Positions 1-64,000 of a stretch of DNA of 64,000 nt are shown one piece after another. The translations under genes were made by a program, and so were the position numbers. Each line of letters starts with the position of its first letter. The first letter of the stretch is position 1. This stretch comes from Cyanobium sp. Aljojuca 7A6 (lineage in GTDB: Bacteria > Cyanobacteriota > Cyanobacteriia > PCC-6307 > Cyanobiaceae), in NCBI RefSeq assembly GCF_024346455.1, contig NZ_JAGQCY010000008.1, positions 62,001-126,000 of the forward strand. The letters are read 5' to 3'. The notes beneath the pieces were generated by a model, which saw only the letters and a list, made by a program, of their open reading frames with translations, had not been told where the DNA came from and did no database searches.

Positions 1-161
1 TCGGGCTTCTCCAGCTTCTGTCGGAACTCGGCCGTCAGGCCGCGCAGCTCCTCGTCGCTGAGGGGCTCGATCTCCTCTTCCAGCAGGTTGATGTCGGACA
101 CCAACGGCTGGTAGCGCTTCAGCTTGCGGGCATTGGGATCACCCAGCAGCAGCTTGAGCAT
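1..161 (-). CDS. secA: Protein translocase subunit SecA, 5' fragment
   Basis: Only the first 53 or so codons lie in the window; the rest runs off the left edge. The translation begins [19 protein letters not shown] and continues with an acidic stretch and [20 protein letters not shown], the characteristic cyanobacterial SecA N-terminus. SecA is the ATPase motor that drives preproteins through SecYEG. The ATG at 159-161 is chosen because the family starts exactly there. It is divergent from the acetyltransferase gene, so its promoter should lie between 162 and about 337. The identification rests on a short but very conserved segment. Confidence 0.93.
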
Positions 162-337
162 GGAGAAAGCCTGTCCGTAGTTGCTTACCCTACCATCGCG
201 AAACCGCGGCCGAGAGCGAAGAAACGTGCTGCTGCAAGGGTTCTCGGCGTCTCTTGCGTCGGGGATCCGCACCTGCAGAGGCCCGCGGCACCGGCCGCCA
301 AGCAGGATTCGCAGCTGATGCCCTTCACACCGGCCCG

Positions 338-802
338 TTGAGCAGCGCCACCCCCAGGCACGAGGCCCCCTCCCTCGCCCCGATCCGGCTGGTCCGCCAC
401 GGCGGCCTGTGCCTGCGCCTGCGCTGGCGGCTGGCGGCCCTCGGCGCCCTGCTGGATGGCCACAGCTTCTGGGCCACCGGCCGGCAGCGATCCCAGCTGA
501 GGCGCATGCTCAGCGGCAGCCAGGTGGTGGTGAGCGCCTGGCAGGGCAAGAACCTGGTGGGATTCGGACGCGCCACCAGCGACTGCGTGTTCCGCGCCGT
601 GCTCTGGGACGTGGTGGTGGCCGAGGACCAGCAGGGGCAGGGACTGGGCCGGCGGATCGTCGAGGAACTGCTGGCCAGCCCGCCCGTGGCCGCCGCCGAG
701 CGGGTCTACCTGATGACCACCACAGGCGAGGGCTTCTACGAGAAGCTGGGCTTCAGCCGGGTGGACAGCCAGCGCCTGATGCTGAAACAGACAAGCGGAT
801 GA
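338..802 (+). CDS. GNAT family N-acetyltransferase
   Basis: A small acetyltransferase of about 154 residues. The acetyl-CoA binding motif is visible as [19 protein letters not shown] (the Q/RxxGxG/A pattern), followed by the usual C-terminal [10 protein letters not shown] segment of the fold. Substrate is not predictable. No in-frame ATG precedes the conserved part: candidate starts are TTG at 338 (chosen) and TTG at 254, and neither has a strong ribosome binding site. The stop codon (800-802) lies inside the 3' end of a tRNA gene on the opposite strand. Divergent from secA. Confidence 0.8.
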
Positions 803-865
803 AGAGATTCGAACTCTCGACCCTCTCCTTGGCAAGGAGATGCTCTACCACTGAGCTACATCCGC
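795..865 (-). tRNA. trnG-GCC: tRNA-Gly(GCC)
   Basis: Read on the minus strand, the 71-base sequence folds as a standard cloverleaf. The acceptor stem GCGGATG pairs perfectly with CATCCGC, the D stem is GCTC/GAGC, and the anticodon stem is TCTCC/GGAGA around loop TTGCCAA (anticodon GCC). The T arm is GAGAG-TTCGAAT-CTCTT. CCA is not encoded. Its 3' end overlaps the convergent acetyltransferase stop codon by 8 bases. Confidence 0.95.
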
Positions 866-888
866 GCTTGACGGGGCCAGGCGTGAGT

Positions 889-900
889 GCCGTTAACGGC
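889..900. repeat. 12-bp perfect palindrome upstream of tRNA-Gly
   Basis: GCCGTTAACGGC is a perfect 12-base palindrome 24 bases upstream of the tRNA-Gly 5' end on the minus strand. It lies in a 186-base gap (866-1051) that otherwise shows no gene. It could be a protein-binding site for tRNA transcription or a chance palindrome. Confidence 0.3.
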
Positions 901-1051
901 GCTGGGCTTGGCTCGGCCGGTTCGCACCGACGAGTTGAGCATGCCCCATGGGGGCGCCCTTGGTCAAATGGGGGCAGCGACACCGAGTCCAGGGCCAGGG
1001 GAGCCAGGCGGAACCACCCATAAAGTCCACAGGTGGCGGCGGCGGCAAGGC

Positions 1052-2449
1052 ATGTGGTGGCGGACTCCCTGGCTGAGACAGCGGCGGCTGCTGCTGGGGC
1101 TGGCCCTGTTCGACACCCTGCTGCTGCTCGGGACCTACAACAGCCTGTTCCTGCAGCGGTTCGACCGTTGGGCCGGGGTCACCGGTTCCATCGTGGGCCT
1201 GGTCGTCCTCTGGGTGGGGGTCTCGTACCTGCTGGGGCGCTACTCCAAGCCCGACCAGGGGCAGCGGGATTCCCAGCGACGCCGGTTGGCCGCCACTGCC
1301 GTGGTTGCGCTGCTGGTGCTCGCCGTCGTCGTCGTGTTACTCAACTGGGGACTGAAGGTTGAAGACCCGCGAACGTTCCGGAACTTCATCCTTCCCCTGC
1401 TGGCGGCAGTCACTCTGGCCTCCGGAACAGCCCAACTGGTCGTCACCCGCCTGCTGAGTCAGCGCCAGGCCTGGCTGCTGGTGGGAGAAGCCGCCGAACT
1501 GAACGTGGTGCAACGGGAGCTGGCGCGTGACGGTGAGCAGCCTCTGCTCGATCTCCACTACTGCGACTGCCGGGCGCTTGCACCGGACTTCGAGGCGACT
1601 CTGCTGATGGTGGATGGCATCGCGGTGAGCGAAGCCGCTGAACTGAACGATGCCCTGCTGCAGAAATTGCTGGCGCGGCGCGAACGCGGCGCCAGCGTCT
1701 GCAGCCTCGTGATCTGGGCCGAGCATCACCTGCAACGGGTTCCCCCGGAGCTGTTCTCGAGCCGCTGGCTGCTTCAGGCGGATGGCTTCGAACTGCAACC
1801 GAACCGCTGGGGATGGCGTCTCAAACGCCTGGGAGACGTGGTCGTCGCCAGCCTGTTGCTGGTCGTCACGGCGCCCATCCTGCTGATCGCCGCCATCGCC
1901 ATCCGACTCGAAGACGGGGGGGGCATCCTCTACCGCCAGCGGCGCACAGGCCTCTACGGAGAGGCCATCGAGGTATGGAAGTTGAGAACCATGTGCCAGG
2001 AAGCGGAGGCGCGTGGGGCCCGCTGGGCCAGCCGCGATGACCCACGGGTCACCCTGGTGGGAAACACACTGAGACGGCTTCGTATCGATGAACTGCCCCA
2101 GCTGATTGCCGTGCTCAAAGGTGAGATGAGCCTGATCGGTCCGAGACCTGAACGACCCGAGATTGAGGACACGCTGGAACAACAAATCCAGCATTATCGC
2201 GTGCGCCACTGGGTGCGACCCGGCCTCAGCGGCTGGGCTCAAGTCTGCTATCCCTATGGTGCCAGCGTTGAAGACAGCAGGATGAAGCTCAGCTACGACC
2301 TTTATTATCTGCGCAATGCCGGTCTGATGCTGGATATTCTTATCCTGATCAAGACAATCCGGCTGCTGGCAAGAGCCCGAGGGGCCCAGCCTGTCAGTTG
2401 TCCACTGCCTTCCAGAGCCGACTTCAAGACGATGCATAGAGCCCCATGA
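1052..2449 (+). CDS. Exopolysaccharide biosynthesis polyprenyl glycosylphosphotransferase
   Basis: About 465 residues. The N-terminal third has several hydrophobic membrane segments, a middle soluble region follows, and another transmembrane segment (VVVASLLLVVTAPILLIAAI) leads into the bacterial sugar transferase domain. Hallmark motifs of that domain are present: KLRTM, RRLRIDELPQL, SLIGPRPERP and RPGLSGWAQV. Members move a sugar-1-phosphate from a nucleotide sugar onto undecaprenyl phosphate at the inner membrane, starting glycan assembly. ATG at 1052 is chosen because it directly precedes the first hydrophobic segment. It precedes galE by 33 bases on the same strand and faces the minus-strand glycan operon, suggesting it initiates that polymer. 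The exact sugar cannot be told. Confidence 0.88.
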   Translation: MWWRTPWLRQRRLLLGLALFDTLLLLGTYNSLFLQRFDRWAGVTGSIVGLVVLWVGVSYLLGRYSKPDQGQRDSQRRRLAATAVVALLVLAVVVVLLNWGLKVEDPRTFRNFILPLLAAVTLASGTAQLVVTRLLSQRQAWLLVGEAAELNVVQRELARDGEQPLLDLHYCDCRALAPDFEATLLMVDGIAVSEAAELNDALLQKLLARRERGASVCSLVIWAEHHLQRVPPELFSSRWLLQADGFELQPNRWGWRLKRLGDVVVASLLLVVTAPILLIAAIAIRLEDGGGILYRQRRTGLYGEAIEVWKLRTMCQEAEARGARWASRDDPRVTLVGNTLRRLRIDELPQLIAVLKGEMSLIGPRPERPEIEDTLEQQIQHYRVRHWVRPGLSGWAQVCYPYGASVEDSRMKLSYDLYYLRNAGLMLDILILIKTIRLLARARGAQPVSCPLPSRADFKTMHRAP

Positions 2450-2482
2450 CCTCGTAAGATCAGACATCAATGACAACGGTCT

Positions 2483-3580
2483 TTGGCGACTCTCCTGATC
2501 ACTGGAGGAGCCGGCTTCATCGGCAGCCATACCTGTCTCGTCCTGATCGGTGCGGGCTATCGCGTGGTGGTTGTCGACAACCTGCAGAACAGCAGCGCTG
2601 AAGCACTGCACCGCGTCGCCGAGCTCTGCAACCTCAGCCCAGGCCAGCCCAGCGATCACAAGGTATGGACGTCGGCCACGGGCGAAAGCCAACTGATCTT
2701 CATCAACGGTGATATCAGAAGCTCCGCGGACCTGGATCGGGCCTTCCGATCCGGAGACCCCGGAGACAGCCCCGGCATCACGGCCGTTCTTCACTTCGCT
2801 GGCCTCAAAGCGGTAGGCGACTCGATCCACCAACCGCTCAGTTACTGGCACGTCAATGTCGAGGGCACGCGTTGCCTGCTCGAGGCCATGCGCCGGCATG
2901 CCTGCCGCACCATCGTGTTCAGCAGCACCGCCGCTCTCTACGGCTGCCCCGAGACGTTGCCGATCCCGGAAAGTGCCTGCATTCAGCCGGCCAATCCCTA
3001 CGGTCAGACCAAAGCGGCTGTCGAGCGGCTGCTGGCCGATGTCGCCCAGAGTGAGCCGGGCTGGCGCATGGCGCAATTGCGCTATTTCAACCCCGTCGGC
3101 GCCCACCCCAGCGGCTGCATCGGCGAAGACCCCCATGGGGTGCCTTCGAATCTCTTTCCGCTGATCACACAGGTGGCCATGGGGATCCGGCCCCACGTGC
3201 AGATCTTCGGCTCCGACTGGCCCACACCCGATGGCACCGGCATCCGTGACTTCATCCATGTGATGGATCTCGCCGAAGGCCATCGGCAGGCCCTGGAGGT
3301 GCTCCTGGCCTCAGACGAACAGATCCTGACCCTCAATCTGGGCAGTGGCCATGGCCATTCCGTGCTTGAAATGATCCAGGCCTTCGAGCGGATCAACGGC
3401 TGTCCTGTCGCCTATGAGTTTGCACCGCGCCGGCCGGGCGATGTGGCGGAGAGTGTGGCCGATTCCTCCGCTGCCAAGCAGGCCCTTGGCTGGTCCACCA
3501 CGCGAAGCCTGGAGGACATCTGTCGGGATGGCTGGGCCTGGAGACAGCAAAATCGGAACGGCTACCGCAACCGGCAATAG
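2483..3580 (+). CDS. galE: UDP-glucose 4-epimerase
   Basis: About 365 residues, the usual GalE length. It opens with the NAD-binding motif TGGAGFIGSHT, has the catalytic segment VFSSTAALYG with YGQTK (YxxxK), and the GalE-typical MAQLRYFNPVGAHPSG and GIRDFIHVMDLA. It interconverts UDP-glucose and UDP-galactose (or their N-acetyl forms), supplying the polysaccharide locus. The only start that keeps the Rossmann strand is TTG at 2483; the ATG at 2470 is out of frame. Its 3' end overlaps the convergent glycosyltransferase by 19 bases. Confidence 0.93.
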   Translation: MATLLITGGAGFIGSHTCLVLIGAGYRVVVVDNLQNSSAEALHRVAELCNLSPGQPSDHKVWTSATGESQLIFINGDIRSSADLDRAFRSGDPGDSPGITAVLHFAGLKAVGDSIHQPLSYWHVNVEGTRCLLEAMRRHACRTIVFSSTAALYGCPETLPIPESACIQPANPYGQTKAAVERLLADVAQSEPGWRMAQLRYFNPVGAHPSGCIGEDPHGVPSNLFPLITQVAMGIRPHVQIFGSDWPTPDGTGIRDFIHVMDLAEGHRQALEVLLASDEQILTLNLGSGHGHSVLEMIQAFERINGCPVAYEFAPRRPGDVAESVADSSAAKQALGWSTTRSLEDICRDGWAWRQQNRNGYRNRQ

Positions 3581-4380
3581 AGCCATTTCTGCAGAGTTGC
3601 TGGCATGATTCGCAGACTAAAGGCCGCAACAGCCCAAAGCAGATTCATCAGAGAATACAACCGAAGCTCCCGCATCGCCCTGAGCCGAACGTGGAGGTCG
3701 GCCCACGCTTGAAACCAACCACCGCGACGCCGGAAAAAGGCGGAATCACGCTGAAAGTTCAGCCATGGCTCCTCCAGATTGGCAAATATGAAGCCCGACG
3801 ACGCCGCCGCAATCCAGAAATGATAGTCCTCTGTACGTTTAACATCTTCCCGGTAACGGAGACCGCACTCAAAAACCCGGCGACGCAGCATTACCGTGGG
3901 GTGGTTGAGGGGGTTGCTGCGCGGCAACGTGGCCACAATGGCCGCGTGGCTGATGGGCATCCGCTTGAGTTGAAGATAGGCGCCGTACTCATCAACCTCA
4001 TGGCAGGCCGTGCCAAGAATGTCAACGTCTGGGTGCTCGGCCATGTACTGGCGCTGACACTGCATGCGCCCGGGTAGGGATTCATCATCGGCATCCATTC
4101 GCGCCAGGAAAGCAACACCTGGATCGCGCAGCGCTTCCTCCACCATCTGGTTGAGGCCATGGGCCAAGCCCCGGCCTTCCGCCACTTCCCGAAGCACCAG
4201 AGTGGCGGGAGCGGCAGCGGATCGGAACATCTCGGGGGCCGAGAGTTGGCCACCATCGACGCGCAGATAAAGCAGGTCACCTGGGGCCAGACTGGAAGCC
4301 GTGCTGCGGATGGCCCGCAGGGCCAGGGCAGACGGTGTGTTCTCCTTCATGCAGAGCAGAATCGCGATGCGAGCGGTCAC
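3562..4380 (-). CDS. Glycosyltransferase family 2 protein
   Basis: About 272 residues with a GT-A fold. The N-terminal nucleotide-binding region is short, the metal-binding motif is MDADDESLPGRM, and downstream come the NHPTVMLRR and TEDYHFW segments typical of GT2 enzymes that act on surface glycans. A hydrophobic stretch near the C-terminus (LMNLLWAVAAFSL) may touch the membrane. It starts with GTG in a GTGA overlap with the stop of the preceding gene, so translation is probably coupled. Last gene of the minus-strand operon; donor and acceptor unknown. Confidence 0.85.
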   Translation of the reverse strand: MTARIAILLCMKENTPSALALRAIRSTASSLAPGDLLYLRVDGGQLSAPEMFRSAAAPATLVLREVAEGRGLAHGLNQMVEEALRDPGVAFLARMDADDESLPGRMQCQRQYMAEHPDVDILGTACHEVDEYGAYLQLKRMPISHAAIVATLPRSNPLNHPTVMLRRRVFECGLRYREDVKRTEDYHFWIAAASSGFIFANLEEPWLNFQRDSAFFRRRGGWFQAWADLHVRLRAMRELRLYSLMNLLWAVAAFSLRIMPATLQKWLYCRLR

Positions 4381-5279
4381 AGCGTCTGGGCGGATTGCAA
4401 CGGCAGAGCGATTTCCACATGGGCCGCCTGGGGCACGAAATCCCGCAGGGCCTCGACATCCACCCGCTGGCCTTCGAGGAAGCGGCCCAGGAGGGCCTCA
4501 GTGGAGTAGTAGTCGCTGGCTCCAGCCCGGTTTTCGAGGATGGTCTGCACCTTGTTGATCGGCGCGCAGAAGGCCACCGACTGGTCAAAACAAAGCAAGT
4601 CTGGCTTGCTCAAGCAGAAGAGGGAACTGGATGAGGACAGCACCTGTTCGAGACGGTTGGGGTTGACGTAAGGGAGCGTCCGCAGCAGGCCGATCAGATC
4701 GGCGAGGCGATAGACGGAACTGGACACCTCGATCGGATAGCCGAAGTCGCCGGTCTGTCCCACCCAACGAAACCGCAGCCCACCATCCACGGGCTGGAAA
4801 TCCGGCAGCGGCTGGGCGCAGCTCATTGAATAGCACGTTGTGGTGTTGCGGCCCACGCGCAAGGAGAAGCCAACGGCCGAGGGCTGCTGTTCGAGGGCGC
4901 CATGAATCGCCTGCAACGAAAAGGGCCGCACGAAGATGTTGTCGTCGACCAGAAACAGCAGCTGCTCACAGCTGGCGCGCCAGGAGCGCAGCCGCAGGCG
5001 ATCCAGGATCCGGCGCCAGCGGGAGGCGGCGGGGGGTTGCCGCAGGCAGGCCAACAGATCGTGGCGAAAGGAGCGCTCCTCCACCCAGTCGATCAGGAGT
5101 CGACCCTGGAACTCCTGCTGCAGATGGTCGTATCCCTGGGCAAAGGCCTCTGAGCTGGTCCGGTAAAGCACCGTGATCGGCGTCTGTGCCGCCTCCTGGC
5201 AATGCAGGGCGAACGACGCCAGAGTCGCCTGCAACTGCAAGGGCCGATCCTTGGAAAAGATCAGGGTGAGGGTGCGCAT
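4377..5279 (-). CDS. Putative glycosyltransferase (GT-A-like)
   Basis: About 300 residues beginning MRTLTLIFSKDRPLQLQATL. That N-terminus resembles GT-A glycosyltransferases that open with a short beta strand and an RP(L)QL-type helix. An acidic FLVDDNIF motif near residue 140 can serve as the DxD-like metal site. The C-terminal half carries VSSSVYR and LFCLSKPDLLCF segments seen in poorly characterised polysaccharide-locus proteins. The ATG at 5279 overlaps the stop of the upstream gene (ATGA), and its own stop overlaps the next start (GTGA), placing it inside a coupled chain of glycosyltransferases. Exact family uncertain. Confidence 0.7.
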   Translation of the reverse strand: MRTLTLIFSKDRPLQLQATLASFALHCQEAAQTPITVLYRTSSEAFAQGYDHLQQEFQGRLLIDWVEERSFRHDLLACLRQPPAASRWRRILDRLRLRSWRASCEQLLFLVDDNIFVRPFSLQAIHGALEQQPSAVGFSLRVGRNTTTCYSMSCAQPLPDFQPVDGGLRFRWVGQTGDFGYPIEVSSSVYRLADLIGLLRTLPYVNPNRLEQVLSSSSSLFCLSKPDLLCFDQSVAFCAPINKVQTILENRAGASDYYSTEALLGRFLEGQRVDVEALRDFVPQAAHVEIALPLQSAQTL

Positions 5280-6574
5280 CAGAGCTGGGGCGGGGCCGGG
5301 AACTGGTCGGTGATCGCCTCCCCCTCCAGCAGGCAGCGGTAAAGCCGTTCGTACTGGTCGGCGATGCGCTCCCAGGTGAAGTGGGCCTGCCAGGCCAGGT
5401 GGGCGGAAGCGGCCATCCTGGCGCGGCCGGGAGCGTCGACCACCAGCGCCTCCAGGCGCCGGGTACCAGCGGCCACATCCGCGCGCACACTGCCCTCGCG
5501 GTCGTCGCTTTGCTGGCCGGGCAACAGCTGCCCTCCTCCCGTCCAGGCGATGATCTCGGCCGCATTGCCCACTGGTGTGACCAGGAATGGGGTGCGAGAA
5601 GCGGCGGCTTCGAACAACACCAGGGGGGAGCACTCGATCCAGGAGGGGAACAGCAGCAGGTCGGCCTCGAGGAAGGCACTCACCGTGTCGTGACGGGAGA
5701 GGGAATGGCCGAGGACCTGTCGGTACGCCGCCCTGTTGCGGCGCCGGTTGAGCCGCTTCATGACCTGCAGCTGGGTGGGGAAGGCCAGGGCCCGCAGCCC
5801 CTTGCCCCGCAGCAGGTGGTACAGGCCCCGGGCCAGCTGCCGCGGGGTCAGGGAGCGGGCCAGGGACTGGGAGAAGTCCGGACTGACCAGCAGCAGGGTG
5901 GCCTGCCGCAGCTGGGAATGGGAGAAGATCTCCAGGGCTTCGGCCTGGCCCTTGGCCACCGACAGGTAGCCGGAGACATGCAGGATCAGCAGGTCGTCCT
6001 CGGGAATCCCGAGCCGGGCCCGCAGTCCCGGGTCGCGGGGGCGTTCGAACTCCTCGGCCGCCGCCCCGTTGGGAATGATGGCGATGCGTTCGACGCCCTC
6101 CCGGCGGGCGAAGTCGATGTCGCGATAGGAGTCGGAGAGGAAGACGCAGGTGTCATAGCTGCGCATCCATTCGCCCATGGCGGCGAAGTAGGCGGCGAAG
6201 GTGGGATCCCCCAGGGCGGAGAAGCCCGTGGGAACGAACACCTTGCGGGCCTTCAGCTGGGGCAGCAGCGGCAGCATCAGATCGGTGGCCCACTGCTGCG
6301 CCGCGAAGTTGACGATCACGTCGGCATCGGAGGCGAGCAGGTAACGCTGGTAGCCGGAGACATCCCCCCAGACCCCCACCGCACTCTTGCCCTGGACGTC
6401 GAATCCCCTGACCTTCACCCCCTCGATGCTGTCGCCGCTGCGGGCCGGGTCGGAGCGGGTGGCCACGGTGACGTCATGGCCCCGGGCCACCAGCCGCTCG
6501 GAGATCTGCCGCACCACCTCCGACATGCCATGGCGGGCCGGCAGGTAGGACTCGACCGTATGCAGGATCTTCAT
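5279..6574 (-). CDS. Glycosyltransferase family 4 protein
   Basis: About 431 residues of GT-B form. The N-terminal domain begins MKILHTVESYLPARHGMSEVV with RGHDVTVATR, and the C-terminal nucleotide-sugar domain holds IPNGAAAEEF, LLILHVSGYLSVAKGQ and the ECSPLVLFEAAASRTPFL segment equivalent to the EX7E motif. A retaining glycosyltransferase acting on the cytoplasmic face during glycan assembly is expected; the sugar is not identifiable. It overlaps the downstream gene by 4 bases and lies 23 bases after the methyltransferase-like gene. Confidence 0.85.
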   Translation of the reverse strand: MKILHTVESYLPARHGMSEVVRQISERLVARGHDVTVATRSDPARSGDSIEGVKVRGFDVQGKSAVGVWGDVSGYQRYLLASDADVIVNFAAQQWATDLMLPLLPQLKARKVFVPTGFSALGDPTFAAYFAAMGEWMRSYDTCVFLSDSYRDIDFARREGVERIAIIPNGAAAEEFERPRDPGLRARLGIPEDDLLILHVSGYLSVAKGQAEALEIFSHSQLRQATLLLVSPDFSQSLARSLTPRQLARGLYHLLRGKGLRALAFPTQLQVMKRLNRRRNRAAYRQVLGHSLSRHDTVSAFLEADLLLFPSWIECSPLVLFEAAASRTPFLVTPVGNAAEIIAWTGGGQLLPGQQSDDREGSVRADVAAGTRRLEALVVDAPGRARMAASAHLAWQAHFTWERIADQYERLYRCLLEGEAITDQFPAPPQL

Positions 6575-6597
6575 GGGCCGGCGGGGCTGGGGCGAAC

Positions 6598-7344
6598 CTA
6601 CGCCGCAGCCGGGGTGGTGGAATAGAGCAGGGTCATGCCCGGCAGGCTGAGCCCGGAATGCACCGCCTGGAAGCGTCCGGGATGGGCGGCCAGGGACTCC
6701 TCGACGGCCTGACGGGGTCCGATGTTGTAGCCGGAATCGGGGGACTGGAGGAAGGTGTCGTGGAGCAGCAGCACCGGGTCAGGGACGGCCGCCAGGATGC
6801 CGTCGATCTCCCGCCTGACGCTGGCGTGGCTGTGGTCGCCATCGAGGAAGAAGAGGGGGGAAGGGGGACGCCCCGCCCGCTCCCAGAGTCCGAGGGACGT
6901 GGTCAGACCGTCGCCCTGGTGCAGCTGCACCCCTTCGAGGCCCCGCACCATGGCACCCCGCTGGGCATGGGGATGCTCCACATGGTCGACGTCATCGGGA
7001 AGATCGCAGGAATGGATCGTGGTGGGGATGTGGAAGTACTGGGCGATTTCATAAAAGATCCTCGCCGACTTACCGATGTTCGTACCCCACTCGAAGATCA
7101 ACGATGGCTCAAAGCGACAGACCGTCGCCGTCATCAGCATCAGTTCCTGGAGGGGGAAGGGATGGACACCCACCACGGGGACCAGGGTGCGGGCCACGAA
7201 CGCGGAGGTGACCCAGCCGTCCACCTCGAATTGCCCGCAGGAGGGATTGCGGGAGGGGTTGGCCGTGCTGAGGAAGGGATCCAGGGATGGGGACTGGGCA
7301 GCGACAGATCCACGAAGTACCTGCAGCCGCGAAAGAATACCCAT
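6598..7344 (-). CDS. Class I SAM-dependent methyltransferase-like protein (CmcI/cephalosporin-hydroxylase-like fold)
   Basis: About 248 residues. The Rossmann core is seen as SLIFEWGTNIGKSARIF (motif I-like E-GTN-GKSA), then IHSCDLPDD, then PLFFLDGDHSHASVRREI and LLLHDTFL. The DGDHSH segment is typical of the CmcI/methyltransferase-24 group, which often O-methylate sugars in glycan loci. The N-terminal 50 residues contain no clear domain. It lies between a GT4 and an SDR gene in the minus-strand operon. Methylation of a glycan hydroxyl is an inference; a non-catalytic member is possible. Confidence 0.72.
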   Translation of the reverse strand: MGILSRLQVLRGSVAAQSPSLDPFLSTANPSRNPSCGQFEVDGWVTSAFVARTLVPVVGVHPFPLQELMLMTATVCRFEPSLIFEWGTNIGKSARIFYEIAQYFHIPTTIHSCDLPDDVDHVEHPHAQRGAMVRGLEGVQLHQGDGLTTSLGLWERAGRPPSPLFFLDGDHSHASVRREIDGILAAVPDPVLLLHDTFLQSPDSGYNIGPRQAVEESLAAHPGRFQAVHSGLSLPGMTLLYSTTPAAA

Positions 7345-7375
7345 TGGGTCAGGACCGGGTGAACGGAGGCAGTCC

Positions 7376-8308
7376 TCAGAGGGAGGAGGCCTTCAGGGCA
7401 TGATCCCACATCTGGGCGAGGCCGTTCTGCAGAGACACCTGGGCTCTCCAACCGGACACGGAAAAGAGCTTCTGGGCGTCGAGCACGTTGGCGTCGACAT
7501 CAAAGCGACGCGCAGGCAGGTGGTTCACCTCGAGGGTGTGGCCGGCAGCCTCGACCAGGGGGCGTAGCAGAGTGATCACATCCAGATTGCTGGCGCCGAT
7601 GCCGGTGCCGAGGTTATAGATTTCGCCATCGCCGCCGAAATCCAGGGCCGCAAGGATGCCACTGGCCACATCCGTGACGTGAATGTAATCACGGATGGTC
7701 CCCACATCTCCATAGATCTCGATCTCACGTCGCGAAAGAATGGCATCGATGGCGGCGGCGAGGAAACCCTGGCCGGTCCGGGATCGCTGCTGGATGCCGT
7801 AGGCGTTGGCCGGCCGCACCACCACCACCGGCAGGTCGCGGGTGTGATGAAACATCAGGGCGTAGTGATCGATGGTCAGCTTGGTGATGCCGTAGGGGCT
7901 GATGGGGGCCGTCGGGTGGGATTCCGCGATGGGCAGGGCGCAGGGCGGGCCATAGACCGTGCCCCCGGAGGAAACGAGCAGCAGGCGGCGGACCCCCACG
8001 GCCATCGCCTCCTCAAGCAAACCGACGCTGCCGGGCAGATTGGCGAGCAAATCGAAGACGGGATCGCCGTAACTGGTCTTCGGGACGGTGGCGTAGGCCA
8101 GGTCGATCACCTCGCAGCCAGTTTCGAGGATCTCCCGCATCTGGGCGCGATTGCCGAGATCGGCGCAGCGATAGGCGCACGGCAAGGAGGACGTGTGGGC
8201 ACCGGGGGGACGCCGTCCCACGACAGTCACCTCACGGCCGGAAGCGATCAGGGCCTGGCTGACCAAAGAGCCGATGAACCCGGCACCGCCGATGACGATG
8301 GTCTTCAT
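7376..8308 (-). CDS. NAD-dependent epimerase/dehydratase (extended SDR)
   Basis: About 310 residues starting MKTIVIGGAGFIGSLVSQAL, a complete GxxGxxG Rossmann motif. The active-site SSGGTVYG segment and YGITKLTIDHY (YxxxK) are intact, followed by VVRPANAYGIQQRSRTGQGF and IRDYIHVTDVASG, as in GalE/WbpP-like sugar epimerases. It should epimerise or dehydrate a nucleotide sugar for the glycan locus; the product is unknown. The start is fixed by the ATGA overlap with the upstream GT2 gene, which rules out the longer reading that would begin inside that gene. Confidence 0.87.
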   Translation of the reverse strand: MKTIVIGGAGFIGSLVSQALIASGREVTVVGRRPPGAHTSSLPCAYRCADLGNRAQMREILETGCEVIDLAYATVPKTSYGDPVFDLLANLPGSVGLLEEAMAVGVRRLLLVSSGGTVYGPPCALPIAESHPTAPISPYGITKLTIDHYALMFHHTRDLPVVVVRPANAYGIQQRSRTGQGFLAAAIDAILSRREIEIYGDVGTIRDYIHVTDVASGILAALDFGGDGEIYNLGTGIGASNLDVITLLRPLVEAAGHTLEVNHLPARRFDVDANVLDAQKLFSVSGWRAQVSLQNGLAQMWDHALKASSL

Positions 8309-9315
8309 CGCGGCCCCCTGAACCGTTGAGCCAGGCGCCAGATCCGCTTGGCGAGGTTGCGGAAGGGTCCAGCGGTCTGGAGAAGCTCGTAGGCGGGCGA
8401 CGAACGGACCATCCATGCCCCCTTCATGGCCTGGACGCGGGCCAGGGCGTCCTGGCGCAGGGACTCGGCGAGTGGCTCGGTCGCCGACGGCTGAATGGCG
8501 GCGAGAAGGATGGACTGGATCCGGGAGAAGTCGGGCCGGGCGGAGACCTCTTCCGCTCCCCCGTGGGTGAGAGCCGCGATAGTCCGAATGTCGGGATCGT
8601 CAGCGGAGAGGCCTGAGGACACTGCAAGATTCTCCGAACAGATCGTGATCAACCGATGACGGAACGGAGACGGACCGACGCGCGACATGCTGCCAGGAAT
8701 CTCCCTGTAAGCGAGCAAAACCTCGCCGAGATTGGCGATCCCCCCCACACGGGCCAGCCGTGACCACAGCTCGAAGTCTTCTGGCGGTTGTCGGTCCGGG
8801 TCCGTTGAGTAACCACCCACCTGGGCGAGTGCGGACCGGCGCAGCATAACGGAGCTGTGGACAAAGGGATTGTTGAACAGCATCAGATAACGAAGCTCCG
8901 CGTCCTCAGGCGGATGGTGATGGAAACGATTGACGACACGATCGATCTCCATGATCTGCGCCCAGGTGCCGAGCAACACGCAGTCGTGATGCGCTTCCAT
9001 GAACTCCACCTGATGCGCGAGCCGTTCCGGATAGGAGAGGTCATCCTGATCCTGGCGGGCGATATACTTCCCGGTGGCAAGCTCGATGCCTCGATTGAGT
9101 GTGGCAGCGAGGCCACGATTCTCATGCTGGAAGACCTTGATTCGCTGATCTCCAAAGCCGGCGATGACCTCGGAAGACCGGTCTGTGGATCCATCATCAA
9201 TGATGATGAACTCAAAATCGGAATAGCTCTGCGAGAGGATGCTTTCGATGGCATCGGCAAGATATCGCTCACAGTTATAGACAGGGAGCAGGACGGTAAC
9301 GATGGGATCAGCCAT
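8305..9315 (-). CDS. Glycosyltransferase family 2 protein
   Basis: About 336 residues with the classic inverting GT2 layout. It starts VTVLLPVYNCERYLADAIES, then FIIIDDGSTDRSSEVI, then the QDQDDLSYPERLAHQ metal-binding segment, then VHSSVMLRRSAL and PPEDFELWSRL. No membrane segments. The ATG at 9315 follows an AAGGTAGG-like ribosome binding site. It is 9 bases after the upstream double-methyltransferase gene and overlaps the downstream SDR by 4 bases. Donor sugar unknown. Confidence 0.9.
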   Translation of the reverse strand: MADPIVTVLLPVYNCERYLADAIESILSQSYSDFEFIIIDDGSTDRSSEVIAGFGDQRIKVFQHENRGLAATLNRGIELATGKYIARQDQDDLSYPERLAHQVEFMEAHHDCVLLGTWAQIMEIDRVVNRFHHHPPEDAELRYLMLFNNPFVHSSVMLRRSALAQVGGYSTDPDRQPPEDFELWSRLARVGGIANLGEVLLAYREIPGSMSRVGPSPFRHRLITICSENLAVSSGLSADDPDIRTIAALTHGGAEEVSARPDFSRIQSILLAAIQPSATEPLAESLRQDALARVQAMKGAWMVRSSPAYELLQTAGPFRNLAKRIWRLAQRFRGPR

Positions 9316-9324
9316 TTGCCTACC

Positions 9325-10926
9325 TTAAAGAACGATGCGGATGACATCGTCCTGCACCACGAAATCAGCCTTAGGGTAGGCACCGCAAACATAGTCTCTC
9401 AGCGAAGAAAGCGTTGGGTAGTCGTGGGTGCCATCAAAGTTACGGGCATCATCGATCAACACGACATGGCCGCGAACGGGATGGTTCAGGATGGCTTCCA
9501 TCTCAGCAGACACGGGAGTTTCACGCTCGCCGAGCGCCGTAGTCCCAGCCGAGTAGTGGCCGTCAAGCCAGAAGAGCGTAGGAACCTTCAAGCCATCAAG
9601 AATTTCGGGTAGAACCTGGGAGCTATCACCTTGGATGATGGAGACATGGGGGAAATCACTGAAACGCAGCTGGGCACGCTCACAGAGCTCTGAACTGAGT
9701 TCGATGGAAATGATCGTATTGAAGCGCTTGCGTAGGGAAAAGACCATGTCACCCAGGTACGTGCCGGTCTCAACAAGCGTTGAGAGTCGATAGCGGGAGG
9801 CATATCGCGCCAGTAGCCTCTGCTTATACAGATGGGGTGGTGGCACCGGGCTGCCCGAACGCCGCCAAGCCCTGATCAGTTCGCGCTCCATCGCCCGTCG
9901 CTGCAGGGCATGAACCAAGCGTTCAACCAGCCGATACGGTGGGAGGGCCGTGCAGAAAGACACGACATGGCCCCAGGAGATGCTTAGCGTCCTGCTCCAT
10001 GCCGCCAGCAGCCGCTCCTTGATGCTGCGGCGCCGCAGCATCGACTCCAGCACCAGACTGACCGGCTGAAGATCCTCGGCTGGAAGGAGATCCTCGCCAG
10101 GCTGAGCCCGGAGATTCTGCAGCAGTCGCTCCCACCAATAGGCAAAAGAGGCCAGCGGCAAGGGTCGCGAATAAACAGGATTCGTGGTCAGAAACGTACG
10201 GCCGTCATAGGCATTAATCACATAACACAACTGGCTCCTGTCGAAACTCACCACCAGATCGAGCTCAGGGGTACCGAGGGCTTGGAAATCATCCCAATGC
10301 ACATAGATGCAATTGGTGGCGGTGCAGGCGGCGAGTCCATAACCCTTGTCCCTCGCCAGGCGCGTCAATGCTGCCGCCGAGGCCCCGAAGTAATCGCCCC
10401 GTCGCTGCACAAGGTCAAGCTCAGGGGGAATGGTGGGATTGTATTCAATGACAACGACTCGCGGCCGATACATGGATAGAGATGACCAGACATGATAGTC
10501 GTCGCCATCAATATCAATCGACAGTAAATCCACCCCATCAGGGGGAATGCCCTGCTGGGCCAGCAGGCTGTCCAGAGTATTCGGCCCAGTGGCCGCTACA
10601 AACGCGTGAACCGCCTGCACCCCAGGGAATGGAATGATGGACTGCTCAAGCTGAAGGAATCGCTCGCGATCACCTTCGATGAGCACGGCAGACCAACCCG
10701 ACTCATGCCAAAGCGCCCAGGTGTTGCTCAGATGCCTACCGTCCCAGGCACCGAATTCCACACAACGCTTGGATCGTGGCCCAATGCGCCGGAAGATTTC
10801 TGCAAGAATCCCATCCTCGCCGTTCTGAGAAACAATATTGCTTGCGTGCTGATCCAGAAGCGCCATGTATTCCGCTGGGGGCATCCTATAGATGATGGTA
10901 CTACCTCCAGGGCTCCTGCCATCCAT
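9325..10926 (-). CDS. Two-domain protein with tandem methyltransferase-like folds
   Basis: About 533 residues. The N-terminal half has NIVSQNGEDGILAEIF, then CVEFGAWDGRHLSNT, LIEGDRERFLQLE and LLSIDIDGDDYHVWSSL, resembling FkbM-type methyltransferase folds. A linker of about 100 residues rich in Arg and Leu follows. The C-terminal half repeats the theme: LVETGTYLGDMVFSLRK, IISIELSSELCERAQ and TLFWLDGHYSAG with LIDDARNF. The ATG at 10926 has a strong GAGAGAGG upstream; an earlier TTG at 10989 is possible. It lies between two GT2 genes. A bifunctional O-methyltransferase for the glycan is inferred; whether both halves bind SAM is not known. This is the high-GC edge of the low-GC segment. Confidence 0.7.
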   Translation of the reverse strand: MDGRSPGGSTIIYRMPPAEYMALLDQHASNIVSQNGEDGILAEIFRRIGPRSKRCVEFGAWDGRHLSNTWALWHESGWSAVLIEGDRERFLQLEQSIIPFPGVQAVHAFVAATGPNTLDSLLAQQGIPPDGVDLLSIDIDGDDYHVWSSLSMYRPRVVVIEYNPTIPPELDLVQRRGDYFGASAAALTRLARDKGYGLAACTATNCIYVHWDDFQALGTPELDLVVSFDRSQLCYVINAYDGRTFLTTNPVYSRPLPLASFAYWWERLLQNLRAQPGEDLLPAEDLQPVSLVLESMLRRRSIKERLLAAWSRTLSISWGHVVSFCTALPPYRLVERLVHALQRRAMERELIRAWRRSGSPVPPPHLYKQRLLARYASRYRLSTLVETGTYLGDMVFSLRKRFNTIISIELSSELCERAQLRFSDFPHVSIIQGDSSQVLPEILDGLKVPTLFWLDGHYSAGTTALGERETPVSAEMEAILNHPVRGHVVLIDDARNFDGTHDYPTLSSLRDYVCGAYPKADFVVQDDVIRIVL

Positions 10927-11010
10927 AAAGGCCTCTCTCCGTTGGTCGAGAAATACCCCAGCGGAACTGCGGCTGCCTTCGTCAAGCAACGCAAGACACT
11001 AAAGAGAGCG

Positions 11011-11898
11011 CTAAGCCAGATCCAGCCTCAGCCACCGAATGATCAGGGGTAGTAAGCGGAAAAAGAAAAGGAGGGACGACAACGGGCTTGAGTCTGGGGC
11101 CTTAGACATAATCCGCAGATAGACAAGAAAGTAATGCAGATGACTTGCCATGAGCTGCAAGCGATGAGACTTGCTACCATAAGGCAACGTCCCGGCATCA
11201 TCAGCCGCGAGTGCAGGAGCTTGAGGATGAATACCAACTGTATACAGCTTTTCCTCTACAAGACTGAATGACCAGCGGGACAAGACATCACAAACAAACA
11301 GCATATCTGCGCCCCAAGCCTTGGAATGAAAGAACTTGATGACAGAAGCATCAATCAAAGCCTCCCTACGAAACAATCCATAAATCAGGTTGGCCTTCCC
11401 CCGCTCAGGCTGCTGAAGCGCATAGTGGGTCACCCGGTTGACGCCATCGTCGTGAAGAAACTCACGATACGCATGGTAGAAAGATCCATAATCGCGACAG
11501 AGTGAGCCATCCGGATATCGGACATCAAAATCACAGAAGGACAACCCGCTCTTGGAATGACATAAGAGGGGCTCAAGAAGCTTCTCAACGAAAGTTGGAT
11601 GCCATTCATCATCATCCGCAGCCCACATAAAGAAGGCACCCCTCGCCTGACTCAGGACGAATGCAAAGTTATCAGCTGGACCAATATTTCTCTGTTGGCA
11701 GAAGTAACGAATACGTTGATCCTCTGAGTACGCCGTAGATATCAACCTGCCTACCCTGGGATCAGGCGATGCGTTGTCCGAAACGACAATCTCAAGGTGC
11801 CGATAAGTCTGCGCCCTGATGGAGTCGAGTGAGCGCTGAAGCGACGCTGGCCTGTTGTATGTCGGCATCCCAACAGTAACGAGTGGGGGCTGATCCAT
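11011..11898 (-). CDS. Glycosyltransferase family 2 protein
   Basis: About 295 residues: LVTVGMPTYNRPASLQRSLDS, IVVSDNASPDP, NIGPADNFAFVLSQA, then MWAADDDEWHPTFVEKL as metal-binding region. The N-terminus is the ABC-type YNR variant of GT2 common in surface glycan loci. The C-terminus ends in a hydrophobic and basic tail that may associate with the membrane. ATG at 11898 is preferred to TTG at 11910. Base composition falls sharply here (one 60-base line at 11101 has 25 G+C against 46 in a mutS line), suggesting transfer. A 190-base gap follows upstream (11899-12088) with no gene seen. Confidence 0.85.
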   Translation of the reverse strand: MDQPPLVTVGMPTYNRPASLQRSLDSIRAQTYRHLEIVVSDNASPDPRVGRLISTAYSEDQRIRYFCQQRNIGPADNFAFVLSQARGAFFMWAADDDEWHPTFVEKLLEPLLCHSKSGLSFCDFDVRYPDGSLCRDYGSFYHAYREFLHDDGVNRVTHYALQQPERGKANLIYGLFRREALIDASVIKFFHSKAWGADMLFVCDVLSRWSFSLVEEKLYTVGIHPQAPALAADDAGTLPYGSKSHRLQLMASHLHYFLVYLRIMSKAPDSSPLSSLLFFFRLLPLIIRWLRLDLA

Positions 11899-12088
11899 CG
11901 GTAGGCCCAAACGCAGTTAAGCGTAACATTGAAGATACCATCGTCTCAGGAAACTGAGTCAAGGCGGATCAAGCAAGCCACTTTTGGGAGGGCAAGGGTT
12001 AGGGTCGGCCTGACCAGAGGAGAAATACAGGAGTTCATCAAGTCGCATAAAGTCCAAATAGATAGTTCATACAGGAAGGAACAAGATG

Positions 12089-12871
12089 TCAGACGACCCG
12101 TTTGAGATACCCATCGGGAGCCACGCTAATCAACAGCTTGTTGTCTATGTCATTGTCAATATGAAACTCGGGATGGCTCCTCAACCACTCGTGAACAGCC
12201 GTTTTTGGATTGTTGCCCACATCCCACGGGCGATCTGGGAAAGAGCCTGGAGGTAAGTCTTCGATCGCAGTATCGAAAACGATGCAGTAGCTGCCAACCG
12301 AGACAAGATCTGCATAGGCATTGAGCTCGGCGAGGACATGCTGGTGGGTGTGATTGGAATCCAGGGATACAAGAACATGTTCAGCACTGTCAGCATATCC
12401 ACGAGCTTGCTTGATGATATCGGGATCAATAGATGATCCCTCAATCAACTGCATTTTGAACCGCAACGGATGCTCATCGAGAGCTTTGCGGTTATGGGGA
12501 CGGATATCGATATCAATACCAACGACTTGGCGAGACGAGTGCCGAGGATCAAGGCCATCCATTACATCCAAGAGACAAAGCAAAGAGGCCGAGAGTGCCA
12601 GAGAGCCACCATGGGCAATTCCTGTCTCAAGAATTAGGTCCGGGCGCGAGTCAAAAACAATCTCTTGAAAAGCGAGGATATCCTGGGGATACTGAATAAT
12701 GGGACGTCCCATCCATTCAAATTTATAGGTATAGCCGATAAGATTGGTCATCATCGACCATGAGCGGGCCTGCAACTTAAGCCCTTCAACGAAAAGAGAT
12801 TCACTAATCTGATTTGACACGTTAGCTGGGTGCGTGAGGGACGAAGAAGATTGATGCCTATTTAAGCGCAA
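12089..12871 (-). CDS. CmcI-like (cephalosporin hydroxylase family) protein, probable sugar O-methyltransferase
   Basis: About 260 residues. Family-typical order: GRPIIQYPQDILAFQEIVFD, PDLILETGIAHGGSLALSAS, VVGIDIDIRPHNRKALDEHP, IEGSSIDPDII, VLVSLDSNHTHQHVLAELN and CIVFDTAIEDLP with an NPKTAVHEWL tail. Despite the family name these proteins have a methyltransferase fold, and members include rhamnosyl O-methyltransferases. It starts with TTG at 12871; no earlier ATG keeps the conserved N-terminal helix. It lies 6 bases after another methyltransferase gene. It lies in the low-GC segment. Confidence 0.83.
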   Translation of the reverse strand: MRLNRHQSSSSLTHPANVSNQISESLFVEGLKLQARSWSMMTNLIGYTYKFEWMGRPIIQYPQDILAFQEIVFDSRPDLILETGIAHGGSLALSASLLCLLDVMDGLDPRHSSRQVVGIDIDIRPHNRKALDEHPLRFKMQLIEGSSIDPDIIKQARGYADSAEHVLVSLDSNHTHQHVLAELNAYADLVSVGSYCIVFDTAIEDLPPGSFPDRPWDVGNNPKTAVHEWLRSHPEFHIDNDIDNKLLISVAPDGYLKRVV

Positions 12872-12877
12872 TAAGGG

Positions 12878-13684
12878 CTATGGAATCATGCAGGTTACAT
12901 GCAAGACATTGCACATCTCCGGATACTCTATTCCGAGCCTGTAACTTGCCTCACAGAATCGCTCTTTCCAGTCAACGGAGGTATCGCCGGACCTCCCCCA
13001 CCCATGCTCCGCAGTCTCCCACTGGGGCGCAGAAAGCAAGTGATCCATCTGAGGAGTGGACAGGGTCTTGAAGAAGACTCCACCCTGATCAACTGGGACC
13101 AAGCCAGCGCACTCAACGTCTTCCAGGAGTGAAGTCATGCAGTATGAGCGACGGTGACCTGCAATCTCAGTATCAAATGGAGACAGCTCTTCACAGTGAG
13201 TGAGACTCCCCATCAAGACATTTAATTGTCTGTTAATGGCTTTTGCGTTGGGAACATGAACAACAAGGACGCCGCCAGGCTTCAAGAATCCCTTTAGATG
13301 CTTCAAGAGGTCAACCGGTGATTGCACGTGCTCGAGCAAGTCAAGAAGCGTGACAACACTGAATAGATCACTGGAGGCATAGTCCTCGGCCAAAGCATTA
13401 TGGAACTCAGCTTCAGGAATGCGTCGTCTGGCCATCTCCACAACGTCAGCATTAGCATCAACACCAACAACCTTGTCAAATGAACTGGCCAACTGCTCAG
13501 TGATGAATCCATCTCCACAAGCGATATCCAGGAGAGATCTGCCGTCCGCGTCATCGCGGCAGTGGCGAGCGACCTGCTCGAGGCAAGAAACCACTTTATA
13601 CTTGGCGAGCTGCTTATTGTATTCCGGATGATATCCTGTTCGCGTCCATTTGAATTGCTGTTGGCGTAGAAGCTCTTGGCTCAT
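12878..13684 (-). CDS. Class I SAM-dependent methyltransferase
   Basis: About 268 residues starting MSQELLRQQQFKWTRTGYHPEYN. SAM-binding motif I is SLLDIACGDGFITEQLAS, motif II VVGVDANADVVEMAR, then FSVVTLLDLLEHVQSPVDLL and LKPGGVLVVHVPN, close to UbiG/COQ3-like methyltransferases found in glycan loci. The ATG at 13684 follows GAGAG, and the 105-base gap upstream (13685-13789) holds no other gene. Substrate unknown; O- or N-methylation of a sugar or of the lipid carrier product is possible. Confidence 0.85.
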   Translation of the reverse strand: MSQELLRQQQFKWTRTGYHPEYNKQLAKYKVVSCLEQVARHCRDDADGRSLLDIACGDGFITEQLASSFDKVVGVDANADVVEMARRRIPEAEFHNALAEDYASSDLFSVVTLLDLLEHVQSPVDLLKHLKGFLKPGGVLVVHVPNAKAINRQLNVLMGSLTHCEELSPFDTEIAGHRRSYCMTSLLEDVECAGLVPVDQGGVFFKTLSTPQMDHLLSAPQWETAEHGWGRSGDTSVDWKERFCEASYRLGIEYPEMCNVLHVTCMIP

Positions 13685-13789
13685 CTGACTCTCTCTCGTA
13701 TGGACTTGAAGTTTATCACGGCATCTGTGCTCCAGGATAGCCTCTAGACGTGCTCTCCTATGCCATATTCCAGATGACAATGGAGGGAT

Positions 13790-15034
13790 TCACTCGCTCA
13801 GCGAAGAATGCCGAGATGTCCTGATGTAGCTCTGAACATAGTCCATGGGATCAAACTCTTCCGCAGGAACGCCAGAAGGAGACGGACTGTCAAGAGAATG
13901 ATATTGGCTATGAAAAGTACCTGTAAAGGCGTTACGTTCAACAGGGGTCTCGAGGACATCCACCCCGTAGTTCCTGGCGATTTGCCTACCCAGCTCAGCC
14001 ACTGAGATCCTGCATGAATGACGACAGACATGGATGATGTCATTGCCCACACCAGGGGACAGCATCTGTTGCGTCAATTGGCAGACAGCAACCTCCAGAC
14101 TCATCAATGGAACGACCGGATAACCGTTGCTATACCGATGAATGAAGATAGTCTTTCCCGATGAAGCCGTATGGGCGAAATAGGTCAGGAATCGCGGAAG
14201 AATCGAGTCCCTTGAAAGCAGACAAGGCAGTCGGTAGATCTTAAAGCGCAAACCGCTTGACTGAGCCGCATAGATCAGTTGCTGCTCATGCAGGCATCGG
14301 GCTTGGGAGTAGAGAGAGAAGGGGACCGGGCGGGAAGATTCGACGACCTCTTGGTCAGTAGAAGCTTCGAAAACACTCCATGATGAGACGTAATGAAACA
14401 CGCAGTTTGCAGCTATGCAGGCCTGAAGAATGTCGACGAACTGAACGTAAGATTGCTTTGAACTAAGGTATGAGTTCGGAGGATCCGGATATGCGGAGTG
14501 AATGAGGTCTGTAATCCGGTTTAGGAGCAAGACCTCTTCATACCTCGTGGATCCCTTGTCTGCATCCGAAGAGTCGTCAAGACTGACGGGAAGAAGCCCA
14601 CCATTCATCTTTATGACACTTTGAAGCAACAAACGGCCTAAAGGCTGATCAGCACCCGTGATGGCGAAGGCACTTTTGCGTACAGCTTCACTGGAATTGC
14701 TTATCAGGGATCGGAGCAGACTGGGCTTGACGCATGACTCGACATGCTTCTCTTTGATGAGGGTGATCGCATCCCCTAAGGGAATGGAAGCATGGCGGCT
14801 GATCGCCAATGCAGCCAAGTAATTACTGCGTGAATGACCATAATCACAAGCAAAGCAGACCTTCCTTCCAAGATTGAGTTGGCCTAGACCGACAGCAAGA
14901 ATACCCTCGACCAATTGCTTTGCATTCCCATCGCCATCAATCAGTGGCCTGCAGTCTACAACTAGCCAGTTCGGAGGGATATCGTCAAAGACACTCGCAA
15001 CAGCAATGGTGTCATTATAGACAACAGAGAACAT
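13790..15034 (-). CDS. Dual-specificity-phosphatase-like domain fused to degenerate SDR domain
   Basis: About 414 residues. Residues 1-115 read as a cysteine-based phosphatase: WLVVDCRPLIDGDGN, a helix, then VCFACDYGHSRS containing CX5R (Cys63, Arg69), then DAITLIKEKH and PSLLRSL, the usual end of DSP domains. The His normally before Cys is Ala. Residues 121-400 read as an extended SDR: FAITGADQPLGRLLLQ (middle Gly of GxxGxxG replaced), FHYVSSWSVFEAS, and YSQAR where YxxxK is expected (Tyr242, Arg246). Its ATG overlaps the stop of the ATP-grasp gene (TAATG), so they are co-translated. Role is not recognised; a sugar-phosphate phosphatase with an NAD-binding or scaffolding half is inferred. 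Low GC. Confidence 0.68.
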   Translation of the reverse strand: MFSVVYNDTIAVASVFDDIPPNWLVVDCRPLIDGDGNAKQLVEGILAVGLGQLNLGRKVCFACDYGHSRSNYLAALAISRHASIPLGDAITLIKEKHVESCVKPSLLRSLISNSSEAVRKSAFAITGADQPLGRLLLQSVIKMNGGLLPVSLDDSSDADKGSTRYEEVLLLNRITDLIHSAYPDPPNSYLSSKQSYVQFVDILQACIAANCVFHYVSSWSVFEASTDQEVVESSRPVPFSLYSQARCLHEQQLIYAAQSSGLRFKIYRLPCLLSRDSILPRFLTYFAHTASSGKTIFIHRYSNGYPVVPLMSLEVAVCQLTQQMLSPGVGNDIIHVCRHSCRISVAELGRQIARNYGVDVLETPVERNAFTGTFHSQYHSLDSPSPSGVPAEEFDPMDYVQSYIRTSRHSSLSE

Positions 15035-16068
15035 TAGCCGGCATCCTGATGATATGGAACAAAGCATTCAGCGAAAGACCGAAGAGCCAGACCCTCAGAA
15101 GGAACAGGGTATCTGATAGGAGACCCAGACAGAAGATGGTTCAGAAAGAGTGAGACCTCGTTAACTCCTGCCAGTGCCCTGAGATATGTAGATGCCGAGA
15201 ATCGGGGGTTGATCTCAAATGGCATAATCACCCCATTCTTCAGTCGACACTGGATGTTCAATGGGCCGCAACTCCCCACGGCATCTGCAATTTTCATCGC
15301 TGCAGCTTCTATGGCCCCATCTCGAAAGAACTCACCCTGGGATGATCCAGAAGAGATCAGATGCTCCTGACTGCGGTCGTGCACTGAGAGCATATTTTGA
15401 AATGTCCTTCGAAGCAATATTGATCCAGCTGCAGTTCCATCTCTTTGGGAGAGCACGCCAATCGTCAATTCGTTTGATGAATCCTTGAGATACTCCTGGC
15501 AAATCCATGAATTAGCATCGCCAGCATGCAACGAGGCAAAACCGTGGAGGTCGCCGGCATTATAAAGAATGCTGATTCCACGGGAGCCTCCACTCTCAAT
15601 TCGGGGCTTCACAATGATGGGATAGCTAGCGTCATGTGAAAAAGCACCTGTCTCTGAAAGTAAATGGGTCGGCGGGCATGGAATCCCTTGACGAGACAGC
15701 AGGTCAAAGCACAGGTACTTATCCGCACATGCCATCACAGTAGACTCATTGTTGCCGACATAAAGAGCACCTGCTGCTTTCACATCATCCTCGATTCCGG
15801 CACAGACTCTTGCCACGACGTCACCTCCTGCGATCAGGAAATCGATCTGCTCTCCAGAAAGAATCTTGAATACGTCCGAGAGGAAGGACACCCCGTTCAG
15901 AACAAATGTTTGCTTGAATAGGTCAGAGTAGTGACCGTAGGCCTGTGGACTGATATCAGCACCAAGTACATCAAAGCCGCCATCCTTGGCCAGGGACTTC
16001 GCTATCTCCAATCCAAGGGAGGCACCCGCAATTCCCCAAATCAAAACTTTCGGCCGGGATAAACTCAT
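15034..16068 (-). CDS. ATP-grasp domain protein (carboxylate-amine ligase-like)
   Basis: About 344 residues. An N-terminal Rossmann-like pre-ATP-grasp domain opens with KVLIWGIAGASLGLEIAKSL. It is followed by ADKYLCFDLLSRQGIPCP, YPIIVKPRIESGGSRGI (ATP-binding lysine and glycine loop), WICQEYLKDSSNELTIGV, and the metal-binding end PLNIQCRLKNGVIMPFEINPRFS. This is the carbamoyl-phosphate-synthase-large-chain type of ATP-grasp, which joins a carboxylate to an amine through an acyl phosphate. In this locus it may attach an amino acid or acyl group to an amino sugar (inference). Overlaps the phosphatase-SDR start and lies 6 bases after the aminotransferase. Confidence 0.82.
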   Translation of the reverse strand: MSLSRPKVLIWGIAGASLGLEIAKSLAKDGGFDVLGADISPQAYGHYSDLFKQTFVLNGVSFLSDVFKILSGEQIDFLIAGGDVVARVCAGIEDDVKAAGALYVGNNESTVMACADKYLCFDLLSRQGIPCPPTHLLSETGAFSHDASYPIIVKPRIESGGSRGISILYNAGDLHGFASLHAGDANSWICQEYLKDSSNELTIGVLSQRDGTAAGSILLRRTFQNMLSVHDRSQEHLISSGSSQGEFFRDGAIEAAAMKIADAVGSCGPLNIQCRLKNGVIMPFEINPRFSASTYLRALAGVNEVSLFLNHLLSGSPIRYPVPSEGLALRSFAECFVPYHQDAG

Positions 16069-16074
16069 AAGTTG

Positions 16075-17205
16075 TCAGCGCTTGCGAGAGAAATAAGAGT
16101 GAACCTTGGCGCAGACAAAAGAACCATCATCATCCGAGAGATTGTGATGGGAGGGAAGATTGAGCGCTCGCAGATGGATGCTATCAGCGAGATAGGGAAT
16201 CTCAAAGGCCTTGCGGCCACCCGTGGGCGTTGAGCTGAGAGGCCAGAAAAAGACCCTTGCATCAACTCCATTCGTTTGCAGCTCTCCGATCAAGTCTTCA
16301 CGATGGAAAGGAGTTTCATCGTCAACCACAAAGGTGGGCATCCAGAATCCGTTGGTGCAGCCATCCGGCTCCGGATTCATCCTGAGCGGAAGATCCTTCA
16401 GTGCCTCTTGATAGAGCATAAAGATCTTTCGTTTGGCGGCAACAAGTTCATCAATCCGCTGGATCTGTGCGCAGCCAATTGCGGCTTGGACATTACTCAT
16501 CTTGTACTTGAAGCCCACCATTTCTGGCCAGAACTGCCTGGATTGGCCACGGGCACGCCCATGGTTGGAAAGCGTCAGCACCAGCTCATAAAGGTCCGCA
16601 TCGTTAGTGACAAACATGCCACCTTCGCCTGTGGTGATGGTTTTTGTGCCATGGAATGAGAATGCACCGAAACGGCCCATACTCCCAGCACGACTGCCGT
16701 GAAAAACCGAACCAATGGCCTCAGCGGCATCTTCAATCACGGGGATGCCATGGCGCTCTCCAATCGCCAACAGAGCATTCATATCGCAAAGGTTGCCATA
16801 GAGATGAACCGCCACGATGGCCTTGGTCCTGTGCGTGATCGCAGCCTCCACCTGCTCGGGGTCCAGGCACCAGCTATCCGAGAGGATGTCCACGAACACC
16901 GGTGTAGCCCCGAGGTGAACGATGGGGGCGAGCGTCGCAACCCAATTGGTATCTGCCATAATCACCTCATCGCCTGGCCCGATACCGAGGCCGTACAGAC
17001 CCATATGCAGTGCGCCTGTGCAACTGCTAGTGGCGATGGCATAGGCCACACCCAGGTGGCGCTTGAAGGCCTCCTCGAAGCGGACGATGTAGTCATAGCA
17101 ATGTTCACCCCAACCGTTGCGAGCTGCATCGGTGGCATAGGCCACCTCCAGCTCCGTGATCGACGGCCTTGTGTACGGAATTCTTGGGGGGGAGAAGTCG
17201 TCCAT
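16075..17205 (-). CDS. DegT/DnrJ/EryC1/StrS family PLP-dependent aminotransferase
   Basis: About 376 residues. It begins with IPYTRPSITELEVAYATDA and NGWGEHCYDYIVRFEEAF, typical of sugar aminotransferases. The core has TSSCTGALHMGLYGLGIGPG, GDEVIMADTNWVAT, VIEDAAEAIG and the PLP-lysine segment SFHGTKTITTGEGG. Members put an amino group on a keto nucleotide sugar, as in perosamine synthetase. It is 3 bases after the C-methyltransferase gene, so the two probably act on the same keto-sugar pathway; the product could then be used by the ATP-grasp enzyme next door. Confidence 0.9.
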   Translation of the reverse strand: MDDFSPPRIPYTRPSITELEVAYATDAARNGWGEHCYDYIVRFEEAFKRHLGVAYAIATSSCTGALHMGLYGLGIGPGDEVIMADTNWVATLAPIVHLGATPVFVDILSDSWCLDPEQVEAAITHRTKAIVAVHLYGNLCDMNALLAIGERHGIPVIEDAAEAIGSVFHGSRAGSMGRFGAFSFHGTKTITTGEGGMFVTNDADLYELVLTLSNHGRARGQSRQFWPEMVGFKYKMSNVQAAIGCAQIQRIDELVAAKRKIFMLYQEALKDLPLRMNPEPDGCTNGFWMPTFVVDDETPFHREDLIGELQTNGVDARVFFWPLSSTPTGGRKAFEIPYLADSIHLRALNLPSHHNLSDDDGSFVCAKVHSYFSRKR

Positions 17206-17208
17206 GGC

Positions 17209-18450
17209 TCAGATGACGGTGAGAATGGGGATCGCCACTTTCACTGGGACGTCGATCCTGCCTCTGAGCTGGGCCTTCACTTCGCCCGCCAGGTTCCATG
17301 GAAGCACAAGGAGCTCATCAGGCTGCCGCTCTAAGAGATCATCAACACCAATGATGGGAATGTGGCTTCCTGGCAACCATTTTCCGATCTTGCTGGGGGC
17401 AAGATCGGCCACCGCTTCCAGCAGGTCGCTGCGGATGCCGGCGAAATTCAGCAGGGTGTTTCCCTTGGCTGCGGCACCATAGGCAAGCACCCGTTTACCG
17501 GACCGGCGAGCAGCCAGCAGATACTCCATAAGCGCAAACTTGGCTTCCAAGGCTCGTTCCTGGCAGCGGACGTAGGCCTCCAGCGACGTGAGCCCGGCTA
17601 CGGACTCCTCCGCCAGGACCCCCTCCACAGCATCCCGTTCGTGCGGCGTCTGGGCAGCAGCGGCAGGATCCCCGCTACGGGCTAGCCATACCCGCAGGCT
17701 GCCACCGTGGGTGGTGATCTGCTCGGCGTCGAGCACCATCAGCCCGGCATCCTCAGCCATTCGCTGCAGAGTCGTGAGGCTCAGGTAGCTGTAGTGCTCG
17801 TGATAGATCGTGTCGAACTGGTTTCCGTCTAGCAATCGCAACAAATGGGGAAACTCCACAGAGGCCACACCAGAGGGCTTCAGGACACGGAAAATGGCCG
17901 CTAGAAAGTCATTGATATCTGGGACATGCGCGAGCACGTTGTTGGCCACCAAAAGATCGGCCCGGTAACCCTGGGAAACCAGCTCGGCGGCAAAGCCGCC
18001 ACCGAAGAATCGCTCGCGTGTATCGATGCCTTTGCTCCTCGCAGCCTTCGCCGTTGCACGGGTTGGTTCGATACCGAGGCACGGAATCCCTTGTGCCTTC
18101 ACGTACTGGAGCAGATAGCCATCGTTGCTGGCCACCTCCACAACCAGACTGCCGGGACCGAGCGAAAGGCGCTCGACGGCCGCCTTGACGAACCGCTCCG
18201 CATGTTGACACCAGGTGATCGACGTGCTGGAAAAGTAGGCATAATCCGCAGTGAACAATTCATCCGCTGGTGCATGCATGGGCAACTGCACGAGCCAGCA
18301 GTTTGAGCACACATAAACGCGCAGCGGAAACGTAACTTCCGGCAGACTCAGCTTCGCCTCGCACAGGTAGGCATTGCTGGGCGGCTGATGGCCGAGATCA
18401 ATGACTTCATGCTGCAGTGCAGTTGCGCAGTGTCGGCAGTGGTGGGTCAC
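17209..18450 (-). CDS. NDP-hexose C-methyltransferase (TylC3/TcaB9-like)
   Basis: About 413 residues in the three-part layout of sugar C-methyltransferases. An N-terminal zinc finger has Cys5, Cys8, Cys48 and Cys51 (CRHC and CSNC) with GHQPPSNAYL between. A SAM domain with VVEVASNDGYLLQYV follows, and the signature YHEHYSYLSL. The C-terminal Rossmann-like region has VLAYGAAAKGNTLLNF. The family adds a methyl to C-3 of a 4-keto deoxysugar nucleotide, giving branched sugars. It starts with GTG in a GTGA overlap with the epimerase gene, consistent with consecutive steps. Substrate assignment is inference. Confidence 0.87.
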   Translation of the reverse strand: MTHHCRHCATALQHEVIDLGHQPPSNAYLCEAKLSLPEVTFPLRVYVCSNCWLVQLPMHAPADELFTADYAYFSSTSITWCQHAERFVKAAVERLSLGPGSLVVEVASNDGYLLQYVKAQGIPCLGIEPTRATAKAARSKGIDTRERFFGGGFAAELVSQGYRADLLVANNVLAHVPDINDFLAAIFRVLKPSGVASVEFPHLLRLLDGNQFDTIYHEHYSYLSLTTLQRMAEDAGLMVLDAEQITTHGGSLRVWLARSGDPAAAAQTPHERDAVEGVLAEESVAGLTSLEAYVRCQERALEAKFALMEYLLAARRSGKRVLAYGAAAKGNTLLNFAGIRSDLLEAVADLAPSKIGKWLPGSHIPIIGVDDLLERQPDELLVLPWNLAGEVKAQLRGRIDVPVKVAIPILTVI

Positions 18451-18995
18451 AGCAGGCGCTCCAGGAGAGGCAGCGACCGGTCACGCTCACTCAAGTCCCT
18501 GGGTTGCATCGGCCAGTCGATGCCGAGCTGGGGATCATCCCATCGCACACCCGTCTCGTCCGAAGGGTGATAAGGAGCCCCGTGAAGGTAAAGCAGGGTA
18601 CTGTCCGGCTCCAGCACCTGAAACCCATGGGCACATCCCGTGGGGATCAGCAGTGAGTTCCCCGCTTCGGCACTGAGGTCCACCGCCACCCACAGGCCAC
18701 GCGTCGGGGAGCCCCGCCGCAGGTCAACGGCCACGTCCCATACACGCCCCACCACGCAGGTGACCAATCGGACCTCTGGAGGCGCCCCCCGTTGGAGATG
18801 CAGGCCTCGAAGCGTTCCGGGGCTTGGGTTGTGGCTGAGATTCACCTGCTCGATCGGCCGATCCCCTCCCCAGAGCTGGTTCCATTCCTCGCGCCGGAAG
18901 ACATTCAGAAAGCTGCCACGGTGATCGCCATGCGGCCGGCGGCTGATCTCCACCACTCCCTCGAGGGCCGTGGCGCGGTGACTGATCACGGCCAT
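18447..18995 (-). CDS. dTDP-4-dehydrorhamnose 3,5-epimerase family protein
   Basis: About 182 residues, RmlC-like cupin. The active-site RGLHLQRG, DVAVDLRRGSPT, IPTGCAHGFQVL and a WDDPQLGIDWP ending are all present, and the tyrosine-containing LLYLHGAPYHP segment is kept. The lysine of the usual QGKLVR segment is replaced (PEVRLVTC). A second, standard RfbC lies at 22.5 kb, so this copy probably acts on a different 4-keto sugar, likely that of the adjacent C-methyltransferase. The ATG at 18995 lies one base after the stop of the upstream gene; a longer N-terminus would overlap that gene. Confidence 0.86.
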   Translation of the reverse strand: MAVISHRATALEGVVEISRRPHGDHRGSFLNVFRREEWNQLWGGDRPIEQVNLSHNPSPGTLRGLHLQRGAPPEVRLVTCVVGRVWDVAVDLRRGSPTRGLWVAVDLSAEAGNSLLIPTGCAHGFQVLEPDSTLLYLHGAPYHPSDETGVRWDDPQLGIDWPMQPRDLSERDRSLPLLERLL

Positions 18996-18996
18996 C

Positions 18997-19998
18997 TCAG
19001 GCGAGAGCGGGCCGACGCAGCACGGTGAAGGCATCGAGATCCTCCAGACCCCAGCCATCGGCGAGGCCACTGAGGCGCTGAAACGCCACGTCCAGACCGG
19101 CCTCCTCTGCAAACCCTCGCATCCGCTCGGCGGTCATGTCGCTGCGGTTGCCGGGATTGTGGGCCCAGTCGCTGTTGGGAGCAACCGTCCCGTAGTTGGA
19201 GTGGTGCAGGAACGCACTTCCACCGGGCCGCAGGACCCGCGCAATCTCATGGACATAGGCGCGCACCACGGACGAATCGAAATGAACCATGGAATCAAAG
19301 GAATAGACAAGGGAATGGGAACTCGCATCGACCATCGAGAGGGAATCACCATTGGTAACGAAGTAGCGGAATGTGCAGCCATCACGCTGCTCACCGAACC
19401 GCTCTCTGCAGGCCTCGATGCAATTGGGATTCACATCAATCAGCGTGATCGATCCAGCCAGCCTACGTAAATGCTCTGTATTGCGGCCATGGCCCGGAGC
19501 AAGCTCAAGAACGTCAGTGAAGTCAAGATCCTTGATGATGGGCCAGATCACCCCCTCCCACTGCTTCTGGATGTAAGGCTCAGCGTCACGGTAATAGTTG
19601 CCTTCTGCATGGGCGTCACGACACTGGGCAATGGTTTTGAGCCGAATCATCTCAAGTGCCACATCACCGCAGACGGAAGCCGCATCCTCCTGATCCAGCC
19701 GCATGGAAGCCTGGAGAAGATCAGTAGCCATTCGAGTCTGAAGCTCCTCCTGGAAGCAGAGAATCACACCACTACGTGTCAGATCATGGGATAGAACCTG
19801 TTCGCGGAGGCTGTCTGGAAAGCCAGCCTTGACGATCCCGATGAGATCAAGCCAGGGCACCAACCGGCCAGGATTTTTCTGGACGCGGTCGATGGCCTGT
19901 CTCCTGGAGGACGGAGGGCGGTTGGCCGTCGAAGCCGCGAGACGGGCCAACTTCCTCCGGATCCTGGCAGCCAGCGAACGCATCGAGATCCGATCCAC
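18997..19998 (-). CDS. Class I SAM-dependent methyltransferase
   Basis: About 333 residues. The first 130 residues are helical and basic without a recognised domain. The catalytic part has DVLELAPGHGRNTEHL (motif I), ITLIDVNPNCIEACRERF, YSFDSMVHFDSSVV and VLRPGGSAFLHHSNYG. Such proteins follow ABC-exporter genes in O-antigen loci and sometimes cap or terminate the chain by methylation; that role is possible here because it is the first gene after the ABC exporter pair and the exporter ATPase has a Wzt-like tail. Start at ATG 19998. Confidence 0.8.
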   Translation of the reverse strand: MDRISMRSLAARIRRKLARLAASTANRPPSSRRQAIDRVQKNPGRLVPWLDLIGIVKAGFPDSLREQVLSHDLTRSGVILCFQEELQTRMATDLLQASMRLDQEDAASVCGDVALEMIRLKTIAQCRDAHAEGNYYRDAEPYIQKQWEGVIWPIIKDLDFTDVLELAPGHGRNTEHLRRLAGSITLIDVNPNCIEACRERFGEQRDGCTFRYFVTNGDSLSMVDASSHSLVYSFDSMVHFDSSVVRAYVHEIARVLRPGGSAFLHHSNYGTVAPNSDWAHNPGNRSDMTAERMRGFAEEAGLDVAFQRLSGLADGWGLEDLDAFTVLRRPALA

Positions 19999-20049
19999 CT
20001 CAGCTCACCATTCTCCCATGACACCTGCCCGGGTGCCAGGCAGGAGCCA

Positions 20050-21306
20050 TCAACGCAAGCTCCAGTTCAACTGTGGCCTGACAGCACCGGGGACCTTATG
20101 CACGGCCCCATGGCGAGCTTCATCATTCAAATCCTCGATCACATCAAAACAGAACTGATCCTGAACATGGAAATGGCAACACTGGGGTATCGGCGTGGTG
20201 GCAGCGAAGTTGACGGAATAGGTTCCTTCGTTCAAAAATCTTGACGGCAGCCAGACCGTCGCATGATGGCGTCCGGGTGAGGCCGGAGGCTGATGAAGGG
20301 GACTAGTGATGAAGGCACACTGGCCAGCCGTGAAGAAATGGAAATTCGGAATCACCGGTCCCGTGGAAGGCTGCATCAGCTCATAGGTCATCTCGATGCC
20401 GAACTCCCTTTCGATATGGGCATAGCTCAACCGTTCGCCGGACCGATCCACCATCCGTGCTCCGAGCATGCGGCAGACTTGGTCACCAAGCGGATCAGCA
20501 GTTAGATCGAGCAGCGAACCTGCCGTTTCTTCGCTGCTGGCGAAATAGGAGGCTGTCACAGATTCGGTGGGACCGATCTGGGTGACCCTGCCATTCTCCA
20601 GCAACATGCAGGTGTCACACAGGGTATTGACCGTGCTGAGGCTGTGGCTCACAAAAAGCACGGTGCGGCCCTGTCCCGTAACATCTTTCATCTTGCCGAG
20701 GCACTTCTTCTGAAATTGAAGATCGCCCACCGCCAGCACTTCATCGATGATCAGGATATCCGGCTCCAGGTGGGCGGCGACAGCAAAGGCCAGGCGCACA
20801 TACATGCCACTGGAATAGCGCTTCACCGGGGTATCGATGAAACGGTGGACTTCCGCAAAATCAACAATCGCATCGAAAACCTGGTCGATCTGCCGGCGGC
20901 GCATTCCCAGCAGCGTGCCATTGAGGTAGATGTTCTCCCGGCCGCTGAGCTCGGGGTGAAAACCTGTGCCCACCTCCAGCAGGGAGCCCACGCGACCACG
21001 GATCTCAGCCATGCCGGTGGTGGGCTCGGTGATCCGTGAAAGGATCTTCAGCAGGGTGCTCTTGCCAGCCCCGTTCCTGCCGATCACCCCAAACACCTTG
21101 CCGCGGGGAACCTCGAAATCCACATCCCGCAGGGCCCAGAAGATCTCACTGCTCATGCGCTGGCGTGGCCCCTTGCTTTGCCAGGGCCAGCGACCCCGGG
21201 AGCCACCCTTGGCTGCATCAGAAGGCTCCACCGAGCCCAGATGATCAATCCTGTACGACTTACCCAGGGAACGAACCGTGACAGCAATCTCTGAGGTCGA
21301 ATTCAT
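20050..21306 (-). CDS. wzt: Polysaccharide ABC transporter ATP-binding protein with Wzt-type C-terminal domain
   Basis: About 418 residues. The nucleotide-binding domain shows Walker A GRNGAGKST (residues 76-84), the signature YSSGMYVRLAFA and Walker B DILIIDEVLAVGD. From about residue 270 a C-terminal beta-rich domain follows, of the kind that in Wzt recognises the finished O-antigen terminus. With the 4-base-overlapping permease it forms an exporter that moves undecaprenyl-linked glycan across the inner membrane. A 40-residue insert before the NBD core is typical of this group. Symbol given by family resemblance. Confidence 0.9.
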   Translation of the reverse strand: MNSTSEIAVTVRSLGKSYRIDHLGSVEPSDAAKGGSRGRWPWQSKGPRQRMSSEIFWALRDVDFEVPRGKVFGVIGRNGAGKSTLLKILSRITEPTTGMAEIRGRVGSLLEVGTGFHPELSGRENIYLNGTLLGMRRRQIDQVFDAIVDFAEVHRFIDTPVKRYSSGMYVRLAFAVAAHLEPDILIIDEVLAVGDLQFQKKCLGKMKDVTGQGRTVLFVSHSLSTVNTLCDTCMLLENGRVTQIGPTESVTASYFASSEETAGSLLDLTADPLGDQVCRMLGARMVDRSGERLSYAHIEREFGIEMTYELMQPSTGPVIPNFHFFTAGQCAFITSPLHQPPASPGRHHATVWLPSRFLNEGTYSVNFAATTPIPQCCHFHVQDQFCFDVIEDLNDEARHGAVHKVPGAVRPQLNWSLR

Positions 21307-22121
21307 ACGATATCGGCAAAGCCCCTTTCAATCTTCTGGAACACGGCCATGCCGATCGCCAGGGAAGCGACCAGCCCCGACAGCATGCTCGCCATCATGG
21401 TGACGGTGATCGGCACACCGCCCAGCACCGACCAGCGGAATCCTTCAATAAGACCGACCGTTGGATTGAGGGAATACAAGAACTGCCATCGCTCAGGGAT
21501 CAAGGAAGACGAGTAGACAATCGGAGTCAGATAGTTCCAGGCCTGCAGGACGAACGGCACCGCGTAGCCGAAGTCACGGTGATAGACATTTAGCGAGGCT
21601 ACGATCAGCGTCAAGCCCAGGCCCATCAGGAAGGCCGCCAGCAGAAAGAACGGAGCGGCCAGCAGATGCCAGCCCAGACCGATGCCGAAGAGGGCCAGCA
21701 GCACCACCAGGACCCCAAGGCTGACCAGTCCATCAACGACCACCGACCCCATCGAGGCCAGGGGAATGATCAGGCGGGGAAAATAAATCTTCGAAAGCAG
21801 GCCGGAATTGGCCACAAGGCTGGTTCCAGCCCTACCGATCGAGTTGCTGAACAGGCTCCAGGGAATCAGACCGGTGAACACCATCAGCAGGTAGGGCTGG
21901 CCATTGCTGGGCAGACGGGCGAAGTTGCCGAACAGCACGGCGAAGATGATGGCGGGCACGAGCGGCTGCAGGATCACCCAGACCGCCCCGAGACTCGTCT
22001 GCTTGTAGCGCAGCTTGATGTCGCGAAGCGACAGGTAATACAGGAGATCGCGATACTCGACGATCTCCTTCCACTCGAAGAATGAAAAGCGACGCCTGGG
22101 CTGAATGCGAGTGACGCTCAT
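21303..22121 (-). CDS. wzm: Polysaccharide ABC transporter permease (Wzm/TagG-like)
   Basis: About 272 residues with six predicted hydrophobic segments. The N-terminal cytoplasmic part has the family signature SLRDIKLRYKQTSLGAVWVILQP, and the core has FTGLIPWSLFSNSI and VPFVLQAWNYLTPIVYSSSLIP, then LNPTVGLIEGFRW. It forms the transmembrane channel of the glycan exporter with the ATPase whose ATG overlaps its stop by 4 bases. First gene of the minus-strand glycan operon; the 53 bases upstream separate it from psbZ. Confidence 0.92.
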   Translation of the reverse strand: MSVTRIQPRRRFSFFEWKEIVEYRDLLYYLSLRDIKLRYKQTSLGAVWVILQPLVPAIIFAVLFGNFARLPSNGQPYLLMVFTGLIPWSLFSNSIGRAGTSLVANSGLLSKIYFPRLIIPLASMGSVVVDGLVSLGVLVVLLALFGIGLGWHLLAAPFFLLAAFLMGLGLTLIVASLNVYHRDFGYAVPFVLQAWNYLTPIVYSSSLIPERWQFLYSLNPTVGLIEGFRWSVLGGVPITVTMMASMLSGLVASLAIGMAVFQKIERGFADIV

Positions 22122-22174
22122 ACGGCGGCGCTGGGGTGGTCCGGGCAGGCTGTCACGCCGTCACCCTGTCGACC

Positions 22175-22363
22175 TCAGACCACCAGCAGGCTCATGCCCC
22201 AGTTCACCAGCACCAGGGCCACCCAGGCGGCGCCGCCGATCAGGATCAGGCGGTTGGAGCGGCCGCTGTCCTCAGTGCTCGCGTAGAGCACGGGCACTGC
22301 CACGATCAGGGCGAAGGACATCACCACCAAGGCCAGAACGGTGAGGGTGTTGAGGATCTGCAT
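22175..22363 (-). CDS. psbZ: Photosystem II protein PsbZ
   Basis: 62 residues, exactly the family length, with two transmembrane helices: [23 protein letters not shown] at the N-terminus and [23 protein letters not shown] at the C-terminus, joined by the polar [10 protein letters not shown] loop. PsbZ (Ycf9) is a peripheral PSII core subunit near CP43. It lies downstream of rfbC and upstream of the ABC exporter, an odd place, because a decayed psbZ tail remains between mutS and ribH. The 87 bases upstream (22364-22450) contain its presumed promoter; no clear -10 box was found. Confidence 0.93.
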
Positions 22364-22450
22364 GGGGCAGGAAGGCGCGAGGCCGGATCAGGCAGCGTTG
22401 GGGATCCTGCCATGCAGCGCGGGGACCTGCCCGCCTCCGGCGGCCATCCT

Positions 22451-23050
22451 TCACACGTTGTCGGGCGCGAACAGATCGCCGGCCGCCGCCAGGGCCCCCA
22501 GGCTGGGGGCAGCGGCGTCCTTGGGCGCCAGCAGGGGCTGGTGGGGCGACGGCAGCTCCCCCAGGGGCCAGTCGATGCCGAGCGCCGGGTCGTTCCAGGC
22601 CAGGGAGCGCTCGCACTCCCGGCTCCAGTAGCCGGCGGTCTTGTACTGCACCTCGGCCACCGCGCTCAGGGTCAGGAAGCCGTGGGCGAAGCCCACCGGC
22701 ACCCAGAGCTGGTGCTGGTTCTCGGCGCTGAGCCGCTCGCCCACCCACTGCCCCAGGGTGGGGGAGTCCAGGCGCAGATCGACGGCCACATCGAAGACCT
22801 CGCCGACGGTGCAGCGCACCAGCTTGCCCTGGGGGTGCGGCGCCCGCTGGAAATGCAGGCCCCGCAGCACGCCCTGCACGGAGCGGGAGTGGTTGTCCTG
22901 CACGAACTCGGGGGCGTCGGCGTCCTCCCGCCCCAGGGCTTCGGCAAAGCGGCGCCGGTTCCAGCTCTCGCTGAACCAGCCCCGCTCGTCGGCATACACC
23001 GCCGGGCTGATCAGCAGGGGGCCTTCGATGGCCAGGAACTGGACGTTCAT
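22451..23050 (-). CDS. rfbC: dTDP-4-dehydrorhamnose 3,5-epimerase
   Basis: About 199 residues with all RmlC hallmarks: [31 protein letters not shown], the substrate-contacting [39 protein letters not shown], and [12 protein letters not shown]. It converts dTDP-4-keto-6-deoxyglucose to the L-lyxo form in dTDP-rhamnose synthesis. The ATG overlaps the rfbA stop (ATGA). rfbB and rfbD are not in the window. Confidence 0.94.
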
Positions 23051-23955
23051 CGCTGGGGCTCCAGGGCCTGGTGGTCGCTGGCGGCCTCCTGCAGCAGGCG
23101 CAGCAGGTAGTCGCCGTAGCCGGATTTCTTCAGGGGCAGGGCCAGGCGCTCCAGCTGGCCGTGGTCGATCCAGCCCAGGCGCCAGGCCACCTCCTCGGGG
23201 CAGCCCACCTTGAGGCCCTGGCGCTTCTCGAGGGTGCGGATGTAGCTGGCGGCCTCGTGCAGGGAATCGGGAGTGCCGGTGTCCAGCCAGGCCATGCCGC
23301 GGCCCATCAGCTCCACGCGCAGCAGGCCCTCGTCGAGGTAGAGCTGGTTGAGGTCGGTGATCTCCAGCTCGCCCCGCGGCGATGGCCGCACCTGCCGGGC
23401 CCGTTCCACCACCGTGTGGTCGTAGAAGTACAGCCCCGTCACGGCGTAGCGGCTGCGCGGCCGGGCCGGCTTCTCCTCGATGCTCAGCACCTGGCCATCG
23501 CCGCTGAACTCCACCACCCCGTAGCGCTCCGGATCGCTCACCGGGTAGGCGAACACCGTGGCCCCCGGCCGCTCGCCGTTGGCCCCCTGCAGCTGGGGGA
23601 TCAGGTCGTGGCCGTGGAACAGGTTGTCCCCCAGCACCAGGGCCGCCGGGGCGCCATCGAGGAAATCGGCACCGATCAGGAACGCCTGGGCCAGGCCATC
23701 AGGGCTGGGCTGCACGGCGTAGCGGATCGTCATGCCCCAGGACGATCCGTCCCCCAGCAGCCGCTCAAAGGCGGGCTGGTCGGTGGGGGTGGTGATCACC
23801 AGCACCTCCCGGATGCCCGCCAGCATCAGGGTGCTGAGCGGGTAGTAGATCATCGGTTTGTCGTACACCGGCACCAGCTGCTTGCTGACGGCGGTGGTGA
23901 GGGGCGCCAGGCGCGTGCCGCTGCCCCCCGCCAGGATGAGTCCCTTGCGGTTCAT
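23047..23955 (-). CDS. rfbA: Glucose-1-phosphate thymidylyltransferase
   Basis: About 302 residues: nucleotidyltransferase signature [16 protein letters not shown] with [51 protein letters not shown], and [18 protein letters not shown]. It makes dTDP-glucose from dTTP and glucose-1-phosphate, the first step toward dTDP-rhamnose and related deoxysugars. It overlaps ribH by 4 bases upstream and rfbC by 4 bases downstream, so the three genes should be one transcript. Confidence 0.95.
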
Positions 23956-24440
23956 GGCGTCGGCTGCGGCAGCGCGGCCATCAGGCTGCCCATCTCCAGG
24001 GCCTGGAGGCCGTAGCTCCAGCCCAGGTTGCTCTTGATGCCGGCCCGCTCGAGGGCCTGCTGCAGGGTGTCGGTGGTGAGCACCCCGAAGATCACCGGCA
24101 CGCCGGTGTCCCGGGCGACGGCGGCCACCCCCTTGCTCACCTCAGCCACCACCACGTCGAAGTGGGGGGTGTCGCCGCGGATCACCGCCCCCAGGGTGAT
24201 CACCACCTGGTAGCGGCCGCTGGCGGCCAGCCGCTGGGCCACCAGGGGGATCTCGAAGCTGCCCGGCACCCAGGCCACGTCGAGCTGGCTGCTCTCGGGG
24301 CCCACATCAATGCCGTGGCGCGAGAGGGAATCGAGGCAGCCGCTCAGCAGCTTGCCGGTCACCAGATCGTTGAAGCGGGCGATCACCAGGCCGATCCGCA
24401 GACCGGCGACATCGGTGAAACGACCTTCGAAAACCGTCAA
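23952..24440 (-). CDS. ribH: 6,7-dimethyl-8-ribityllumazine synthase
   Basis: About 162 residues. Conserved segments: [53 protein letters not shown], and [21 protein letters not shown]. It condenses 5-amino-6-ribitylamino-uracil with dihydroxybutanone phosphate in riboflavin synthesis. The start is TTG at 24440, giving [10 protein letters not shown], the usual N-terminus; no alternative ATG is in frame. A psbZ relic lies 4 bases upstream. It is followed by rfbA with a 4-base overlap. Confidence 0.93.
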
Positions 24441-24444
24441 GGGA

Positions 24445-24540
24445 TCAGACCACGAAGAAGCTCATGACCCAGTTGAGCAGCATCGGGGCCTCCACCGCCA
24501 GGGACGTGAGGATCTCCCGGGCGGGCCTCCTACGATCGGG
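24445..24540 (-). pseudogene. psbZ: Decayed psbZ (C-terminal relic)
   Basis: Just before ribH the minus strand reads, to a TGA stop, a peptide ending [12 protein letters not shown]. The intact PsbZ ends [13 protein letters not shown]. At base level the last 33 bases agree at 26 positions, including the stop. Further upstream a weaker resemblance (REIL against RLIL; DRRR-PAR against DSGRSNR) suggests up to about 30 codons remain. No start or first helix is left. From recall, picocyanobacteria usually carry psbZ between mutS and ribH, so this looks like the original site. The extent is approximate. Confidence 0.5.
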
Positions 24541-24560
24541 GCGCTCCAGGCGGCGGGCCC

Positions 24561-27332
24561 ATGGCCAGGGAAGTGCAGCAGCAGCTCCCTCTCGCAAACG
24601 ACGCCAGCCTCCAGGGCGACCTGTTCGGAGGCGAACCGGCCCCGGCGGCGGCGGAGCCCGATCGCGAGGGCGGCCTGGATGACCAGACCCTGCTCGCCGA
24701 TGCCAGCGCCCGGCCCCGGGCCCGCCGGCGGCGATCAGCGGCCCCGGAGCCCGAGCCGGCCGACCCTGACGGCGGCGGCGAGAGCCCGGAGCCCGATGGC
24801 GACCTGCCCCGCTGGCACCACCATTCCCTGGTGGACCCGGCGGCACTCACCCCGGTGCTGCGGCACTACGTGGAGCTGAAGGCGGCCCATCCGGACCGGG
24901 TGCTGCTGTATCGCCTCGGCGACTTCTACGAATTCTTCTTCGAGGACGCGATCCTGCTCTCGCGCCTGCTGGAGCTCACCCTGACCGGCAAGGACGCCGG
25001 CAAGGCCCTGGGCCGGGTGCCGATGGCGGGCATCCCCCACCACGCCGCCGAGCGCTACTGCGCCGACCTGGTGCGCCGCGGCCTCAGCGTGGCCCTTTGC
25101 GACCAGCTGGAGGCCACCCCTGCCAAGGGGGCCCTGCTGCGCCGGGGCATCACCCGCGTGCTGACCCCCGGCACGGTGTTGGAGGAGGGCATGCTGGCGG
25201 CCCGCCGCAACAACTGGCTCTGCGCCGTGGTTCTCGACGGGGACGGCAGCCATGCCGGCCACTGGGGCCTGGCCGTCGCCGACGTCAGCACCGGCGAGTT
25301 CCGGCTGACCGAGCGCATGGGCAGCGGCAGCCTGCACCAGGAGCTGCTGCAGCTGGAGCCCGCCGAGGTGGTCTGGCCCGGCCAGGGGGAAGCGCCGCCC
25401 TGGTGCCCCGAGGGTTTGCGGCTCACCCCCCTGGCCCGCACCCCCTTCGAGGCCACCGAAGCCGCCGCCCTGCTGCGCCGCCGCTTCCGCCTGGCCAGCC
25501 TTGATGGGCTGGGGCTGGGGGAGGCGAAGCTGGCGCTGCGGGCCGCCGGGGGCCTGCTGGCCTACCTGGACACCACCCAGCCGACACCCGAACCGGCCCC
25601 GACGGCGGCGGCAGAGAGCGCCGCGGCCATTCCCCTGGAAATGCCCCGGCTCTGGCACGCCGGCGACCAGCTGGTGCTCGACGCCCAGACCCGCCGCAAC
25701 CTGGAGCTCACCCGCACCCAGCTGGGCGGCGCCCTGCAGGGCTCCCTGCTCTGGGCCCTCGACCGCACCGCCACCGCCATGGGCGGCCGCTGCCTGCGGC
25801 GCTGGATCGAGGCCCCCCTGGTGGACCGCGCCGCGATCCTGGAGCGGCAGGAGGCGGTGAGCGAGCTGGTGGCCCATCGGCCCCTGCGGGTGGGGCTGCG
25901 CCGGTTGCTGCGGCCCATGGGGGATCTGGAGCGGCTGGCGGGCCGGGCCGGCGCCGGCAGCGCCTCCGCCCGCGACCTGGTGTCCCTGGCCGACGGCCTC
26001 GAGCGGCTGCCGCGCCTGGCCGCTCTGGTGGCCTCCTGCCGCAGCGGCCCCCTGGCGGCCCTGCAGGGTCCCTGGCCCGAACTGGCCGCCCTGGCCGAGG
26101 AGGTGCGCCACCACCTGGTCGAGGCGCCGCCCCTGTCCCTCAGCGAGGGGGGGCTGCTCCACGACGGGGTCGATCCGGTGCTCGACGGCCTGCGCAACCA
26201 GCTCGACGACCAGGAGGCCTGGCTCTCCCGGCAGGAGGCGATCGAACGGCGGGCCAGCGGCAACCCCAACCTGCGCCTGCAGTACCACCGCACCTTCGGC
26301 TACTTCCTGGCGGTGAGTCGCGCCCGCGCCGCCGCCGTTCCGGACCACTGGATCCGCCGCCAGACCCTGGCCAACGAGGAACGCTTCGTCACCCCGGAGC
26401 TCAAGGGCCGCGAAGGCCGGATCCTGCAGCTGCGGGCGCGGGCCTGCCAGCGGGAATACGACCTGTTCTGCGAGCTGCGTCGCAGCATTGGAGAGGCCGC
26501 AGGGCCCGTGCGGGCGGCCGCCCGGCGGGTGGCGGAACTCGATGCCCTGGCCTCCCTGGCGGAGGTGGCGGCCACCGGCGGTTACTGCCGGCCGGAACTC
26601 AGTGAGGGCCGCGAACTGGAGATCGAGGCGGGGCGCCATCCGGTGGTGGAGCAGCTGCTGGTCGACGCGTCCTTCACGCCCAACGACCTGCAGCTGGGCG
26701 CCCCGGCGCCGGATCTGATCGTCCTCACCGGCCCCAATGCGAGCGGCAAGAGCTGTTACCTGCGCCAGAGCGGCCTGCTGCAGCTGATGGCCCAGATCGG
26801 CAGCTGGATCCCGGCCCGCTCGGCCCGCCTCGGCATCGCCGACCGGATCTTCACCCGGGTGGGGGCGGTGGACGACCTGGCCAGCGGCCAGTCCACCTTC
26901 ATGGTGGAGATGGCCGAGACCGCCAACATCCTGCACCACGCCAGCCCCCGCTCCCTGGTGCTGCTCGACGAGATCGGCCGGGGCACGGCCACCTTCGACG
27001 GCCTCTCGATCGCCTGGGCCGTGGCGGAGCACCTGGCCGACGGCATCGGGGCCCGGACGATCTTCGCCACCCACTACCACGAGCTCAACGAGCTCGCTGA
27101 GCTGCTGCCCAACGTCGGCAACGCCCAGGTGCTGGTGGAGGAGACCGGCAACGACCTGGTGTTCCTGCACCGGGTCTGCCGGGGGGGCGCCAGCCGCAGC
27201 TACGGCATCGAGGCGGCCCGGCTGGCGGGGGTTCCGGCCTCGGTGGTGCTGCGGGCCCGCCAGGTGCTCGGCCGCATCGAGGCCAACAGCCATGTGGCGG
27301 TGGGGCTTCAGGGGGGACCCAGGGCCGCCTGA
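24561..27332 (+). CDS. mutS: DNA mismatch repair protein MutS
   Basis: About 923 residues, somewhat longer than the usual 860-880. The first 100 residues are a low-complexity Ala/Pro/Arg extension. The mismatch-recognition domain begins [15 protein letters not shown], carrying the Phe-x-Glu-type region. The ATPase has Walker A GPNASGKS near residue 724, [39 protein letters not shown] and [10 protein letters not shown]. It recognises mismatches and recruits repair. The start at 24561 is the only ATG before the conserved part. The 3' end overlaps cobH on the other strand by 25 bases. Confidence 0.96.
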
Positions 27333-27970
27333 TCCAGCCAGGCCCGCCGCAGCAGGGCATTGGCGGCGGCACCCACCAGGCCAGCACCGCCCTTGCTGCC
27401 CTCCAGGCGGATCTGGGGGAGGGCGCTGGCGGCCAGGTGGCGTTTGCTCTCGGCCACCCCCACGAACCCCACCGGCATGCCGATCACCAGGGCCGGAGCG
27501 GCGATGGTGCCGGCCTCGACCAGCTCCAGCAGCCGCTCCAGGGCCGTGGGCGCACTGCCCACCAGCACGACCGCCCCTGGGTGCGCCGCCAGGGCCCGCT
27601 CCATGCCCGCCGCCGCCCGGGTGCCACCGGCGGGGGCGACGGCGGGAGCCCAGGCCAACACCGAATGGACCGGATTGGCGAAGGTGCGCCGGGCCATGGG
27701 CGCCACGGCCGCCGCGGCCATGGCGGTGTCGGTGAGGATCGGTGCGCCGGCCGCCAGGGCTTGGAGGCCGGCGGCGCAGGCCCCCGGGCCGAGGCGCAGA
27801 TCCGGCGCCAGGGCCAGGTCGCCGCTGCTGTGCACCAGCCGCTCGAGCAGCTCCTGCTCCACCCCCTCCAGGCCGGTGGGCCCCAGCCAGCCGCGGATGC
27901 GGCGCACGCTCTCCCGGAAGATCGGGTGGTCGAGGGAGGCTGCGAAGCCCGAAGAATCGAAGCTGTCCAT
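27308..27970 (-). CDS. cobH: Precorrin-8X methylmutase
   Basis: About 220 residues. Family features: [36 protein letters not shown] (the catalytic His-Ser pair), [32 protein letters not shown] and [17 protein letters not shown]. It moves the C-11 methyl to C-12, converting precorrin-8X to hydrogenobyrinate (or the cobalt form, CbiC) in cobalamin synthesis. The ATG at 27970 gives the conserved MDSFDSS N-terminus; a longer frame upstream is not conserved in style. No other cob genes are nearby. Confidence 0.92.
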
Positions 27971-28180
27971 CGCCTGCGGCGCCCCGGTCGCTGAGCCACC
28001 CCCGGCGCCCGGCGCGGCCTGCAGCCCGGAAGGGGAAACGGCGAGGCTACGGGAGCCGCCGGACGGGGCGGGACTGGACCTGGCCAGCAGCGAAACGACT
28101 GGGCAGGCTCCGACGAGACGGGAGGAACAGAACCGGAGACAGGAGCACGGGCAGGGGCGGCCCTCAACCGAATTCAAGAC

Positions 28181-28197
28181 CTGTACATTGTGTACAG
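28181..28197. promoter_or_regulatory. Perfect inverted repeat with two TGTACA cores (putative YefM/Phd-type operator)
   Basis: CTGTACATTGTGTACAG is a 7+3+7 perfect inverted repeat ending 24 bases before the ATG of the Phd-PIN fusion. TGTACA is the core hexamer known from YefM-family operators, which these antitoxins use to repress their own promoter. The site sits where a repressor would block the fusion gene and, through it, holA. The wider gap 27971-28221 shows no other gene. Function is inferred. Confidence 0.6.
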
Positions 28198-28221
28198 ATC
28201 CCGATTCCGGCGCCGCGAACC

Positions 28222-28902
28222 ATGCCCACCCTCGGCGTGCTCGAAGCCAGGAAGCGCTTCCCTGAACTGCTCGATCGGGCCCGGGGAGGCGAGGAGACCC
28301 TCATCGCGCGCCATGGCCACGCGGTGGCCGCCCTGGTCCCCCTGTGGCGCCGCCACCGGGCCCAGCGGCAGGCCCTGCTCGCCCTCAAGGGCAGCGGCCG
28401 CGACTGCTGGCCCGATCCCCTGCCACCCCCCGCCGGCGGAAGCGGGCCAGTGGAGCCCCTGGACGGCGGCGCCGCCCTGGCCCTCGGATCGGCCGTGGCC
28501 ATCGACGCGACGGTGCTGATTCCCTGGCTGCGCGGGGACGCCGGCGGACGCCGGCACGAGCCCCTGATCGCCGCGATCGCCGCCGGCCACTGGCGCGGGG
28601 TCCTGAGCATGGCCACCCTGAGGACGCTGGTGGAGGGGCCGCTGCTCCGGGGGGACGAAACCCTGGCGGCCCGCTACGAAGCCGTGTTCAGCGACCCCGC
28701 GGCCTGGACCCTGGTGAGCCTGACGCCCCAGGTCGCCCTGGCGGCGGCACGCCTGCAACGACCCGGCACCGGGCCGGCCCTGGGCTCCGATGGCGCCATG
28801 GAGCTGGCCTCGGCCCTGCATGGCGGGGCCACGGCGATGATCAGCCGGGACCCCCGCCTGGTGGCCGCCCTGCCCCTGCCGGCGCGGCCACCCCTGCCCT
28901 GA
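28222..28902 (+). CDS. Single-chain Phd/YefM antitoxin-PIN nuclease fusion
   Basis: About 226 residues. Residues 1-42 (MPTLGVLEARKRFPELLDRA ... IARHGHAVAALVPLW) match a Phd/YefM antitoxin DNA-binding half. A proline-rich linker (about 60-90) leads to a PIN domain with all four expected acidic residues: Asp95 in AIDATVLIPWL, Glu138 in TLVEGPLL, Asp190 in GSDGAMELASAL and Asp210 in ISRDPRL. In type II systems these are usually two proteins. The start follows the TGTACA palindrome. The TGA stop overlaps the holA ATG (TGATG). Either a self-inhibited RNase or a domesticated regulator; activity is not shown. Confidence 0.72.
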   Translation: MPTLGVLEARKRFPELLDRARGGEETLIARHGHAVAALVPLWRRHRAQRQALLALKGSGRDCWPDPLPPPAGGSGPVEPLDGGAALALGSAVAIDATVLIPWLRGDAGGRRHEPLIAAIAAGHWRGVLSMATLRTLVEGPLLRGDETLAARYEAVFSDPAAWTLVSLTPQVALAAARLQRPGTGPALGSDGAMELASALHGGATAMISRDPRLVAALPLPARPPLP

Positions 28903-29912
28903 TGCCGATCCACCTCTACTGGGGCGACGACGAGGCCGCCCGACAGCGGGCCCTGGCGGTCCAGATCGAGGCCCTGGTGGATCCGGCCTGGGCCACGATC
29001 AACCTCAGTCGCCTCGACGGGGCCGACCCCCTCCAGGCGGCCCGGGCCCTGGAGGAGGCCCGCACGGCCCCCTTCGGCGCCGGGGCCCGGGTGGTGGTGC
29101 TGCAGCGCAGTCCCTTCTGCCAGGCCTGTCCGGCGGAGCTGGCCGCCCAGCTGGAGGCCGCCCTTGAGCTCATCCCCGCCGAAGGCCACCTGTTCCTGGT
29201 CAGCGAGGGCAAGCCCGACGCCCGGCTGCGCACCACCAAGCGGCTGCGGGCCGTGGCGGAGGAGCGATCCTTTCCCCTGCCCCCGATCTGGGACGGGGCC
29301 GGCCAGATCGAGCGGGTGGAGAGCGCCGCCCGGGAGCGGGGGCTGGCCCTGGCTCCGGGGGCAGCGGAAGCCCTGGCCGAAGCGATCGGCAGCGACGGCC
29401 TGCGGCTGGCCAGCGAGCTGGAGAAGCTGGCGCTGCACACCGGCAGCGCCGCGGGCCCCATCACAGCCGAGGCGGTGGCGGCCCTGATCGGCGGCCAGGT
29501 CACCAGCAGCCTGGCCGTGGGGGATGCCCTGCTGGCCCAGCGCCCCGCCGAGGCGATCGCCCTGGTGGAAGCGCTCCTGGAGGCCAACGAACCGGCCCTG
29601 CGGATCGTGGCGGCCCTGGCCAGCCAGATCCGGGGCTGGCTGTGGGTGTGCCTGCTGGAGCGCAGCGGCGAGCAGGACGTGGCCGTGATCGCCAAGGCGG
29701 CGGGGATCGGCAATCCCAAGAGGATCTACGTGATGCGCAAACAGATCCGCGGCCGCAGCCCCGACCAGCTCCTGGCCCTGCTGCGCCGCCTGCTCGACGT
29801 GGAGGCCGCCCTCAAGCGCGGCGCCGACCCCGGCGACGCCTTCCGGGACGGCTTCCTGCTGGCCGCCGCCCAGGGCTGGCACGACCAGCCCGGCCACGCC
29901 CCGCGTCGATAA
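28902..29912 (+). CDS. holA: DNA polymerase III subunit delta
   Basis: About 336 residues. Opening PIHLYWGDDEAARQRALAV with domain I features (ARVVVLQRSPF, LFLVSEGKPDARLRTTKRL), the middle GLRLASELEKLALHTG, and the C-terminal LASQIRGWLWVCLLERSG and IYVMRKQIRGRSPDQL typical of delta. It is the wrench subunit of the clamp loader that opens the beta clamp. Translation start is coupled to the Phd-PIN fusion by a TGATG overlap. lysC starts 28 bases downstream. Confidence 0.92.
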   Translation: MPIHLYWGDDEAARQRALAVQIEALVDPAWATINLSRLDGADPLQAARALEEARTAPFGAGARVVVLQRSPFCQACPAELAAQLEAALELIPAEGHLFLVSEGKPDARLRTTKRLRAVAEERSFPLPPIWDGAGQIERVESAARERGLALAPGAAEALAEAIGSDGLRLASELEKLALHTGSAAGPITAEAVAALIGGQVTSSLAVGDALLAQRPAEAIALVEALLEANEPALRIVAALASQIRGWLWVCLLERSGEQDVAVIAKAAGIGNPKRIYVMRKQIRGRSPDQLLALLRRLLDVEAALKRGADPGDAFRDGFLLAAAQGWHDQPGHAPRR

Positions 29913-29940
29913 TCGAGCCCGACGCGCCGGCGACGAGCCC

Positions 29941-31776
29941 ATGGGCCTGCTGATACAGAAGTTCGGGGGGACGTCGGTGGCCGACACCGACCGGATCCGT
30001 GCGGTGGCCCGCCGCATCGCCGCCAGTCGCGAGGAGGGCCACGAACTGGTGATCGTGGTCTCAGCCATGGGGCATACCACCGACCAGCTGACGGACATGG
30101 CCGCCAGCCTCTGCAGTGACCCGCCACGGCGGGAGATGGACATGCTGCTGGCCACGGGTGAGCAGGTGTCGATCGCCCTGCTCTCGATGGCCCTGCATAC
30201 CGAAGGCGTGCCCGCCGTCTCGATGACCGGCACCCAGGCGGGGATCATCACCGAATCGGCCCATGGCCGGGCCCGCATCCTGGAGGTGCGGACCGAACGG
30301 TTGCGCCGCCTGCTGGAGGACGGCCACGTGGTGGTGGTGGCCGGCTTCCAGGGCACCAGCAGCGGCCACGCCGGCACCCCGGAGATCACCACCCTGGGGC
30401 GGGGCGGCTCCGACACTTCGGCGGTGGCGCTGGCGGCCGCCCTCGGTGCCGACGGCTGCGAGATCTACACCGACGTGCCCGGTGTGCTGACCACCGACCC
30501 CCGCAAGGTGAGCGATGCCCAGCTGATGGCGAGTGTCAGCTGCGACGAGATGCTGGAGCTGGCCAGCCTCGGGGCCGCGGTGCTCCACCCCCGGGCCGTG
30601 GAGATTGCCCGCAACTACGGGGTGCCCCTGACGGTGCGCTCCAGCTGGAGCCAGGCCCCCGGCACCCGCCTCACCAGTGGCCCGGCCCGCCCGATCGGCA
30701 GTGAAGGGCTGGAACTGGGCCGGCCCGTGGACGGAGCCGAACTGGAGACGGACCAGGCGGTGCTGGCCCTCTCCCATGTGCCCGACAGGCCAGGCGTGGC
30801 CGCCACCCTGTTCGAGGCCCTCGGCGCCGCCGGCCTGAACGTGGACCTGATCGTGCAGGCGATTCACGAGGGGACAAGCAACGACATCGCCTTCACCCTG
30901 GCGGCCACGGAGATGGAACCGGCCCGCCGGGTCTGCCAGGAGGTGCTGGCCGCCATGGGGGCCGATGGCGCCCAGCTCACGGCCGAAGCCGGCATGGCCA
31001 AGCTGAGCATCGCCGGCGCCGGCATCCTGGGCCGGCCGGGGGTGGCGGCCCGCCTGTTCGACACCATGGCCCGCCTGGGCATCAACCTGCGCCTGATCGC
31101 CACCAGCGAGGTGAAGGTGAGCTGCGTGGTGGATGGCCAGCTGGGGGCCCGGGCCCTGCGGGCGGCGGGGGAGGCGTTCGAGCTGGCCGACCAGCAGCTG
31201 CGCCACGATCCGCCCCCCTGTCACCTGGGCGATCCGGCGGTGCGGGGGGTGGCCCTCGACCGCGACCAGGTGCAGGTGTCGGTGCGGCGGGTGCCCGACC
31301 GGCCGGGGGCCGCCGCGGCCATCTGCCGGGCCCTGGCCGATGCGGGCATCAGCCTGGACGCCATCGTGCAGTCGGAGCGCACCCACGGCGGCCCCCAGGA
31401 TCGGCGGCGGGACATGAGCTTCACCCTGCGGCGCGACGACCGGCCGGGGGCCGAGCGGGCCCTGGCCCCGGTCCTGCGCCAGTGGGACGGCGCCTGCTTC
31501 GAGGAGGGCCCGGCCATCGCCAGGGTCAGCGCCGTGGGCGCCGGGATGGCCTGCACCGCCGGCACGGCGGCACGGATGTTCCGTTCCCTGGCCGATGCGG
31601 GCATCAACATCTCCCTGATCGCCACCAGCGAGATCCGCACCAGCTGCGTGGTGGCGGAGGCCGATGGGGTCCGCGCCCTGCAGGCGGTGCACCAGGCCTT
31701 CGGCCTGGGCGGCACGGCCCGCCACGCCGCCGAGGGAACCGAAGCACCCGCAGCTGAAAGCGCCTGCCCTTCCTAG
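29941..31776 (+). CDS. lysC: Aspartate kinase (cyanobacterial type with repeated ACT domains)
   Basis: About 611 residues. The kinase domain opens LLIQKFGGTSVADTDRI, with LLATGEQVSIALLSMAL, TLGRGGSDTSAVALAAAL, YTDVPGVLTTDPR and LGAAVLHPRAVEIA. Two pairs of ACT domains follow, recognisable as VPDRPGVAATLFEAL, GRPGVAARLFDTMARLGIN, VPDRPGAAAAICRAL and GTAARMFRSLADAGINISL. Two ACT pairs are known in cyanobacterial enzymes and give lysine/threonine feedback control. It makes aspartyl phosphate, feeding asd and dapA at 42-44 kb. Confidence 0.95.
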   Translation: MGLLIQKFGGTSVADTDRIRAVARRIAASREEGHELVIVVSAMGHTTDQLTDMAASLCSDPPRREMDMLLATGEQVSIALLSMALHTEGVPAVSMTGTQAGIITESAHGRARILEVRTERLRRLLEDGHVVVVAGFQGTSSGHAGTPEITTLGRGGSDTSAVALAAALGADGCEIYTDVPGVLTTDPRKVSDAQLMASVSCDEMLELASLGAAVLHPRAVEIARNYGVPLTVRSSWSQAPGTRLTSGPARPIGSEGLELGRPVDGAELETDQAVLALSHVPDRPGVAATLFEALGAAGLNVDLIVQAIHEGTSNDIAFTLAATEMEPARRVCQEVLAAMGADGAQLTAEAGMAKLSIAGAGILGRPGVAARLFDTMARLGINLRLIATSEVKVSCVVDGQLGARALRAAGEAFELADQQLRHDPPPCHLGDPAVRGVALDRDQVQVSVRRVPDRPGAAAAICRALADAGISLDAIVQSERTHGGPQDRRRDMSFTLRRDDRPGAERALAPVLRQWDGACFEEGPAIARVSAVGAGMACTAGTAARMFRSLADAGINISLIATSEIRTSCVVAEADGVRALQAVHQAFGLGGTARHAAEGTEAPAAESACPS

Positions 31777-31802
31777 GGTTGGGGCGGCGACAGGGTGACG
31801 GC

Positions 31803-33614
31803 ATGCTGGTCCGGTTCTGGGGAACCCGGGGTTCGATCGCCAAACCCGGCCCCGACACCTTCCGCTTCGGCGGCAACACGTCCTGTGTGGAGGTCCGCTC
31901 CGACACCGGCACCCTGCTGGTGATCGACTGCGGCACCGGCGCCCACGGCCTGGGCCAGGCCCTGATGCAGGAGCGCCCCGACGGCATGGAGGGGTCCCTT
32001 CTGATCAGCCACACCCACTGGGACCATATCCAGGGCTTTCCCTTCTTCGCCCCCTTCTTCGCCCCTGGCCACGCCTGGGACGTCTACGGACCCAGCGGCC
32101 TCTCGGGCAGCCTGCGCAGCGTGCTTTCCGGCCAGATGCAGCACGCCTACTTCCCGGTCACCCTCGACCAGTTCGCGGCCACGATCCGGTACCACGATCT
32201 GGGCGTCGGCACCTTCCGCGTCGGCGACGTGACGGTGACGACCCACCACCTCAACCATCCCGCCCTCACCCTGGCCTACCGGCTCCAGGCCGATGGGGCC
32301 ACGGTCGTCTACTGCTGCGACCACGAACCCCACGCCGCCGAGCTGGCCAGCGGCCGTGGCCCGGTGTCCGGCCCCGACCTGCACTACGCGGAGTTCATCG
32401 AGGGGGCCGACCTGGTGATCCACGACGCCCAGTACACGGCCCTGGAGTTTCCGGCCAAGCTCGGCTGGGGCCACAGCTCGGTGGAGTACGCCGTGCGCCT
32501 CTGTGAGGAGGCCGGGGTGGCCCGGCTGGTGCTCACCCACCACGACCCCCTGCGCAACGATGCGGCGATCGACCTGATCCTGGCCCGGGTGCACGCCGAT
32601 CTGGCCGACCGGGGCTCCCCCCTGGAGGTGATGGCGGCCTCGGAGGGGCTGGTGCTGCGCACCTCCCCCAGCGAAGGCCCCGGCGTCGAAACGAAGGCTG
32701 GCGGAGGCGGAAGCCAGGCGGAGACGCCCAGTGGCCCTCCGGCCCTGGTGTGGGTGGCGGACGGGGACCTGGAGGCGGCCCTCACCACCGCCCTGCGCCT
32801 GGAGGGCCTGCCTTTCCGCGTGGCTGGCGATGAATCGCAGCTGCTCGAAGCCCTTGAGCAGCAGGGGGCCTCGGTGCTGCTGCTGGAACCGGTGACCCAT
32901 CCGGACGGGCCCGGTCTGACCCGCCGCCTGCGGGAGTCCCTGGGCAACAGCAGGGCCGAGACACCTGTGCTGATGCTGGCCGCCGAAGAGAGCCTGGCCC
33001 GGCTGGACGACCCCCTGGTCAGCGAGTGGCTGGTGCGGCCCATCTCCGAACGCTTCCTGCGCGCCAGGCTTCGGGCCTGGAGCCTGCGCACCCCCTGCCG
33101 CTGGCAGCGGGCCCGGCCGCCGGGGGATGAGGAGCGGCGCCTGCGCCGCCTGGGCGAGCTGGGCCTGCTGGACACGGAGCGGGAGGAACGCTTCGACCGC
33201 CTCACCCGGATCGCCGCCGCTGCCTTCGACGTGCCCATCGCCCTGATCAGCCTGATCGATGCGGAGCGGCAGTGGTTCAAGTCTTGCCACGGCCTGGCCA
33301 CCGGCCAGACCTCCCGCGATCTGGCCTTCTGCGCCCATGCGATCGCGCAGAGGTCGGATCTGCTGGTGGCGGACACCTGGCTCGATGACCGCTTCGCGGA
33401 TAACCCGCTGGTGCTGGGGGAGCCGCGCATCCGCTTCTACGCCGGCTCGCCCCTGATCCTCGACGACGGCACCTGCCTGGGCACCCTGTGTCTGATCGAC
33501 ACCCGGCCGCGCCAGCTGAGCAGCACCGAACTGGCCCTGCTCCACGACCTGCGCGACCTGGTGCTGCTGGAGATCTCCCCCACGCCATGGCCCGTCGCCG
33601 TTCACCGATCCTGA
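31803..33614 (+). CDS. Metallo-beta-lactamase fold, degenerate receiver and GAF protein
   Basis: About 603 residues. Residues 1-285: metallo-beta-lactamase fold starting MLVRFWGTRGSIAKPG with SHTHWDHIQGFPFF (His70, His72, Asp74, His75), a later THHLNH and LVLTHHDP. Residues 314-425: a receiver-like fold in which the phospho-acceptor Asp is Glu362 (LLLEP), the Thr/Ser switch is Ala, and the lysine is Arg412 (LVRPIS). Residues 440-590: GAF domain with LLDTEREERFDRLTRIAA, LISLIDAERQWFKS and FCAHAI. Likely a signalling or sensing hydrolase, substrate unknown. The ATG at 31803 is chosen over an earlier one in a non-conserved stretch. It overlaps the next gene by 28 bases. Confidence 0.78.
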   Translation: MLVRFWGTRGSIAKPGPDTFRFGGNTSCVEVRSDTGTLLVIDCGTGAHGLGQALMQERPDGMEGSLLISHTHWDHIQGFPFFAPFFAPGHAWDVYGPSGLSGSLRSVLSGQMQHAYFPVTLDQFAATIRYHDLGVGTFRVGDVTVTTHHLNHPALTLAYRLQADGATVVYCCDHEPHAAELASGRGPVSGPDLHYAEFIEGADLVIHDAQYTALEFPAKLGWGHSSVEYAVRLCEEAGVARLVLTHHDPLRNDAAIDLILARVHADLADRGSPLEVMAASEGLVLRTSPSEGPGVETKAGGGGSQAETPSGPPALVWVADGDLEAALTTALRLEGLPFRVAGDESQLLEALEQQGASVLLLEPVTHPDGPGLTRRLRESLGNSRAETPVLMLAAEESLARLDDPLVSEWLVRPISERFLRARLRAWSLRTPCRWQRARPPGDEERRLRRLGELGLLDTEREERFDRLTRIAAAAFDVPIALISLIDAERQWFKSCHGLATGQTSRDLAFCAHAIAQRSDLLVADTWLDDRFADNPLVLGEPRIRFYAGSPLILDDGTCLGTLCLIDTRPRQLSSTELALLHDLRDLVLLEISPTPWPVAVHRS

Positions 33615-34747
33615 ACGGGCTGGCGGCGGTCCTGCTGGTGCCCGCCCTCGTGGGGGGCTGCCAGCCTGCGGCCGTCTCCGCCGCGGTGCGCAGCGTGCCG
33701 GTGGTGAGCGGCCTGGAGCACCCCTGGGCCGTGGCCTGGCTGCCGGACGGCGACCTGCTGATCACGGAGCGGCCGGGCCGGCTGCGCCTGGTGCGGGGCG
33801 GTGTGCTGCAACCGGAGCCGATCCGGGGCGTACCGGAGGTGCTGGCCGCCGGCCAGGGGGGCCTGCTGGATGTGGCCGTGCATCCCGACTTCGCCACCAA
33901 CCGCTGGATCTATCTCACCTATGCGGCCGGCAGCGCCGCGGCCAACCACACCCGGCTGGCCCGGGCCCGCTTCGACGGCCACGCCCTCACCGACCTGCAG
34001 GTGCTGTTCGCCGTGCCGCAACGGAAGGCAGACAGCCAGCACTTCGGCTCCCGCCTGCTCTGGCTGCCCGATCGCACCCTGCTGCTGGCCATCGGTGATG
34101 GGGGCAATCCTCCGGTCCAGCTGGAGGGGGCCCTGATCCGCCTCCAGGCCCAGAACCCCGGCAGCGCCCTGGGCAAGGTGGTGCGCCTCAACGACGACGG
34201 CAGCCCCGCCAGGGGCACCCCCTTCGCCGGCAGGCCCAACACCCTGCCGGGACTCTGGAGCCTCGGGCACCGCAACATCCAGGGCCTGGCCATCGATCGC
34301 CGCAATGGCCGGGTCTGGGCCAGCGAACACGGCGCCAGGGGTGGCGACGAACTCAACCGGATCGAGGCCGGGGTGAACTACGGCTGGCCGACGGTGACCC
34401 ACAGCCGCGAATACTTCGGCCCCGCCATCGCGCCGGCCAGCAGTGCTCCGGGCCTGCGGGATCCGGCGCTGGTCTGGACGCCCGCCATCGCGCCCTCCGG
34501 CCTGGCGCTCTACGACGGCGATCGCTATCCGGGCTGGCACGGCGATCTCTTCGCCGGCGGACTGGTGTCGCAGCAGGTGCATCGGCTGCGCCCCAATCCG
34601 AAGGGCTCGGTGACACCACAGGAGGAGATTTCCGTCGGCGCCAGGGTGAGGGACGTGCGCCAGGGCCCGGACGGATTCCTGTATGTGCTCACGGACGGAG
34701 CCGGCGATGGCCAGCTGCTCCGGCTGGAACCCTTGGGACTGCGTTAG
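33587..34747 (+). CDS. PQQ-dependent-type soluble sugar dehydrogenase (lipoprotein)
   Basis: About 386 residues. The N-terminus is a lipoprotein signal (basic MARRR, hydrophobic stretch, LVGGC lipobox). The mature part is a six-bladed propeller of the soluble glucose dehydrogenase/aldose sugar dehydrogenase group: LEHPWAVAWLPDGDLLITERPGRL, GGLLDVAVHPDFATNRWIYL, LGHRNIQGLAIDRRNGRVW, ASEHGARGGDELN and GVNYGWP. It should oxidise a sugar outside the inner membrane if PQQ is available; no pqq genes are in the window. The start overlaps the upstream reading frame by 28 bases. Confidence 0.88.
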   Translation: MARRRSPILNGLAAVLLVPALVGGCQPAAVSAAVRSVPVVSGLEHPWAVAWLPDGDLLITERPGRLRLVRGGVLQPEPIRGVPEVLAAGQGGLLDVAVHPDFATNRWIYLTYAAGSAAANHTRLARARFDGHALTDLQVLFAVPQRKADSQHFGSRLLWLPDRTLLLAIGDGGNPPVQLEGALIRLQAQNPGSALGKVVRLNDDGSPARGTPFAGRPNTLPGLWSLGHRNIQGLAIDRRNGRVWASEHGARGGDELNRIEAGVNYGWPTVTHSREYFGPAIAPASSAPGLRDPALVWTPAIAPSGLALYDGDRYPGWHGDLFAGGLVSQQVHRLRPNPKGSVTPQEEISVGARVRDVRQGPDGFLYVLTDGAGDGQLLRLEPLGLR

Positions 34748-34789
34748 ACCCTCCGGCCATGGGGTAGTAAAGGACATCCTGCACGAACG

Positions 34790-35188
34790 ATGTCCATGGC
34801 CCGGCGCGCCGCCAGCTCCTTTCTGAGCGACTTCAAGGATTTCATCAACAAGGGCAACGTGGTCGATCTGGCGGTGGCCGTGGTGATCGGCGGTGCCTTC
34901 GGCAAGGTGGTCGATGCGATCGTCAGCCTGGTGATGACGAGCCTGCTGGAGCCGGCCCTGAAGGCGGCGCAGGTCGATTCGATCAGCGCCTGGCCCGCCG
35001 GGGCGGTGATCGTGGCCCTGATCAACTTCCTGGTGATCGCCTTCGTGGTGTTCCTGATCGTGCGGGCGATCGAAGCGATGAAACGCAAGGAGGAGATCAT
35101 GGCCGCCGATGCCGGCCCCGATCCCCAGGCCGAACTGGCCGCCGCCGCCAACCGCCTGGCCGAAGCCCTGGATCGGCGCGCCCTTTAG
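34790..35188 (+). CDS. mscL: Large-conductance mechanosensitive channel MscL
   Basis: About 132 residues with the MscL pattern: N-terminal amphipathic helix [31 protein letters not shown], then a second transmembrane helix ([21 protein letters not shown]) and a charged C-terminal helix. It opens under membrane tension to release solutes after hypo-osmotic shock. A second in-frame ATG at 34796 is equally plausible. The intergenic GGGTAGTAAAGG stretch may include a -10 element. Its stop overlaps the convergent uvrB stop by 4 bases. Confidence 0.93.
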
Positions 35189-37194
35189 GCCGCCGGCCGG
35201 CCCACCAGCTTCTGGCGCAGGTTCTTGATGCGATCGCGCAGGTTGGCGGCCTCCTCGAATTCCAGGCTCTTCGCCGCCACCTTCATCTTGTCCTCCAGCT
35301 GCCTGATCAGCTCGGGCAACGCATCGAGGGACACCGCGTTGTGCTCGGCCTGGTCGGCCGCCTCCTCCAGCTGGTCGTCACTGAGACGGCGTGAGAGCTC
35401 GAGGAAGGTGAGGATGGAGTTGCCCGCCCGCTTTCCGGCGGGGGTGGGCGTGATGCCGTGGCGCTCGTTGTAGGCGTGCTGAATCACCCGGCGCCGCTCC
35501 GTCTCGGAGATCGCCTTGGCCATCGAGTCGGTGAGGTTGTCGGCATAGAGCAGGGCCACCCCGTCGATGTGGCGCGCCGCCCGGCCGATCGTCTGAATGA
35601 GGGAGCGTTCCGCCCGCAGGAAGCCCTCCTTGTCGGCGTCGAGGATGGCCACCAGGGACACCTCGGGCAGATCGAGGCCCTCCCGCAGCAGGTTGACCCC
35701 CACAAGCACGTCGTAGGCGCCGTTGCGCAGATCCTGGATGATCTCGATCCGTTCGATCGAATGGATCTCCGAGTGCAGGTAGCGCACCCGCACCCCGTTC
35801 TCGGCCAGGTAATCGGTGAGGTCCTCCGCCATCCGCTTGGTGAGGGTGGTGACCAGCACCCGCTCCTGGCGATCGGCCCGCACCCGGATCTCACCGAGCA
35901 GATCATCGATCTGGCCCTCGGAGGGGCGCACCTCCACGATCGGGTCGAGAACGCCGGTGGGGCGGATCACCTGCTCCACCACCTGCCCCTGGCTCTGGGC
36001 CAGCTCCCAGGCGCCCGGGGTGGCCGAAACGAAGATGGTCTGCCGAGCCTTTTCCCAGAACTCCTCCCCCTTGAGGGGCCGGTTGTCGGCGGCGCTGGGC
36101 AGGCGGAAGCCGTGCTCGATCAGCACCTGCTTGCGGCTCTGGTCGCCGTTGTACATGGCCTGCAGCTGGGAGCAGGTGACATGGCTCTCATCCACCACCA
36201 GCAGCCAGTCGTCGGGGAAGTAATCGATCAGACACTCGGGCGGCGTGCCGGCCTCCCGGCCCGCCAGGTGCCGGGCGTAGTTCTCCACCCCGTTGCAGTA
36301 GCCCACCTGCTCCAGCATCTCCAGGTCGTAGGTGGTGCGCTGCTCCAGGCGCTGGGCCTCCAGCAGCCGACCCTGGCCGTTGAGCACCTCCAGGCGTTCG
36401 CGCAGCTCGGCCCGGATCGCCTGGATCGCCCCCTGCAGCCGCTCCTTGGGCGTCACGAAGTGCTTGGCCGGGTAGATGTTGATGGTCTCCAGGCTCTGGA
36501 GGATTTCACCGGTGGTGGGATCCACGTAGCGGATCGCCTCCACCTCATCGCCGAACAGCTCGATCCGCACCAGCCGGTCTTCGTAAGCGGGTCCGATCTC
36601 CAGCACATCGCCCCGCACCCGGAAGCGACCGCGGCTGATCTCGATGTCGTTGCGGGAGTACTGGTTGTTGACCAGATCCCGGAGCGAGCCGCGCAGATCG
36701 AGCTTGTCGCCCACCTGAAACTTCACGGCGGCCTTGAGGTATTCCGAAGGGATGCCTAGGCCGTAGATGCAGCTGATCGAGGCCACCACGATCACATCGC
36801 GCCGCTCGAACAGGGAGCGGGTGGCCGAGTGCCGCAGCATGTCGATCTCCTCGTTGATCGAGGCGGTCTTGGCGATGTAGGTGTCCGAGACGGGAACGTA
36901 AGCCTCGGGCTGGTAGTAGTCGTAATAGGAGATGAAGTATTCGACGGCATTGTTGGGGAAGAATTCCCGCAGCTCGTTGCAGAGCTGGGCCGCCAGCGTC
37001 TTGTTGTGGGCCAGCACCAGGGTGGGACGCCCCGTGCGGGCGATCACGTTGGCGATCGAAAAGGTCTTGCCGGTGCCGGTGGCCCCCAGCAGGGTCTGGA
37101 AGCGTTCGCCTCCATCCACGCCCTTCACCATCGCTTCGATGGCGGTGGGCTGGTCACCCTTGGGGACGTAGGGGGCGTGAAGCTGGAATGGCAT
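35185..37194 (-). CDS. uvrB: Excinuclease ABC subunit UvrB
   Basis: About 669 residues. Motifs in order: [13 protein letters not shown] (Walker A), [12 protein letters not shown] (beta-hairpin), [10 protein letters not shown] (DEAD-like), [29 protein letters not shown] and [12 protein letters not shown], with the UvrC-binding UVR domain at the end ([20 protein letters not shown]). It is the damage-verifying helicase of nucleotide excision repair. ATG at 37194 gives the standard [20 protein letters not shown] start. Confidence 0.96.
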
Positions 37195-37245
37195 CGGGCC
37201 ATTCTGGCGTTCACCCCCGGGGAACGGCTCGGCGGGGAAAACCGA

Positions 37246-37668
37246 TCAACCCAGGCCGGTGGTGGCCGCCATCGCGCGGGTGAGCGGCACATCCAGCCCC
37301 AGCCAACCCAGCACCAGGCTGCTCAGCACGCTGTAGGCCAGCGCGCCGAGGATGGCGCTGACCAGACCGTTCTTGAGCTGGAAGCCCTTGATCAACCAGG
37401 CGGCCAGGCCGAACAGGATGACCGTGATCAGCCAGTTGAACAGGAACGACACCGGGCTGATGATGCCCCCCAGGGAGGTGACAGCCCAGATCGGCCCGAG
37501 AATCAGCTTCAGCGGCCAGATCAGCAGCGTGCCCAGCAGACCGATGACGACGGCCGACAGGAGGGCGACCGGGAAGCTCGCCATCTCCACCCCGAGGGGC
37601 AACCGCGCCACCAGGAGCAGGATGAGGGCCCGGATCGGCCATTGCAGGAGCCAGGCAAGCGAGCCCAT
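37246..37668 (-). CDS. Holin-like small membrane protein (PF04020-type)
   Basis: About 140 residues with four hydrophobic segments, among them ALILLLVARLPLGVEM, ALLSAVVIGLLGTLLIWPL and LFNWLITVILFGLAAWLI. The arrangement matches the phage_holin_4_2 family of four-helix membrane proteins that are widespread in cyanobacteria and not necessarily phage-derived. It lies 28 bases downstream of the DUF561 gene, same strand. Function unknown. Confidence 0.8.
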   Translation of the reverse strand: MGSLAWLLQWPIRALILLLVARLPLGVEMASFPVALLSAVVIGLLGTLLIWPLKLILGPIWAVTSLGGIISPVSFLFNWLITVILFGLAAWLIKGFQLKNGLVSAILGALAYSVLSSLVLGWLGLDVPLTRAMAATTGLG

Positions 37669-37695
37669 GGGAGGAAATACAGCAGCCCGATCAGT

Positions 37696-38466
37696 TTACT
37701 GAGCCCGTTCACCGTGAACCACAGCCGCCGCTTGCATCGCTTCCCGCAGGGCACGCACCACCGCCACCATGGCGAGTTCATCGTCGAGGCGGTTGACGGC
37801 GGAGCCCACGCCGACACCGGCGGCACCGGCGGCCAGGGCCATCGGCACCGTGACGGCCGAAAGTCCGGAGGCGCACAGCACCGGCACCGGCACCGCCCGG
37901 CTGATGGCATGGGCGGCCGCCAGGGTCGGGGCGGCCTTTTCGATCAGTCCCAGGGCGCCGGCACTGAGGGGACGGGAGCTGGTTCCGCCCTCGGTCTGAA
38001 TCAGATCGGCGCCCGCGGCCACCAGCTCCACCGCCAGCCGTTCCTGGGCAGCGAGGGGCAGGGTGTGCGGCACGGTGACCGACAGCACCGTCTCCGGCAG
38101 GAGCTCACGGGTGCGGTGGGTGAGCGCCAGCACCTCGTCGGCACCGAAGACGCGCCCCTGGGGATAGAAGCTGTCGTAGTTACCGATCTCCACCATGGCC
38201 GCGCCCGCCTCCACGGCTGGAGGGAACAGGGCCGGATCCACCGCCGAGACGCAGATCGGCAGCTGCGGTGCCAGCCCATGGGCCAGACGCACCAGGGCGG
38301 GCTCACAGGCCAGATCCACCAGGTCGGCGCCACCGGCGGCCGCGGCCCTGACCACCTGCCGCACCCGGGCCGCGTCGAAGTTATCCAGTCCGGCGATGAC
38401 CTTCAGCGTGCGCCCCTGGCGGATCGCCTGCTGCAGGGCGGTGGGCAGGCTGGAGAGGCGGGTCAT
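37696..38466 (-). CDS. ycf23: DUF561 (Ycf23-like) TIM-barrel protein
   Basis: About 256 residues: LKVIAGLDNFDAARVRQV, GGADLVDLACEPALVRLA, PICVSAVDPALFPPAVEAGA, MVEIGNYDSFYPQGRVF, ADLIQTEGGTSSRPLS and PVLCASGLSAVTVPMALAAGA. These repeats match the DUF561/Ycf23 family, a TIM-barrel fold with a phosphate-type binding end. The gene is kept in cyanobacteria and some plastids; the function is not established. The ATG at 38466 is preferred over an upstream start with no conserved residues. Divergent from tilS, 23 bases apart. Confidence 0.88.
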   Translation of the reverse strand: MTRLSSLPTALQQAIRQGRTLKVIAGLDNFDAARVRQVVRAAAAGGADLVDLACEPALVRLAHGLAPQLPICVSAVDPALFPPAVEAGAAMVEIGNYDSFYPQGRVFGADEVLALTHRTRELLPETVLSVTVPHTLPLAAQERLAVELVAAGADLIQTEGGTSSRPLSAGALGLIEKAAPTLAAAHAISRAVPVPVLCASGLSAVTVPMALAAGAAGVGVGSAVNRLDDELAMVAVVRALREAMQAAAVVHGERAQ

Positions 38467-38489
38467 CGGCGGGCGGACGGAAGCGTGAC

Positions 38490-39521
38490 GTGATTCTCCC
38501 ACCCGACCCAAGTCAGCCGCGGCGGCCCTGGGGCAGCGACCAGACGCGCCTGCACCGCCACCTGCTGCGGCACCCCGACCTGCTGCCGGCGGGGGGGTCC
38601 CTGCTGCTGGCTGTGTCCGGTGGGCAGGATTCGATGGCCCTCGTCACCCTGCTGCTCGACCTCCAGCCTCTACATGGCTGGCGGCTGCAGCTGTGGCATG
38701 GCGATCACGGCTGGCGCCCCGACGCCGCCGGCCAGGCCGAGGAACTGCTCGCCTGGGCCCGGAGTGAGGGACTGGCCCTGCAGCTTGATCGGGCCGAGCC
38801 TGTCCCGCTCAGCGAAGCCGAGGCCCGGGACTGGCGCTACGGCCGCCTGGCCGAGGCGGCGCTCCGCTGGCAATGCACCCACGTGGTCACGGGCCACACC
38901 GCCAGCGACCGGGCCGAAACGGTGCTGCTCAACCTGGCCCGGGGCAGCCACCTGCAGGGCCTCTCCAGCCTGCGGGCCAGCCGCCCCCTGGGCCCGGAAG
39001 CCGGCGCCCTGCGGCTGGCCCGCCCCCTGCTGGTGTTTGATCGCGCCGACACCGGCCGCCTCTGCCGGGAACGAAACCTGCCGGTCTGGGAGGACAGCAG
39101 CAACGCCGACCTGCGCATCGCCCGCAACCGACTGCGCGCCGAGGTGATGCCGGTGCTGGAGGCGCTCCACCCGGGAGCCAGCCGGCGGATCAGTGCCCAG
39201 GCGGAGCGGCTGGAGCAGCAGTTTGAAGCGGAAACGGAGCTGCTGGAGCTGGCCCTGGGGGCCCTGGAGGCCGAGGGGACTCCCGGTCGGCTGCAGCGCG
39301 GTCGGCTGCTCAACCTGGCCCCGGCCAGCCAGCGGCGTTTGCTGCAGCACTGGCTGCAGCGCCACCTGGGCAGCCCCCCGGGTGCGAAGAACCTCGAAAC
39401 CCTGGTGAGCCGGTTGGGCCGCGGGGGGGATCCTGGCCGCCTGGATCTGGCCGGAGGATGGCAACTGCACTGGGATCGCAGCACACTGTGGGTCCGAACT
39501 CCTGACGTGCTCCATGGCTGA
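38490..39521 (+). CDS. tilS: tRNA(Ile)-lysidine synthase
   Basis: About 343 residues. The PP-loop SGGQDS is at residues 43-48, followed by LWHGDHGWRPDAAGQA, VTGHTASDRAETVLLNLARGS and WEDSSNADLRIARNRLR. It adds lysine to cytidine 34 of the CAU tRNA-Ile so that AUA is read as isoleucine. The C-terminal substrate domain is short, as in cyanobacteria. It overlaps the downstream gene by 8 bases. Confidence 0.94.
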   Translation: MILPPDPSQPRRPWGSDQTRLHRHLLRHPDLLPAGGSLLLAVSGGQDSMALVTLLLDLQPLHGWRLQLWHGDHGWRPDAAGQAEELLAWARSEGLALQLDRAEPVPLSEAEARDWRYGRLAEAALRWQCTHVVTGHTASDRAETVLLNLARGSHLQGLSSLRASRPLGPEAGALRLARPLLVFDRADTGRLCRERNLPVWEDSSNADLRIARNRLRAEVMPVLEALHPGASRRISAQAERLEQQFEAETELLELALGALEAEGTPGRLQRGRLLNLAPASQRRLLQHWLQRHLGSPPGAKNLETLVSRLGRGGDPGRLDLAGGWQLHWDRSTLWVRTPDVLHG

Positions 39522-40224
39522 GACCACCGCCAACGAAGCCGCCCAGCGCTACGCGGTGATCGAGCAGGCCTACTCCAAGGAGCAATGGGCCTCCGTGTTG
39601 CAGGACGGGGAGGAGCTGCTGCAGCAGCTGCAGTCATCGGACAACACCCAGGTCGTCGGGCTGCAGATGCGGCTGCAGCTGCTGCTGGGTCATACCCACC
39701 TCTACGGCTACACCGACAAGACCGCCGCCTCCGTGTACTACGGGGCCGTGGCGGAGCAGAGCACTGAAGCCGCCCTCACCAAGATCGCTGCCCAGGGGCT
39801 GAAGCAGTGCGCGATCGAAGAAGCGCCCGCCGCGTCGGCCGCGGCGGTCAGCCTCAGCGAGGCCGTCACGCCCGCCTCCGGGGCCCCCGCCCCGGCAAGC
39901 AGCGGCCCTGCGGCCCCCTGGCTGACCCAGCCAGGGGGCCCGACGACGGCGGCGGCTTCCGCCACCGCAGGGCTTCTGGAGGTGTTGCCCACGGAGCAGA
40001 CCCCGGCGGCCACGCCTGCCGTCACACCAGCCGCCCCCTGGAGTGAACCGTCGTTGATTCCAGACGTGGTGGAGGAGCCCGAACTGATCGAACTGCACCA
40101 GGCCGACCCGTCCCTGGCCGAGGAGGTGGAACTCTCCTGGAAGGAACCGGCCCCCGCCAGGGAGTCGGAGGACACCGCGGACGCGGACCTGCTCAGCGGC
40201 CTGATGCTGGTCAGAATCAGCTGA
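39514..40224 (+). CDS. Conserved hypothetical protein with TPR-like N-terminus
   Basis: About 236 residues. The first 110 residues are helical (AAQRYAVIEQAYSKEQWASVLQDGEELLQQL, MRLQLLLGHTHLYGYTDKTAASVYY) and look like one or two TPR-like repeats. The rest is a long Ala/Pro/Ser-rich disordered region ending in an acidic tail (ELIELHQADPSLAEEVELSW). No catalytic motif. Starts inside the tilS end (8-base overlap), so it is co-transcribed with it. A strong hairpin follows its stop. Function unknown. Confidence 0.75.
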   Translation: MAETTANEAAQRYAVIEQAYSKEQWASVLQDGEELLQQLQSSDNTQVVGLQMRLQLLLGHTHLYGYTDKTAASVYYGAVAEQSTEAALTKIAAQGLKQCAIEEAPAASAAAVSLSEAVTPASGAPAPASSGPAAPWLTQPGGPTTAAASATAGLLEVLPTEQTPAATPAVTPAAPWSEPSLIPDVVEEPELIELHQADPSLAEEVELSWKEPAPARESEDTADADLLSGLMLVRIS

Positions 40225-40236
40225 GGTCCTGGAAGA

Positions 40237-40273
40237 CCTTCCGCCGGGGCTCTGGAAGGGCCCCGGCGGAAGG
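40237..40273. terminator. Strong hairpin terminator between convergent genes
   Basis: Arms CCTTCCGCCGGGGC (40237-40250) and GCCCCGGCGGAAGG (40260-40273) pair perfectly over 14 bases with a 9-base loop. It lies between the convergent TPR-like hypothetical gene and rnj, and has no clear U tract, so it could stop transcription from both sides or act as an mRNA 3' end stem. Confidence 0.75.
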
Positions 40274-40284
40274 CATCGGGGCGA

Positions 40285-42297
40285 TCAGCCCGCGGAGGCG
40301 GCGGAGCGACGGCGGCGGATGCGGCCGGTGGGTTCCGGCTCCTCCGCGGGGGCCTTGGTGACGGCCGCAGCGGCCGGGGCCGGAGCGGCCATGGTGGTCG
40401 CCGGCGCCGCGGAGGCGGCCGTCACCAGCTGGCGCTGGGGCACGGCCGGCGCCGCCTGGCGACCACCGCCGCCGCCATCCCGGCGGCCGCCGCGGGGCGC
40501 CGGCCGGGTGTCGGGTTCGGCATCGGCCCGGCCCTTGTAGGCCGGAGTGCCGGCCGGGGCCGGCTGGACCAGGCAGATGATCAGGGGATCCACCTGCAGC
40601 TCGCGGCGCAGCCGGCGCTGCAGGCCCACCTCCACCTCCCGCTGCACACCCACCCAATCCACATCCGGAGCCTTGCCACCGGTGTTGCGGGCCAGCTGGT
40701 TCCAGCGGTTCTCCAGCACCCAGGTGATCTCGCGCTCCGCCCAGACCGACAGCTTGCGGGCATCGGCGGCGGTGACCACACCGCGCAGGTTCACCCGCGG
40801 CGGTGCCGCCATCACGCCGTCGGTGGTGATCACCGCCAGCAGGGTGATGACGCCATCCTCGGCGAGCTGCTGGCGCTCCTTGAGCACCCGGGCATCGACG
40901 ATGCCGTTGCGGGAAGCATCCAGCAGCTCGATGCCGGCCTTCACCGGCTCACCCTTGTTGATGGTGTCGGGGGTGAGTTCGACCACGTCGCCGTTGTCGA
41001 TGATCAGAATGTGATCGGCCGGAACCCCCATCGACTGGGCCGTCTTGGAGTGGCAGACGAGCATGCGGTGCTCGCCGTGCACGGGCACGAAGAACTTCGG
41101 CTTGGCCAGCGCCAGCATGAGCTTGTGATCCTCCTGGCAGCCGTGGCCGGAGACGTGGATGCCCTCGCCCTTGCCGTAGACGACCTTGGCGCCCATCATC
41201 ATCAGCCGGTCGATGGTGTTCACCACCGAGATGGTGTTGCCGGGGATCGGGCTGGCCGAGAAGATGATCGTGTCAGTGGATTTCACCTGCACCTGGGGAT
41301 GTTCGCCGCGCGAGATGCGGCTGAGGGCCGCCAGCGGTTCGCCCTGGCTGCCAGTCATGAGCAGCAGGGTTTCGCGGTCGGGCAGGTCGCGGATCTGCTT
41401 GATGGGAACGAACAGATCATCGGGGGCGCGCATGTAGCCGAGCTCCCGGGCCTTGGCGATCACGTTGAGCATGGAGCGGCCCAGCAGACCCACCTTGCGC
41501 CCGTTCTTCATCGCCAGTTCGAGAATCATCGACACCCGATGAATCGAGCTGGCGAAGGTGGTGATGATCACCCGGCCGTCCGCCTGGCTGATGTGGCGAT
41601 CCAGATTCGGGAACACGGACCGCTCCGGCGGAGTGAACCCGGGGATCTCGGCGTTGGTGGAATCGCTGAACAGGCACAGCACCCCCTGCTCGCCGTAGTG
41701 GGCGAGGCGCTGGATGTCGAACGCCTCCCCGTCCACGGGGGTGTGGTCGAACTTGAAATCGCCGGTGAAGATGATCACGCCGACGGGCGTGGTGATGGCC
41801 AGCGTGAAGCTGTCGGCCATCGAGTGGGTGTTACGGATGAACTCCACCTTGAAGTGCTGGCCGACATGCACCACATCCCGGGGACCGACCGTCTGGATCG
41901 TGGTGCGGTCGGTGACACCAGCCTCCTCCATCTTCCCCTGCAGCATCGACATGGCCAGACGGGGGCCATAGATGATCGGGATGTTGAAGTTCTTGAGGTG
42001 GTGGGGAATGCCGCCAATGTGATCTTCGTGGCCATGGGTGACCACCATGCCGCGGATGCGCTTCTGGTTCTCGCGCAGGTAGCTGGTGTCCGGCATCACC
42101 ACGTTGACGCCGTGCATGCCATCGCTGGGAAACGCGAGGCCGGCATCGACGAGCATCAGCTCATCGCCGTATTCAAAGACGCAGGTGTTCTTGCCGATTT
42201 CGTGCAGGCCGCCCAGGGGAATGACGCGCAGGCCCTGGTGCTTGGCTTTGGCGCCGTTGCCGGAGCGGACGATGGGATTGACGTTCTGACTGGACAT
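40285..42297 (-). CDS. rnj: Ribonuclease J
   Basis: About 670 residues. Metallo-beta-lactamase core THGHEDHIGGIPHHL (His88, His90, Asp92, His93), GDFKFDHTPVDG, SDSTNAEIPGFT, then the beta-CASP part LLMTGSQGEPLAALSR and VSGHGCQEDHKLML. After about residue 560 comes a tail rich in Arg, Gly, Ala and Pro, longer than in most RNase J. The enzyme is a 5' exo- and endoribonuclease in mRNA decay and rRNA processing. The ATG at 42297 is chosen because translation upstream is not conserved in type. Confidence 0.94.
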   Translation of the reverse strand: MSSQNVNPIVRSGNGAKAKHQGLRVIPLGGLHEIGKNTCVFEYGDELMLVDAGLAFPSDGMHGVNVVMPDTSYLRENQKRIRGMVVTHGHEDHIGGIPHHLKNFNIPIIYGPRLAMSMLQGKMEEAGVTDRTTIQTVGPRDVVHVGQHFKVEFIRNTHSMADSFTLAITTPVGVIIFTGDFKFDHTPVDGEAFDIQRLAHYGEQGVLCLFSDSTNAEIPGFTPPERSVFPNLDRHISQADGRVIITTFASSIHRVSMILELAMKNGRKVGLLGRSMLNVIAKARELGYMRAPDDLFVPIKQIRDLPDRETLLLMTGSQGEPLAALSRISRGEHPQVQVKSTDTIIFSASPIPGNTISVVNTIDRLMMMGAKVVYGKGEGIHVSGHGCQEDHKLMLALAKPKFFVPVHGEHRMLVCHSKTAQSMGVPADHILIIDNGDVVELTPDTINKGEPVKAGIELLDASRNGIVDARVLKERQQLAEDGVITLLAVITTDGVMAAPPRVNLRGVVTAADARKLSVWAEREITWVLENRWNQLARNTGGKAPDVDWVGVQREVEVGLQRRLRRELQVDPLIICLVQPAPAGTPAYKGRADAEPDTRPAPRGGRRDGGGGGRQAAPAVPQRQLVTAASAAPATTMAAPAPAAAAVTKAPAEEPEPTGRIRRRRSAASAG

Positions 42298-42373
42298 GTA
42301 GGAAACGGAAGGGTTGACGGTGGGAAGGAAAGGGAGACGGAAGCGGATGTGACTCTGGAAATCAGCCTTGGCG

Positions 42374-43303
42374 TCAGGTGGGACGCAGGGCGGCCAGGAT
42401 CGAGGAAAGGCGTTGGCGCACGTCGGTATCGGCGGAAAGGAGGGGAAGTCGGGGGGCACCCACCGGCCAGCCGCTGATCTCCAGGGCGGCTTTGACGGGG
42501 ATGGGATTGGTGGTGCAGAACAGGGCCCGGCACAGGGGCAGCAGCTGCTGGTGCGCGTCGAGGGCGGCAGTGACGTCGCCGCTCAGGTGGGCCAGGAGCA
42601 TGGCCCGGATCCTGGGGCCCACCAGATGGCTGGCCACGCTCACCACACCCACCGCGCCCACCGCCAGCATCGGCAGGGTGAGGGCGTCATCGCCGCTGTA
42701 GATCGCCAGGCGGTCACCGCAGAGCTCCCGCAGCCGGCTGACCTCTTCGGTGGTGCCGCTGGCGGCCTTGAAACCCACCACGTTGGCCTGATCCAGCAGG
42801 CGGGCGGTGGTGTCCGGCGCCAGGCTGCAGCCCGTGCGGCCCGGGATGTTGTAGAGCATCAGCGGCAGATCCGGCGCGGCCTGGGCCACGGCCCGGAAAT
42901 GGGCTTCCAGCCCCTCCTGGGGTGGTTTGTTGTAGTAGGGCACCACCACCAGGGCGCCATCGGCCCCGAGGGCGGCCGCCTCGCCGGTGGCTTCCACCGC
43001 TTCGGCGGTGCAGTTGCTGCCGCTGCCCGCCAGCAGGGTGGCACGCGTGCCCACCGTCCCCTTCACGGCGGCGAAGAGCTCGTGCTGCTCCTGCCAGGTG
43101 AGGGTGGGGGACTCGCCGGTGGTGCCACACAGCACCAGCCCATCGGATCCCTGGCTGACCAGATGGTCCGCCAGCCGTGCCGCCAGCTCCAGATCGACGG
43201 CACCGTCGGGCTGGAAGGGGGTCACCATGGCGGTCAGCAGCCGACCGAAGGGGGCCTCGGGGGAAGGGGCCGTGCTCGGCGCCCGCAGGGTGGCCGTGCT
43301 CAA
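42374..43303 (-). CDS. dapA: 4-hydroxy-tetrahydrodipicolinate synthase
   Basis: About 309 residues: [65 protein letters not shown] with the catalytic tyrosine, and the Schiff-base lysine in [17 protein letters not shown]. It condenses pyruvate with aspartate semialdehyde, the first committed step to lysine and diaminopimelate. It starts with TTG, overlapping the asd stop (TTGA), so translation is coupled to the enzyme that makes its substrate. Confidence 0.94.
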
Positions 43304-44382
43304 GCGGCACCTCCCGGCGCCGGAGACACCGCGGTGGGTTCGCGCAGGAGTTCGGCGATCTGGATGGCATTGAGGGCGGCACCCTTGCGGATCTGGTCAC
43401 CGCAGAGCCAGAGCTCCAGGGCCCGGGGATCGCTCAGGTCCTGGCGGATGCGGCCCACGGCCACCGCATCGCGGCCGGTGACATCGGTGGGCATGGGGAA
43501 GCGGTTGGTCTCGAAGTTCTCGATCAGCTCGACCCCGGGGGCGGCCGCCAGCAGGGCGCGGGCCTCGTCGACGGGAAAGGGCTCCTCGAATTCGATGTTG
43601 ACGGCTTCGGAATGGGCCCGCAGAACGGGCACCCGCACGCAGGTGGCCGTCAGGCGCAGCTGCGGCAACCCCATGATCTTTCGGGTTTCGTGGAGCATCT
43701 TGAGCTCCTCCTCGCAGTAGCCGCTGGGCTCCAGGGGCGAGTTGTGCAGGAAGAGGTTGAAGGCCAGCGAATGGGGCAGCACGTCGCTCACCGGCTCGCC
43801 GCCATCCAGCACGGTGCGGCTCAGCTGGCGCAGTTCCTCCATGGCCCGGGCGCCGGCCCCGCTGGCCGACTGGTAGGTGCTGATCACCACCCGTCGGATG
43901 GGGCGCCTGGCCGCCAGGGGAGCCAGGGCCAGCGTCAGCAGGATCGTGGTGCAGTTGGGGTTGGCGATGATCCCTCCGTGGGCGAAGGCCGCCTGGGGAT
44001 TCACCTCCGGCACCACCAGGGGCACGGCCGGATCCATGCGAAAGGCACTGGAGTTGTCGATCACCACCGCTCCGGCCGCCACCGCCACCGGGGCCCACTG
44101 CCTGGAGACGGAGCCGCCGGCGGACGCCAGCACCAGATCGACACCGTCGAAGGCCCCAGGACCCACCGGCTGTACCCGGATCCGCTCACCCCGCCAGGGG
44201 AGATCCTGGCCGGCGGAGCGGGGGGAGGCCAGCGGCACCAGCTCCGCCACGGGGAAACCGCGTTCCTCCAGCAGGGCCAGAAGTTCCTGGCCCACGGCTC
44301 CCGTGGCGCCGAGGATGGCGATGCGCAGGGGCCGGGAGGGCAGCTGGCGCGGAGGGGAGGACAGGGTCGCTGAGACGGTCAA
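43300..44382 (-). CDS. asd: Aspartate-semialdehyde dehydrogenase
   Basis: About 360 residues. The NADP-binding start [52 protein letters not shown], and the catalytic Cys in [12 protein letters not shown] are present, with [10 protein letters not shown] later. It reduces aspartyl phosphate to semialdehyde. The start is TTG at 44382, chosen because it sits just before the Rossmann fold; no in-frame ATG is near. Directly followed by dapA with a 4-base overlap. Confidence 0.93.
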
Positions 44383-44585
44383 CGGGGGGAAAGGAACAGG
44401 TGGCGGGAGGGGTCGGAAAGGGGACTGCGGAAACGGGACCCTGAAACAAAACCACCGACCAGGGGCCGGAAAGGAGTGTTCAGTTGGGGATATGGGCGCG
44501 CCGTTGCGTCGACCGCACAATACGTGGCTGGGGCCCGAAACGGCCAGTTTCTAGGATGGGGGGCTGACCCGAGCGAACCCGTTTC

Positions 44586-46067
44586 ATGAGTCCTGCCGCC
44601 AGCACCGAAGCCAACCTCCGGGTCACCACCTCCCCGCGTCCTGGAAGCCGCCTGGCCGTGGAGGTCGCCGTGCCTGCGGGGCGCAGCCAGAAGAGCTACG
44701 ACGCCGCTCTGGAGAAGCTGAGCCGCAGCGTCAAGCTGCCCGGCTTCCGCAAGGGACGGGTGCCCCGACCGGTGCTGCTGCAGCAGATCGGACCCCTGCG
44801 GATCCGCGCCACCGCCCTGGAGGACCTGGTCGATGCGGTCGTGCGGGAAGCGATGCAGCAGGAGGCCATCGAGGCCATCGGCCGGCCCGAACTCAACGAG
44901 GCCTTCGAGCTGGTCCTGCAGCGCTTCACCCCGGGCGAGGAGCTCACCATCACCCTGGAGATGGACGTCGAGCCGATCCCCACCCTGCGCAGCACGAAGG
45001 GCTTCACGGCCGAAGCCGAGCCGGTGGCCTTCGACCCCGCCCGGGTCGACGAGCTGATCGAGCAGTCGCGCCGCCAGCTGGCCACCCTGGTGCCGGTGGA
45101 GGACCGGGCGGCCGCCGAGGGTGATGTGGCCCAGATCGCCTTCAGCGGCAGCTTCGTCGACAGCGGCGAGGCCATCGAGGGCGGCAGCAGCGAGGGGATG
45201 GAAGTGGAGCTGGAGGAGGGCCGCATGATCCCCGGCTTCGTGGCCGGCATCATCGGCATGGCCGTCGGCGACAGCCGCGACGTGACCTGCCGCTTCCCTG
45301 ACAGCTACCCCCAGGAGCAGGCCGCCGGCCGGGAGGCCCGCTTTGCCATCACGCTGCTGGAGCTCAAGACCCGGGAGCTTCCCGCCCTCGACGATGCCTT
45401 TGCCCAGCAGGCCAGCGACAAGCCGACCCTCGCCGAGCTCCGCGCCGACCTGGAGCAGCGCCTGCGGGAGGATGCCGAACGCCGCCATCGGGCCAACCGC
45501 CACGAAGCCCTGCTGTCGGTGCTGGTGGAGGAGCTGGAGGTGGAGCTGCCCGAGACCCTCATCCAGCAGGAGGTGCGCAACCTGATCGAACAGACCGCCG
45601 GTCAGATCTCCCAGCAGGGCATGGACGTCAAGAAGCTGTTCACCCCCGATCTGGTGCGCAGCCTCATGGACACGTCCCGGCCCGAGGCCGAGCAGCGCCT
45701 GCGGCGCAGCCTGGCGCTCAAGGCCCTGGCCGCGGCCGAGACGATCGAGGTGGCTGCCGCCGACCTGGAGGCGAAGCTGGCCGAGATCCGCCAGGGCCTC
45801 AGCGACAGTGCCGCCATCGACCAGGAGCGGCTGCGGCTGGCGGTGGCCGAGGACCTGCTGAAGGAGAAGCTGCTGGAGTGGCTGGAGGCCAACAGCACGA
45901 TCACCGACAAGGCACCGGTGGCTGAGGAGGTCACAGACGCCGGCGACGCCGCCACCGAAACCACCGCAGACGCGCAGCCGAAAGCGCCGAAGGCAGCGAC
46001 CAAAACGAAGAAGGGAGCCGCCGGCGCCGGGGGCGGCAAGGCCCAGGGGGACGGTGCCCAGCCATAG
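44586..46067 (+). CDS. tig: Trigger factor
   Basis: About 493 residues. The N-terminal ribosome-binding domain has [20 protein letters not shown] and [21 protein letters not shown] (the GFRxGxxP motif). The PPIase domain covers roughly residues 155-245, and a long helical C-terminal domain follows ([17 protein letters not shown]). It ends in an Ala/Lys-rich tail. A ribosome-bound chaperone for nascent chains, first of the tig-clpP-clpX cluster. Confidence 0.95.
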
Positions 46068-46103
46068 ATTGAGGCCACTCCCCCCGTCCGCCAGCGAATC
46101 CGC

Positions 46104-46850
46104 GTGATCGACGCCCCCTCGCCCCTGATCCCCGACTGGCTGCCCGCCGCCCTGGCGGGCCCCACGGGAACGCGGCCCCACCCCGTCAGCAACCTCTGGC
46201 ACGGGCCGCGGCCCTGGAACGGCCTGGCCGATGGGGGCCCCTCCGCCGCACCGGGGGTGTTGCCCACGGTGGTCGAGCAATCGGGCCGCGGCGACCGGGC
46301 TTTCGACATCTATTCCCGCCTGCTGAGGGAGCGCATCATCTTTCTCGGAACCGGCATCGACGACCAGGTGGCTGATTCCCTGGTGGCCCAGCTGCTGTTC
46401 CTCGAAGCCGAGGACCCCGAGAAGGACATTCAGATCTACATCAACTCCCCGGGCGGTTCGGTGACCTCGGGCCTGGCCATCTACGACACCATGCAGCAGG
46501 TGGCCCCGGATGTGGTGACCATCTGTTACGGCCTTGCCGCCAGCATGGGGGCCTTCCTGCTCACCGGCGGTGCCCACGGCAAGCGGATGGCCCTGCCCAA
46601 TGCCCGGATCATGATCCACCAGCCCCTCGGGGGCGCCCAGGGACAGGCCGTCGACATCGAGATCCAGGCCCGGGAAATCCTGTTCCTCAAGGACACCCTC
46701 AATGGGCTGATGGCCGAGCACACCGGCCAGCCGCTCGACAAGATCGCTGAAGATACGGACAGGGACTACTTCCTTTCACCGGCGGAAGCGGTTGAATACG
46801 GACTTATCGACCGGGTGGTCGATGACGCCCCAGCCCCTGTCGTCCCCTAG
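46104..46850 (+). CDS. clpP: ATP-dependent Clp protease proteolytic subunit
   Basis: About 248 residues with an N-terminal extension of about 52 residues before the usual [22 protein letters not shown]. The catalytic triad is in place: Ser147 in [11 protein letters not shown], His172 in MIHQPLGG, and Asp221 in [10 protein letters not shown], with the same spacing as E. coli ClpP. Starts with GTG at 46104; the extension contains an NLWHG motif. Serine protease partner of ClpX, 146 bases upstream of clpX. Confidence 0.94.
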
Positions 46851-46996
46851 GACGTCGCCCCTCCACCGCCCTTCCACCGCCGGTCCGAACCTCAGGAACG
46901 ACTGACAAAACGACGGCTGGGGTCGATCCTGGGGGCCGGGCCTCTCCAAACCCCCTCCCCCGGGCGACCAACGCCGCTCCCGCCGCCTCCTCGCCG

Positions 46997-48370
46997 ATGG
47001 CCAAGTTCGACGCCCATCTGAAGTGCTCCTTCTGCGGCAAGTCCCAGGAACAGGTGCGCAAGTTGATCGCCGGACCGGGCGTCTACATCTGCGACGAGTG
47101 CATCGATCTCTGCAACGAGATCCTCGATGAGGAACTCGTCGAACACCACGGCCCGGGGCCCCAGGGCAGGCCCGCCGTGGATGGGGGCCGCAAGGCTCCG
47201 GCCAAGAAGGCACCCAAACCCGCCCCCACCCTGGCCACCATCCCCAGGCCCCAGGAGATCAAGGCCTTCCTCGACCAGCAGGTCGTGGGCCAGGAGGAGG
47301 CCAAGAAAGTGCTGGCCGTCGCCGTCTACAACCACTACAAACGCCTGGCCTGGCAGGGGGACGGCAAGGGCGAGACCGACCAGACCGCCACCCGCCTGCA
47401 CAAGTCCAACATCCTGCTGATCGGACCCACGGGCTGCGGCAAGACCCTCCTGGCCCAGTCCCTGGCGGAGATGCTCGACGTGCCCTTCGCGGTGGCCGAT
47501 GCCACCACCCTCACCGAAGCCGGCTACGTGGGCGAGGACGTGGAGAACATCCTGCTGCGCCTGCTCCAGAAGGCCGACCTCGATGTCGACCAGGCCCAGC
47601 GGGGCATCATCTACATCGACGAGATCGACAAGATCGCCCGCAAGAGCGAAAACCCCTCGATCACCCGCGACGTGTCCGGTGAGGGGGTGCAGCAGGCCCT
47701 GCTCAAGATGCTGGAAGGCACCGTCGCCAACGTGCCCCCCCAGGGGGGCCGCAAGCACCCCTACCAGGACTGCATCCAGATCGACACCAGCCAGGTGCTG
47801 TTCATCTGCGGTGGCGCCTTCGTGGGTCTGGACGACCTGGTCCAGAAACGGATGGGCCGCAACGCCATCGGTTTCCTGCCCGCCGATGGCCGCACCCGGG
47901 TGCGATCCGGCAAGGACAAGCAGTCCAGCGAAGTGATGCGCCACCTCGAACCGGAGGATCTGGTGCGTTACGGCCTGATTCCCGAGTTCATCGGCCGGCT
48001 GCCGGTGAGCGCGGTGCTCGAACCCCTCGACACCAGTGCCCTGGAGGCGATCCTCACCGAACCGAGGGACGCCCTGGTCAAGCAGTTCCAGACCCTGCTC
48101 AGCATGGACAACGTGCGGCTGGAGTTCGAACCCGGGGCCGTCGAGGCCATCGCCGCCGAGGCCCATCGCCGCAAGACCGGTGCCCGGGCGCTGCGCGGCA
48201 TCGTCGAAGAACTGATGCTTGATGTCATGTACGACCTGCCCTCCCGGCGGGATGTGCAGACCTTCACCATCACCCGGGAGCTGGTGGAGCAGCGCAGCAA
48301 AGCGAAGGTGCTGCCGATCAGTGCCGCCGCCGACCTTGACGGCCACCGGGGCGAACAGGCCACGGCCTGA
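46997..48370 (+). CDS. clpX: ATP-dependent Clp protease ATP-binding subunit ClpX
   Basis: About 457 residues. The N-terminal zinc-binding domain has Cys10, Cys13, Cys32 and Cys35 (CSFC and CDEC). The AAA+ core has [12 protein letters not shown] (Walker A), [10 protein letters not shown] (Walker B), the [11 protein letters not shown] loop and PEFIGRLPV. It unfolds substrates and feeds them to ClpP. The ATG at 46997 gives the expected [15 protein letters not shown] start. Confidence 0.96.
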
Positions 48371-48474
48371 GGGCGCCACCGGCTGCGGGGCCACGGAGCG
48401 GCCATCCGTACCGGGAGGCCTGCCGATCCAGCACCGCGGCGGCGCGAAGCTGAACCCTTCCGCGTTGCCTCGCC

Positions 48475-49206
48475 TTGGCTGCCGCCGATCACCTGCAGGC
48501 TCCCCGCCAGCACGGCCTGTTTCTGCACCATGGCATCGACCTGGGGGACGGCACGGTGGCCCACTATCTGGAGGGAAGGGAGATCCTGCGCAGCCCGCGG
48601 ACGGACTTCAGCCGGGGCGAGCCGATCAGCACCGTCGCCTACCCCGAGGGGAGTTGTTCCGCGGTGGGCGTCACCCTGCGGCGGGCCATGGGCCGCATCG
48701 GCGAGCAGCGCTACAACCTGCTGTTCAACAACTGTGAGCATTTCGCCCACTGGTGCAAGACCGGCCGGCACCGCAGCGCCCAGGTGGAGGACTGGCTGCA
48801 CACGGGCAGCCTCGGCGCCCTCGCCCTGGGCCAGTTCGTGCCCGCCGCCGTGCTGACCGGGGCACGGGTGCTGCTGCGCCAGGGCCAGTCCCTGGCGGAG
48901 ACCCTGGCCACCGGGCTGGATCCCGAGCAGCTGGCCCGGGGCCGGGACCTGGCCAGGCGCAGCCTGGAGCAGCTCGACGGGGTGCGGCAGTGGCTGCAGG
49001 CACGCCTGGAGGAGGAGCTGACCCGGGCCGAACGGCGCTGGGGCGACGGCCACGGGGCGATCACGACGGGTGGCGAGGGCTTTGAGCAACTGCGCCTCGC
49101 CGGGCAGAGCCTGGCCGACCAGCTGGCCGCGGTGGAGGAAATGGAAGACAGGCTGCAGCGCCTGCTGGAGCCGGGCGCCACCGAACAGGACGCGGATCAG
49201 TCGTAA
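48475..49206 (+). CDS. LRAT/NC-domain protein, putative acyltransferase or cysteine hydrolase
   Basis: About 243 residues. The N-terminal half has the LRAT pattern: LFLHHGIDLGDGTVAHYLEG (catalytic His19 and second His30) and NLLFNNCEHFAHWCKTG (catalytic Cys87 in the conserved NCEHF). The C-terminal half is helical with no clear domain (LARGRDLARRSLEQLDGVRQWL). LRAT-like proteins are thiol acyltransferases or hydrolases; the lipid substrate here is unknown. Starts with TTG at 48475, 104 bases after clpX. Its 3' end overlaps the sulfotransferase gene by 10 bases. Confidence 0.78.
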   Translation: MAAADHLQAPRQHGLFLHHGIDLGDGTVAHYLEGREILRSPRTDFSRGEPISTVAYPEGSCSAVGVTLRRAMGRIGEQRYNLLFNNCEHFAHWCKTGRHRSAQVEDWLHTGSLGALALGQFVPAAVLTGARVLLRQGQSLAETLATGLDPEQLARGRDLARRSLEQLDGVRQWLQARLEEELTRAERRWGDGHGAITTGGEGFEQLRLAGQSLADQLAAVEEMEDRLQRLLEPGATEQDADQS

Positions 49207-49916
49207 CCAAGCGTCGCGAAATCCACGGCCCAGAGCTCCCTGATCCGCGCTTCGGCCTCCGGTTCGAAAGCTTGGCTGGGCGGGAGGTGATCGGTCCGGT
49301 TCATATGGGGCAGGGTGATCGCCAGGCCGAGGCGGGAGCTGACGCTGTGGCAATCGGCCTCGAGGGTCTCGAACCGGCCGATGAAATCGACGATCACCTT
49401 CCCATCCGCATCGCAGACATAGGAGGTCTGCAGCAGGGTCGGGGCCATCGCCAGGCCCCGATACCGGCGCAGATACTCATGGAGATGGTTCACGTCCTCC
49501 ACCGTGTACCGCCGCCTGGCCGCGGGCGCTCCGGAACCCAGCACCGCCTGCAGCCGCGGAGCCGTCGCCACGGCCCGCCCCTGCTCAAGCCTGTGGAGCA
49601 ACCTGCGGAGCCGCCTGGGACGCCCAGCCGCCTGGGGAAGGCGGGCCCGAGGGGTCAGGTTGTAGGTGTACTGGGACGTGAACCAATCCAGGGGATGGCG
49701 CACAAAGACGAACTTGAAGCAGGAGTCCCAGATCTCCCTGGGCAGGAGCGAACGGAGGATGGCCGGCGGGATGTGCTTGTTGGCCCAGAGGCCCGTCAGA
49801 CCACCGTTGAGACCAAGGAGATCGGCGAATGGACCGAACTGATCTTCGATGGAGGTCGTTCCCGTTTTGCCGTTGGAGATAAAAATGAACCGCTTGCTAC
49901 GGGAGATGATCGCCAC
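49197..49916 (-). CDS. Sulfotransferase family protein
   Basis: About 239 residues. The 5'-phosphosulfate loop SNGKTGTTSIE (residues 14-24) and the 3'-phosphate region FVRHPLDWFTSQY (71-83) are PAPS-binding marks of carbohydrate sulfotransferases. The middle 95-140 is unusually Arg/Ala-rich (LPQAAGRPRRLRRLLHRLEQ), then VIVDFIGRFETLEAD is again family-like. It would sulfate a cell-surface glycan. Starts with GTG at 49916; divergent from the glycosyltransferase gene and sharing a 13-base upstream element with it. Confidence 0.8.
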   Translation of the reverse strand: MAIISRSKRFIFISNGKTGTTSIEDQFGPFADLLGLNGGLTGLWANKHIPPAILRSLLPREIWDSCFKFVFVRHPLDWFTSQYTYNLTPRARLPQAAGRPRRLRRLLHRLEQGRAVATAPRLQAVLGSGAPAARRRYTVEDVNHLHEYLRRYRGLAMAPTLLQTSYVCDADGKVIVDFIGRFETLEADCHSVSSRLGLAITLPHMNRTDHLPPSQAFEPEAEARIRELWAVDFATLGYD

Positions 49917-49946
49917 GGGGTGTTGTGTTCTCTGCCAAACTTGCCG

Positions 49947-50086
49947 TTCACCCTACATCCTTGAATGCGCACTTACGTCCATTCCATGCCTGGATCCTGA
50001 CGCCTCTTTCCAGCATCGGGCAGGGGCCAGCTACTTCGGGCAGCACTGAAGATCAAGCATGAATCAGAGACCTGATGTAGGGTGAA
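49947..50086. repeat. Shared 13-base element facing both divergent genes
   Basis: GATGTAGGGTGAA occurs on the minus strand at 49947-49959 (30 bases before the sulfotransferase GTG) and on the plus strand at 50074-50086 (23 bases before the glycosyltransferase GTG). The two copies form a perfect 13-base inverted repeat spaced by 114 bases. It includes a TAGGGT that could serve as -10. Nothing else gene-like is seen in the 193-base gap 49917-50109. Confidence 0.55.
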
Positions 50087-50109
50087 GGGACGTTCATCCT
50101 CAAGGATGC

Positions 50110-51048
50110 GTGAAGAATCTCATCATCACCTCTTCCTTCAACTATCACCCAAAGCAGCTTCTCCCTTTTCTCGAGTCAGCTCACCGCGCCTGCGGGTACG
50201 CCGATGTGGTGATGATCACCACATCGGCGGATGTGGGCCGCTATGGGGGACTCAGCGAACGGTATAGCAACCTGAGATTTTTCCTGATTCCTGAACGGAC
50301 ACCATCCCGACAGGCCGACGAGGTCACGTCTTTCCGCCAGGCCCGCAAGCTCCTGAAGACATACAAGCACATCACGATGTTGCTGCTCAAGAGCAAACTG
50401 GGGTTGAAGCCGATCATTCGCCGCCAGAGGCCGTCGCTGCTTGGTCTCAGCCTCATCAATGTCCATGTGTGCATCCGCCGGTATTTCGCCGCTCGCGATC
50501 TGCTGGCCGCCAGTGTCAATGAAGACATCGGCTCGGTTCTGCTGGCTGACGTGCGGGATGTGATCTTTCAGTCCGATCCCTTTGAACACGTCACCTCCGG
50601 ACGGTACACGGGCGACGAGATCCTCAAGGTCAAGGACTGCCCTTCCAATGCCATCTGGATCAAGGCGGCCTACGGAGACGACATCTACACCAGGCTCGCC
50701 GAAAAGGTCTCCGTCTGCTCCGGGGTTTCGCTCGGAACGCTGGCCCCCATGCAGGACTATCTCGAGGCCTTCTGCCAGGAAACCCTTCGGGTGATGCAGG
50801 ACAAGTGCCTGGACACCCTGCCGGTCTGGGACCAGGCCTTTCACATCAAGATGCTGCTGCTGGACCACTTTCCCTTCCAGACGGTGCCCTGGAATGGGTT
50901 TCTGGCCACCGTCGCCCAGGCGGAAGCTGAGCATCTGCGCGTGAATGCCGACGGGCTCGTCGAGGTGGATGGCCGGGTCCCGGCGATCCTGCATCAGTAC
51001 GACCGCCATCCGCCGATCCAGGAGCACATCCACGCCACCTACCGCTGA
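50110..51048 (+). CDS. Putative glycosyltransferase (nucleotide-diphospho-sugar transferase-like)
   Basis: About 312 residues. It begins KNLIITSSFNYHPKQLLPFLES. The metal-site segment LLADVRDVIFQSDPFEHV near residue 150 is typical of GT-A proteins of the DUF616/GT77-like kind, followed by VCSGVSLGTLAPMQDYLEAF and LDTLPVWDQAFHI. No membrane segment. GTG start at 50110 with AAGGA just upstream; a small CATCCT-CA-AGGATG palindrome (50095-50108) lies on the ribosome binding site. It likely adds a sugar to a surface glycan, with sulfation by the divergent gene. Confidence 0.7.
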   Translation: MKNLIITSSFNYHPKQLLPFLESAHRACGYADVVMITTSADVGRYGGLSERYSNLRFFLIPERTPSRQADEVTSFRQARKLLKTYKHITMLLLKSKLGLKPIIRRQRPSLLGLSLINVHVCIRRYFAARDLLAASVNEDIGSVLLADVRDVIFQSDPFEHVTSGRYTGDEILKVKDCPSNAIWIKAAYGDDIYTRLAEKVSVCSGVSLGTLAPMQDYLEAFCQETLRVMQDKCLDTLPVWDQAFHIKMLLLDHFPFQTVPWNGFLATVAQAEAEHLRVNADGLVEVDGRVPAILHQYDRHPPIQEHIHATYR

Positions 51049-51100
51049 TGCGGCCGACGGCGGCCCGCCTTAGGCTCCTCATCCGGTCAGGGCAGGGTGC

Positions 51101-52879
51101 ATGGTCCAGGCCTACGAGCCCCTTCATCACAAGTACCGGCCCCAGCGTTTCGACCAGCTGGTGGGTCAGAAGGCTGTCGCCGACACCCTCAGCCAGGCCC
51201 TGCTCCAGAACCGCATCGCCCCGGCCTATCTGTTCAGCGGCCCGCGGGGCACCGGCAAGACCTCCAGCGCCCGGATCCTGGCCCGTTCGCTCAACTGCCT
51301 GGCCAGCCCGGGCCCGACGCCGGAGCCCTGCGGACGCTGCCAGCTGTGCACCGATATCGCCGCCGGGAATGCCCTTGATGTGATCGAGATCGATGCCGCC
51401 TCCAACACCGGCGTCGACAACATCCGCGAACTGATCGAACGCTCCCGCTTCGCTCCGGTGCAGGCCCGCTGGAAGGTCTACGTGGTGGACGAGTGCCACA
51501 TGCTTTCCACCGCGGCCTTCAACGCCCTGCTCAAGACCCTGGAGGAACCGCCACCGCGGGTGGTGTTCGTGCTCGCCACCACGGATCCCCAACGGGTGCT
51601 GCCCACGATCCTGAGCCGCTGCCAGCGCTTCGATTTCCGTCGCATCCCCCTGAAGGCCCTGGAGGGCCATCTGCACTGGATCGCCGCCGAAGAGTCCATC
51701 GGCATCACCCCCGAGGCCCTGCACCTGGTGGCCCAGCGGTCCCAGGGGGGCCTGCGGGATGCTGAAAGCCTGCTCGACCAGCTGAGCCTGCTGCCAGCGC
51801 CGATCGCCGCTGACGCGGTGTGGGACCTGCTGGGGGCGGTACCGGACCAGGAGCTGCTGCGGCTGGCCGACGCCATGGCCGCGGCCGATCCCCTGCAGCT
51901 GGTGGAGGGCTGCCGCGAACTGCTGGACCGGGGGCGGGAACCGGCTGCCGTGCTCCAGGGACTGGTCAGCCTGCTGCGCGACCTGCTGCTGGCGGGGGTG
52001 GCACCGGACCGGCTGGAGCTCACCAGCGTGTCCCCGGAGCTGCGGCCGCAGCTGCCCGACGTGGCACGCCAGATCGGCAAGGCCCGCCTACTGCGCTGGC
52101 AGTCCCAGCTCAAGGGCAGCGAGCAGCAGCTGCGCCACAGCGTCCAACCGCGGCTCTGGCTGGAGGTGTTGCTGCTGGGCCTTCTCGCCGAACCGGCCCC
52201 CGTCGCCCCCTCTCCGACAGACCCGGTTCCGGCCAGAGCCGAGGTCCAGCGCTCAGTCCACAGCGTGGCGCCCGGGCCGGCGGAGGCGGAGCCACCGGCC
52301 GCCTCGGCGATGGCCTCGACGGCAGCCCCTGGCACGACCCCAGACGTGGCCCCGGTGGTGGCGGCGCCCTCCAACGACAACCTGGTGGAGCTGTGGCAAC
52401 AGATTCTGGCCGGCCTGGAACTGCCCTCCACCAGGATGCTGCTCTCCCAGCAGGCCCAGCTCCTGCGGCTGGACGATCGCCGCGCCGTGGTGCGGGTGGC
52501 CGGCACCTGGATGGCCATGGTTCAGAGCCGTCTGCCCCTGCTGGAGAAAGCCGTGGCCAGCGCGCTTGGAAGCCCGCGACAGCTGACGCTGGAAGCGGGG
52601 GGAGACGCCCCCGGCGCCCAGGCGCCCCCGGTCCCGGTCAGCCCGCCGGCCAGGCCAGCCCCTGCCGCCACAGCCCTCCCTGCGCCAGGGACCTCCATCA
52701 CCAGCCCCCCCGTGGCCGATCGCCACCCCCCCCCCCCGGCGGCTGGGGAACGACCCGACGAAGCCAGGGCGGCCGCGGCGGCCATGCCGGCAGCGATCGA
52801 TGCCCAGGCGAGTCGCCTGGCCGAATTCTTCAACGGTGAGGTGATCAGCGGCATCAACGGCGATGCCGAACTGCTCTGA
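51101..52879 (+). CDS. dnaX: DNA polymerase III subunit gamma/tau
   Basis: About 592 residues. Walker A GPRGTGKT is at residues 47-54, four zinc cysteines at 66, 77, 80 and 83 (CGRCQLC), VYVVDECHMLS as Walker B, and the sensor-1 VLATTDPQRVLPTILSRCQRF. The C-terminal third is Pro/Ala-rich, ending in a conserved helix (LAEFFNGEVISGI). A run of 12 C (52726-52737) lies in codons 542-546. No intein is present. ATPase of the clamp loader with holA. Confidence 0.95.
   Translation: MVQAYEPLHHKYRPQRFDQLVGQKAVADTLSQALLQNRIAPAYLFSGPRGTGKTSSARILARSLNCLASPGPTPEPCGRCQLCTDIAAGNALDVIEIDAASNTGVDNIRELIERSRFAPVQARWKVYVVDECHMLSTAAFNALLKTLEEPPPRVVFVLATTDPQRVLPTILSRCQRFDFRRIPLKALEGHLHWIAAEESIGITPEALHLVAQRSQGGLRDAESLLDQLSLLPAPIAADAVWDLLGAVPDQELLRLADAMAAADPLQLVEGCRELLDRGREPAAVLQGLVSLLRDLLLAGVAPDRLELTSVSPELRPQLPDVARQIGKARLLRWQSQLKGSEQQLRHSVQPRLWLEVLLLGLLAEPAPVAPSPTDPVPARAEVQRSVHSVAPGPAEAEPPAASAMASTAAPGTTPDVAPVVAAPSNDNLVELWQQILAGLELPSTRMLLSQQAQLLRLDDRRAVVRVAGTWMAMVQSRLPLLEKAVASALGSPRQLTLEAGGDAPGAQAPPVPVSPPARPAPAATALPAPGTSITSPPVADRHPPPPAAGERPDEARAAAAAMPAAIDAQASRLAEFFNGEVISGINGDAELL
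52726..52737 (+). repeat. C12 homopolymer inside dnaX
   Basis: Twelve consecutive C bases in the proline-rich part of dnaX. Both alternative frames stay open for about 100 bases past the run, stopping near 52840, so slippage by one base would give a protein of similar length with another tail. It could be a phase-variable or slippage site, or simply a sequencing-sensitive run. Confidence 0.6.
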
Positions 52880-52899
52880 GATCGAACCGCCTCACCACC

Positions 52900-53904
52900 T
52901 CAGGGCGGTGTCCAGCCACCCCGAAAACGGCGTGGGACGCTGCCGGCCCAGCGAGCGACCTTACCGATCAGCAGCAGAAAACGGACGACAGGGTTGATGG
53001 TGATCGGCGGATTGCCATAGATATGCCCGGCCGGATCCCAGAGATACTCGACCACCATCAGCCGAATCGTTTCGCAGAGAGACAGAAACACCCTGGCCGC
53101 AAGCACGGGCTGCGCCACTCTGGCCAACAGGGCCAACTTGAATTCCAGCAGGGCGAACAGGCGACGCAGCTTGTGCCTGGCGAAGGCGGTGGTCTTGGAA
53201 TCGGGATGGACGCGGTAGCCAGTCAGGGGCTGCTCAAGATAAAGAAAGCGCCCCCGCTGGGCCAGCAGAGCCCAGCACAACCAATCACCGAAACCCAGCA
53301 CGGTGTTCGTCGCCCACGAAATCGACCGCAGGGCCTCCGCCCTGACGAGAACCGAGGAGTTGCAGATCCTGTTCCTAATCAGATATTCGGAGAGGTGGGA
53401 GAAGTGATAGGGACGCCGCGGATTGTTGTTGAAGTGGGACTGGAAATAGCTGGACCGGCTCGTGTCCCCCACCACCTCTACCGCCGTGTGGCAGAGGACA
53501 ACGTCAGGGTGCTGGCCAAGGGCCTGCAGCTGAAGATCCAGCTTTCCGGGTCGAAACAGGTCGTCGGAATCGAGGACAGCAATGAACTCACCTGACGCCC
53601 TGCTCATCGCCAAGGCTCTGGCGATGGTCTCACCGCGGTTTTCACGACCTGGATGGCAAAGAACAACCAGATCCGGATACGCGGTGGACTGAAGCCGCTC
53701 CAGGAGTTCCCACGAACCGTCTGTCGAACCGTCATCAACGACGATCACCTCCAGCGGCCGATGCGCCTGCGCATAGACCGAGGCGATGGTCTCCTGGATG
53801 TAGCGGATTGAGTTGTAATTGGGAATGATGACGGACACCAGCGGCGCCGGTGTCAAAGCAGCTGCGTCCACCTCCGGAGCGTCGCGCAGCGGACCGCTGC
53901 TCAT
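52900..53904 (-). CDS. Glycosyltransferase family 2 protein
   Basis: About 334 residues of GT2 type: PLVSVIIPNYNSIRYIQETI, VIVVDDGSTDGSWELLER, ASGEFIAVLDSDDLFRPGKL and FGDWLCWALLAQ. The C-terminal quarter is basic with some hydrophobic stretches (PVVRFLLLIGKVARW). It is convergent with dnaX and lies 33 bases downstream of the cellulose-synthase-like gene, with which it may be co-transcribed. Substrate unknown. Confidence 0.87.
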   Translation of the reverse strand: MSSGPLRDAPEVDAAALTPAPLVSVIIPNYNSIRYIQETIASVYAQAHRPLEVIVVDDGSTDGSWELLERLQSTAYPDLVVLCHPGRENRGETIARALAMSRASGEFIAVLDSDDLFRPGKLDLQLQALGQHPDVVLCHTAVEVVGDTSRSSYFQSHFNNNPRRPYHFSHLSEYLIRNRICNSSVLVRAEALRSISWATNTVLGFGDWLCWALLAQRGRFLYLEQPLTGYRVHPDSKTTAFARHKLRRLFALLEFKLALLARVAQPVLAARVFLSLCETIRLMVVEYLWDPAGHIYGNPPITINPVVRFLLLIGKVARWAGSVPRRFRGGWTPP

Positions 53905-53937
53905 GGCGACCTGCCCGGCAGGCGGGGGGCTCCGCCC

Positions 53938-55350
53938 TCAGACATGGCTGGCTTCCGAGGCGAGCTCCGGATCGGAATCCACCGCCCCCTTGAGCGGATC
54001 GGCCGCGGGCAGCGGATCGCCAGGCTCCTGGCCCAGGTGAAGCGTCTTGACCCAGACCAGCTTCTTGGGCAGCAGGGCCATCTTCAACGTCACCCAGGGA
54101 ATCACCACGAACCAGTGGACCAGGTAGAGAATGCCCAGTCCCGCGCTGAAGAGGTTCATCGCCGGCAGGGCCGGCCCCTCCGATGGCCGCCGGCAACCCG
54201 TGGCGATCGCCAGGCCAGAGAGGGCCAGGGCCACGATCGAGAACGGCCACATGGTGGGGGCCGTGCGGGTCAGCACCGTGCCGATCAGGTCGGCACTGGC
54301 CACCACCGGCAACACGTACTGAAGCAGGAAGAAGCAGGTGAGATCAAGCTTCTGGCTGAAACTGAGGCGCTCGGAGACCAGGCCAGGGCCGTAGTCGAAG
54401 AAGCGCTGCAACCCGCCCTCGGCCCAGCGCTGGCGCTGGCGCCACAGGGCCGGCAGGGTCAGCACCGCCTCCTCCTGCACCGGGGGATCCCAGAGCACGC
54501 CGATCGGCAGACTCTCCAGCAGAAAGCGGAAGCTGAGGTCGAGGTCGTCGGTGACGGTGTCTTCATTGAAGCCGCCGACCTTCAGCAGCGCCTCCCGGGA
54601 GAGCAACTGGCCATTGCCCCGCAGTTCAGCCACACCGCCGTTGGCCAGCCGCCCCTCCTGAATCATGGCGTCGAAGGCCATCTCCATCGCCTGGGCGCTG
54701 GTGAGCAGGTTGGTCTGGGCATTGGCCACGGCCTTGCGCAACTGCACCGCCGCCCAGCCACCGGCCTCGGCCCATGGCACCAGGCGCTCAAGCACATCGG
54801 ACTGCAGATCGGCATCCGCATCGAGCACCAGCATCCAGCGGCCTGACAGTTGCTGGAGCACCAGATTCAGGGCCCCGGACTTGCCGCCGCCAGCATCCCG
54901 GGGTCGGCGCAACACCCGCAGGAAGGGATGGCGCCCCTGGAGCTCGGCCAGCAGCTCGGGGGTGCGATCGTCACTGCCGTCATCCACCACCCACAGAGTC
55001 AGCTGGCCCTCGGGCCAGCGCAGGGCCGCGATGCGCTCCACCAGGCGGGCAATCACCGCCTGCTCGTCGCGGGCAGCCACCACCACATCGACGGCTGACG
55101 CCGGCGCGGTCGCCACTGAGGCCGCAGAAGAAAGATCCTGCGGGAGCGTCTGGCTGCGGCTGCGGCGGAAAGCCTGCAAAAGAACGGTCCGCAGGCTGTA
55201 ACCCCCCAACAGGGTGGCCAAGGTGATCGCCGGCACGAGGCTGCGGCCTGGTGGCAGCCAGTGGGGGGCGATGCCGACCAGGCCACAGCAGGCGAGGAAC
55301 AGGGCCGCCTTGGCACGGCGGCGATCGCTGTCACTGCCGCCGGCAGCCAT
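53938..55350 (-). CDS. Membrane glycosyltransferase family 2 (cellulose-synthase/hyaluronan-synthase-like)
   Basis: About 470 residues. Two N-terminal hydrophobic segments (AALFLACCGLVGIA, LATLLGGYSLRTVLL) flank the catalytic domain, which has VDVVVAARDEQAV, LWVVDDGSDDRTPELLA, GGGKSGALNLVL, MLVLDADADLQSDV (DxD), DTVTDDLDLSFR and the QRQRWAEGGLQRF motif (QxxRW). Four hydrophobic segments follow. A processive-like enzyme that extends a beta-glycan or glycolipid at the membrane is expected. ATG at 55350 has GAGG upstream; ATG at 55362 is an alternative. Confidence 0.87.
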   Translation of the reverse strand: MAAGGSDSDRRRAKAALFLACCGLVGIAPHWLPPGRSLVPAITLATLLGGYSLRTVLLQAFRRSRSQTLPQDLSSAASVATAPASAVDVVVAARDEQAVIARLVERIAALRWPEGQLTLWVVDDGSDDRTPELLAELQGRHPFLRVLRRPRDAGGGKSGALNLVLQQLSGRWMLVLDADADLQSDVLERLVPWAEAGGWAAVQLRKAVANAQTNLLTSAQAMEMAFDAMIQEGRLANGGVAELRGNGQLLSREALLKVGGFNEDTVTDDLDLSFRFLLESLPIGVLWDPPVQEEAVLTLPALWRQRQRWAEGGLQRFFDYGPGLVSERLSFSQKLDLTCFFLLQYVLPVVASADLIGTVLTRTAPTMWPFSIVALALSGLAIATGCRRPSEGPALPAMNLFSAGLGILYLVHWFVVIPWVTLKMALLPKKLVWVKTLHLGQEPGDPLPAADPLKGAVDSDPELASEASHV

Positions 55351-55375
55351 GGTGATCCTCATCCAGGCCCTGACT

Positions 55376-56965
55376 CTAAGGGGAATCGCCACCAGCACCG
55401 AGGGGTTGCAACGTGGTGCCCGGGTAATAGTGCGCCAGGATCCGGCGTGCGCTCCAGCCGCGGCCGGCCAGATCGATCGCTCCCGCTTGGGAGAGACCGG
55501 CCCCATGGCCGAAGCCCCCGCCGACCAGCTGCCAGACCCCCGCTCCCGCCGGCCGCAGGGTGAACAGGGTGCTGGGCAAGGTCCGCAGGGTGCGGCGGAT
55601 GGCATCCAGACGCAAGACGGTTCGGCCTTCGGTTCCCTGCACCTCCAGGGCCAGCACCCGGCCGCTGGGGCCGCGGGCCAGCACCTTCAGGGCCGTGGGC
55701 CGCCCCACCCCCCGCTCCGGCCCCAGGGCGGCGGCGACCTGGGCGGCCGTGAGCTGCCGCTGCCAGCGGAACACGGGGTGCTCAGACCCCCAGGCGGTCC
55801 GCCCGTCCTGCAGCAGCGTCGGCAGGGCCGCCGTGGCCAGCGGCACGGGGAACCGGGCCTGGAAGGGGGCGGGCCCGTCGGGGAAGGGGGTCAGGTAGGG
55901 AACCGGCGCACCGCTCCAGGCCTCCTGGAAAGCGGCGCTGACGCCACCGTTGCTGGCGTGATAGACGGCGTGGATGGGCCCGTCGGCGCCCGTCAGCACG
56001 GCCAGCCGGGTGGCGGCGATGGCCTGGCGCACGGCGGCGCCGGCGTGGCGGGGATCGCTGTACACCTGGCACTGGGTGTCGGCGCAGAGGTGGTAGCCGT
56101 CCACCATGAAGCGGTGCTGGTTACGCACCGCCCAGGTGCGCGCCAGCACGGCCTGGGCCTCAAGGGCCGCCGCCGGCACCCCGGCACCGATCTCGTGGGG
56201 AACCACGCCCTCCAGATAGCGCTCCAGGGGCACCTGCTCCACCAGGCTCCAGCCCCCGTGCGCATCGGCCAGCAACTGGAAAGGACCGGCATAGGCCCCC
56301 TGCTTCCAAAGCAGGCCCCCGGGGGCCTCGATCCTGATCGGGCCAACCAGAGGCACCACCCCCTGGGCCCGGCGCAGCTCCAGCCCGACCCGCTCGGCGA
56401 CCGTCCGCTCGAAGTCCGTCAGCCGCACGCCGTCGGGAAGCGAGGCGGGCTCGGGCGCCCCGGCCGGAGCCCAGACCTCCCAGTCGCGGGGCCTGGCGAT
56501 CGCGGCCTCCACCCCCACGGCGCGCCAGAGCCCGGCCGCCTGCTCGGCGCTCTCGAAGCTGGCGAATGGGCCCAGCACGCGGCGCCGCCGTGTCGTGGGC
56601 TGGGCCAGGACCTCCCGGCGCCAGTGCAGCAAAAGCTCGGGGGACTGGAAACGCTGCCCCGTGGCATCGATCAGGGTGAGCAAACCGCCGTTGCTGCGCA
56701 GCCGCAGGGGCTGGGCCGCCTTGGCCTCAGCCGGCGCAGGACCCAGCCGTGCCGCCAGGGCCACCCACAGCACCGGGTTCTCTGCCGTCAACGGGGCCGG
56801 CCGGGCCACCGGCCAGTGCATCAGGGCGGAGGGCTCAGGGGCAGGCGCGTCCGGCGCGGGGGGTGGCGGCGGGGCGAGCGGCCCCTGATCGGCCCGGCAG
56901 CCGGCCGGGAACAGGAGCGCCGCCACCAGCAGCAGCCTGGGCAGAAGACGGGGACGCAGCGACAT
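55376..56965 (-). CDS. SpoIID/LytB domain-containing lipoprotein-like secreted protein
   Basis: About 529 residues. N-terminal signal ([17 protein letters not shown], possible lipobox). A SPOR-like segment is suggested near [17 protein letters not shown]. The SpoIID core reads [34 protein letters not shown], then [27 protein letters not shown], with [19 protein letters not shown] near the C-terminus. The family cleaves or binds peptidoglycan glycan strands (SpoIID is a lytic transglycosylase). In cyanobacteria it acts in the cell wall. The ATG at 56965 starts the signal peptide; it is divergent from rpmI. Confidence 0.87.
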
Positions 56966-57035
56966 CGGCACAGCAGGGGTTGGAGGGGGGTACACCCGCG
57001 TCGTAGTGTGCTTGTTTGTGCCTGCGCCTACCGAG

Positions 57036-57236
57036 ATGCCGAAGCTCAAGACCCGCAAAGCGGCCGCGAAGCGGTTCAAGGCCACCGGCACCGGCAAGTT
57101 CATGCGCCGGCGTGCCTTCCTCAACCACCTGCTCGACCACAAGAGCCCCAAGCGCAAGCGCTATCTGGGGACCATGGCGGTGGTTGACGATCGCGACCAC
57201 GACAACGTGGCTCGGATGCTGCCCTACGCCGGCTGA
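57036..57236 (+). CDS. rpmI: 50S ribosomal protein L35
   Basis: 66 residues: [25 protein letters not shown], then SPKRKRYLG and DNVARMLPY at the end. Basic and of standard length. ATG at 57036 starts the conserved [13 protein letters not shown]. Operon with rplT 62 bases downstream; infC is not adjacent in this window. Confidence 0.97.
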
Positions 57237-57244
57237 GTCCGGCC

Positions 57245-57262
57245 GAGCTCCCTCCGGAGCTT
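57245..57262 (+). promoter_or_regulatory. Short hairpin between rpmI and rplT
   Basis: AGCTCC (57246-57251), loop CTCC, GGAGCT (57256-57261) give a 6-bp stem; a CTGTTTTTCC run follows at 57271-57280. It may be a weak attenuator or part of an L20-type control site; the evidence is only the fold. Confidence 0.3.
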
Positions 57263-57298
57263 CCGCTTTCCTGTTTTTCCACCCAGAGATCACCTCCC

Positions 57299-57646
57299 AT
57301 GGCCCGCGTCAAGAGGGGCAACGTCGCCCGCAAACGCCGCAACAAGATCCTTCGCCTCGCCCGCGGCTTCCAGGGGAGCAACGGCAGCCTCTTCCGCACC
57401 GCCAACCAGCGGGTCATGAAGGCCCTGTGCAACGCCTACCGCGACCGTCGCCGCCGCAAGCGTGATTTCCGCCGGCTCTGGATTGCCCGGATCAACGCCG
57501 CTGCCCGCATGAACGGCCTCAGCTACAGCAAGCTGATCGGCGGCCTCAAGCGCGCTGACGTCCGCCTCAACCGCAAGATGCTGGCCCAGCTGGCCGTTGC
57601 TGATCCCTCCAGCTTCACCGCCGTAGCCACCGCGGCAGGCCACTGA
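57299..57646 (+). CDS. rplT: 50S ribosomal protein L20
   Basis: 115 residues: [29 protein letters not shown], then [24 protein letters not shown] and [26 protein letters not shown]. Standard length and sequence for L20, which binds 23S rRNA and is needed for early 50S assembly. Confidence 0.97.
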
Positions 57647-57683
57647 CGCCGTCCTCCCAGCTGCGACCATCCGGCCGGCCCCG

Positions 57684-58241
57684 ATGAACGACCTGCTGCC
57701 CCAGGCCTACCTGCTCGGCCTGATCGCCCTGCTGGGCATCGCGGCCGTCGTGGTCGGGCGCCAGATCCTGCGGGTGCGGAGCGACGAGCTCGCCATGGCC
57801 CGGCTGGGGGGCAATGACAAGGCCAGCAGCCCCCCCAGGGATGTGACCACCCTCTACGAACTGGCGTCGGTTCAGCTGCGCAAACGTCTCTATGGCGAGG
57901 CGCAGGTCAACCTCAAGCAGGCCCTGAAGCTGGCCGACGCCGAGAAGGCCCCCGCTGAGGCCAGGGCACTGATGGAAAACGCCCTCGGTTTCACACTGGC
58001 GGCCCAGAACAAGTACGCCGCGGCTGTCCGTCACTACCGAGCCGCGCTGCGGGCCAAGTCCGACTACCCGGTCGCGATCAACAACCTGGCCTTCGCCCTC
58101 GAGAAACAGGCCAAACCGGACGAGGCCCGCAGCCTCTACGAACAGGTGCTGCAGCTTGAGGCTTCCAACAAAACGGCCCGCAAACGGCTTTCGATCCTGG
58201 AACGCCGCAGTGGCCAGGACCCTGGCGGCAAGGCTTCCTGA
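57684..58241 (+). CDS. TPR-repeat membrane protein (Ycf37/Pyg7-like)
   Basis: About 185 residues. One N-terminal transmembrane helix (AYLLGLIALLGIAAVVV), then from about residue 55 three TPR repeats: YELASVQLRKRLYGEAQVNLKQAL, ENALGFTLAAQNKYAAAVRHYRAAL and NNLAFALEKQAKPDEARSLYEQVL. The size and layout match Ycf37, a thylakoid photosystem I assembly factor; the assignment is inferred from layout. 37 bases after rplT; convergent with a secreted hypothetical protein. Confidence 0.75.
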   Translation: MNDLLPQAYLLGLIALLGIAAVVVGRQILRVRSDELAMARLGGNDKASSPPRDVTTLYELASVQLRKRLYGEAQVNLKQALKLADAEKAPAEARALMENALGFTLAAQNKYAAAVRHYRAALRAKSDYPVAINNLAFALEKQAKPDEARSLYEQVLQLEASNKTARKRLSILERRSGQDPGGKAS

Positions 58242-58275
58242 AGCCCTCCTATCCAGTTCACAGCGCGGGCAGGCC

Positions 58276-58851
58276 TCACCAGAGGCCGCGCACCGGTGCA
58301 GGCTGGCCCGACGGAGGCGTGGTGGTCGCCGTCGTTTCCGGAATCAACTGCAGGCGCCCCCCAGGGGTGGTGAGGCGGGGAGCGCGCCAGCCGCTCAGGG
58401 ACAGACCCTGCACGCTCTGAAAGGCGCCACCAGGCTCCAGGGCGCCGCCGAGGGGATCCCCCAGCAGCAGCAGGTCAAGCTGGTCTGACTTGGCGTTGAG
58501 GTTGCCCTGCACCGGCGACTCGACCCCACCGATGGCCATCGCACCGCGCAGGTCGACCATCTGACCCATCGGTGTGGCCCCATCGATCCGCAGCTGGACA
58601 GGCACGGCCGGACCGCCACTGAAGGACTGGTAGCGGCCGCTCCAGCGACGGGGCATCTGCTCGGCGATCAGGCGGGCCCGGGCGATCGGATCGAAGGTCT
58701 CGACCTCACCACCACGTTCACCACCCTCCTGGTCGATCGCCTGCATCGAGGGAGGGGTGAAGGGCACGAACCCATCGGCGGCCAGGGGGCTGGCGGCAAG
58801 CACCGGGCTGGCGGCAAGCAAGAGGGGCAAGGCGGCCAAGGGCACCGGCAT
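58276..58851 (-). CDS. Conserved hypothetical secreted protein
   Basis: About 191 residues with an N-terminal signal peptide ([20 protein letters not shown]). The mature part has [50 protein letters not shown] and [14 protein letters not shown]-like segments that suggest a beta-rich fold in the periplasm. No motif is recognised. Divergent from thiG; the 66 bases between them are the shared promoter region. Function unknown. Confidence 0.72.
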
Positions 58852-58917
58852 GGGGTGGGTCTCGGAGGCAAAGGGCAGACTAATCGGGATGCGCCCGTCC
58901 GCTGCCCGTCTTCGACC

Positions 58918-59739
58918 TTGACCGCCATCACCCCCCCCACCTCCCACGACGATCTGGTGATCGCCGGCCGCCGCTTCCGCAGCCGTCTGATGACCGGCAC
59001 CGGCAAGTACCCGAGCCTGGAGGCCATGCAGGCCAGCCTGGAAGCCAGCAGCTGCGAGATCGTCACGGTGGCGGTCCGGCGCGTCCAGAGCGGGGCCCCG
59101 GGCCACGGCGGCCTGATGGAGGCGATCGACTGGAGCCGGATCTGGATGCTGCCCAACACCGCCGGTTGCGCCACCGCCGAAGAGGCGGTGCGGGTGGCCC
59201 GGCTGGGTCGGGAGCTGGCGCGGCTGGCGGGCCAGGAGGACAACAACTTCGTGAAGCTGGAGGTGATCCCCGATTCCCGCCATCTGCTCCCCGATCCCTT
59301 CGGCACCCTCGAGGCTGCCGAGCAGCTGGTCAAGGAAGGCTTCGTGGTGCTGCCCTACATCAACGCCGATCCCTTGCTGGCCAAACGGCTGGAGGAGGCC
59401 GGCTGCGCCACGGTGATGCCGCTGGGCTCGCCGATCGGCTCGGGCCAGGGCATCCGCAACGCCGCCAACATTGCCCTGATCATCGAGAACGCCGGTGTCC
59501 CGGTGGTGGTGGATGCGGGCCTCGGGGTACCCAGCGAAGCCGCCCAGGCGATGGAGATGGGCGCCGATGCCCTGCTGATCAACAGCGCCATCGCCCTGGC
59601 GGGGGATCCCCCAGCGATGGCCAGGGCCATGGCCCTGGCCACCGAAGCCGGCCGCACCGCCCTGCTGGCGGGCCGGCTGCCGCAGCGGGCCGACGCCAGA
59701 GCCAGTTCCCCACTGGAAGGGCGTGTGACGAACCATTGA
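58918..59739 (+). CDS. thiG: Thiazole synthase
   Basis: About 273 residues: [33 protein letters not shown] with the Schiff-base-side motif, [46 protein letters not shown] and [12 protein letters not shown]. It forms the thiamine thiazole moiety from deoxyxylulose phosphate, ThiS thiocarboxylate and dehydroglycine. The start is set at TTG 58918: a longer GTG at 58855 would begin 3 bases from the divergent gene's start and leave no promoter. Confidence 0.93.
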
Positions 59740-59797
59740 CGATCGGGCTGATCCAGGCAGCCCTCCATAGGGTTTGCCGCAACCCGATCCCCCAGCC

Positions 59798-59962
59798 ATG
59801 CAGGTCACCGAAGAAGACGGCGGCAAGCTGAATGCCTTTGCCAAGGAGCCCCGCATGGTGCTCCAGGAGCAGGGAGAGCCCAACGGCGCCAACAGGATGC
59901 TGCTGATCGGCGGCCTCGTGCTGGTGGCCGTGATGGTGGCGGTGGCCGCCGGCATCAGCTGA
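59798..59962 (+). CDS. psb34: Photosystem II assembly protein Psb34-like (Ssl1498 family)
   Basis: 54 residues: MQVTEEDGGKLNAFAKEPRM then VLQEQGEPNGANRMLL and a single transmembrane helix. The segment GKLNAFAKEPRMVL matches the LN-A-EP motif of the high-light-inducible-like Ssl1498/Psb34 family, which associates with PSII assembly intermediates. ATG at 59798 is chosen over an upstream start with no conserved residues. 68 bases before sqdB. Confidence 0.82.
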   Translation: MQVTEEDGGKLNAFAKEPRMVLQEQGEPNGANRMLLIGGLVLVAVMVAVAAGIS

Positions 59963-60003
59963 GGCCGGAGGGGCATCTGAGGCCTGTAGTAGCTTGCCCG
60001 TCT

Positions 60004-60015
60004 GAGCAATTGCTC
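60004..60015. repeat. 12-bp palindrome in the sqdB leader
   Basis: GAGCAATTGCTC is a perfect palindrome 3 bases before the TTCAGGAG ribosome binding region of sqdB. It could be an operator or mRNA element for sulfolipid genes; only the symmetry supports it. Confidence 0.35.
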
Positions 60016-60030
60016 GTTCAGGAGTCTGGG

Positions 60031-61227
60031 GTGAAGGTTCTCGTTCTCGGCGGCGACGGCTTCTGTGGTTGGCCCTGTGCCGTGAACCTGGCCGAAGCCG
60101 GACATGACGTCGTCATCGTCGACAACCTCAGTCGACGCAAGATCGATATCGACCTGGGCGTCGAGTCGCTGACGCCGATCGCGACCATCCAGGACCGGCT
60201 GCGGGCCTGGGAGCAGGTGGGTGGCCGCACGATGACCTTCGTGCACCTCGACATCGCCGCGGAGTACGACCGGCTGCTGGAGCTGCTGCGCAGCGAGCGC
60301 CCCTCGGCCATCGTCCACTTCGCCGAGCAGCGGGCCGCCCCCTACTCAATGAAAAGCAGCGCCACCAAGCGCTACACCGTCGACAACAACGTCAACGGGA
60401 CCCACAACCTGCTGGCGGCCATCGTCGACAGCGGCCTTGACGTTCACATCGTGCACCTCGGCACCATGGGCGTCTATGGCTACGGGTCCCACCGCGGCGC
60501 CACGATCCCCGAGGGCTACCTCACGGTGGAGGTGCCCCAGCCCGACGGCACCTGCTTCACCGAGAAGATCCTGCACCCCACGGATCCGGGCAGCGTCTAT
60601 CACATGACGAAGACGCTGGATCAGCTGCTGTTCTTCTACTACAACAAGAACGACGCGATCCGGGTCACCGACCTGCACCAGGGCATCGTCTGGGGCACCA
60701 ACACCGACCTCACCGAGCGGGATCCTCGGCTGACCAACCGCTTCGACTACGACGGCGACTACGGCACCGTGCTGAATCGCTTCCTGATGCAGGCAGCGAT
60801 CGGCTACCCCCTCACCGTGCACGGCACCGGCGGCCAGACGCGGGCCTTCATCCACATCCGCGATTCGGTGCGCTGCGTCCAACTGGCCCTGGAGCACCCC
60901 CCCGAACCCGGCGAGAAGGTGAAGATCTTCAACCAGATGACCGAGAGCCACCAGGTGGGCGAACTGGCCCGCAAGGTGGCCGCCCTCACCGACGCCGAGA
61001 TCAACTACCTGCCCAACCCCCGCAAGGAAGCGATCGAGAACGATCTGATCGTCGACAACCGTTGCTTCATTGAGCTGGGCCTCAAGCCCACCACCCTCGA
61101 TGACGGCCTCCTGGTTGAGGTGGTGGACGTGGCCCGCCGCTGGGCCGACCGCTGCGACCGCTCCAAGATCCCCTGCCTCTCGGCCTGGACCCAGCGCCAG
61201 GCCGAAGCGATCAAGGCCTTCGCCTGA
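60031..61227 (+). CDS. sqdB: UDP-sulfoquinovose synthase
   Basis: About 398 residues. NAD-binding start KVLVLGGDGFCGWPCAVNL, LSRRKIDIDLGVESLTP, VHFAEQRAAPYSMKSS, VHLGTMGVYGYGSH, the catalytic YHMTKTLDQ, and VWGTNTDLTERDPRLTN are all SqdB marks. It adds sulfite to UDP-glucose, giving UDP-sulfoquinovose for thylakoid sulfolipid. The GTG at 60031 follows AGGAG by 6 bases. sqdX starts 11 bases downstream. Confidence 0.96.
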   Translation: MKVLVLGGDGFCGWPCAVNLAEAGHDVVIVDNLSRRKIDIDLGVESLTPIATIQDRLRAWEQVGGRTMTFVHLDIAAEYDRLLELLRSERPSAIVHFAEQRAAPYSMKSSATKRYTVDNNVNGTHNLLAAIVDSGLDVHIVHLGTMGVYGYGSHRGATIPEGYLTVEVPQPDGTCFTEKILHPTDPGSVYHMTKTLDQLLFFYYNKNDAIRVTDLHQGIVWGTNTDLTERDPRLTNRFDYDGDYGTVLNRFLMQAAIGYPLTVHGTGGQTRAFIHIRDSVRCVQLALEHPPEPGEKVKIFNQMTESHQVGELARKVAALTDAEINYLPNPRKEAIENDLIVDNRCFIELGLKPTTLDDGLLVEVVDVARRWADRCDRSKIPCLSAWTQRQAEAIKAFA

Positions 61228-61237
61228 TCACCCGCCT

Positions 61238-62356
61238 GTGAAGATCGCCTTTTTCACCGAAACCTTCCTGCCGAAGGTCGATGGCATCGTCACGCGGCTC
61301 ACCAAGACGGTGCAGCAGTTGGTGGCGGCCGGCGATGAGGTGCTGATCTTCTGCCCCGAAGGGGCTCCGGAGTCCTACATGGGGGCCCGGGTCGTAGGGG
61401 TGCCGGCGATGCCCCTGCCCCTCTACCCCGAACTGAAGCTGGCCCTGCCACGTCCGGCTGTCTCCGAGGCCCTGGATCGCTTCGGTCCCGATCTGGTCCA
61501 CGTGGTCAATCCGGCCGTGCTCGGCCTGGGGGGCATCTGGCTGGCCCGCAGCCGTGGTCTGCCGCTGGTGGCCAGCTACCACACCCACCTGCCCAAGTAT
61601 CTGGAGCACTACGGCATGGGGATGCTGGAGCCCCTGCTGTGGGAACTGCTCAAGGCCGCCCACAACCAGGCCCAGCTCAATCTCTGCACCTCCACCGCCA
61701 TGGTGGAGGAGCTGGCCTCCAGGGGCATCCAGCACACGGCCCTGTGGCAGCGCGGCGTCGACACCGACCTGTTCCGCCCCGAACTGGCCTCCGCCGCCAT
61801 GCGCCAGCGTCTCCACGGCGGGTACGACGACACCGGCCATCTGCTGCTGTACATCGGCCGGCTCTCGGCGGAGAAGCAGATCGACCGGATCCGGCCGGTG
61901 CTGGACGCCATGCCCCAGACCCGCCTGGCCCTGGTGGGAGACGGTCCCCACCGCCAGCAGCTGGAGCGTCATTTCGAAGGCACCGCCACCACCTTCGTGG
62001 GCTATCTGGCCGGTGAGGAGCTGGCCTCGGCCTATGCCAGTGGCGATGCTTTCCTGTTCCCGTCGAGCACTGAAACCCTCGGCCTGGTGCTGCTGGAGGC
62101 CATGGCTGCCGGTTGTCCGGTGGTGGGGGCCAACCGGGGCGGCATCCCCGACATCGTCAGTGACGGCGTCAACGGCTGCCTCTACGACCCCGACAAGCCC
62201 GCCAGCCTGCCGACGGCCGTCGAACGGCTGCTCGGGGACCCGGCGGCCCGCCGCCAGCTGCGCCTGGCCGCCCGCGAAGAGGCCGAACGCTGGGGCTGGC
62301 CCAGCGCCACGGCCCAGCTTCAGGGCTACTACCGCCAGGTGCTCATCCCGGCTTGA
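61238..62356 (+). CDS. sqdX: Sulfolipid synthase (sulfoquinovosyltransferase)
   Basis: About 372 residues: GT4 layout with KIAFFTETFLPKVDGIVTRL, SYHTHLPKYLEHYGMG, WQRGVDTDLFRP, LLYIGRLSAEKQIDRI and FPSSTETLGLVLLEAMAAGCPVV. It transfers sulfoquinovose to diacylglycerol. Starts with GTG 11 bases after sqdB, so the two form an operon. Its 3' end overlaps the convergent mrdA end by 14 bases. Confidence 0.95.
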   Translation: MKIAFFTETFLPKVDGIVTRLTKTVQQLVAAGDEVLIFCPEGAPESYMGARVVGVPAMPLPLYPELKLALPRPAVSEALDRFGPDLVHVVNPAVLGLGGIWLARSRGLPLVASYHTHLPKYLEHYGMGMLEPLLWELLKAAHNQAQLNLCTSTAMVEELASRGIQHTALWQRGVDTDLFRPELASAAMRQRLHGGYDDTGHLLLYIGRLSAEKQIDRIRPVLDAMPQTRLALVGDGPHRQQLERHFEGTATTFVGYLAGEELASAYASGDAFLFPSSTETLGLVLLEAMAAGCPVVGANRGGIPDIVSDGVNGCLYDPDKPASLPTAVERLLGDPAARRQLRLAAREEAERWGWPSATAQLQGYYRQVLIPA

Positions 62357-64000
62357 GCGGCGCCGGCGGCTTCACCCCCCGGAACCAGACGCTCATCAGG
62401 GCCTTCACCATCGGTGCCGCCACCGTGCCGCCGTAACCCCCGGAGTTCTCGCCGAAGGCCACGATCACCAGGGTGGGCTTGCCGGTGGCCGGGGCATAGC
62501 CACCGAACCAGGCGTGGTCGGGGCGGGGTGGATCCTCGGCGGTACCGGTCTTGCCGGCCACGGGCGGCAGGCTGGGGTCGTTGAGGATCGTGGCCGTGCC
62601 GGTGGTGACCGCCTGGCGCAGGCCGTCATGCAACACCCGCAGGGTGGCCGGCTTCAGCCCGAGCCATTTCCGGGGATACTCGCGTTCCACCAGGTGGGGA
62701 GTCACCAGCCAGCCGCCGTTGGCCACCGCCGCGAAGAGCCGGGCCATCTGCAGCGGGGTGACGGTGACCGCGCCCTGGCCGATCGAGGAGGTGATCGTGT
62801 CAACCGGCGTCCAGGGTTCGCCGAGCACCTCCTTCTTCCAGGCCCGGTCCCCCAGCAGCCCGGGGGATTCCTCGGCGGCCAGCTCGCTGCCGGTGCGGCT
62901 GCCGAAGCCCAGGCGACGGGCCGCCTTGAACATCTCTTCGGGGCCGACCATCAGCCCCACCTTGTAAAAGAAGCTGTTGCTGCTCACCCCAAGGGCGAAG
63001 GGGAAGCCGATGCTGCCGAAGGAGCCGTGGTCGGCATAACACTGGCCGTAATAGCAGAAGGAGCCCACCGTCGGCACGGTGGATGTTTCATTGAGCTTGC
63101 CGGACTCGATACCAGCGATCGTGGTGATGACCTTGAAGGTGCTGGCCGGCGGGAAACCCTGGAAGGCCCGGTTCAGCATCGGCGCCTCCGGCCGATTGAG
63201 GCTGTTCCACTGGGCTGTGGTGGGGCCGTCGGAGAAGATGTTGGGATTGAAGTTGGGCCGGCTGGCCATGGCCCGCACCGCTCCGGTCTGGGGGTCCATC
63301 GCCACGATCGCCCCCTTGCGCACCCCGTCGAGGGCCTTCTCCGCCGCCCGCTGCAGGTCGAGATCGAGGGTGAGGCGCAGATCCTTGCCCGCCTTGGCGG
63401 GCTTGTCCCCCAGCACGCGCTGCACCTGGCCCTCGGCATTCACCTCCAGCTGCTGGCCGCCCCACTCGCCGCGCAGGTGGGTTTCGTAGACCTTCTCCAG
63501 CCCGCTGCGGCCGATGCGATCGCTGATGCGGTAGCCGTGATCCCTGAGGGCGGCGTACTCCTCCTCGGTGATGCTGCTGGTGTACCCCATCACATGGGCC
63601 CCCAGGCTGCCGTCGGGGTAGGCGCGCAGCACGTCTTCGGACACCTCCGCCCCCTGCAGGGATCCGGCCTGCTCCCGGAAGCGCAGCACCTGCACCGGTG
63701 TCAGAGCGAGGGCCAGGGGGATACGGAAGCCTTCGGCGTTGGCGCCGCTCTTGCGCTGGGCCTCGAGCTGGTCGGCGGGCAGAGCCAGCAGGGTGGCGAG
63801 CCGGTCGCGCAGCTCGGGCCAGCGACGGTCGTCGACCTGGAGGGGCTGGAGGTAGAGGTTGTAGGTGAGGCGATTGGTGGCCAGCACCCGGCCCTTCCGG
63901 TCCAGCAGTCGCCCCCGCACAGGGTTGCGCGGCAACAGGCGGATCCGGTTCTCATCGGCCCTGGCCCGGTTCTCGGCCCCATGCAGCAGCTGCAGCCAGG
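62343..64000 (-). CDS. mrdA: Penicillin-binding protein 2, 3' part
   Basis: About 552 residues in the window; the gene continues past the right edge. After a short N-terminal stretch, ENRIRLLPRNPVRGRLLDRKG starts the PBP dimerisation domain. The transpeptidase has the active serine in FPPASTFKVITT, the SSN in GVSSNSFFYKVGL and the KTGTAED motif near the end. It cross-links peptidoglycan during elongation. The region upstream of 63935 is also coding in frame, so the true start is outside. Confidence 0.93.
   Translation of the reverse strand, partial: WLQLLHGAENRARADENRIRLLPRNPVRGRLLDRKGRVLATNRLTYNLYLQPLQVDDRRWPELRDRLATLLALPADQLEAQRKSGANAEGFRIPLALALTPVQVLRFREQAGSLQGAEVSEDVLRAYPDGSLGAHVMGYTSSITEEEYAALRDHGYRISDRIGRSGLEKVYETHLRGEWGGQQLEVNAEGQVQRVLGDKPAKAGKDLRLTLDLDLQRAAEKALDGVRKGAIVAMDPQTGAVRAMASRPNFNPNIFSDGPTTAQWNSLNRPEAPMLNRAFQGFPPASTFKVITTIAGIESGKLNETSTVPTVGSFCYYGQCYADHGSFGSIGFPFALGVSSNSFFYKVGLMVGPEEMFKAARRLGFGSRTGSELAAEESPGLLGDRAWKKEVLGEPWTPVDTITSSIGQGAVTVTPLQMARLFAAVANGGWLVTPHLVEREYPRKWLGLKPATLRVLHDGLRQAVTTGTATILNDPSLPPVAGKTGTAEDPPRPDHAWFGGYAPATGKPTLVIVAFGENSGGYGGTVAAPMVKALMSVWFRGVKPPAPLKPG

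Follow-up and report, generated by a model that had tools for sequence, protein, structure and literature searches.

The window, a stretch of 64,000 nucleotides from Cyanobium sp. Aljojuca 7A6, contains a sugar-modification operon in which one gene encodes a dual-specificity phosphatase (DSP)-like domain fused to an extended SDR with altered cofactor and catalytic motifs (Table 1). This gene adjoins an ATP-grasp ligase gene, and several related ATP-grasp genes in other bacteria adjoin separate phosphatases of unrelated fold. The explanation that we favour, with some reserve, is that the fusion protein works in a cell-surface amino-sugar pathway, as a bifunctional enzyme or as a phosphatase combined with a scaffold, and that its predicted activity would be to remove phosphate from a small molecule in the service of the ATP-grasp ligase.

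Table 1. Features of the fusion gene and of its operon (positions in the window).
Feature	Positions	Strand	Description
DSP-SDR fusion gene	13790..15034	-	414 aa; ATG 15034, stop 13790
DSP-like phosphatase domain, N-terminal	14690..15034	-	residues 1 to ~112-115; Pfam DSPc, local profile, AF2 and VIA
CX5R signature CDYGHSRS	14825..14848	-	residues 63-70; putative nucleophile Cys63, Arg69, Ser70
Acidic loop DGDGN	14924..14938	-	residues 33-37; D33 or D35 candidate general acid
Extended SDR half, C-terminal	13793..14674	-	residues ~121-414; Pfam Epimerase and RmlD_sub_bind, E ~1e-6
Degenerate NAD(P) motif GADQPLG	14636..14656	-	residues 127-133; expected GxxGxxG
YSQAR	14297..14311	-	residues 242-246; expected YxxxK
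ATP-grasp ligase	15034..16068	-	NF009402, PRK12767 type
DegT/DnrJ/EryC1/StrS sugar aminotransferase	16075..17205	-	E 2e-118
Sugar C-methyltransferase	17209..18450	-	Methyltransf_13/23/14
RmlC-like dTDP-sugar 3,5-epimerase	18447..19112	-	TIGR01221 E 1.9e-44, just under cut-off
SAM methyltransferase	12878..13780	-	Methyltransf_23; relative L081:4755-5480
RMNT/CmcI-type methyltransferase	12089..12871	-	62% identical to L081:8051-8833

The operon shows the gene order RmlC-like epimerase, C-methyltransferase, DegT aminotransferase, ATP-grasp ligase, DSP-SDR fusion, methyltransferase and CmcI-type methyltransferase, a setting that agrees with the role in sugar chemistry proposed in an earlier note on this DNA. 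The limits of the fusion gene are exactly those that the earlier note gave, and the same frame has an alternative upstream start at 15067, which gives a protein of 425 aa. The stop codon of the ATP-grasp gene overlaps the start codon of the fusion gene (TAATG), so that the ligase gene is adjacent to both an SDR and a phosphatase in the form of one coupled gene. From the CmcI-type gene to the ATP-grasp gene (12089-16068) the GC content is 0.49-0.51 vs 0.66 in the window, which suggests that this low-GC block was probably acquired horizontally. A YfcE-like metallophosphoesterase is absent from the operon of the window and from the stretch that contains the ortholog described below. The whole genome G542 shows only a weak metallophosphoesterase match (E 1.6e-4), and the genome of the window encodes a metallophosphoesterase of this superfamily at another place, within an unrelated operon which we take to be of COG0523 type. 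Past the end of the CmcI-type gene, the genome of the ortholog has different genes.

The N-terminal domain contains the CX5R(S/T) loop that the earlier note had placed at residues 60-70; the motif is present, and its position is residues 63-70. The bare pattern CxxGxxR[ST] turns up in 112 of 20000 shuffled versions of the fusion protein and in three of the 197 ORFs of 100 aa or more in the window. Taken by itself, the motif is thus evidence of weak to moderate strength, and the surrounding context decides. When the N-terminal 118 aa are isolated, DSPc (PF00782) is the sole Pfam match among 24736 models (E 0.015), with a score of 15.6 bits that is below the gathering cut-off of 33.5. A local profile made from 30 cyanobacterial DSPs gives the whole protein 14.8 bits and the N-terminus 18.1 bits, and the best of 2000 shuffles 7.0; these two results bear out the reading of the motif as part of a DSP-like context. 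In the alignment with cyanobacterial DSPs, the Cys, Arg and Ser of the P-loop are invariant, and the fusion has an Ala where DSPs usually have a His before the Cys. The acidic residues D33 and D35 are located 28-30 residues ahead of Cys63; alignment A2 matches them with the PD motif that standalone DSPs have, and other alignments do not. Standalone cyanobacterial DSPs (such as L007, L050 and L053) align with the fusion across the P-loop and the following helices; in contrast, they are encoded by separate genes and their motif is mostly HC.AG.ERSP. A sequence search against PDB chains gave no meaningful match. Low-molecular-weight protein tyrosine phosphatases (LMW-PTP) carry their P-loop at the N-terminus, and for this reason an LMW-PTP identity was dropped.

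The full-length fold was predicted by AF2 from alignment A8 alone, whose DSP rows span only residues 55-110, and several mixed alignments that misplaced DSP or SDR rows were left out of it. The A8 model shows block means of 73-94 in residues 1-100, with the loop 31-40 at 50, and low confidence in the SDR half. In this model, residues 1-112 match DSPs by Foldseek and VIA, among them DUSP28 (5y15; Z 12.4, 2.1 Å over 111 residues). The model from the two orthologs alone has a pLDDT of 53, and none of its structural matches exceeds Z 4.6; even so, its top rows include DSPs and its elements have the same order as in the A8 model. The DSP fold of the N-terminal domain is therefore supported, yet it leans on homologue rows, because the good model used DSP rows and the two-ortholog model is poor. 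With those rows, a phosphatase fold is predicted around Cys63, the outcome that the earlier note had named as a check of its proposal, and both fold and active site stand as predictions. Compared with DSPs of known structure (DUSP28 and DUSP9/MKP-4), the fusion shares the CX5R loop, the Ser after the Arg, the order of elements and the predicted fold, and has a candidate acidic loop ahead of the CX5R loop; it differs in its ~15-18% identity, its score under the Pfam cut-off, the Ala before the Cys and the fused SDR.

The C-terminal half passes both Pfam cut-offs, with 28.1 bits for Epimerase (cut-off 20.9) and 28.6 bits for RmlD_sub_bind (cut-off 27). It shows GADQPLG, in which the second glycine of GxxGxxG is lost, and YSQAR in place of YxxxK, which supports the earlier note in its view of this half as an SDR that departs from the usual motifs. 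The fusion protein also contains SSWSVF at residue 217. The nearest sequences to this half are standalone SDRs of ~273-286 aa (24-26% identity over ~140 aa), and BLASTP gave no full-length alignment between it and the SDRs of related cassettes. Extended sugar SDRs of the RmlD/Epimerase type (L009, L010 and L013) share with it this identity and the catalytic Ser and Tyr positions, whereas the fusion has YxxxR and GADQPLG and the relatives have no DSP domain. Since the second glycine and the lysine of YxxxK are lost, and the standalone cassette SDRs retain YxxxK, the motifs suggest that the redox activity of this half is reduced or gone, and that its role is perhaps structural, substrate-holding or that of a scaffold. 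These losses, together with the Ala that stands before the DSP Cys where a His is usual, could be extended to a protein in which both halves are dead and which, as a pseudo-phosphatase/pseudo-SDR, would be a scaffold to organise the ATP-grasp and DegT enzymes. Such a protein seems quite improbable, given that the two orthologs are under purifying selection and neither has lost the acidic loop or any of the P-loop residues Cys, Gly, Arg and Ser.

The only ortholog found (L044:6986-8263) belongs to a second species of the genus, shows the same architecture with 92% identity, and retains Cys63 and Arg69, so that the residue check named in the earlier note turned out in favour of the phosphatase reading. 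Among the 42 genomes of the genus, the fusion is in one other genome, and none was seen elsewhere in the phylum among 386 sampled genomes. The N-terminal domain alone recovered only the ortholog in 400 genomes of the family; its weaker matches (E 0.004 and up) are not credible, the best being an unrelated frame. Peptide-pattern scans of genome contigs with the fusion and with the ATP-grasp protein, and of a viral collection with the fusion, gave no relatives; tblastn of plasmids and phages with the fusion gave nothing useful and a DNA search of E. coli genomes gave none. Comparison of the two orthologs gives a dN/dS of 0.26 overall, 0.18 in the DSP part, 0.22-0.25 in the SDR and 0.53 in the tail, and shows all the P-loop residues to be identical. 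The fusion is under purifying selection, and its identical form in a second genome rules out a frameshift or an assembly artefact. Its presence in two genomes of a single genus, within a low-GC block of probable horizontal origin, would fit a DSP domain captured by chance, with an unrelated or minor role and no functional link to the SDR. We regard this as very improbable, since two species retain the fusion with the low ratio of the DSP part, and the domain sits where related operons have a phosphatase.

Relatives of the ATP-grasp ligase are beside phosphatases of unrelated fold in cyanobacteria, Bacillota, Deltaproteobacteria and Sinorhizobium. A metallophosphoesterase adjoins the ATP-grasp relative at six loci (L080, L081, L083, L091, L105 and L106) and a PHP-domain protein adjoins it in three lineages (L104, L110 and Sinorhizobium L082/L084/L092); these counts are descriptive and not a tested enrichment, because the loci were picked as best matches. 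By NCBIfam, the metallophosphoesterases lie close to YfcE, and the PHP-domain proteins close to PolX/histidinol phosphatase. A standalone SDR is at or near the phosphatase/ATP-grasp pair at L080, L081, L083, L091, L105 and in Sinorhizobium, and none was seen near the pair at L104, L106 and L110. Locus L081 contains a methyltransferase, an SDR, an ATP-grasp ligase, a metallophosphoesterase, a CmcI-type methyltransferase and a DegT aminotransferase, which is the set of the window with the phosphatase separate; identities to the window are 62% for CmcI, 46% for DegT, 27-28% for ATP-grasp and 28% for the methyltransferase. Locus L083 (Acetoanaerobium) shows DegT, ATP-grasp, SDR and metallophosphoesterase genes ordered as in the window. 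A phosphatase slot beside the ATP-grasp ligase thus recurs. The cassettes L080, L081, L083, L091 and L092 have the same kinds of genes as the window, with an adjacent phosphatase, and differ from it in that this phosphatase is separate and of unrelated fold and in that their SDR keeps YxxxK. The common phosphatase step is one that we infer, because YfcE-like proteins may act as phosphodiesterases and the activities of PHP proteins are diverse.

The genome of the window contains another DSP-like protein (L007:1447-1998, G000 C29), whose neighbours we take to be Wzc-like and exosortase-like genes. Bacterial tyrosine kinases and phosphatases often regulate polysaccharide export, and with a DSP-like gene beside a Wzc-like gene in the same genome, the fusion could be a protein-phosphatase regulator, whose DSP domain would have as its target a Tyr/Ser-phosphorylated protein of the polysaccharide machinery, with the SDR half as a sensor or anchor. 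We consider this unlikely: the fusion is translationally coupled to a ligase within a biosynthetic operon, and the slot in the relatives is held by metallophosphoesterases or PHP proteins, not by Cys protein phosphatases.

For the favoured small-molecule phosphatase, catalysis, substrate and step order are worded here as we infer them. A divergent Cys phosphatase domain of the DSP/PTP superfamily would hydrolyse the phosphate monoester of a small-molecule intermediate, with Cys63 as nucleophile, Arg69 as phosphate binder and D33 or D35 as general acid. This domain would fill the step done elsewhere by the separate YfcE-like metallophosphoesterase or PHP protein, and the SDR half would occupy the place of the standalone SDR of related operons. 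Several observations weigh against this explanation: the DSP score under the Pfam cut-off, the dependence of the good fold model on DSP rows, the ATP-grasp relatives with no phosphatase next to them, the failure of BLASTP to align the SDR half over its full length with the cassette SDRs, and the metallophosphoesterase elsewhere in the genome of the window. As a working guess from the enzyme types, DegT may make an amino sugar, the ATP-grasp ligase may attach to this sugar an acyl group that carries a phosphate, the phosphatase may then take the phosphate off, and the methyltransferases may complete the group. A broader reading, which is tentative and somewhat doubtful, is that ATP-grasp, SDR and an interchangeable phosphatase form a widespread, as yet undescribed module making acyl-amino sugars that are phosphorylated and then dephosphorylated, and that here a DSP fused to an altered, substrate-positioning SDR has taken the place of the usual phosphatase and would be a metabolite-specific bacterial DSP. 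DSP-type phosphatases, mostly known for acting on proteins or polymers, would then be tied to a defined small-molecule pathway, and three unrelated phosphatase folds would share one slot in a recurring ATP-grasp/SDR/phosphatase set. A substrate common to the metallophosphoesterase, PHP and DSP versions would be the pathway intermediate, which makes the question of the substrate testable.

With the fusion, a surface-sugar pathway probably obtains its phosphate-removing step in a new way. Each part is of a known kind, and the earlier note knew of no described fusion; in the literature searched, which covered few subscription journals, no description of a DSP-SDR fusion or of the cassette was found, so that the novelty of the architecture and of the displacement is weakly indicated. 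The earlier note had also drawn an analogy with the glucan phosphatases laforin and SEX4. Its DSP-like domain in a sugar context stands, whereas the glycan analogy has no specific evidence and the context points to a small-molecule phosphatase. Laforin and SEX4 resemble the fusion in having a DSP domain with a link to carbohydrates (PMC3162602, PMC2714694). Laforin differs in that its partner is a carbohydrate-binding module, its substrate is polymeric glucan and it is eukaryotic. The partner in the fusion is an SDR, and no carbohydrate-binding module is among its Pfam matches.

Other relatives of the ATP-grasp ligase show different surroundings. No adjacent phosphatase is found at L085, L086, L087/L088, L111 and the divergent L107-L109 and L112. 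The closest relative (L085:6007-6981, 38% identity) comes from the viral collection, where its contig has two radical-SAM-like genes beside it and no adjacent phosphatase or SDR. At L105 and L106, the metallophosphoesterase and ATP-grasp pair is within clusters with a NeuB-like synthase, and therefore the pair is not limited to one sugar type. Loci L107, L108, L109 and L112 contain a divergent ATP-grasp subfamily, with a DegT aminotransferase directly after it.

Follow-up and report, generated by a model that had tools for sequence, protein, structure and literature searches.

A perfect 13-base inverted repeat between divergent sulfotransferase and glycosyltransferase genes of a picocyanobacterium and the two outward-facing -10 elements it probably carries

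Why would two divergent genes of a picocyanobacterium be preceded by the same 13 bases, in a perfect inverted repeat whose two copies each read toward their own gene? The repeat lies in the spacer between a sulfotransferase gene and a putative glycosyltransferase gene, within a stretch of 64,000 nt that was analysed as a whole (here, the window). An initial annotation of this DNA had suggested either a shared promoter core or a regulator site.

The inverted repeat and the two genes

The 13-mer GATGTAGGGTGAA is found at 49947 to 49959 on the minus strand and at 50074 to 50086 on the plus strand (identity 13/13). It ends 30 nt before the GTG start of the sulfotransferase gene (GTG at 49916) and 23 nt before that of the glycosyltransferase gene (GTG at 50110); the coordinates, orientations, and start distances in the initial annotation were all exact. 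Extended arms (49944 to 49959 and 50074 to 50089) match at 15/16 positions and have 114 nt between them. The features of the locus are as follows.

49197 to 49916, minus strand: sulfotransferase gene, GTG start (Pfam Sulfotransfer_2, E = 1.3e-05; orthologues 71% and 69% identical)
49917 to 50109, no strand: divergent spacer, 193 nt (19/114 columns between the arms invariant in three genomes; TGTAGnnT cores 7/8 and 6/8)
49947 to 49959, minus strand: 13-mer copy toward the sulfotransferase gene, holding TAGGGT (49950 to 49955), a predicted -10 hexamer at -39 from the GTG; TGTAGnnT kept in 2/2 relatives with the pair
50074 to 50086, plus strand: 13-mer copy toward the glycosyltransferase gene, holding TAGGGT (50078 to 50083), a predicted -10 hexamer at -32 from the GTG; GATGTAGnnT kept in 2/2 relatives with the pair
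50110 to 51048, plus strand: putative glycosyltransferase gene, GTG start, predicted GT-A-type fold

No Pfam or NCBIfam model matched the product of the glycosyltransferase gene. Its predicted structure (mean pLDDT 79.3; pTM 0.79) has as nearest solved folds in the PDB alpha-1,3-galactosyltransferase, ABO-type transferases, and the bacterial BoGT6a (Z of 17.9 and 17.6 at 3.3 and 3.6 Å over 220 and 218 residues). On this model the plus-strand gene likely encodes a glycosyltransferase, fold likeness being no proof of the reaction. Among the matches listed in literature searches on sulfotransferases, glycosyltransferases, and exopolysaccharides, nothing concerned this gene pair. Upstream in the window, between clpX and the pair, lies an LRAT-domain protein gene (PF04970, E = 1.7e-19; 48475 to 49206); the ends of this gene and of the sulfotransferase gene share 10 nt. 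Within the glycosyltransferase coding sequence, at 50199 to 50229, two 15-nt arms form a further perfect inverted repeat around a loop of 1 nt. Immediately before the glycosyltransferase GTG, at 50095 to 50109, stands CATCC-n4-GGATG, with identical arms and the loops TCAA, ATCC, and TTTC in three genomes; it was rejected as a leader hairpin, since of the three leaders only one had it in its minimum-energy RNA fold.

The initial annotation judged a chance origin of the repeat unlikely. For one spacer taken by itself this judgment stood: when the 193-nt spacer was dinucleotide-shuffled 20,000 times, 8 of the resulting sequences had perfectly matching inverted arms of at least 13 bases, a rate at which ~0.04 such repeats are expected over 88 divergent spacers. 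Those 88 spacers (40 to 600 nt) came from 790 kb of a genome four times larger, and the longest repeat among them was that of the sulfotransferase/glycosyltransferase spacer, with runners-up of 12 and 11. When many spacers are scanned, however, the match is not startling, and the same 790 kb held 26 exact 13-mer inverted pairs, 4 of them inside the window (loop of at least 20, start distance of at most 160; some pairs are overlapping parts of longer repeats). A 13-base repeat is rare for one given spacer and unremarkable over a genome with hundreds of spacers. Nevertheless, even two promoters seldom agree over a full 13 bases: with both sites taken as promoters and aligned on TAnnnT, 0 of 5,565 pairs of other promoter-like sites had a run of 13 in common and 1 had a run of 12. 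Another divergent spacer of the source genome, at ~161264 to 161414 of contig C1, holds the 12-nt inverted repeat GATCCTAGGCAG/CTGCCTAGGATC (locus L105 of genome G000), the right arm of which includes TAGGAT at -31 of the plus-strand start.

Conservation of the spacer in relatives with the pair

The divergent pair is also present in two congeners, Microcystis elabens FACHB-917 (G286) and Aphanothece cf. minutissima CCALA 015 (G217), so that the spacer comparison covers three genomes of one genus. Orthologue identity in the two relatives is 76% for the glycosyltransferase and 71% and 69% for the sulfotransferase. Searches with the glycosyltransferase gave a match in 7/300 genomes of the family and, within the genus, in 4/42 genomes, one of them distant (38%); the sulfotransferase was matched in 16/300 family genomes, mostly by partial and distant sequences.

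An exact search did not find GATGTAGGGTGAA at the locus of either relative with the pair (0/2), which is the absence that the initial annotation had named as telling against its proposals. Common to all six sites (three genomes by two sides) is the shorter TGTAGnnT. The site words are TGTAGGGT twice in the source genome, TGTAGGCT and TGTAGAGT in M. elabens, and TGTAGGGT and TGTAGGAT in A. cf. minutissima; the outer bases of the 13-mer (GA before, GAA after) are not retained on both sides in the relatives, and a repeats tool detected no inverted repeat of at least 9 in the spacer of either. Spacer length varies among the three genomes (193, 158, and 191 nt), yet the distance from TAG to the start codon is nearly fixed, the TAG beginning at -39, -39, and -38 before the sulfotransferase gene and at -32 before the glycosyltransferase gene in all three. 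The sole 8-nt windows of the alignment with 7/8 invariant columns start at 49949/49950 and 50073/50074, corresponding to the two elements. Conservation in this otherwise rapidly changing spacer is highest at the TGTAGnnT cores, and the comparison with close relatives that the initial annotation had proposed found them retained on both sides in 2/2 relatives.

Because the 13-mer shrinks to TGTAGnnT in the relatives, an ordinary divergent promoter pair is most likely, rather than a special shared switch. The bases that complete the perfect 13 (GA, GAA) are, from the aligned sites, best explained by coincidence or by some local event within the lineage. After this comparison, the striking perfect repeat reduces to a common -10 hexamer.

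The TAnnnT hexamer as a candidate -10 signal

TAnnnT is the -10 pattern of cyanobacteria, and TAGnnT conforms to it. For mapped transcription starts of Synechococcus elongatus PCC 7942, the published study describes a -10 motif, '--Ta-aaT', and no -35 motif (PMC3219970). The present locus resembles those promoters in having a TAnnnT-type hexamer 20 to 40 nt before the start codon, with no -35 found here; it differs in that the starts are predicted and in that TAGGGT is G-rich, fitting the ~66% G+C of the window. The hexamer reads TAGGGT on both sides in the source genome and TAGnnT at 6/6 sites of the three genomes, and the GGG within TAGGGT is far from the AT-rich consensus. A sigma-70 consensus scan needing both hexamers returned none in 49700 to 50300. 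Intrinsic terminators numbered 0 in the same interval, and an Rfam search of 49150 to 51150 gave no match up to an E value of 1.

The behaviour of the hexamer elsewhere in the genome was quantified over 790,322 bases with 687 genes called by a simple script of our own, the starts being approximate. The statistics used the 421 genes with at least 50 nt upstream, the sulfotransferase/glycosyltransferase pair being left out along with two short genome pieces (L095, 6,141 bases; L096, 1,309 bases). Starting at -40 to -21, TANNNT occurred 96 times in the forward and 24 times in the reverse orientation, and TAGNNT 33 and 5 times, respectively; elsewhere upstream the forward and reverse counts of both were about even. 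Between -45 and -20, TANNNT was present in 105/421 genes (shuffle mean of 56.2) and TAGNNT in 40/421 (shuffle mean of 18.0), and neither count was reached by any of 500 shuffles. In 316/421 called genes TANNNT was missing from that interval. The relatives gave a similar result over 171 genes, again leaving out the pair (TANNNT, 44 versus a mean of 19.4; TAGNNT, 22 versus a mean of 6.4; 0/500 shuffles each). The two TAGGGT sites of the pair, at -39 and -32, fall inside the enriched, strand-biased zone of -40 to -21.

The longer motif TGTAGNNT was not enriched before the genes of this genome (1/421; shuffle mean of 1.2) and was marginally enriched in the relatives (2/171; mean of 0.3; reached by 25/500 shuffles; the pair's own four sites left out). 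The lack of enrichment here ruled it out as a genome-wide extended -10, and a -10 alone therefore accounts for neither the shared TG nor the identity over 13 bases. A local comparison case is offered by the next gene, dnaX.

51071 to 51076, plus strand: TAGGCT, predicted -10 of dnaX (ATG at 51101), at -30

Of 30 dnaX loci from 42 genomes, 29 were examined after one short locus (L155) was skipped. TAGGCT stands at -29/-30 in 12/12 of the closest loci (L136 to L147); the other 17/29, which are more distant, have a different upstream sequence with no TAGGCT there, and one of them has TAACCT at -28.

These data point, with good probability, to two independent outward-facing -10 core promoters, one for each of the divergent genes. 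Each 13-mer would then carry its -10 hexamer as TAGGGT, of the TAnnnT form and without a recognizable -35. Each -10 would be melted by RNA polymerase carrying a housekeeping-type sigma factor, and with transcripts beginning ~7 nt downstream the leaders would measure some 20 to 30 nt. The two hexamers, 122 nt apart and pointing outward, would drive one gene each, and at that distance each would be a separate promoter. Promoter activity, start points, and sigma factor are what we infer here; the positions, their conservation, and the positional and strand bias can be read directly from the genomes. The promoter core proposed in the initial annotation is supported in this form, TGTAGnnT with its TAGnnT being kept on both sides in both relatives, at -38/-39 and -32, where the motif is enriched and strand specific. 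Likely core promoters can now be given for a gene pair with little other conservation in its spacer, and the pair's two promoters, so read, are ordinary ones.

Paired promoters of a tighter kind are known from Escherichia coli, in which the divergent starts of pseudo-symmetrical bidirectional promoters are most often 18 bp apart, with 10 and 23 bp also common (PMC12825309). Like such bidirectional prokaryotic promoters, the present locus has two -10 elements that face outward within a single intergenic region; it differs in that its hexamers are 122 nt apart, a distance that rests on predicted -10s. A pseudo-symmetrical bidirectional promoter was rejected, the predicted -10 hexamers being 122 nt apart against a start spacing of 10 to 23 bp.

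Competing explanations and the loss of the pair

The 13-mer could instead be an operator at which a single regulator controls the two genes in concert. The match is perfect on both sides, lies at similar start distances, and is rarer than promoters alone give, and the gene pair stays together in three genomes. As with divergent genes sharing an operator, one word precedes both genes and is oriented to each; however, here the word is unconserved in relatives and unique to the locus. Both relatives with the pair are without the 13-mer and keep TGTAGnnT alone, and the site overlaps the predicted -10. The genome search proposed in the initial annotation (3,131,121 bases, 34 contigs) returned just the two copies at up to 1 mismatch, so that no other gene of the genome carries the 13-mer and a regulon site was rejected. 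We consider an operator improbable, and the suggestion that a regulator site coordinates sulfation with glycosyl transfer is left unsupported by the same two observations, absence from both relatives and from every other gene at that stringency. With two mismatches the site shows a mild excess in this genome (23 sites versus 8 for a reversed control; 26 versus 15 and 23 versus 21 in the relatives), and a loose regulon may rest on such sites here. A related reading keeps the promoters and adds a cause for their likeness: the two sites, which have TGTAGnnT in common in all three genomes and match over 13 to 15 bases here, would be kept matched by template-switch copying, or by a regulator or distinct sigma factor that reads them both, with the enzymes made in step as a result. 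This, too, seems to us an unlikely account.

A functionless chance match at one or both sites would draw on the many spacers, windows, and genomes scanned, with ~0.04 such repeats expected per 88 divergent spacers. Against it, the cores are the spacer's most conserved stretches in three genomes, stand at a fixed distance from the start, and hold a motif enriched there genome-wide; chance alone is very unlikely to be the explanation. Still less credible is that the repeat serves as a structure, a cruciform or hairpin, or that one arm was copied onto the other by template switching. A DNA fold of 49940 to 50095 does pair the arms, and copying would account for their being identical in the source genome only, but the repeats-tool result in both relatives opposes either form, and three genomes are too few to demonstrate copying. 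Cruciform extrusion is unlikely with 114 nt between arms, and the cruciform was set aside as weak (energy z of -2.05; 7/200 shuffles folded equally well). With two -10 core promoters as the preferred reading, the run to 13 bases in this genome possibly reflects chance added to a shared core, arm copying, or a shared regulator, the match itself being the evidence for the latter two.

Nine close genomes (loci L137 to L143, L145, and L147) lack the pair and its spacer (~49175 to 51046, between the LRAT-domain gene and dnaX); in them the LRAT-domain gene runs nearly straight into the dnaX leader. Such a precise loss in relatives makes the pair a small variable module, which, from its enzyme classes, possibly decorates cell-surface glycans. 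At two of the nine loci, L141 and L142, scars of both genes are present: sequence matching the C-terminal end of the sulfotransferase (GYD) adjoins sequence matching that of the glycosyltransferase (RHPPIQEHVQATYR in L141 and IHATCR in L142). The pair must therefore once have been present in at least those two genomes and then been deleted, and judged by these end sequences it is a cassette lost by deletion, not gained, in at least two relatives.
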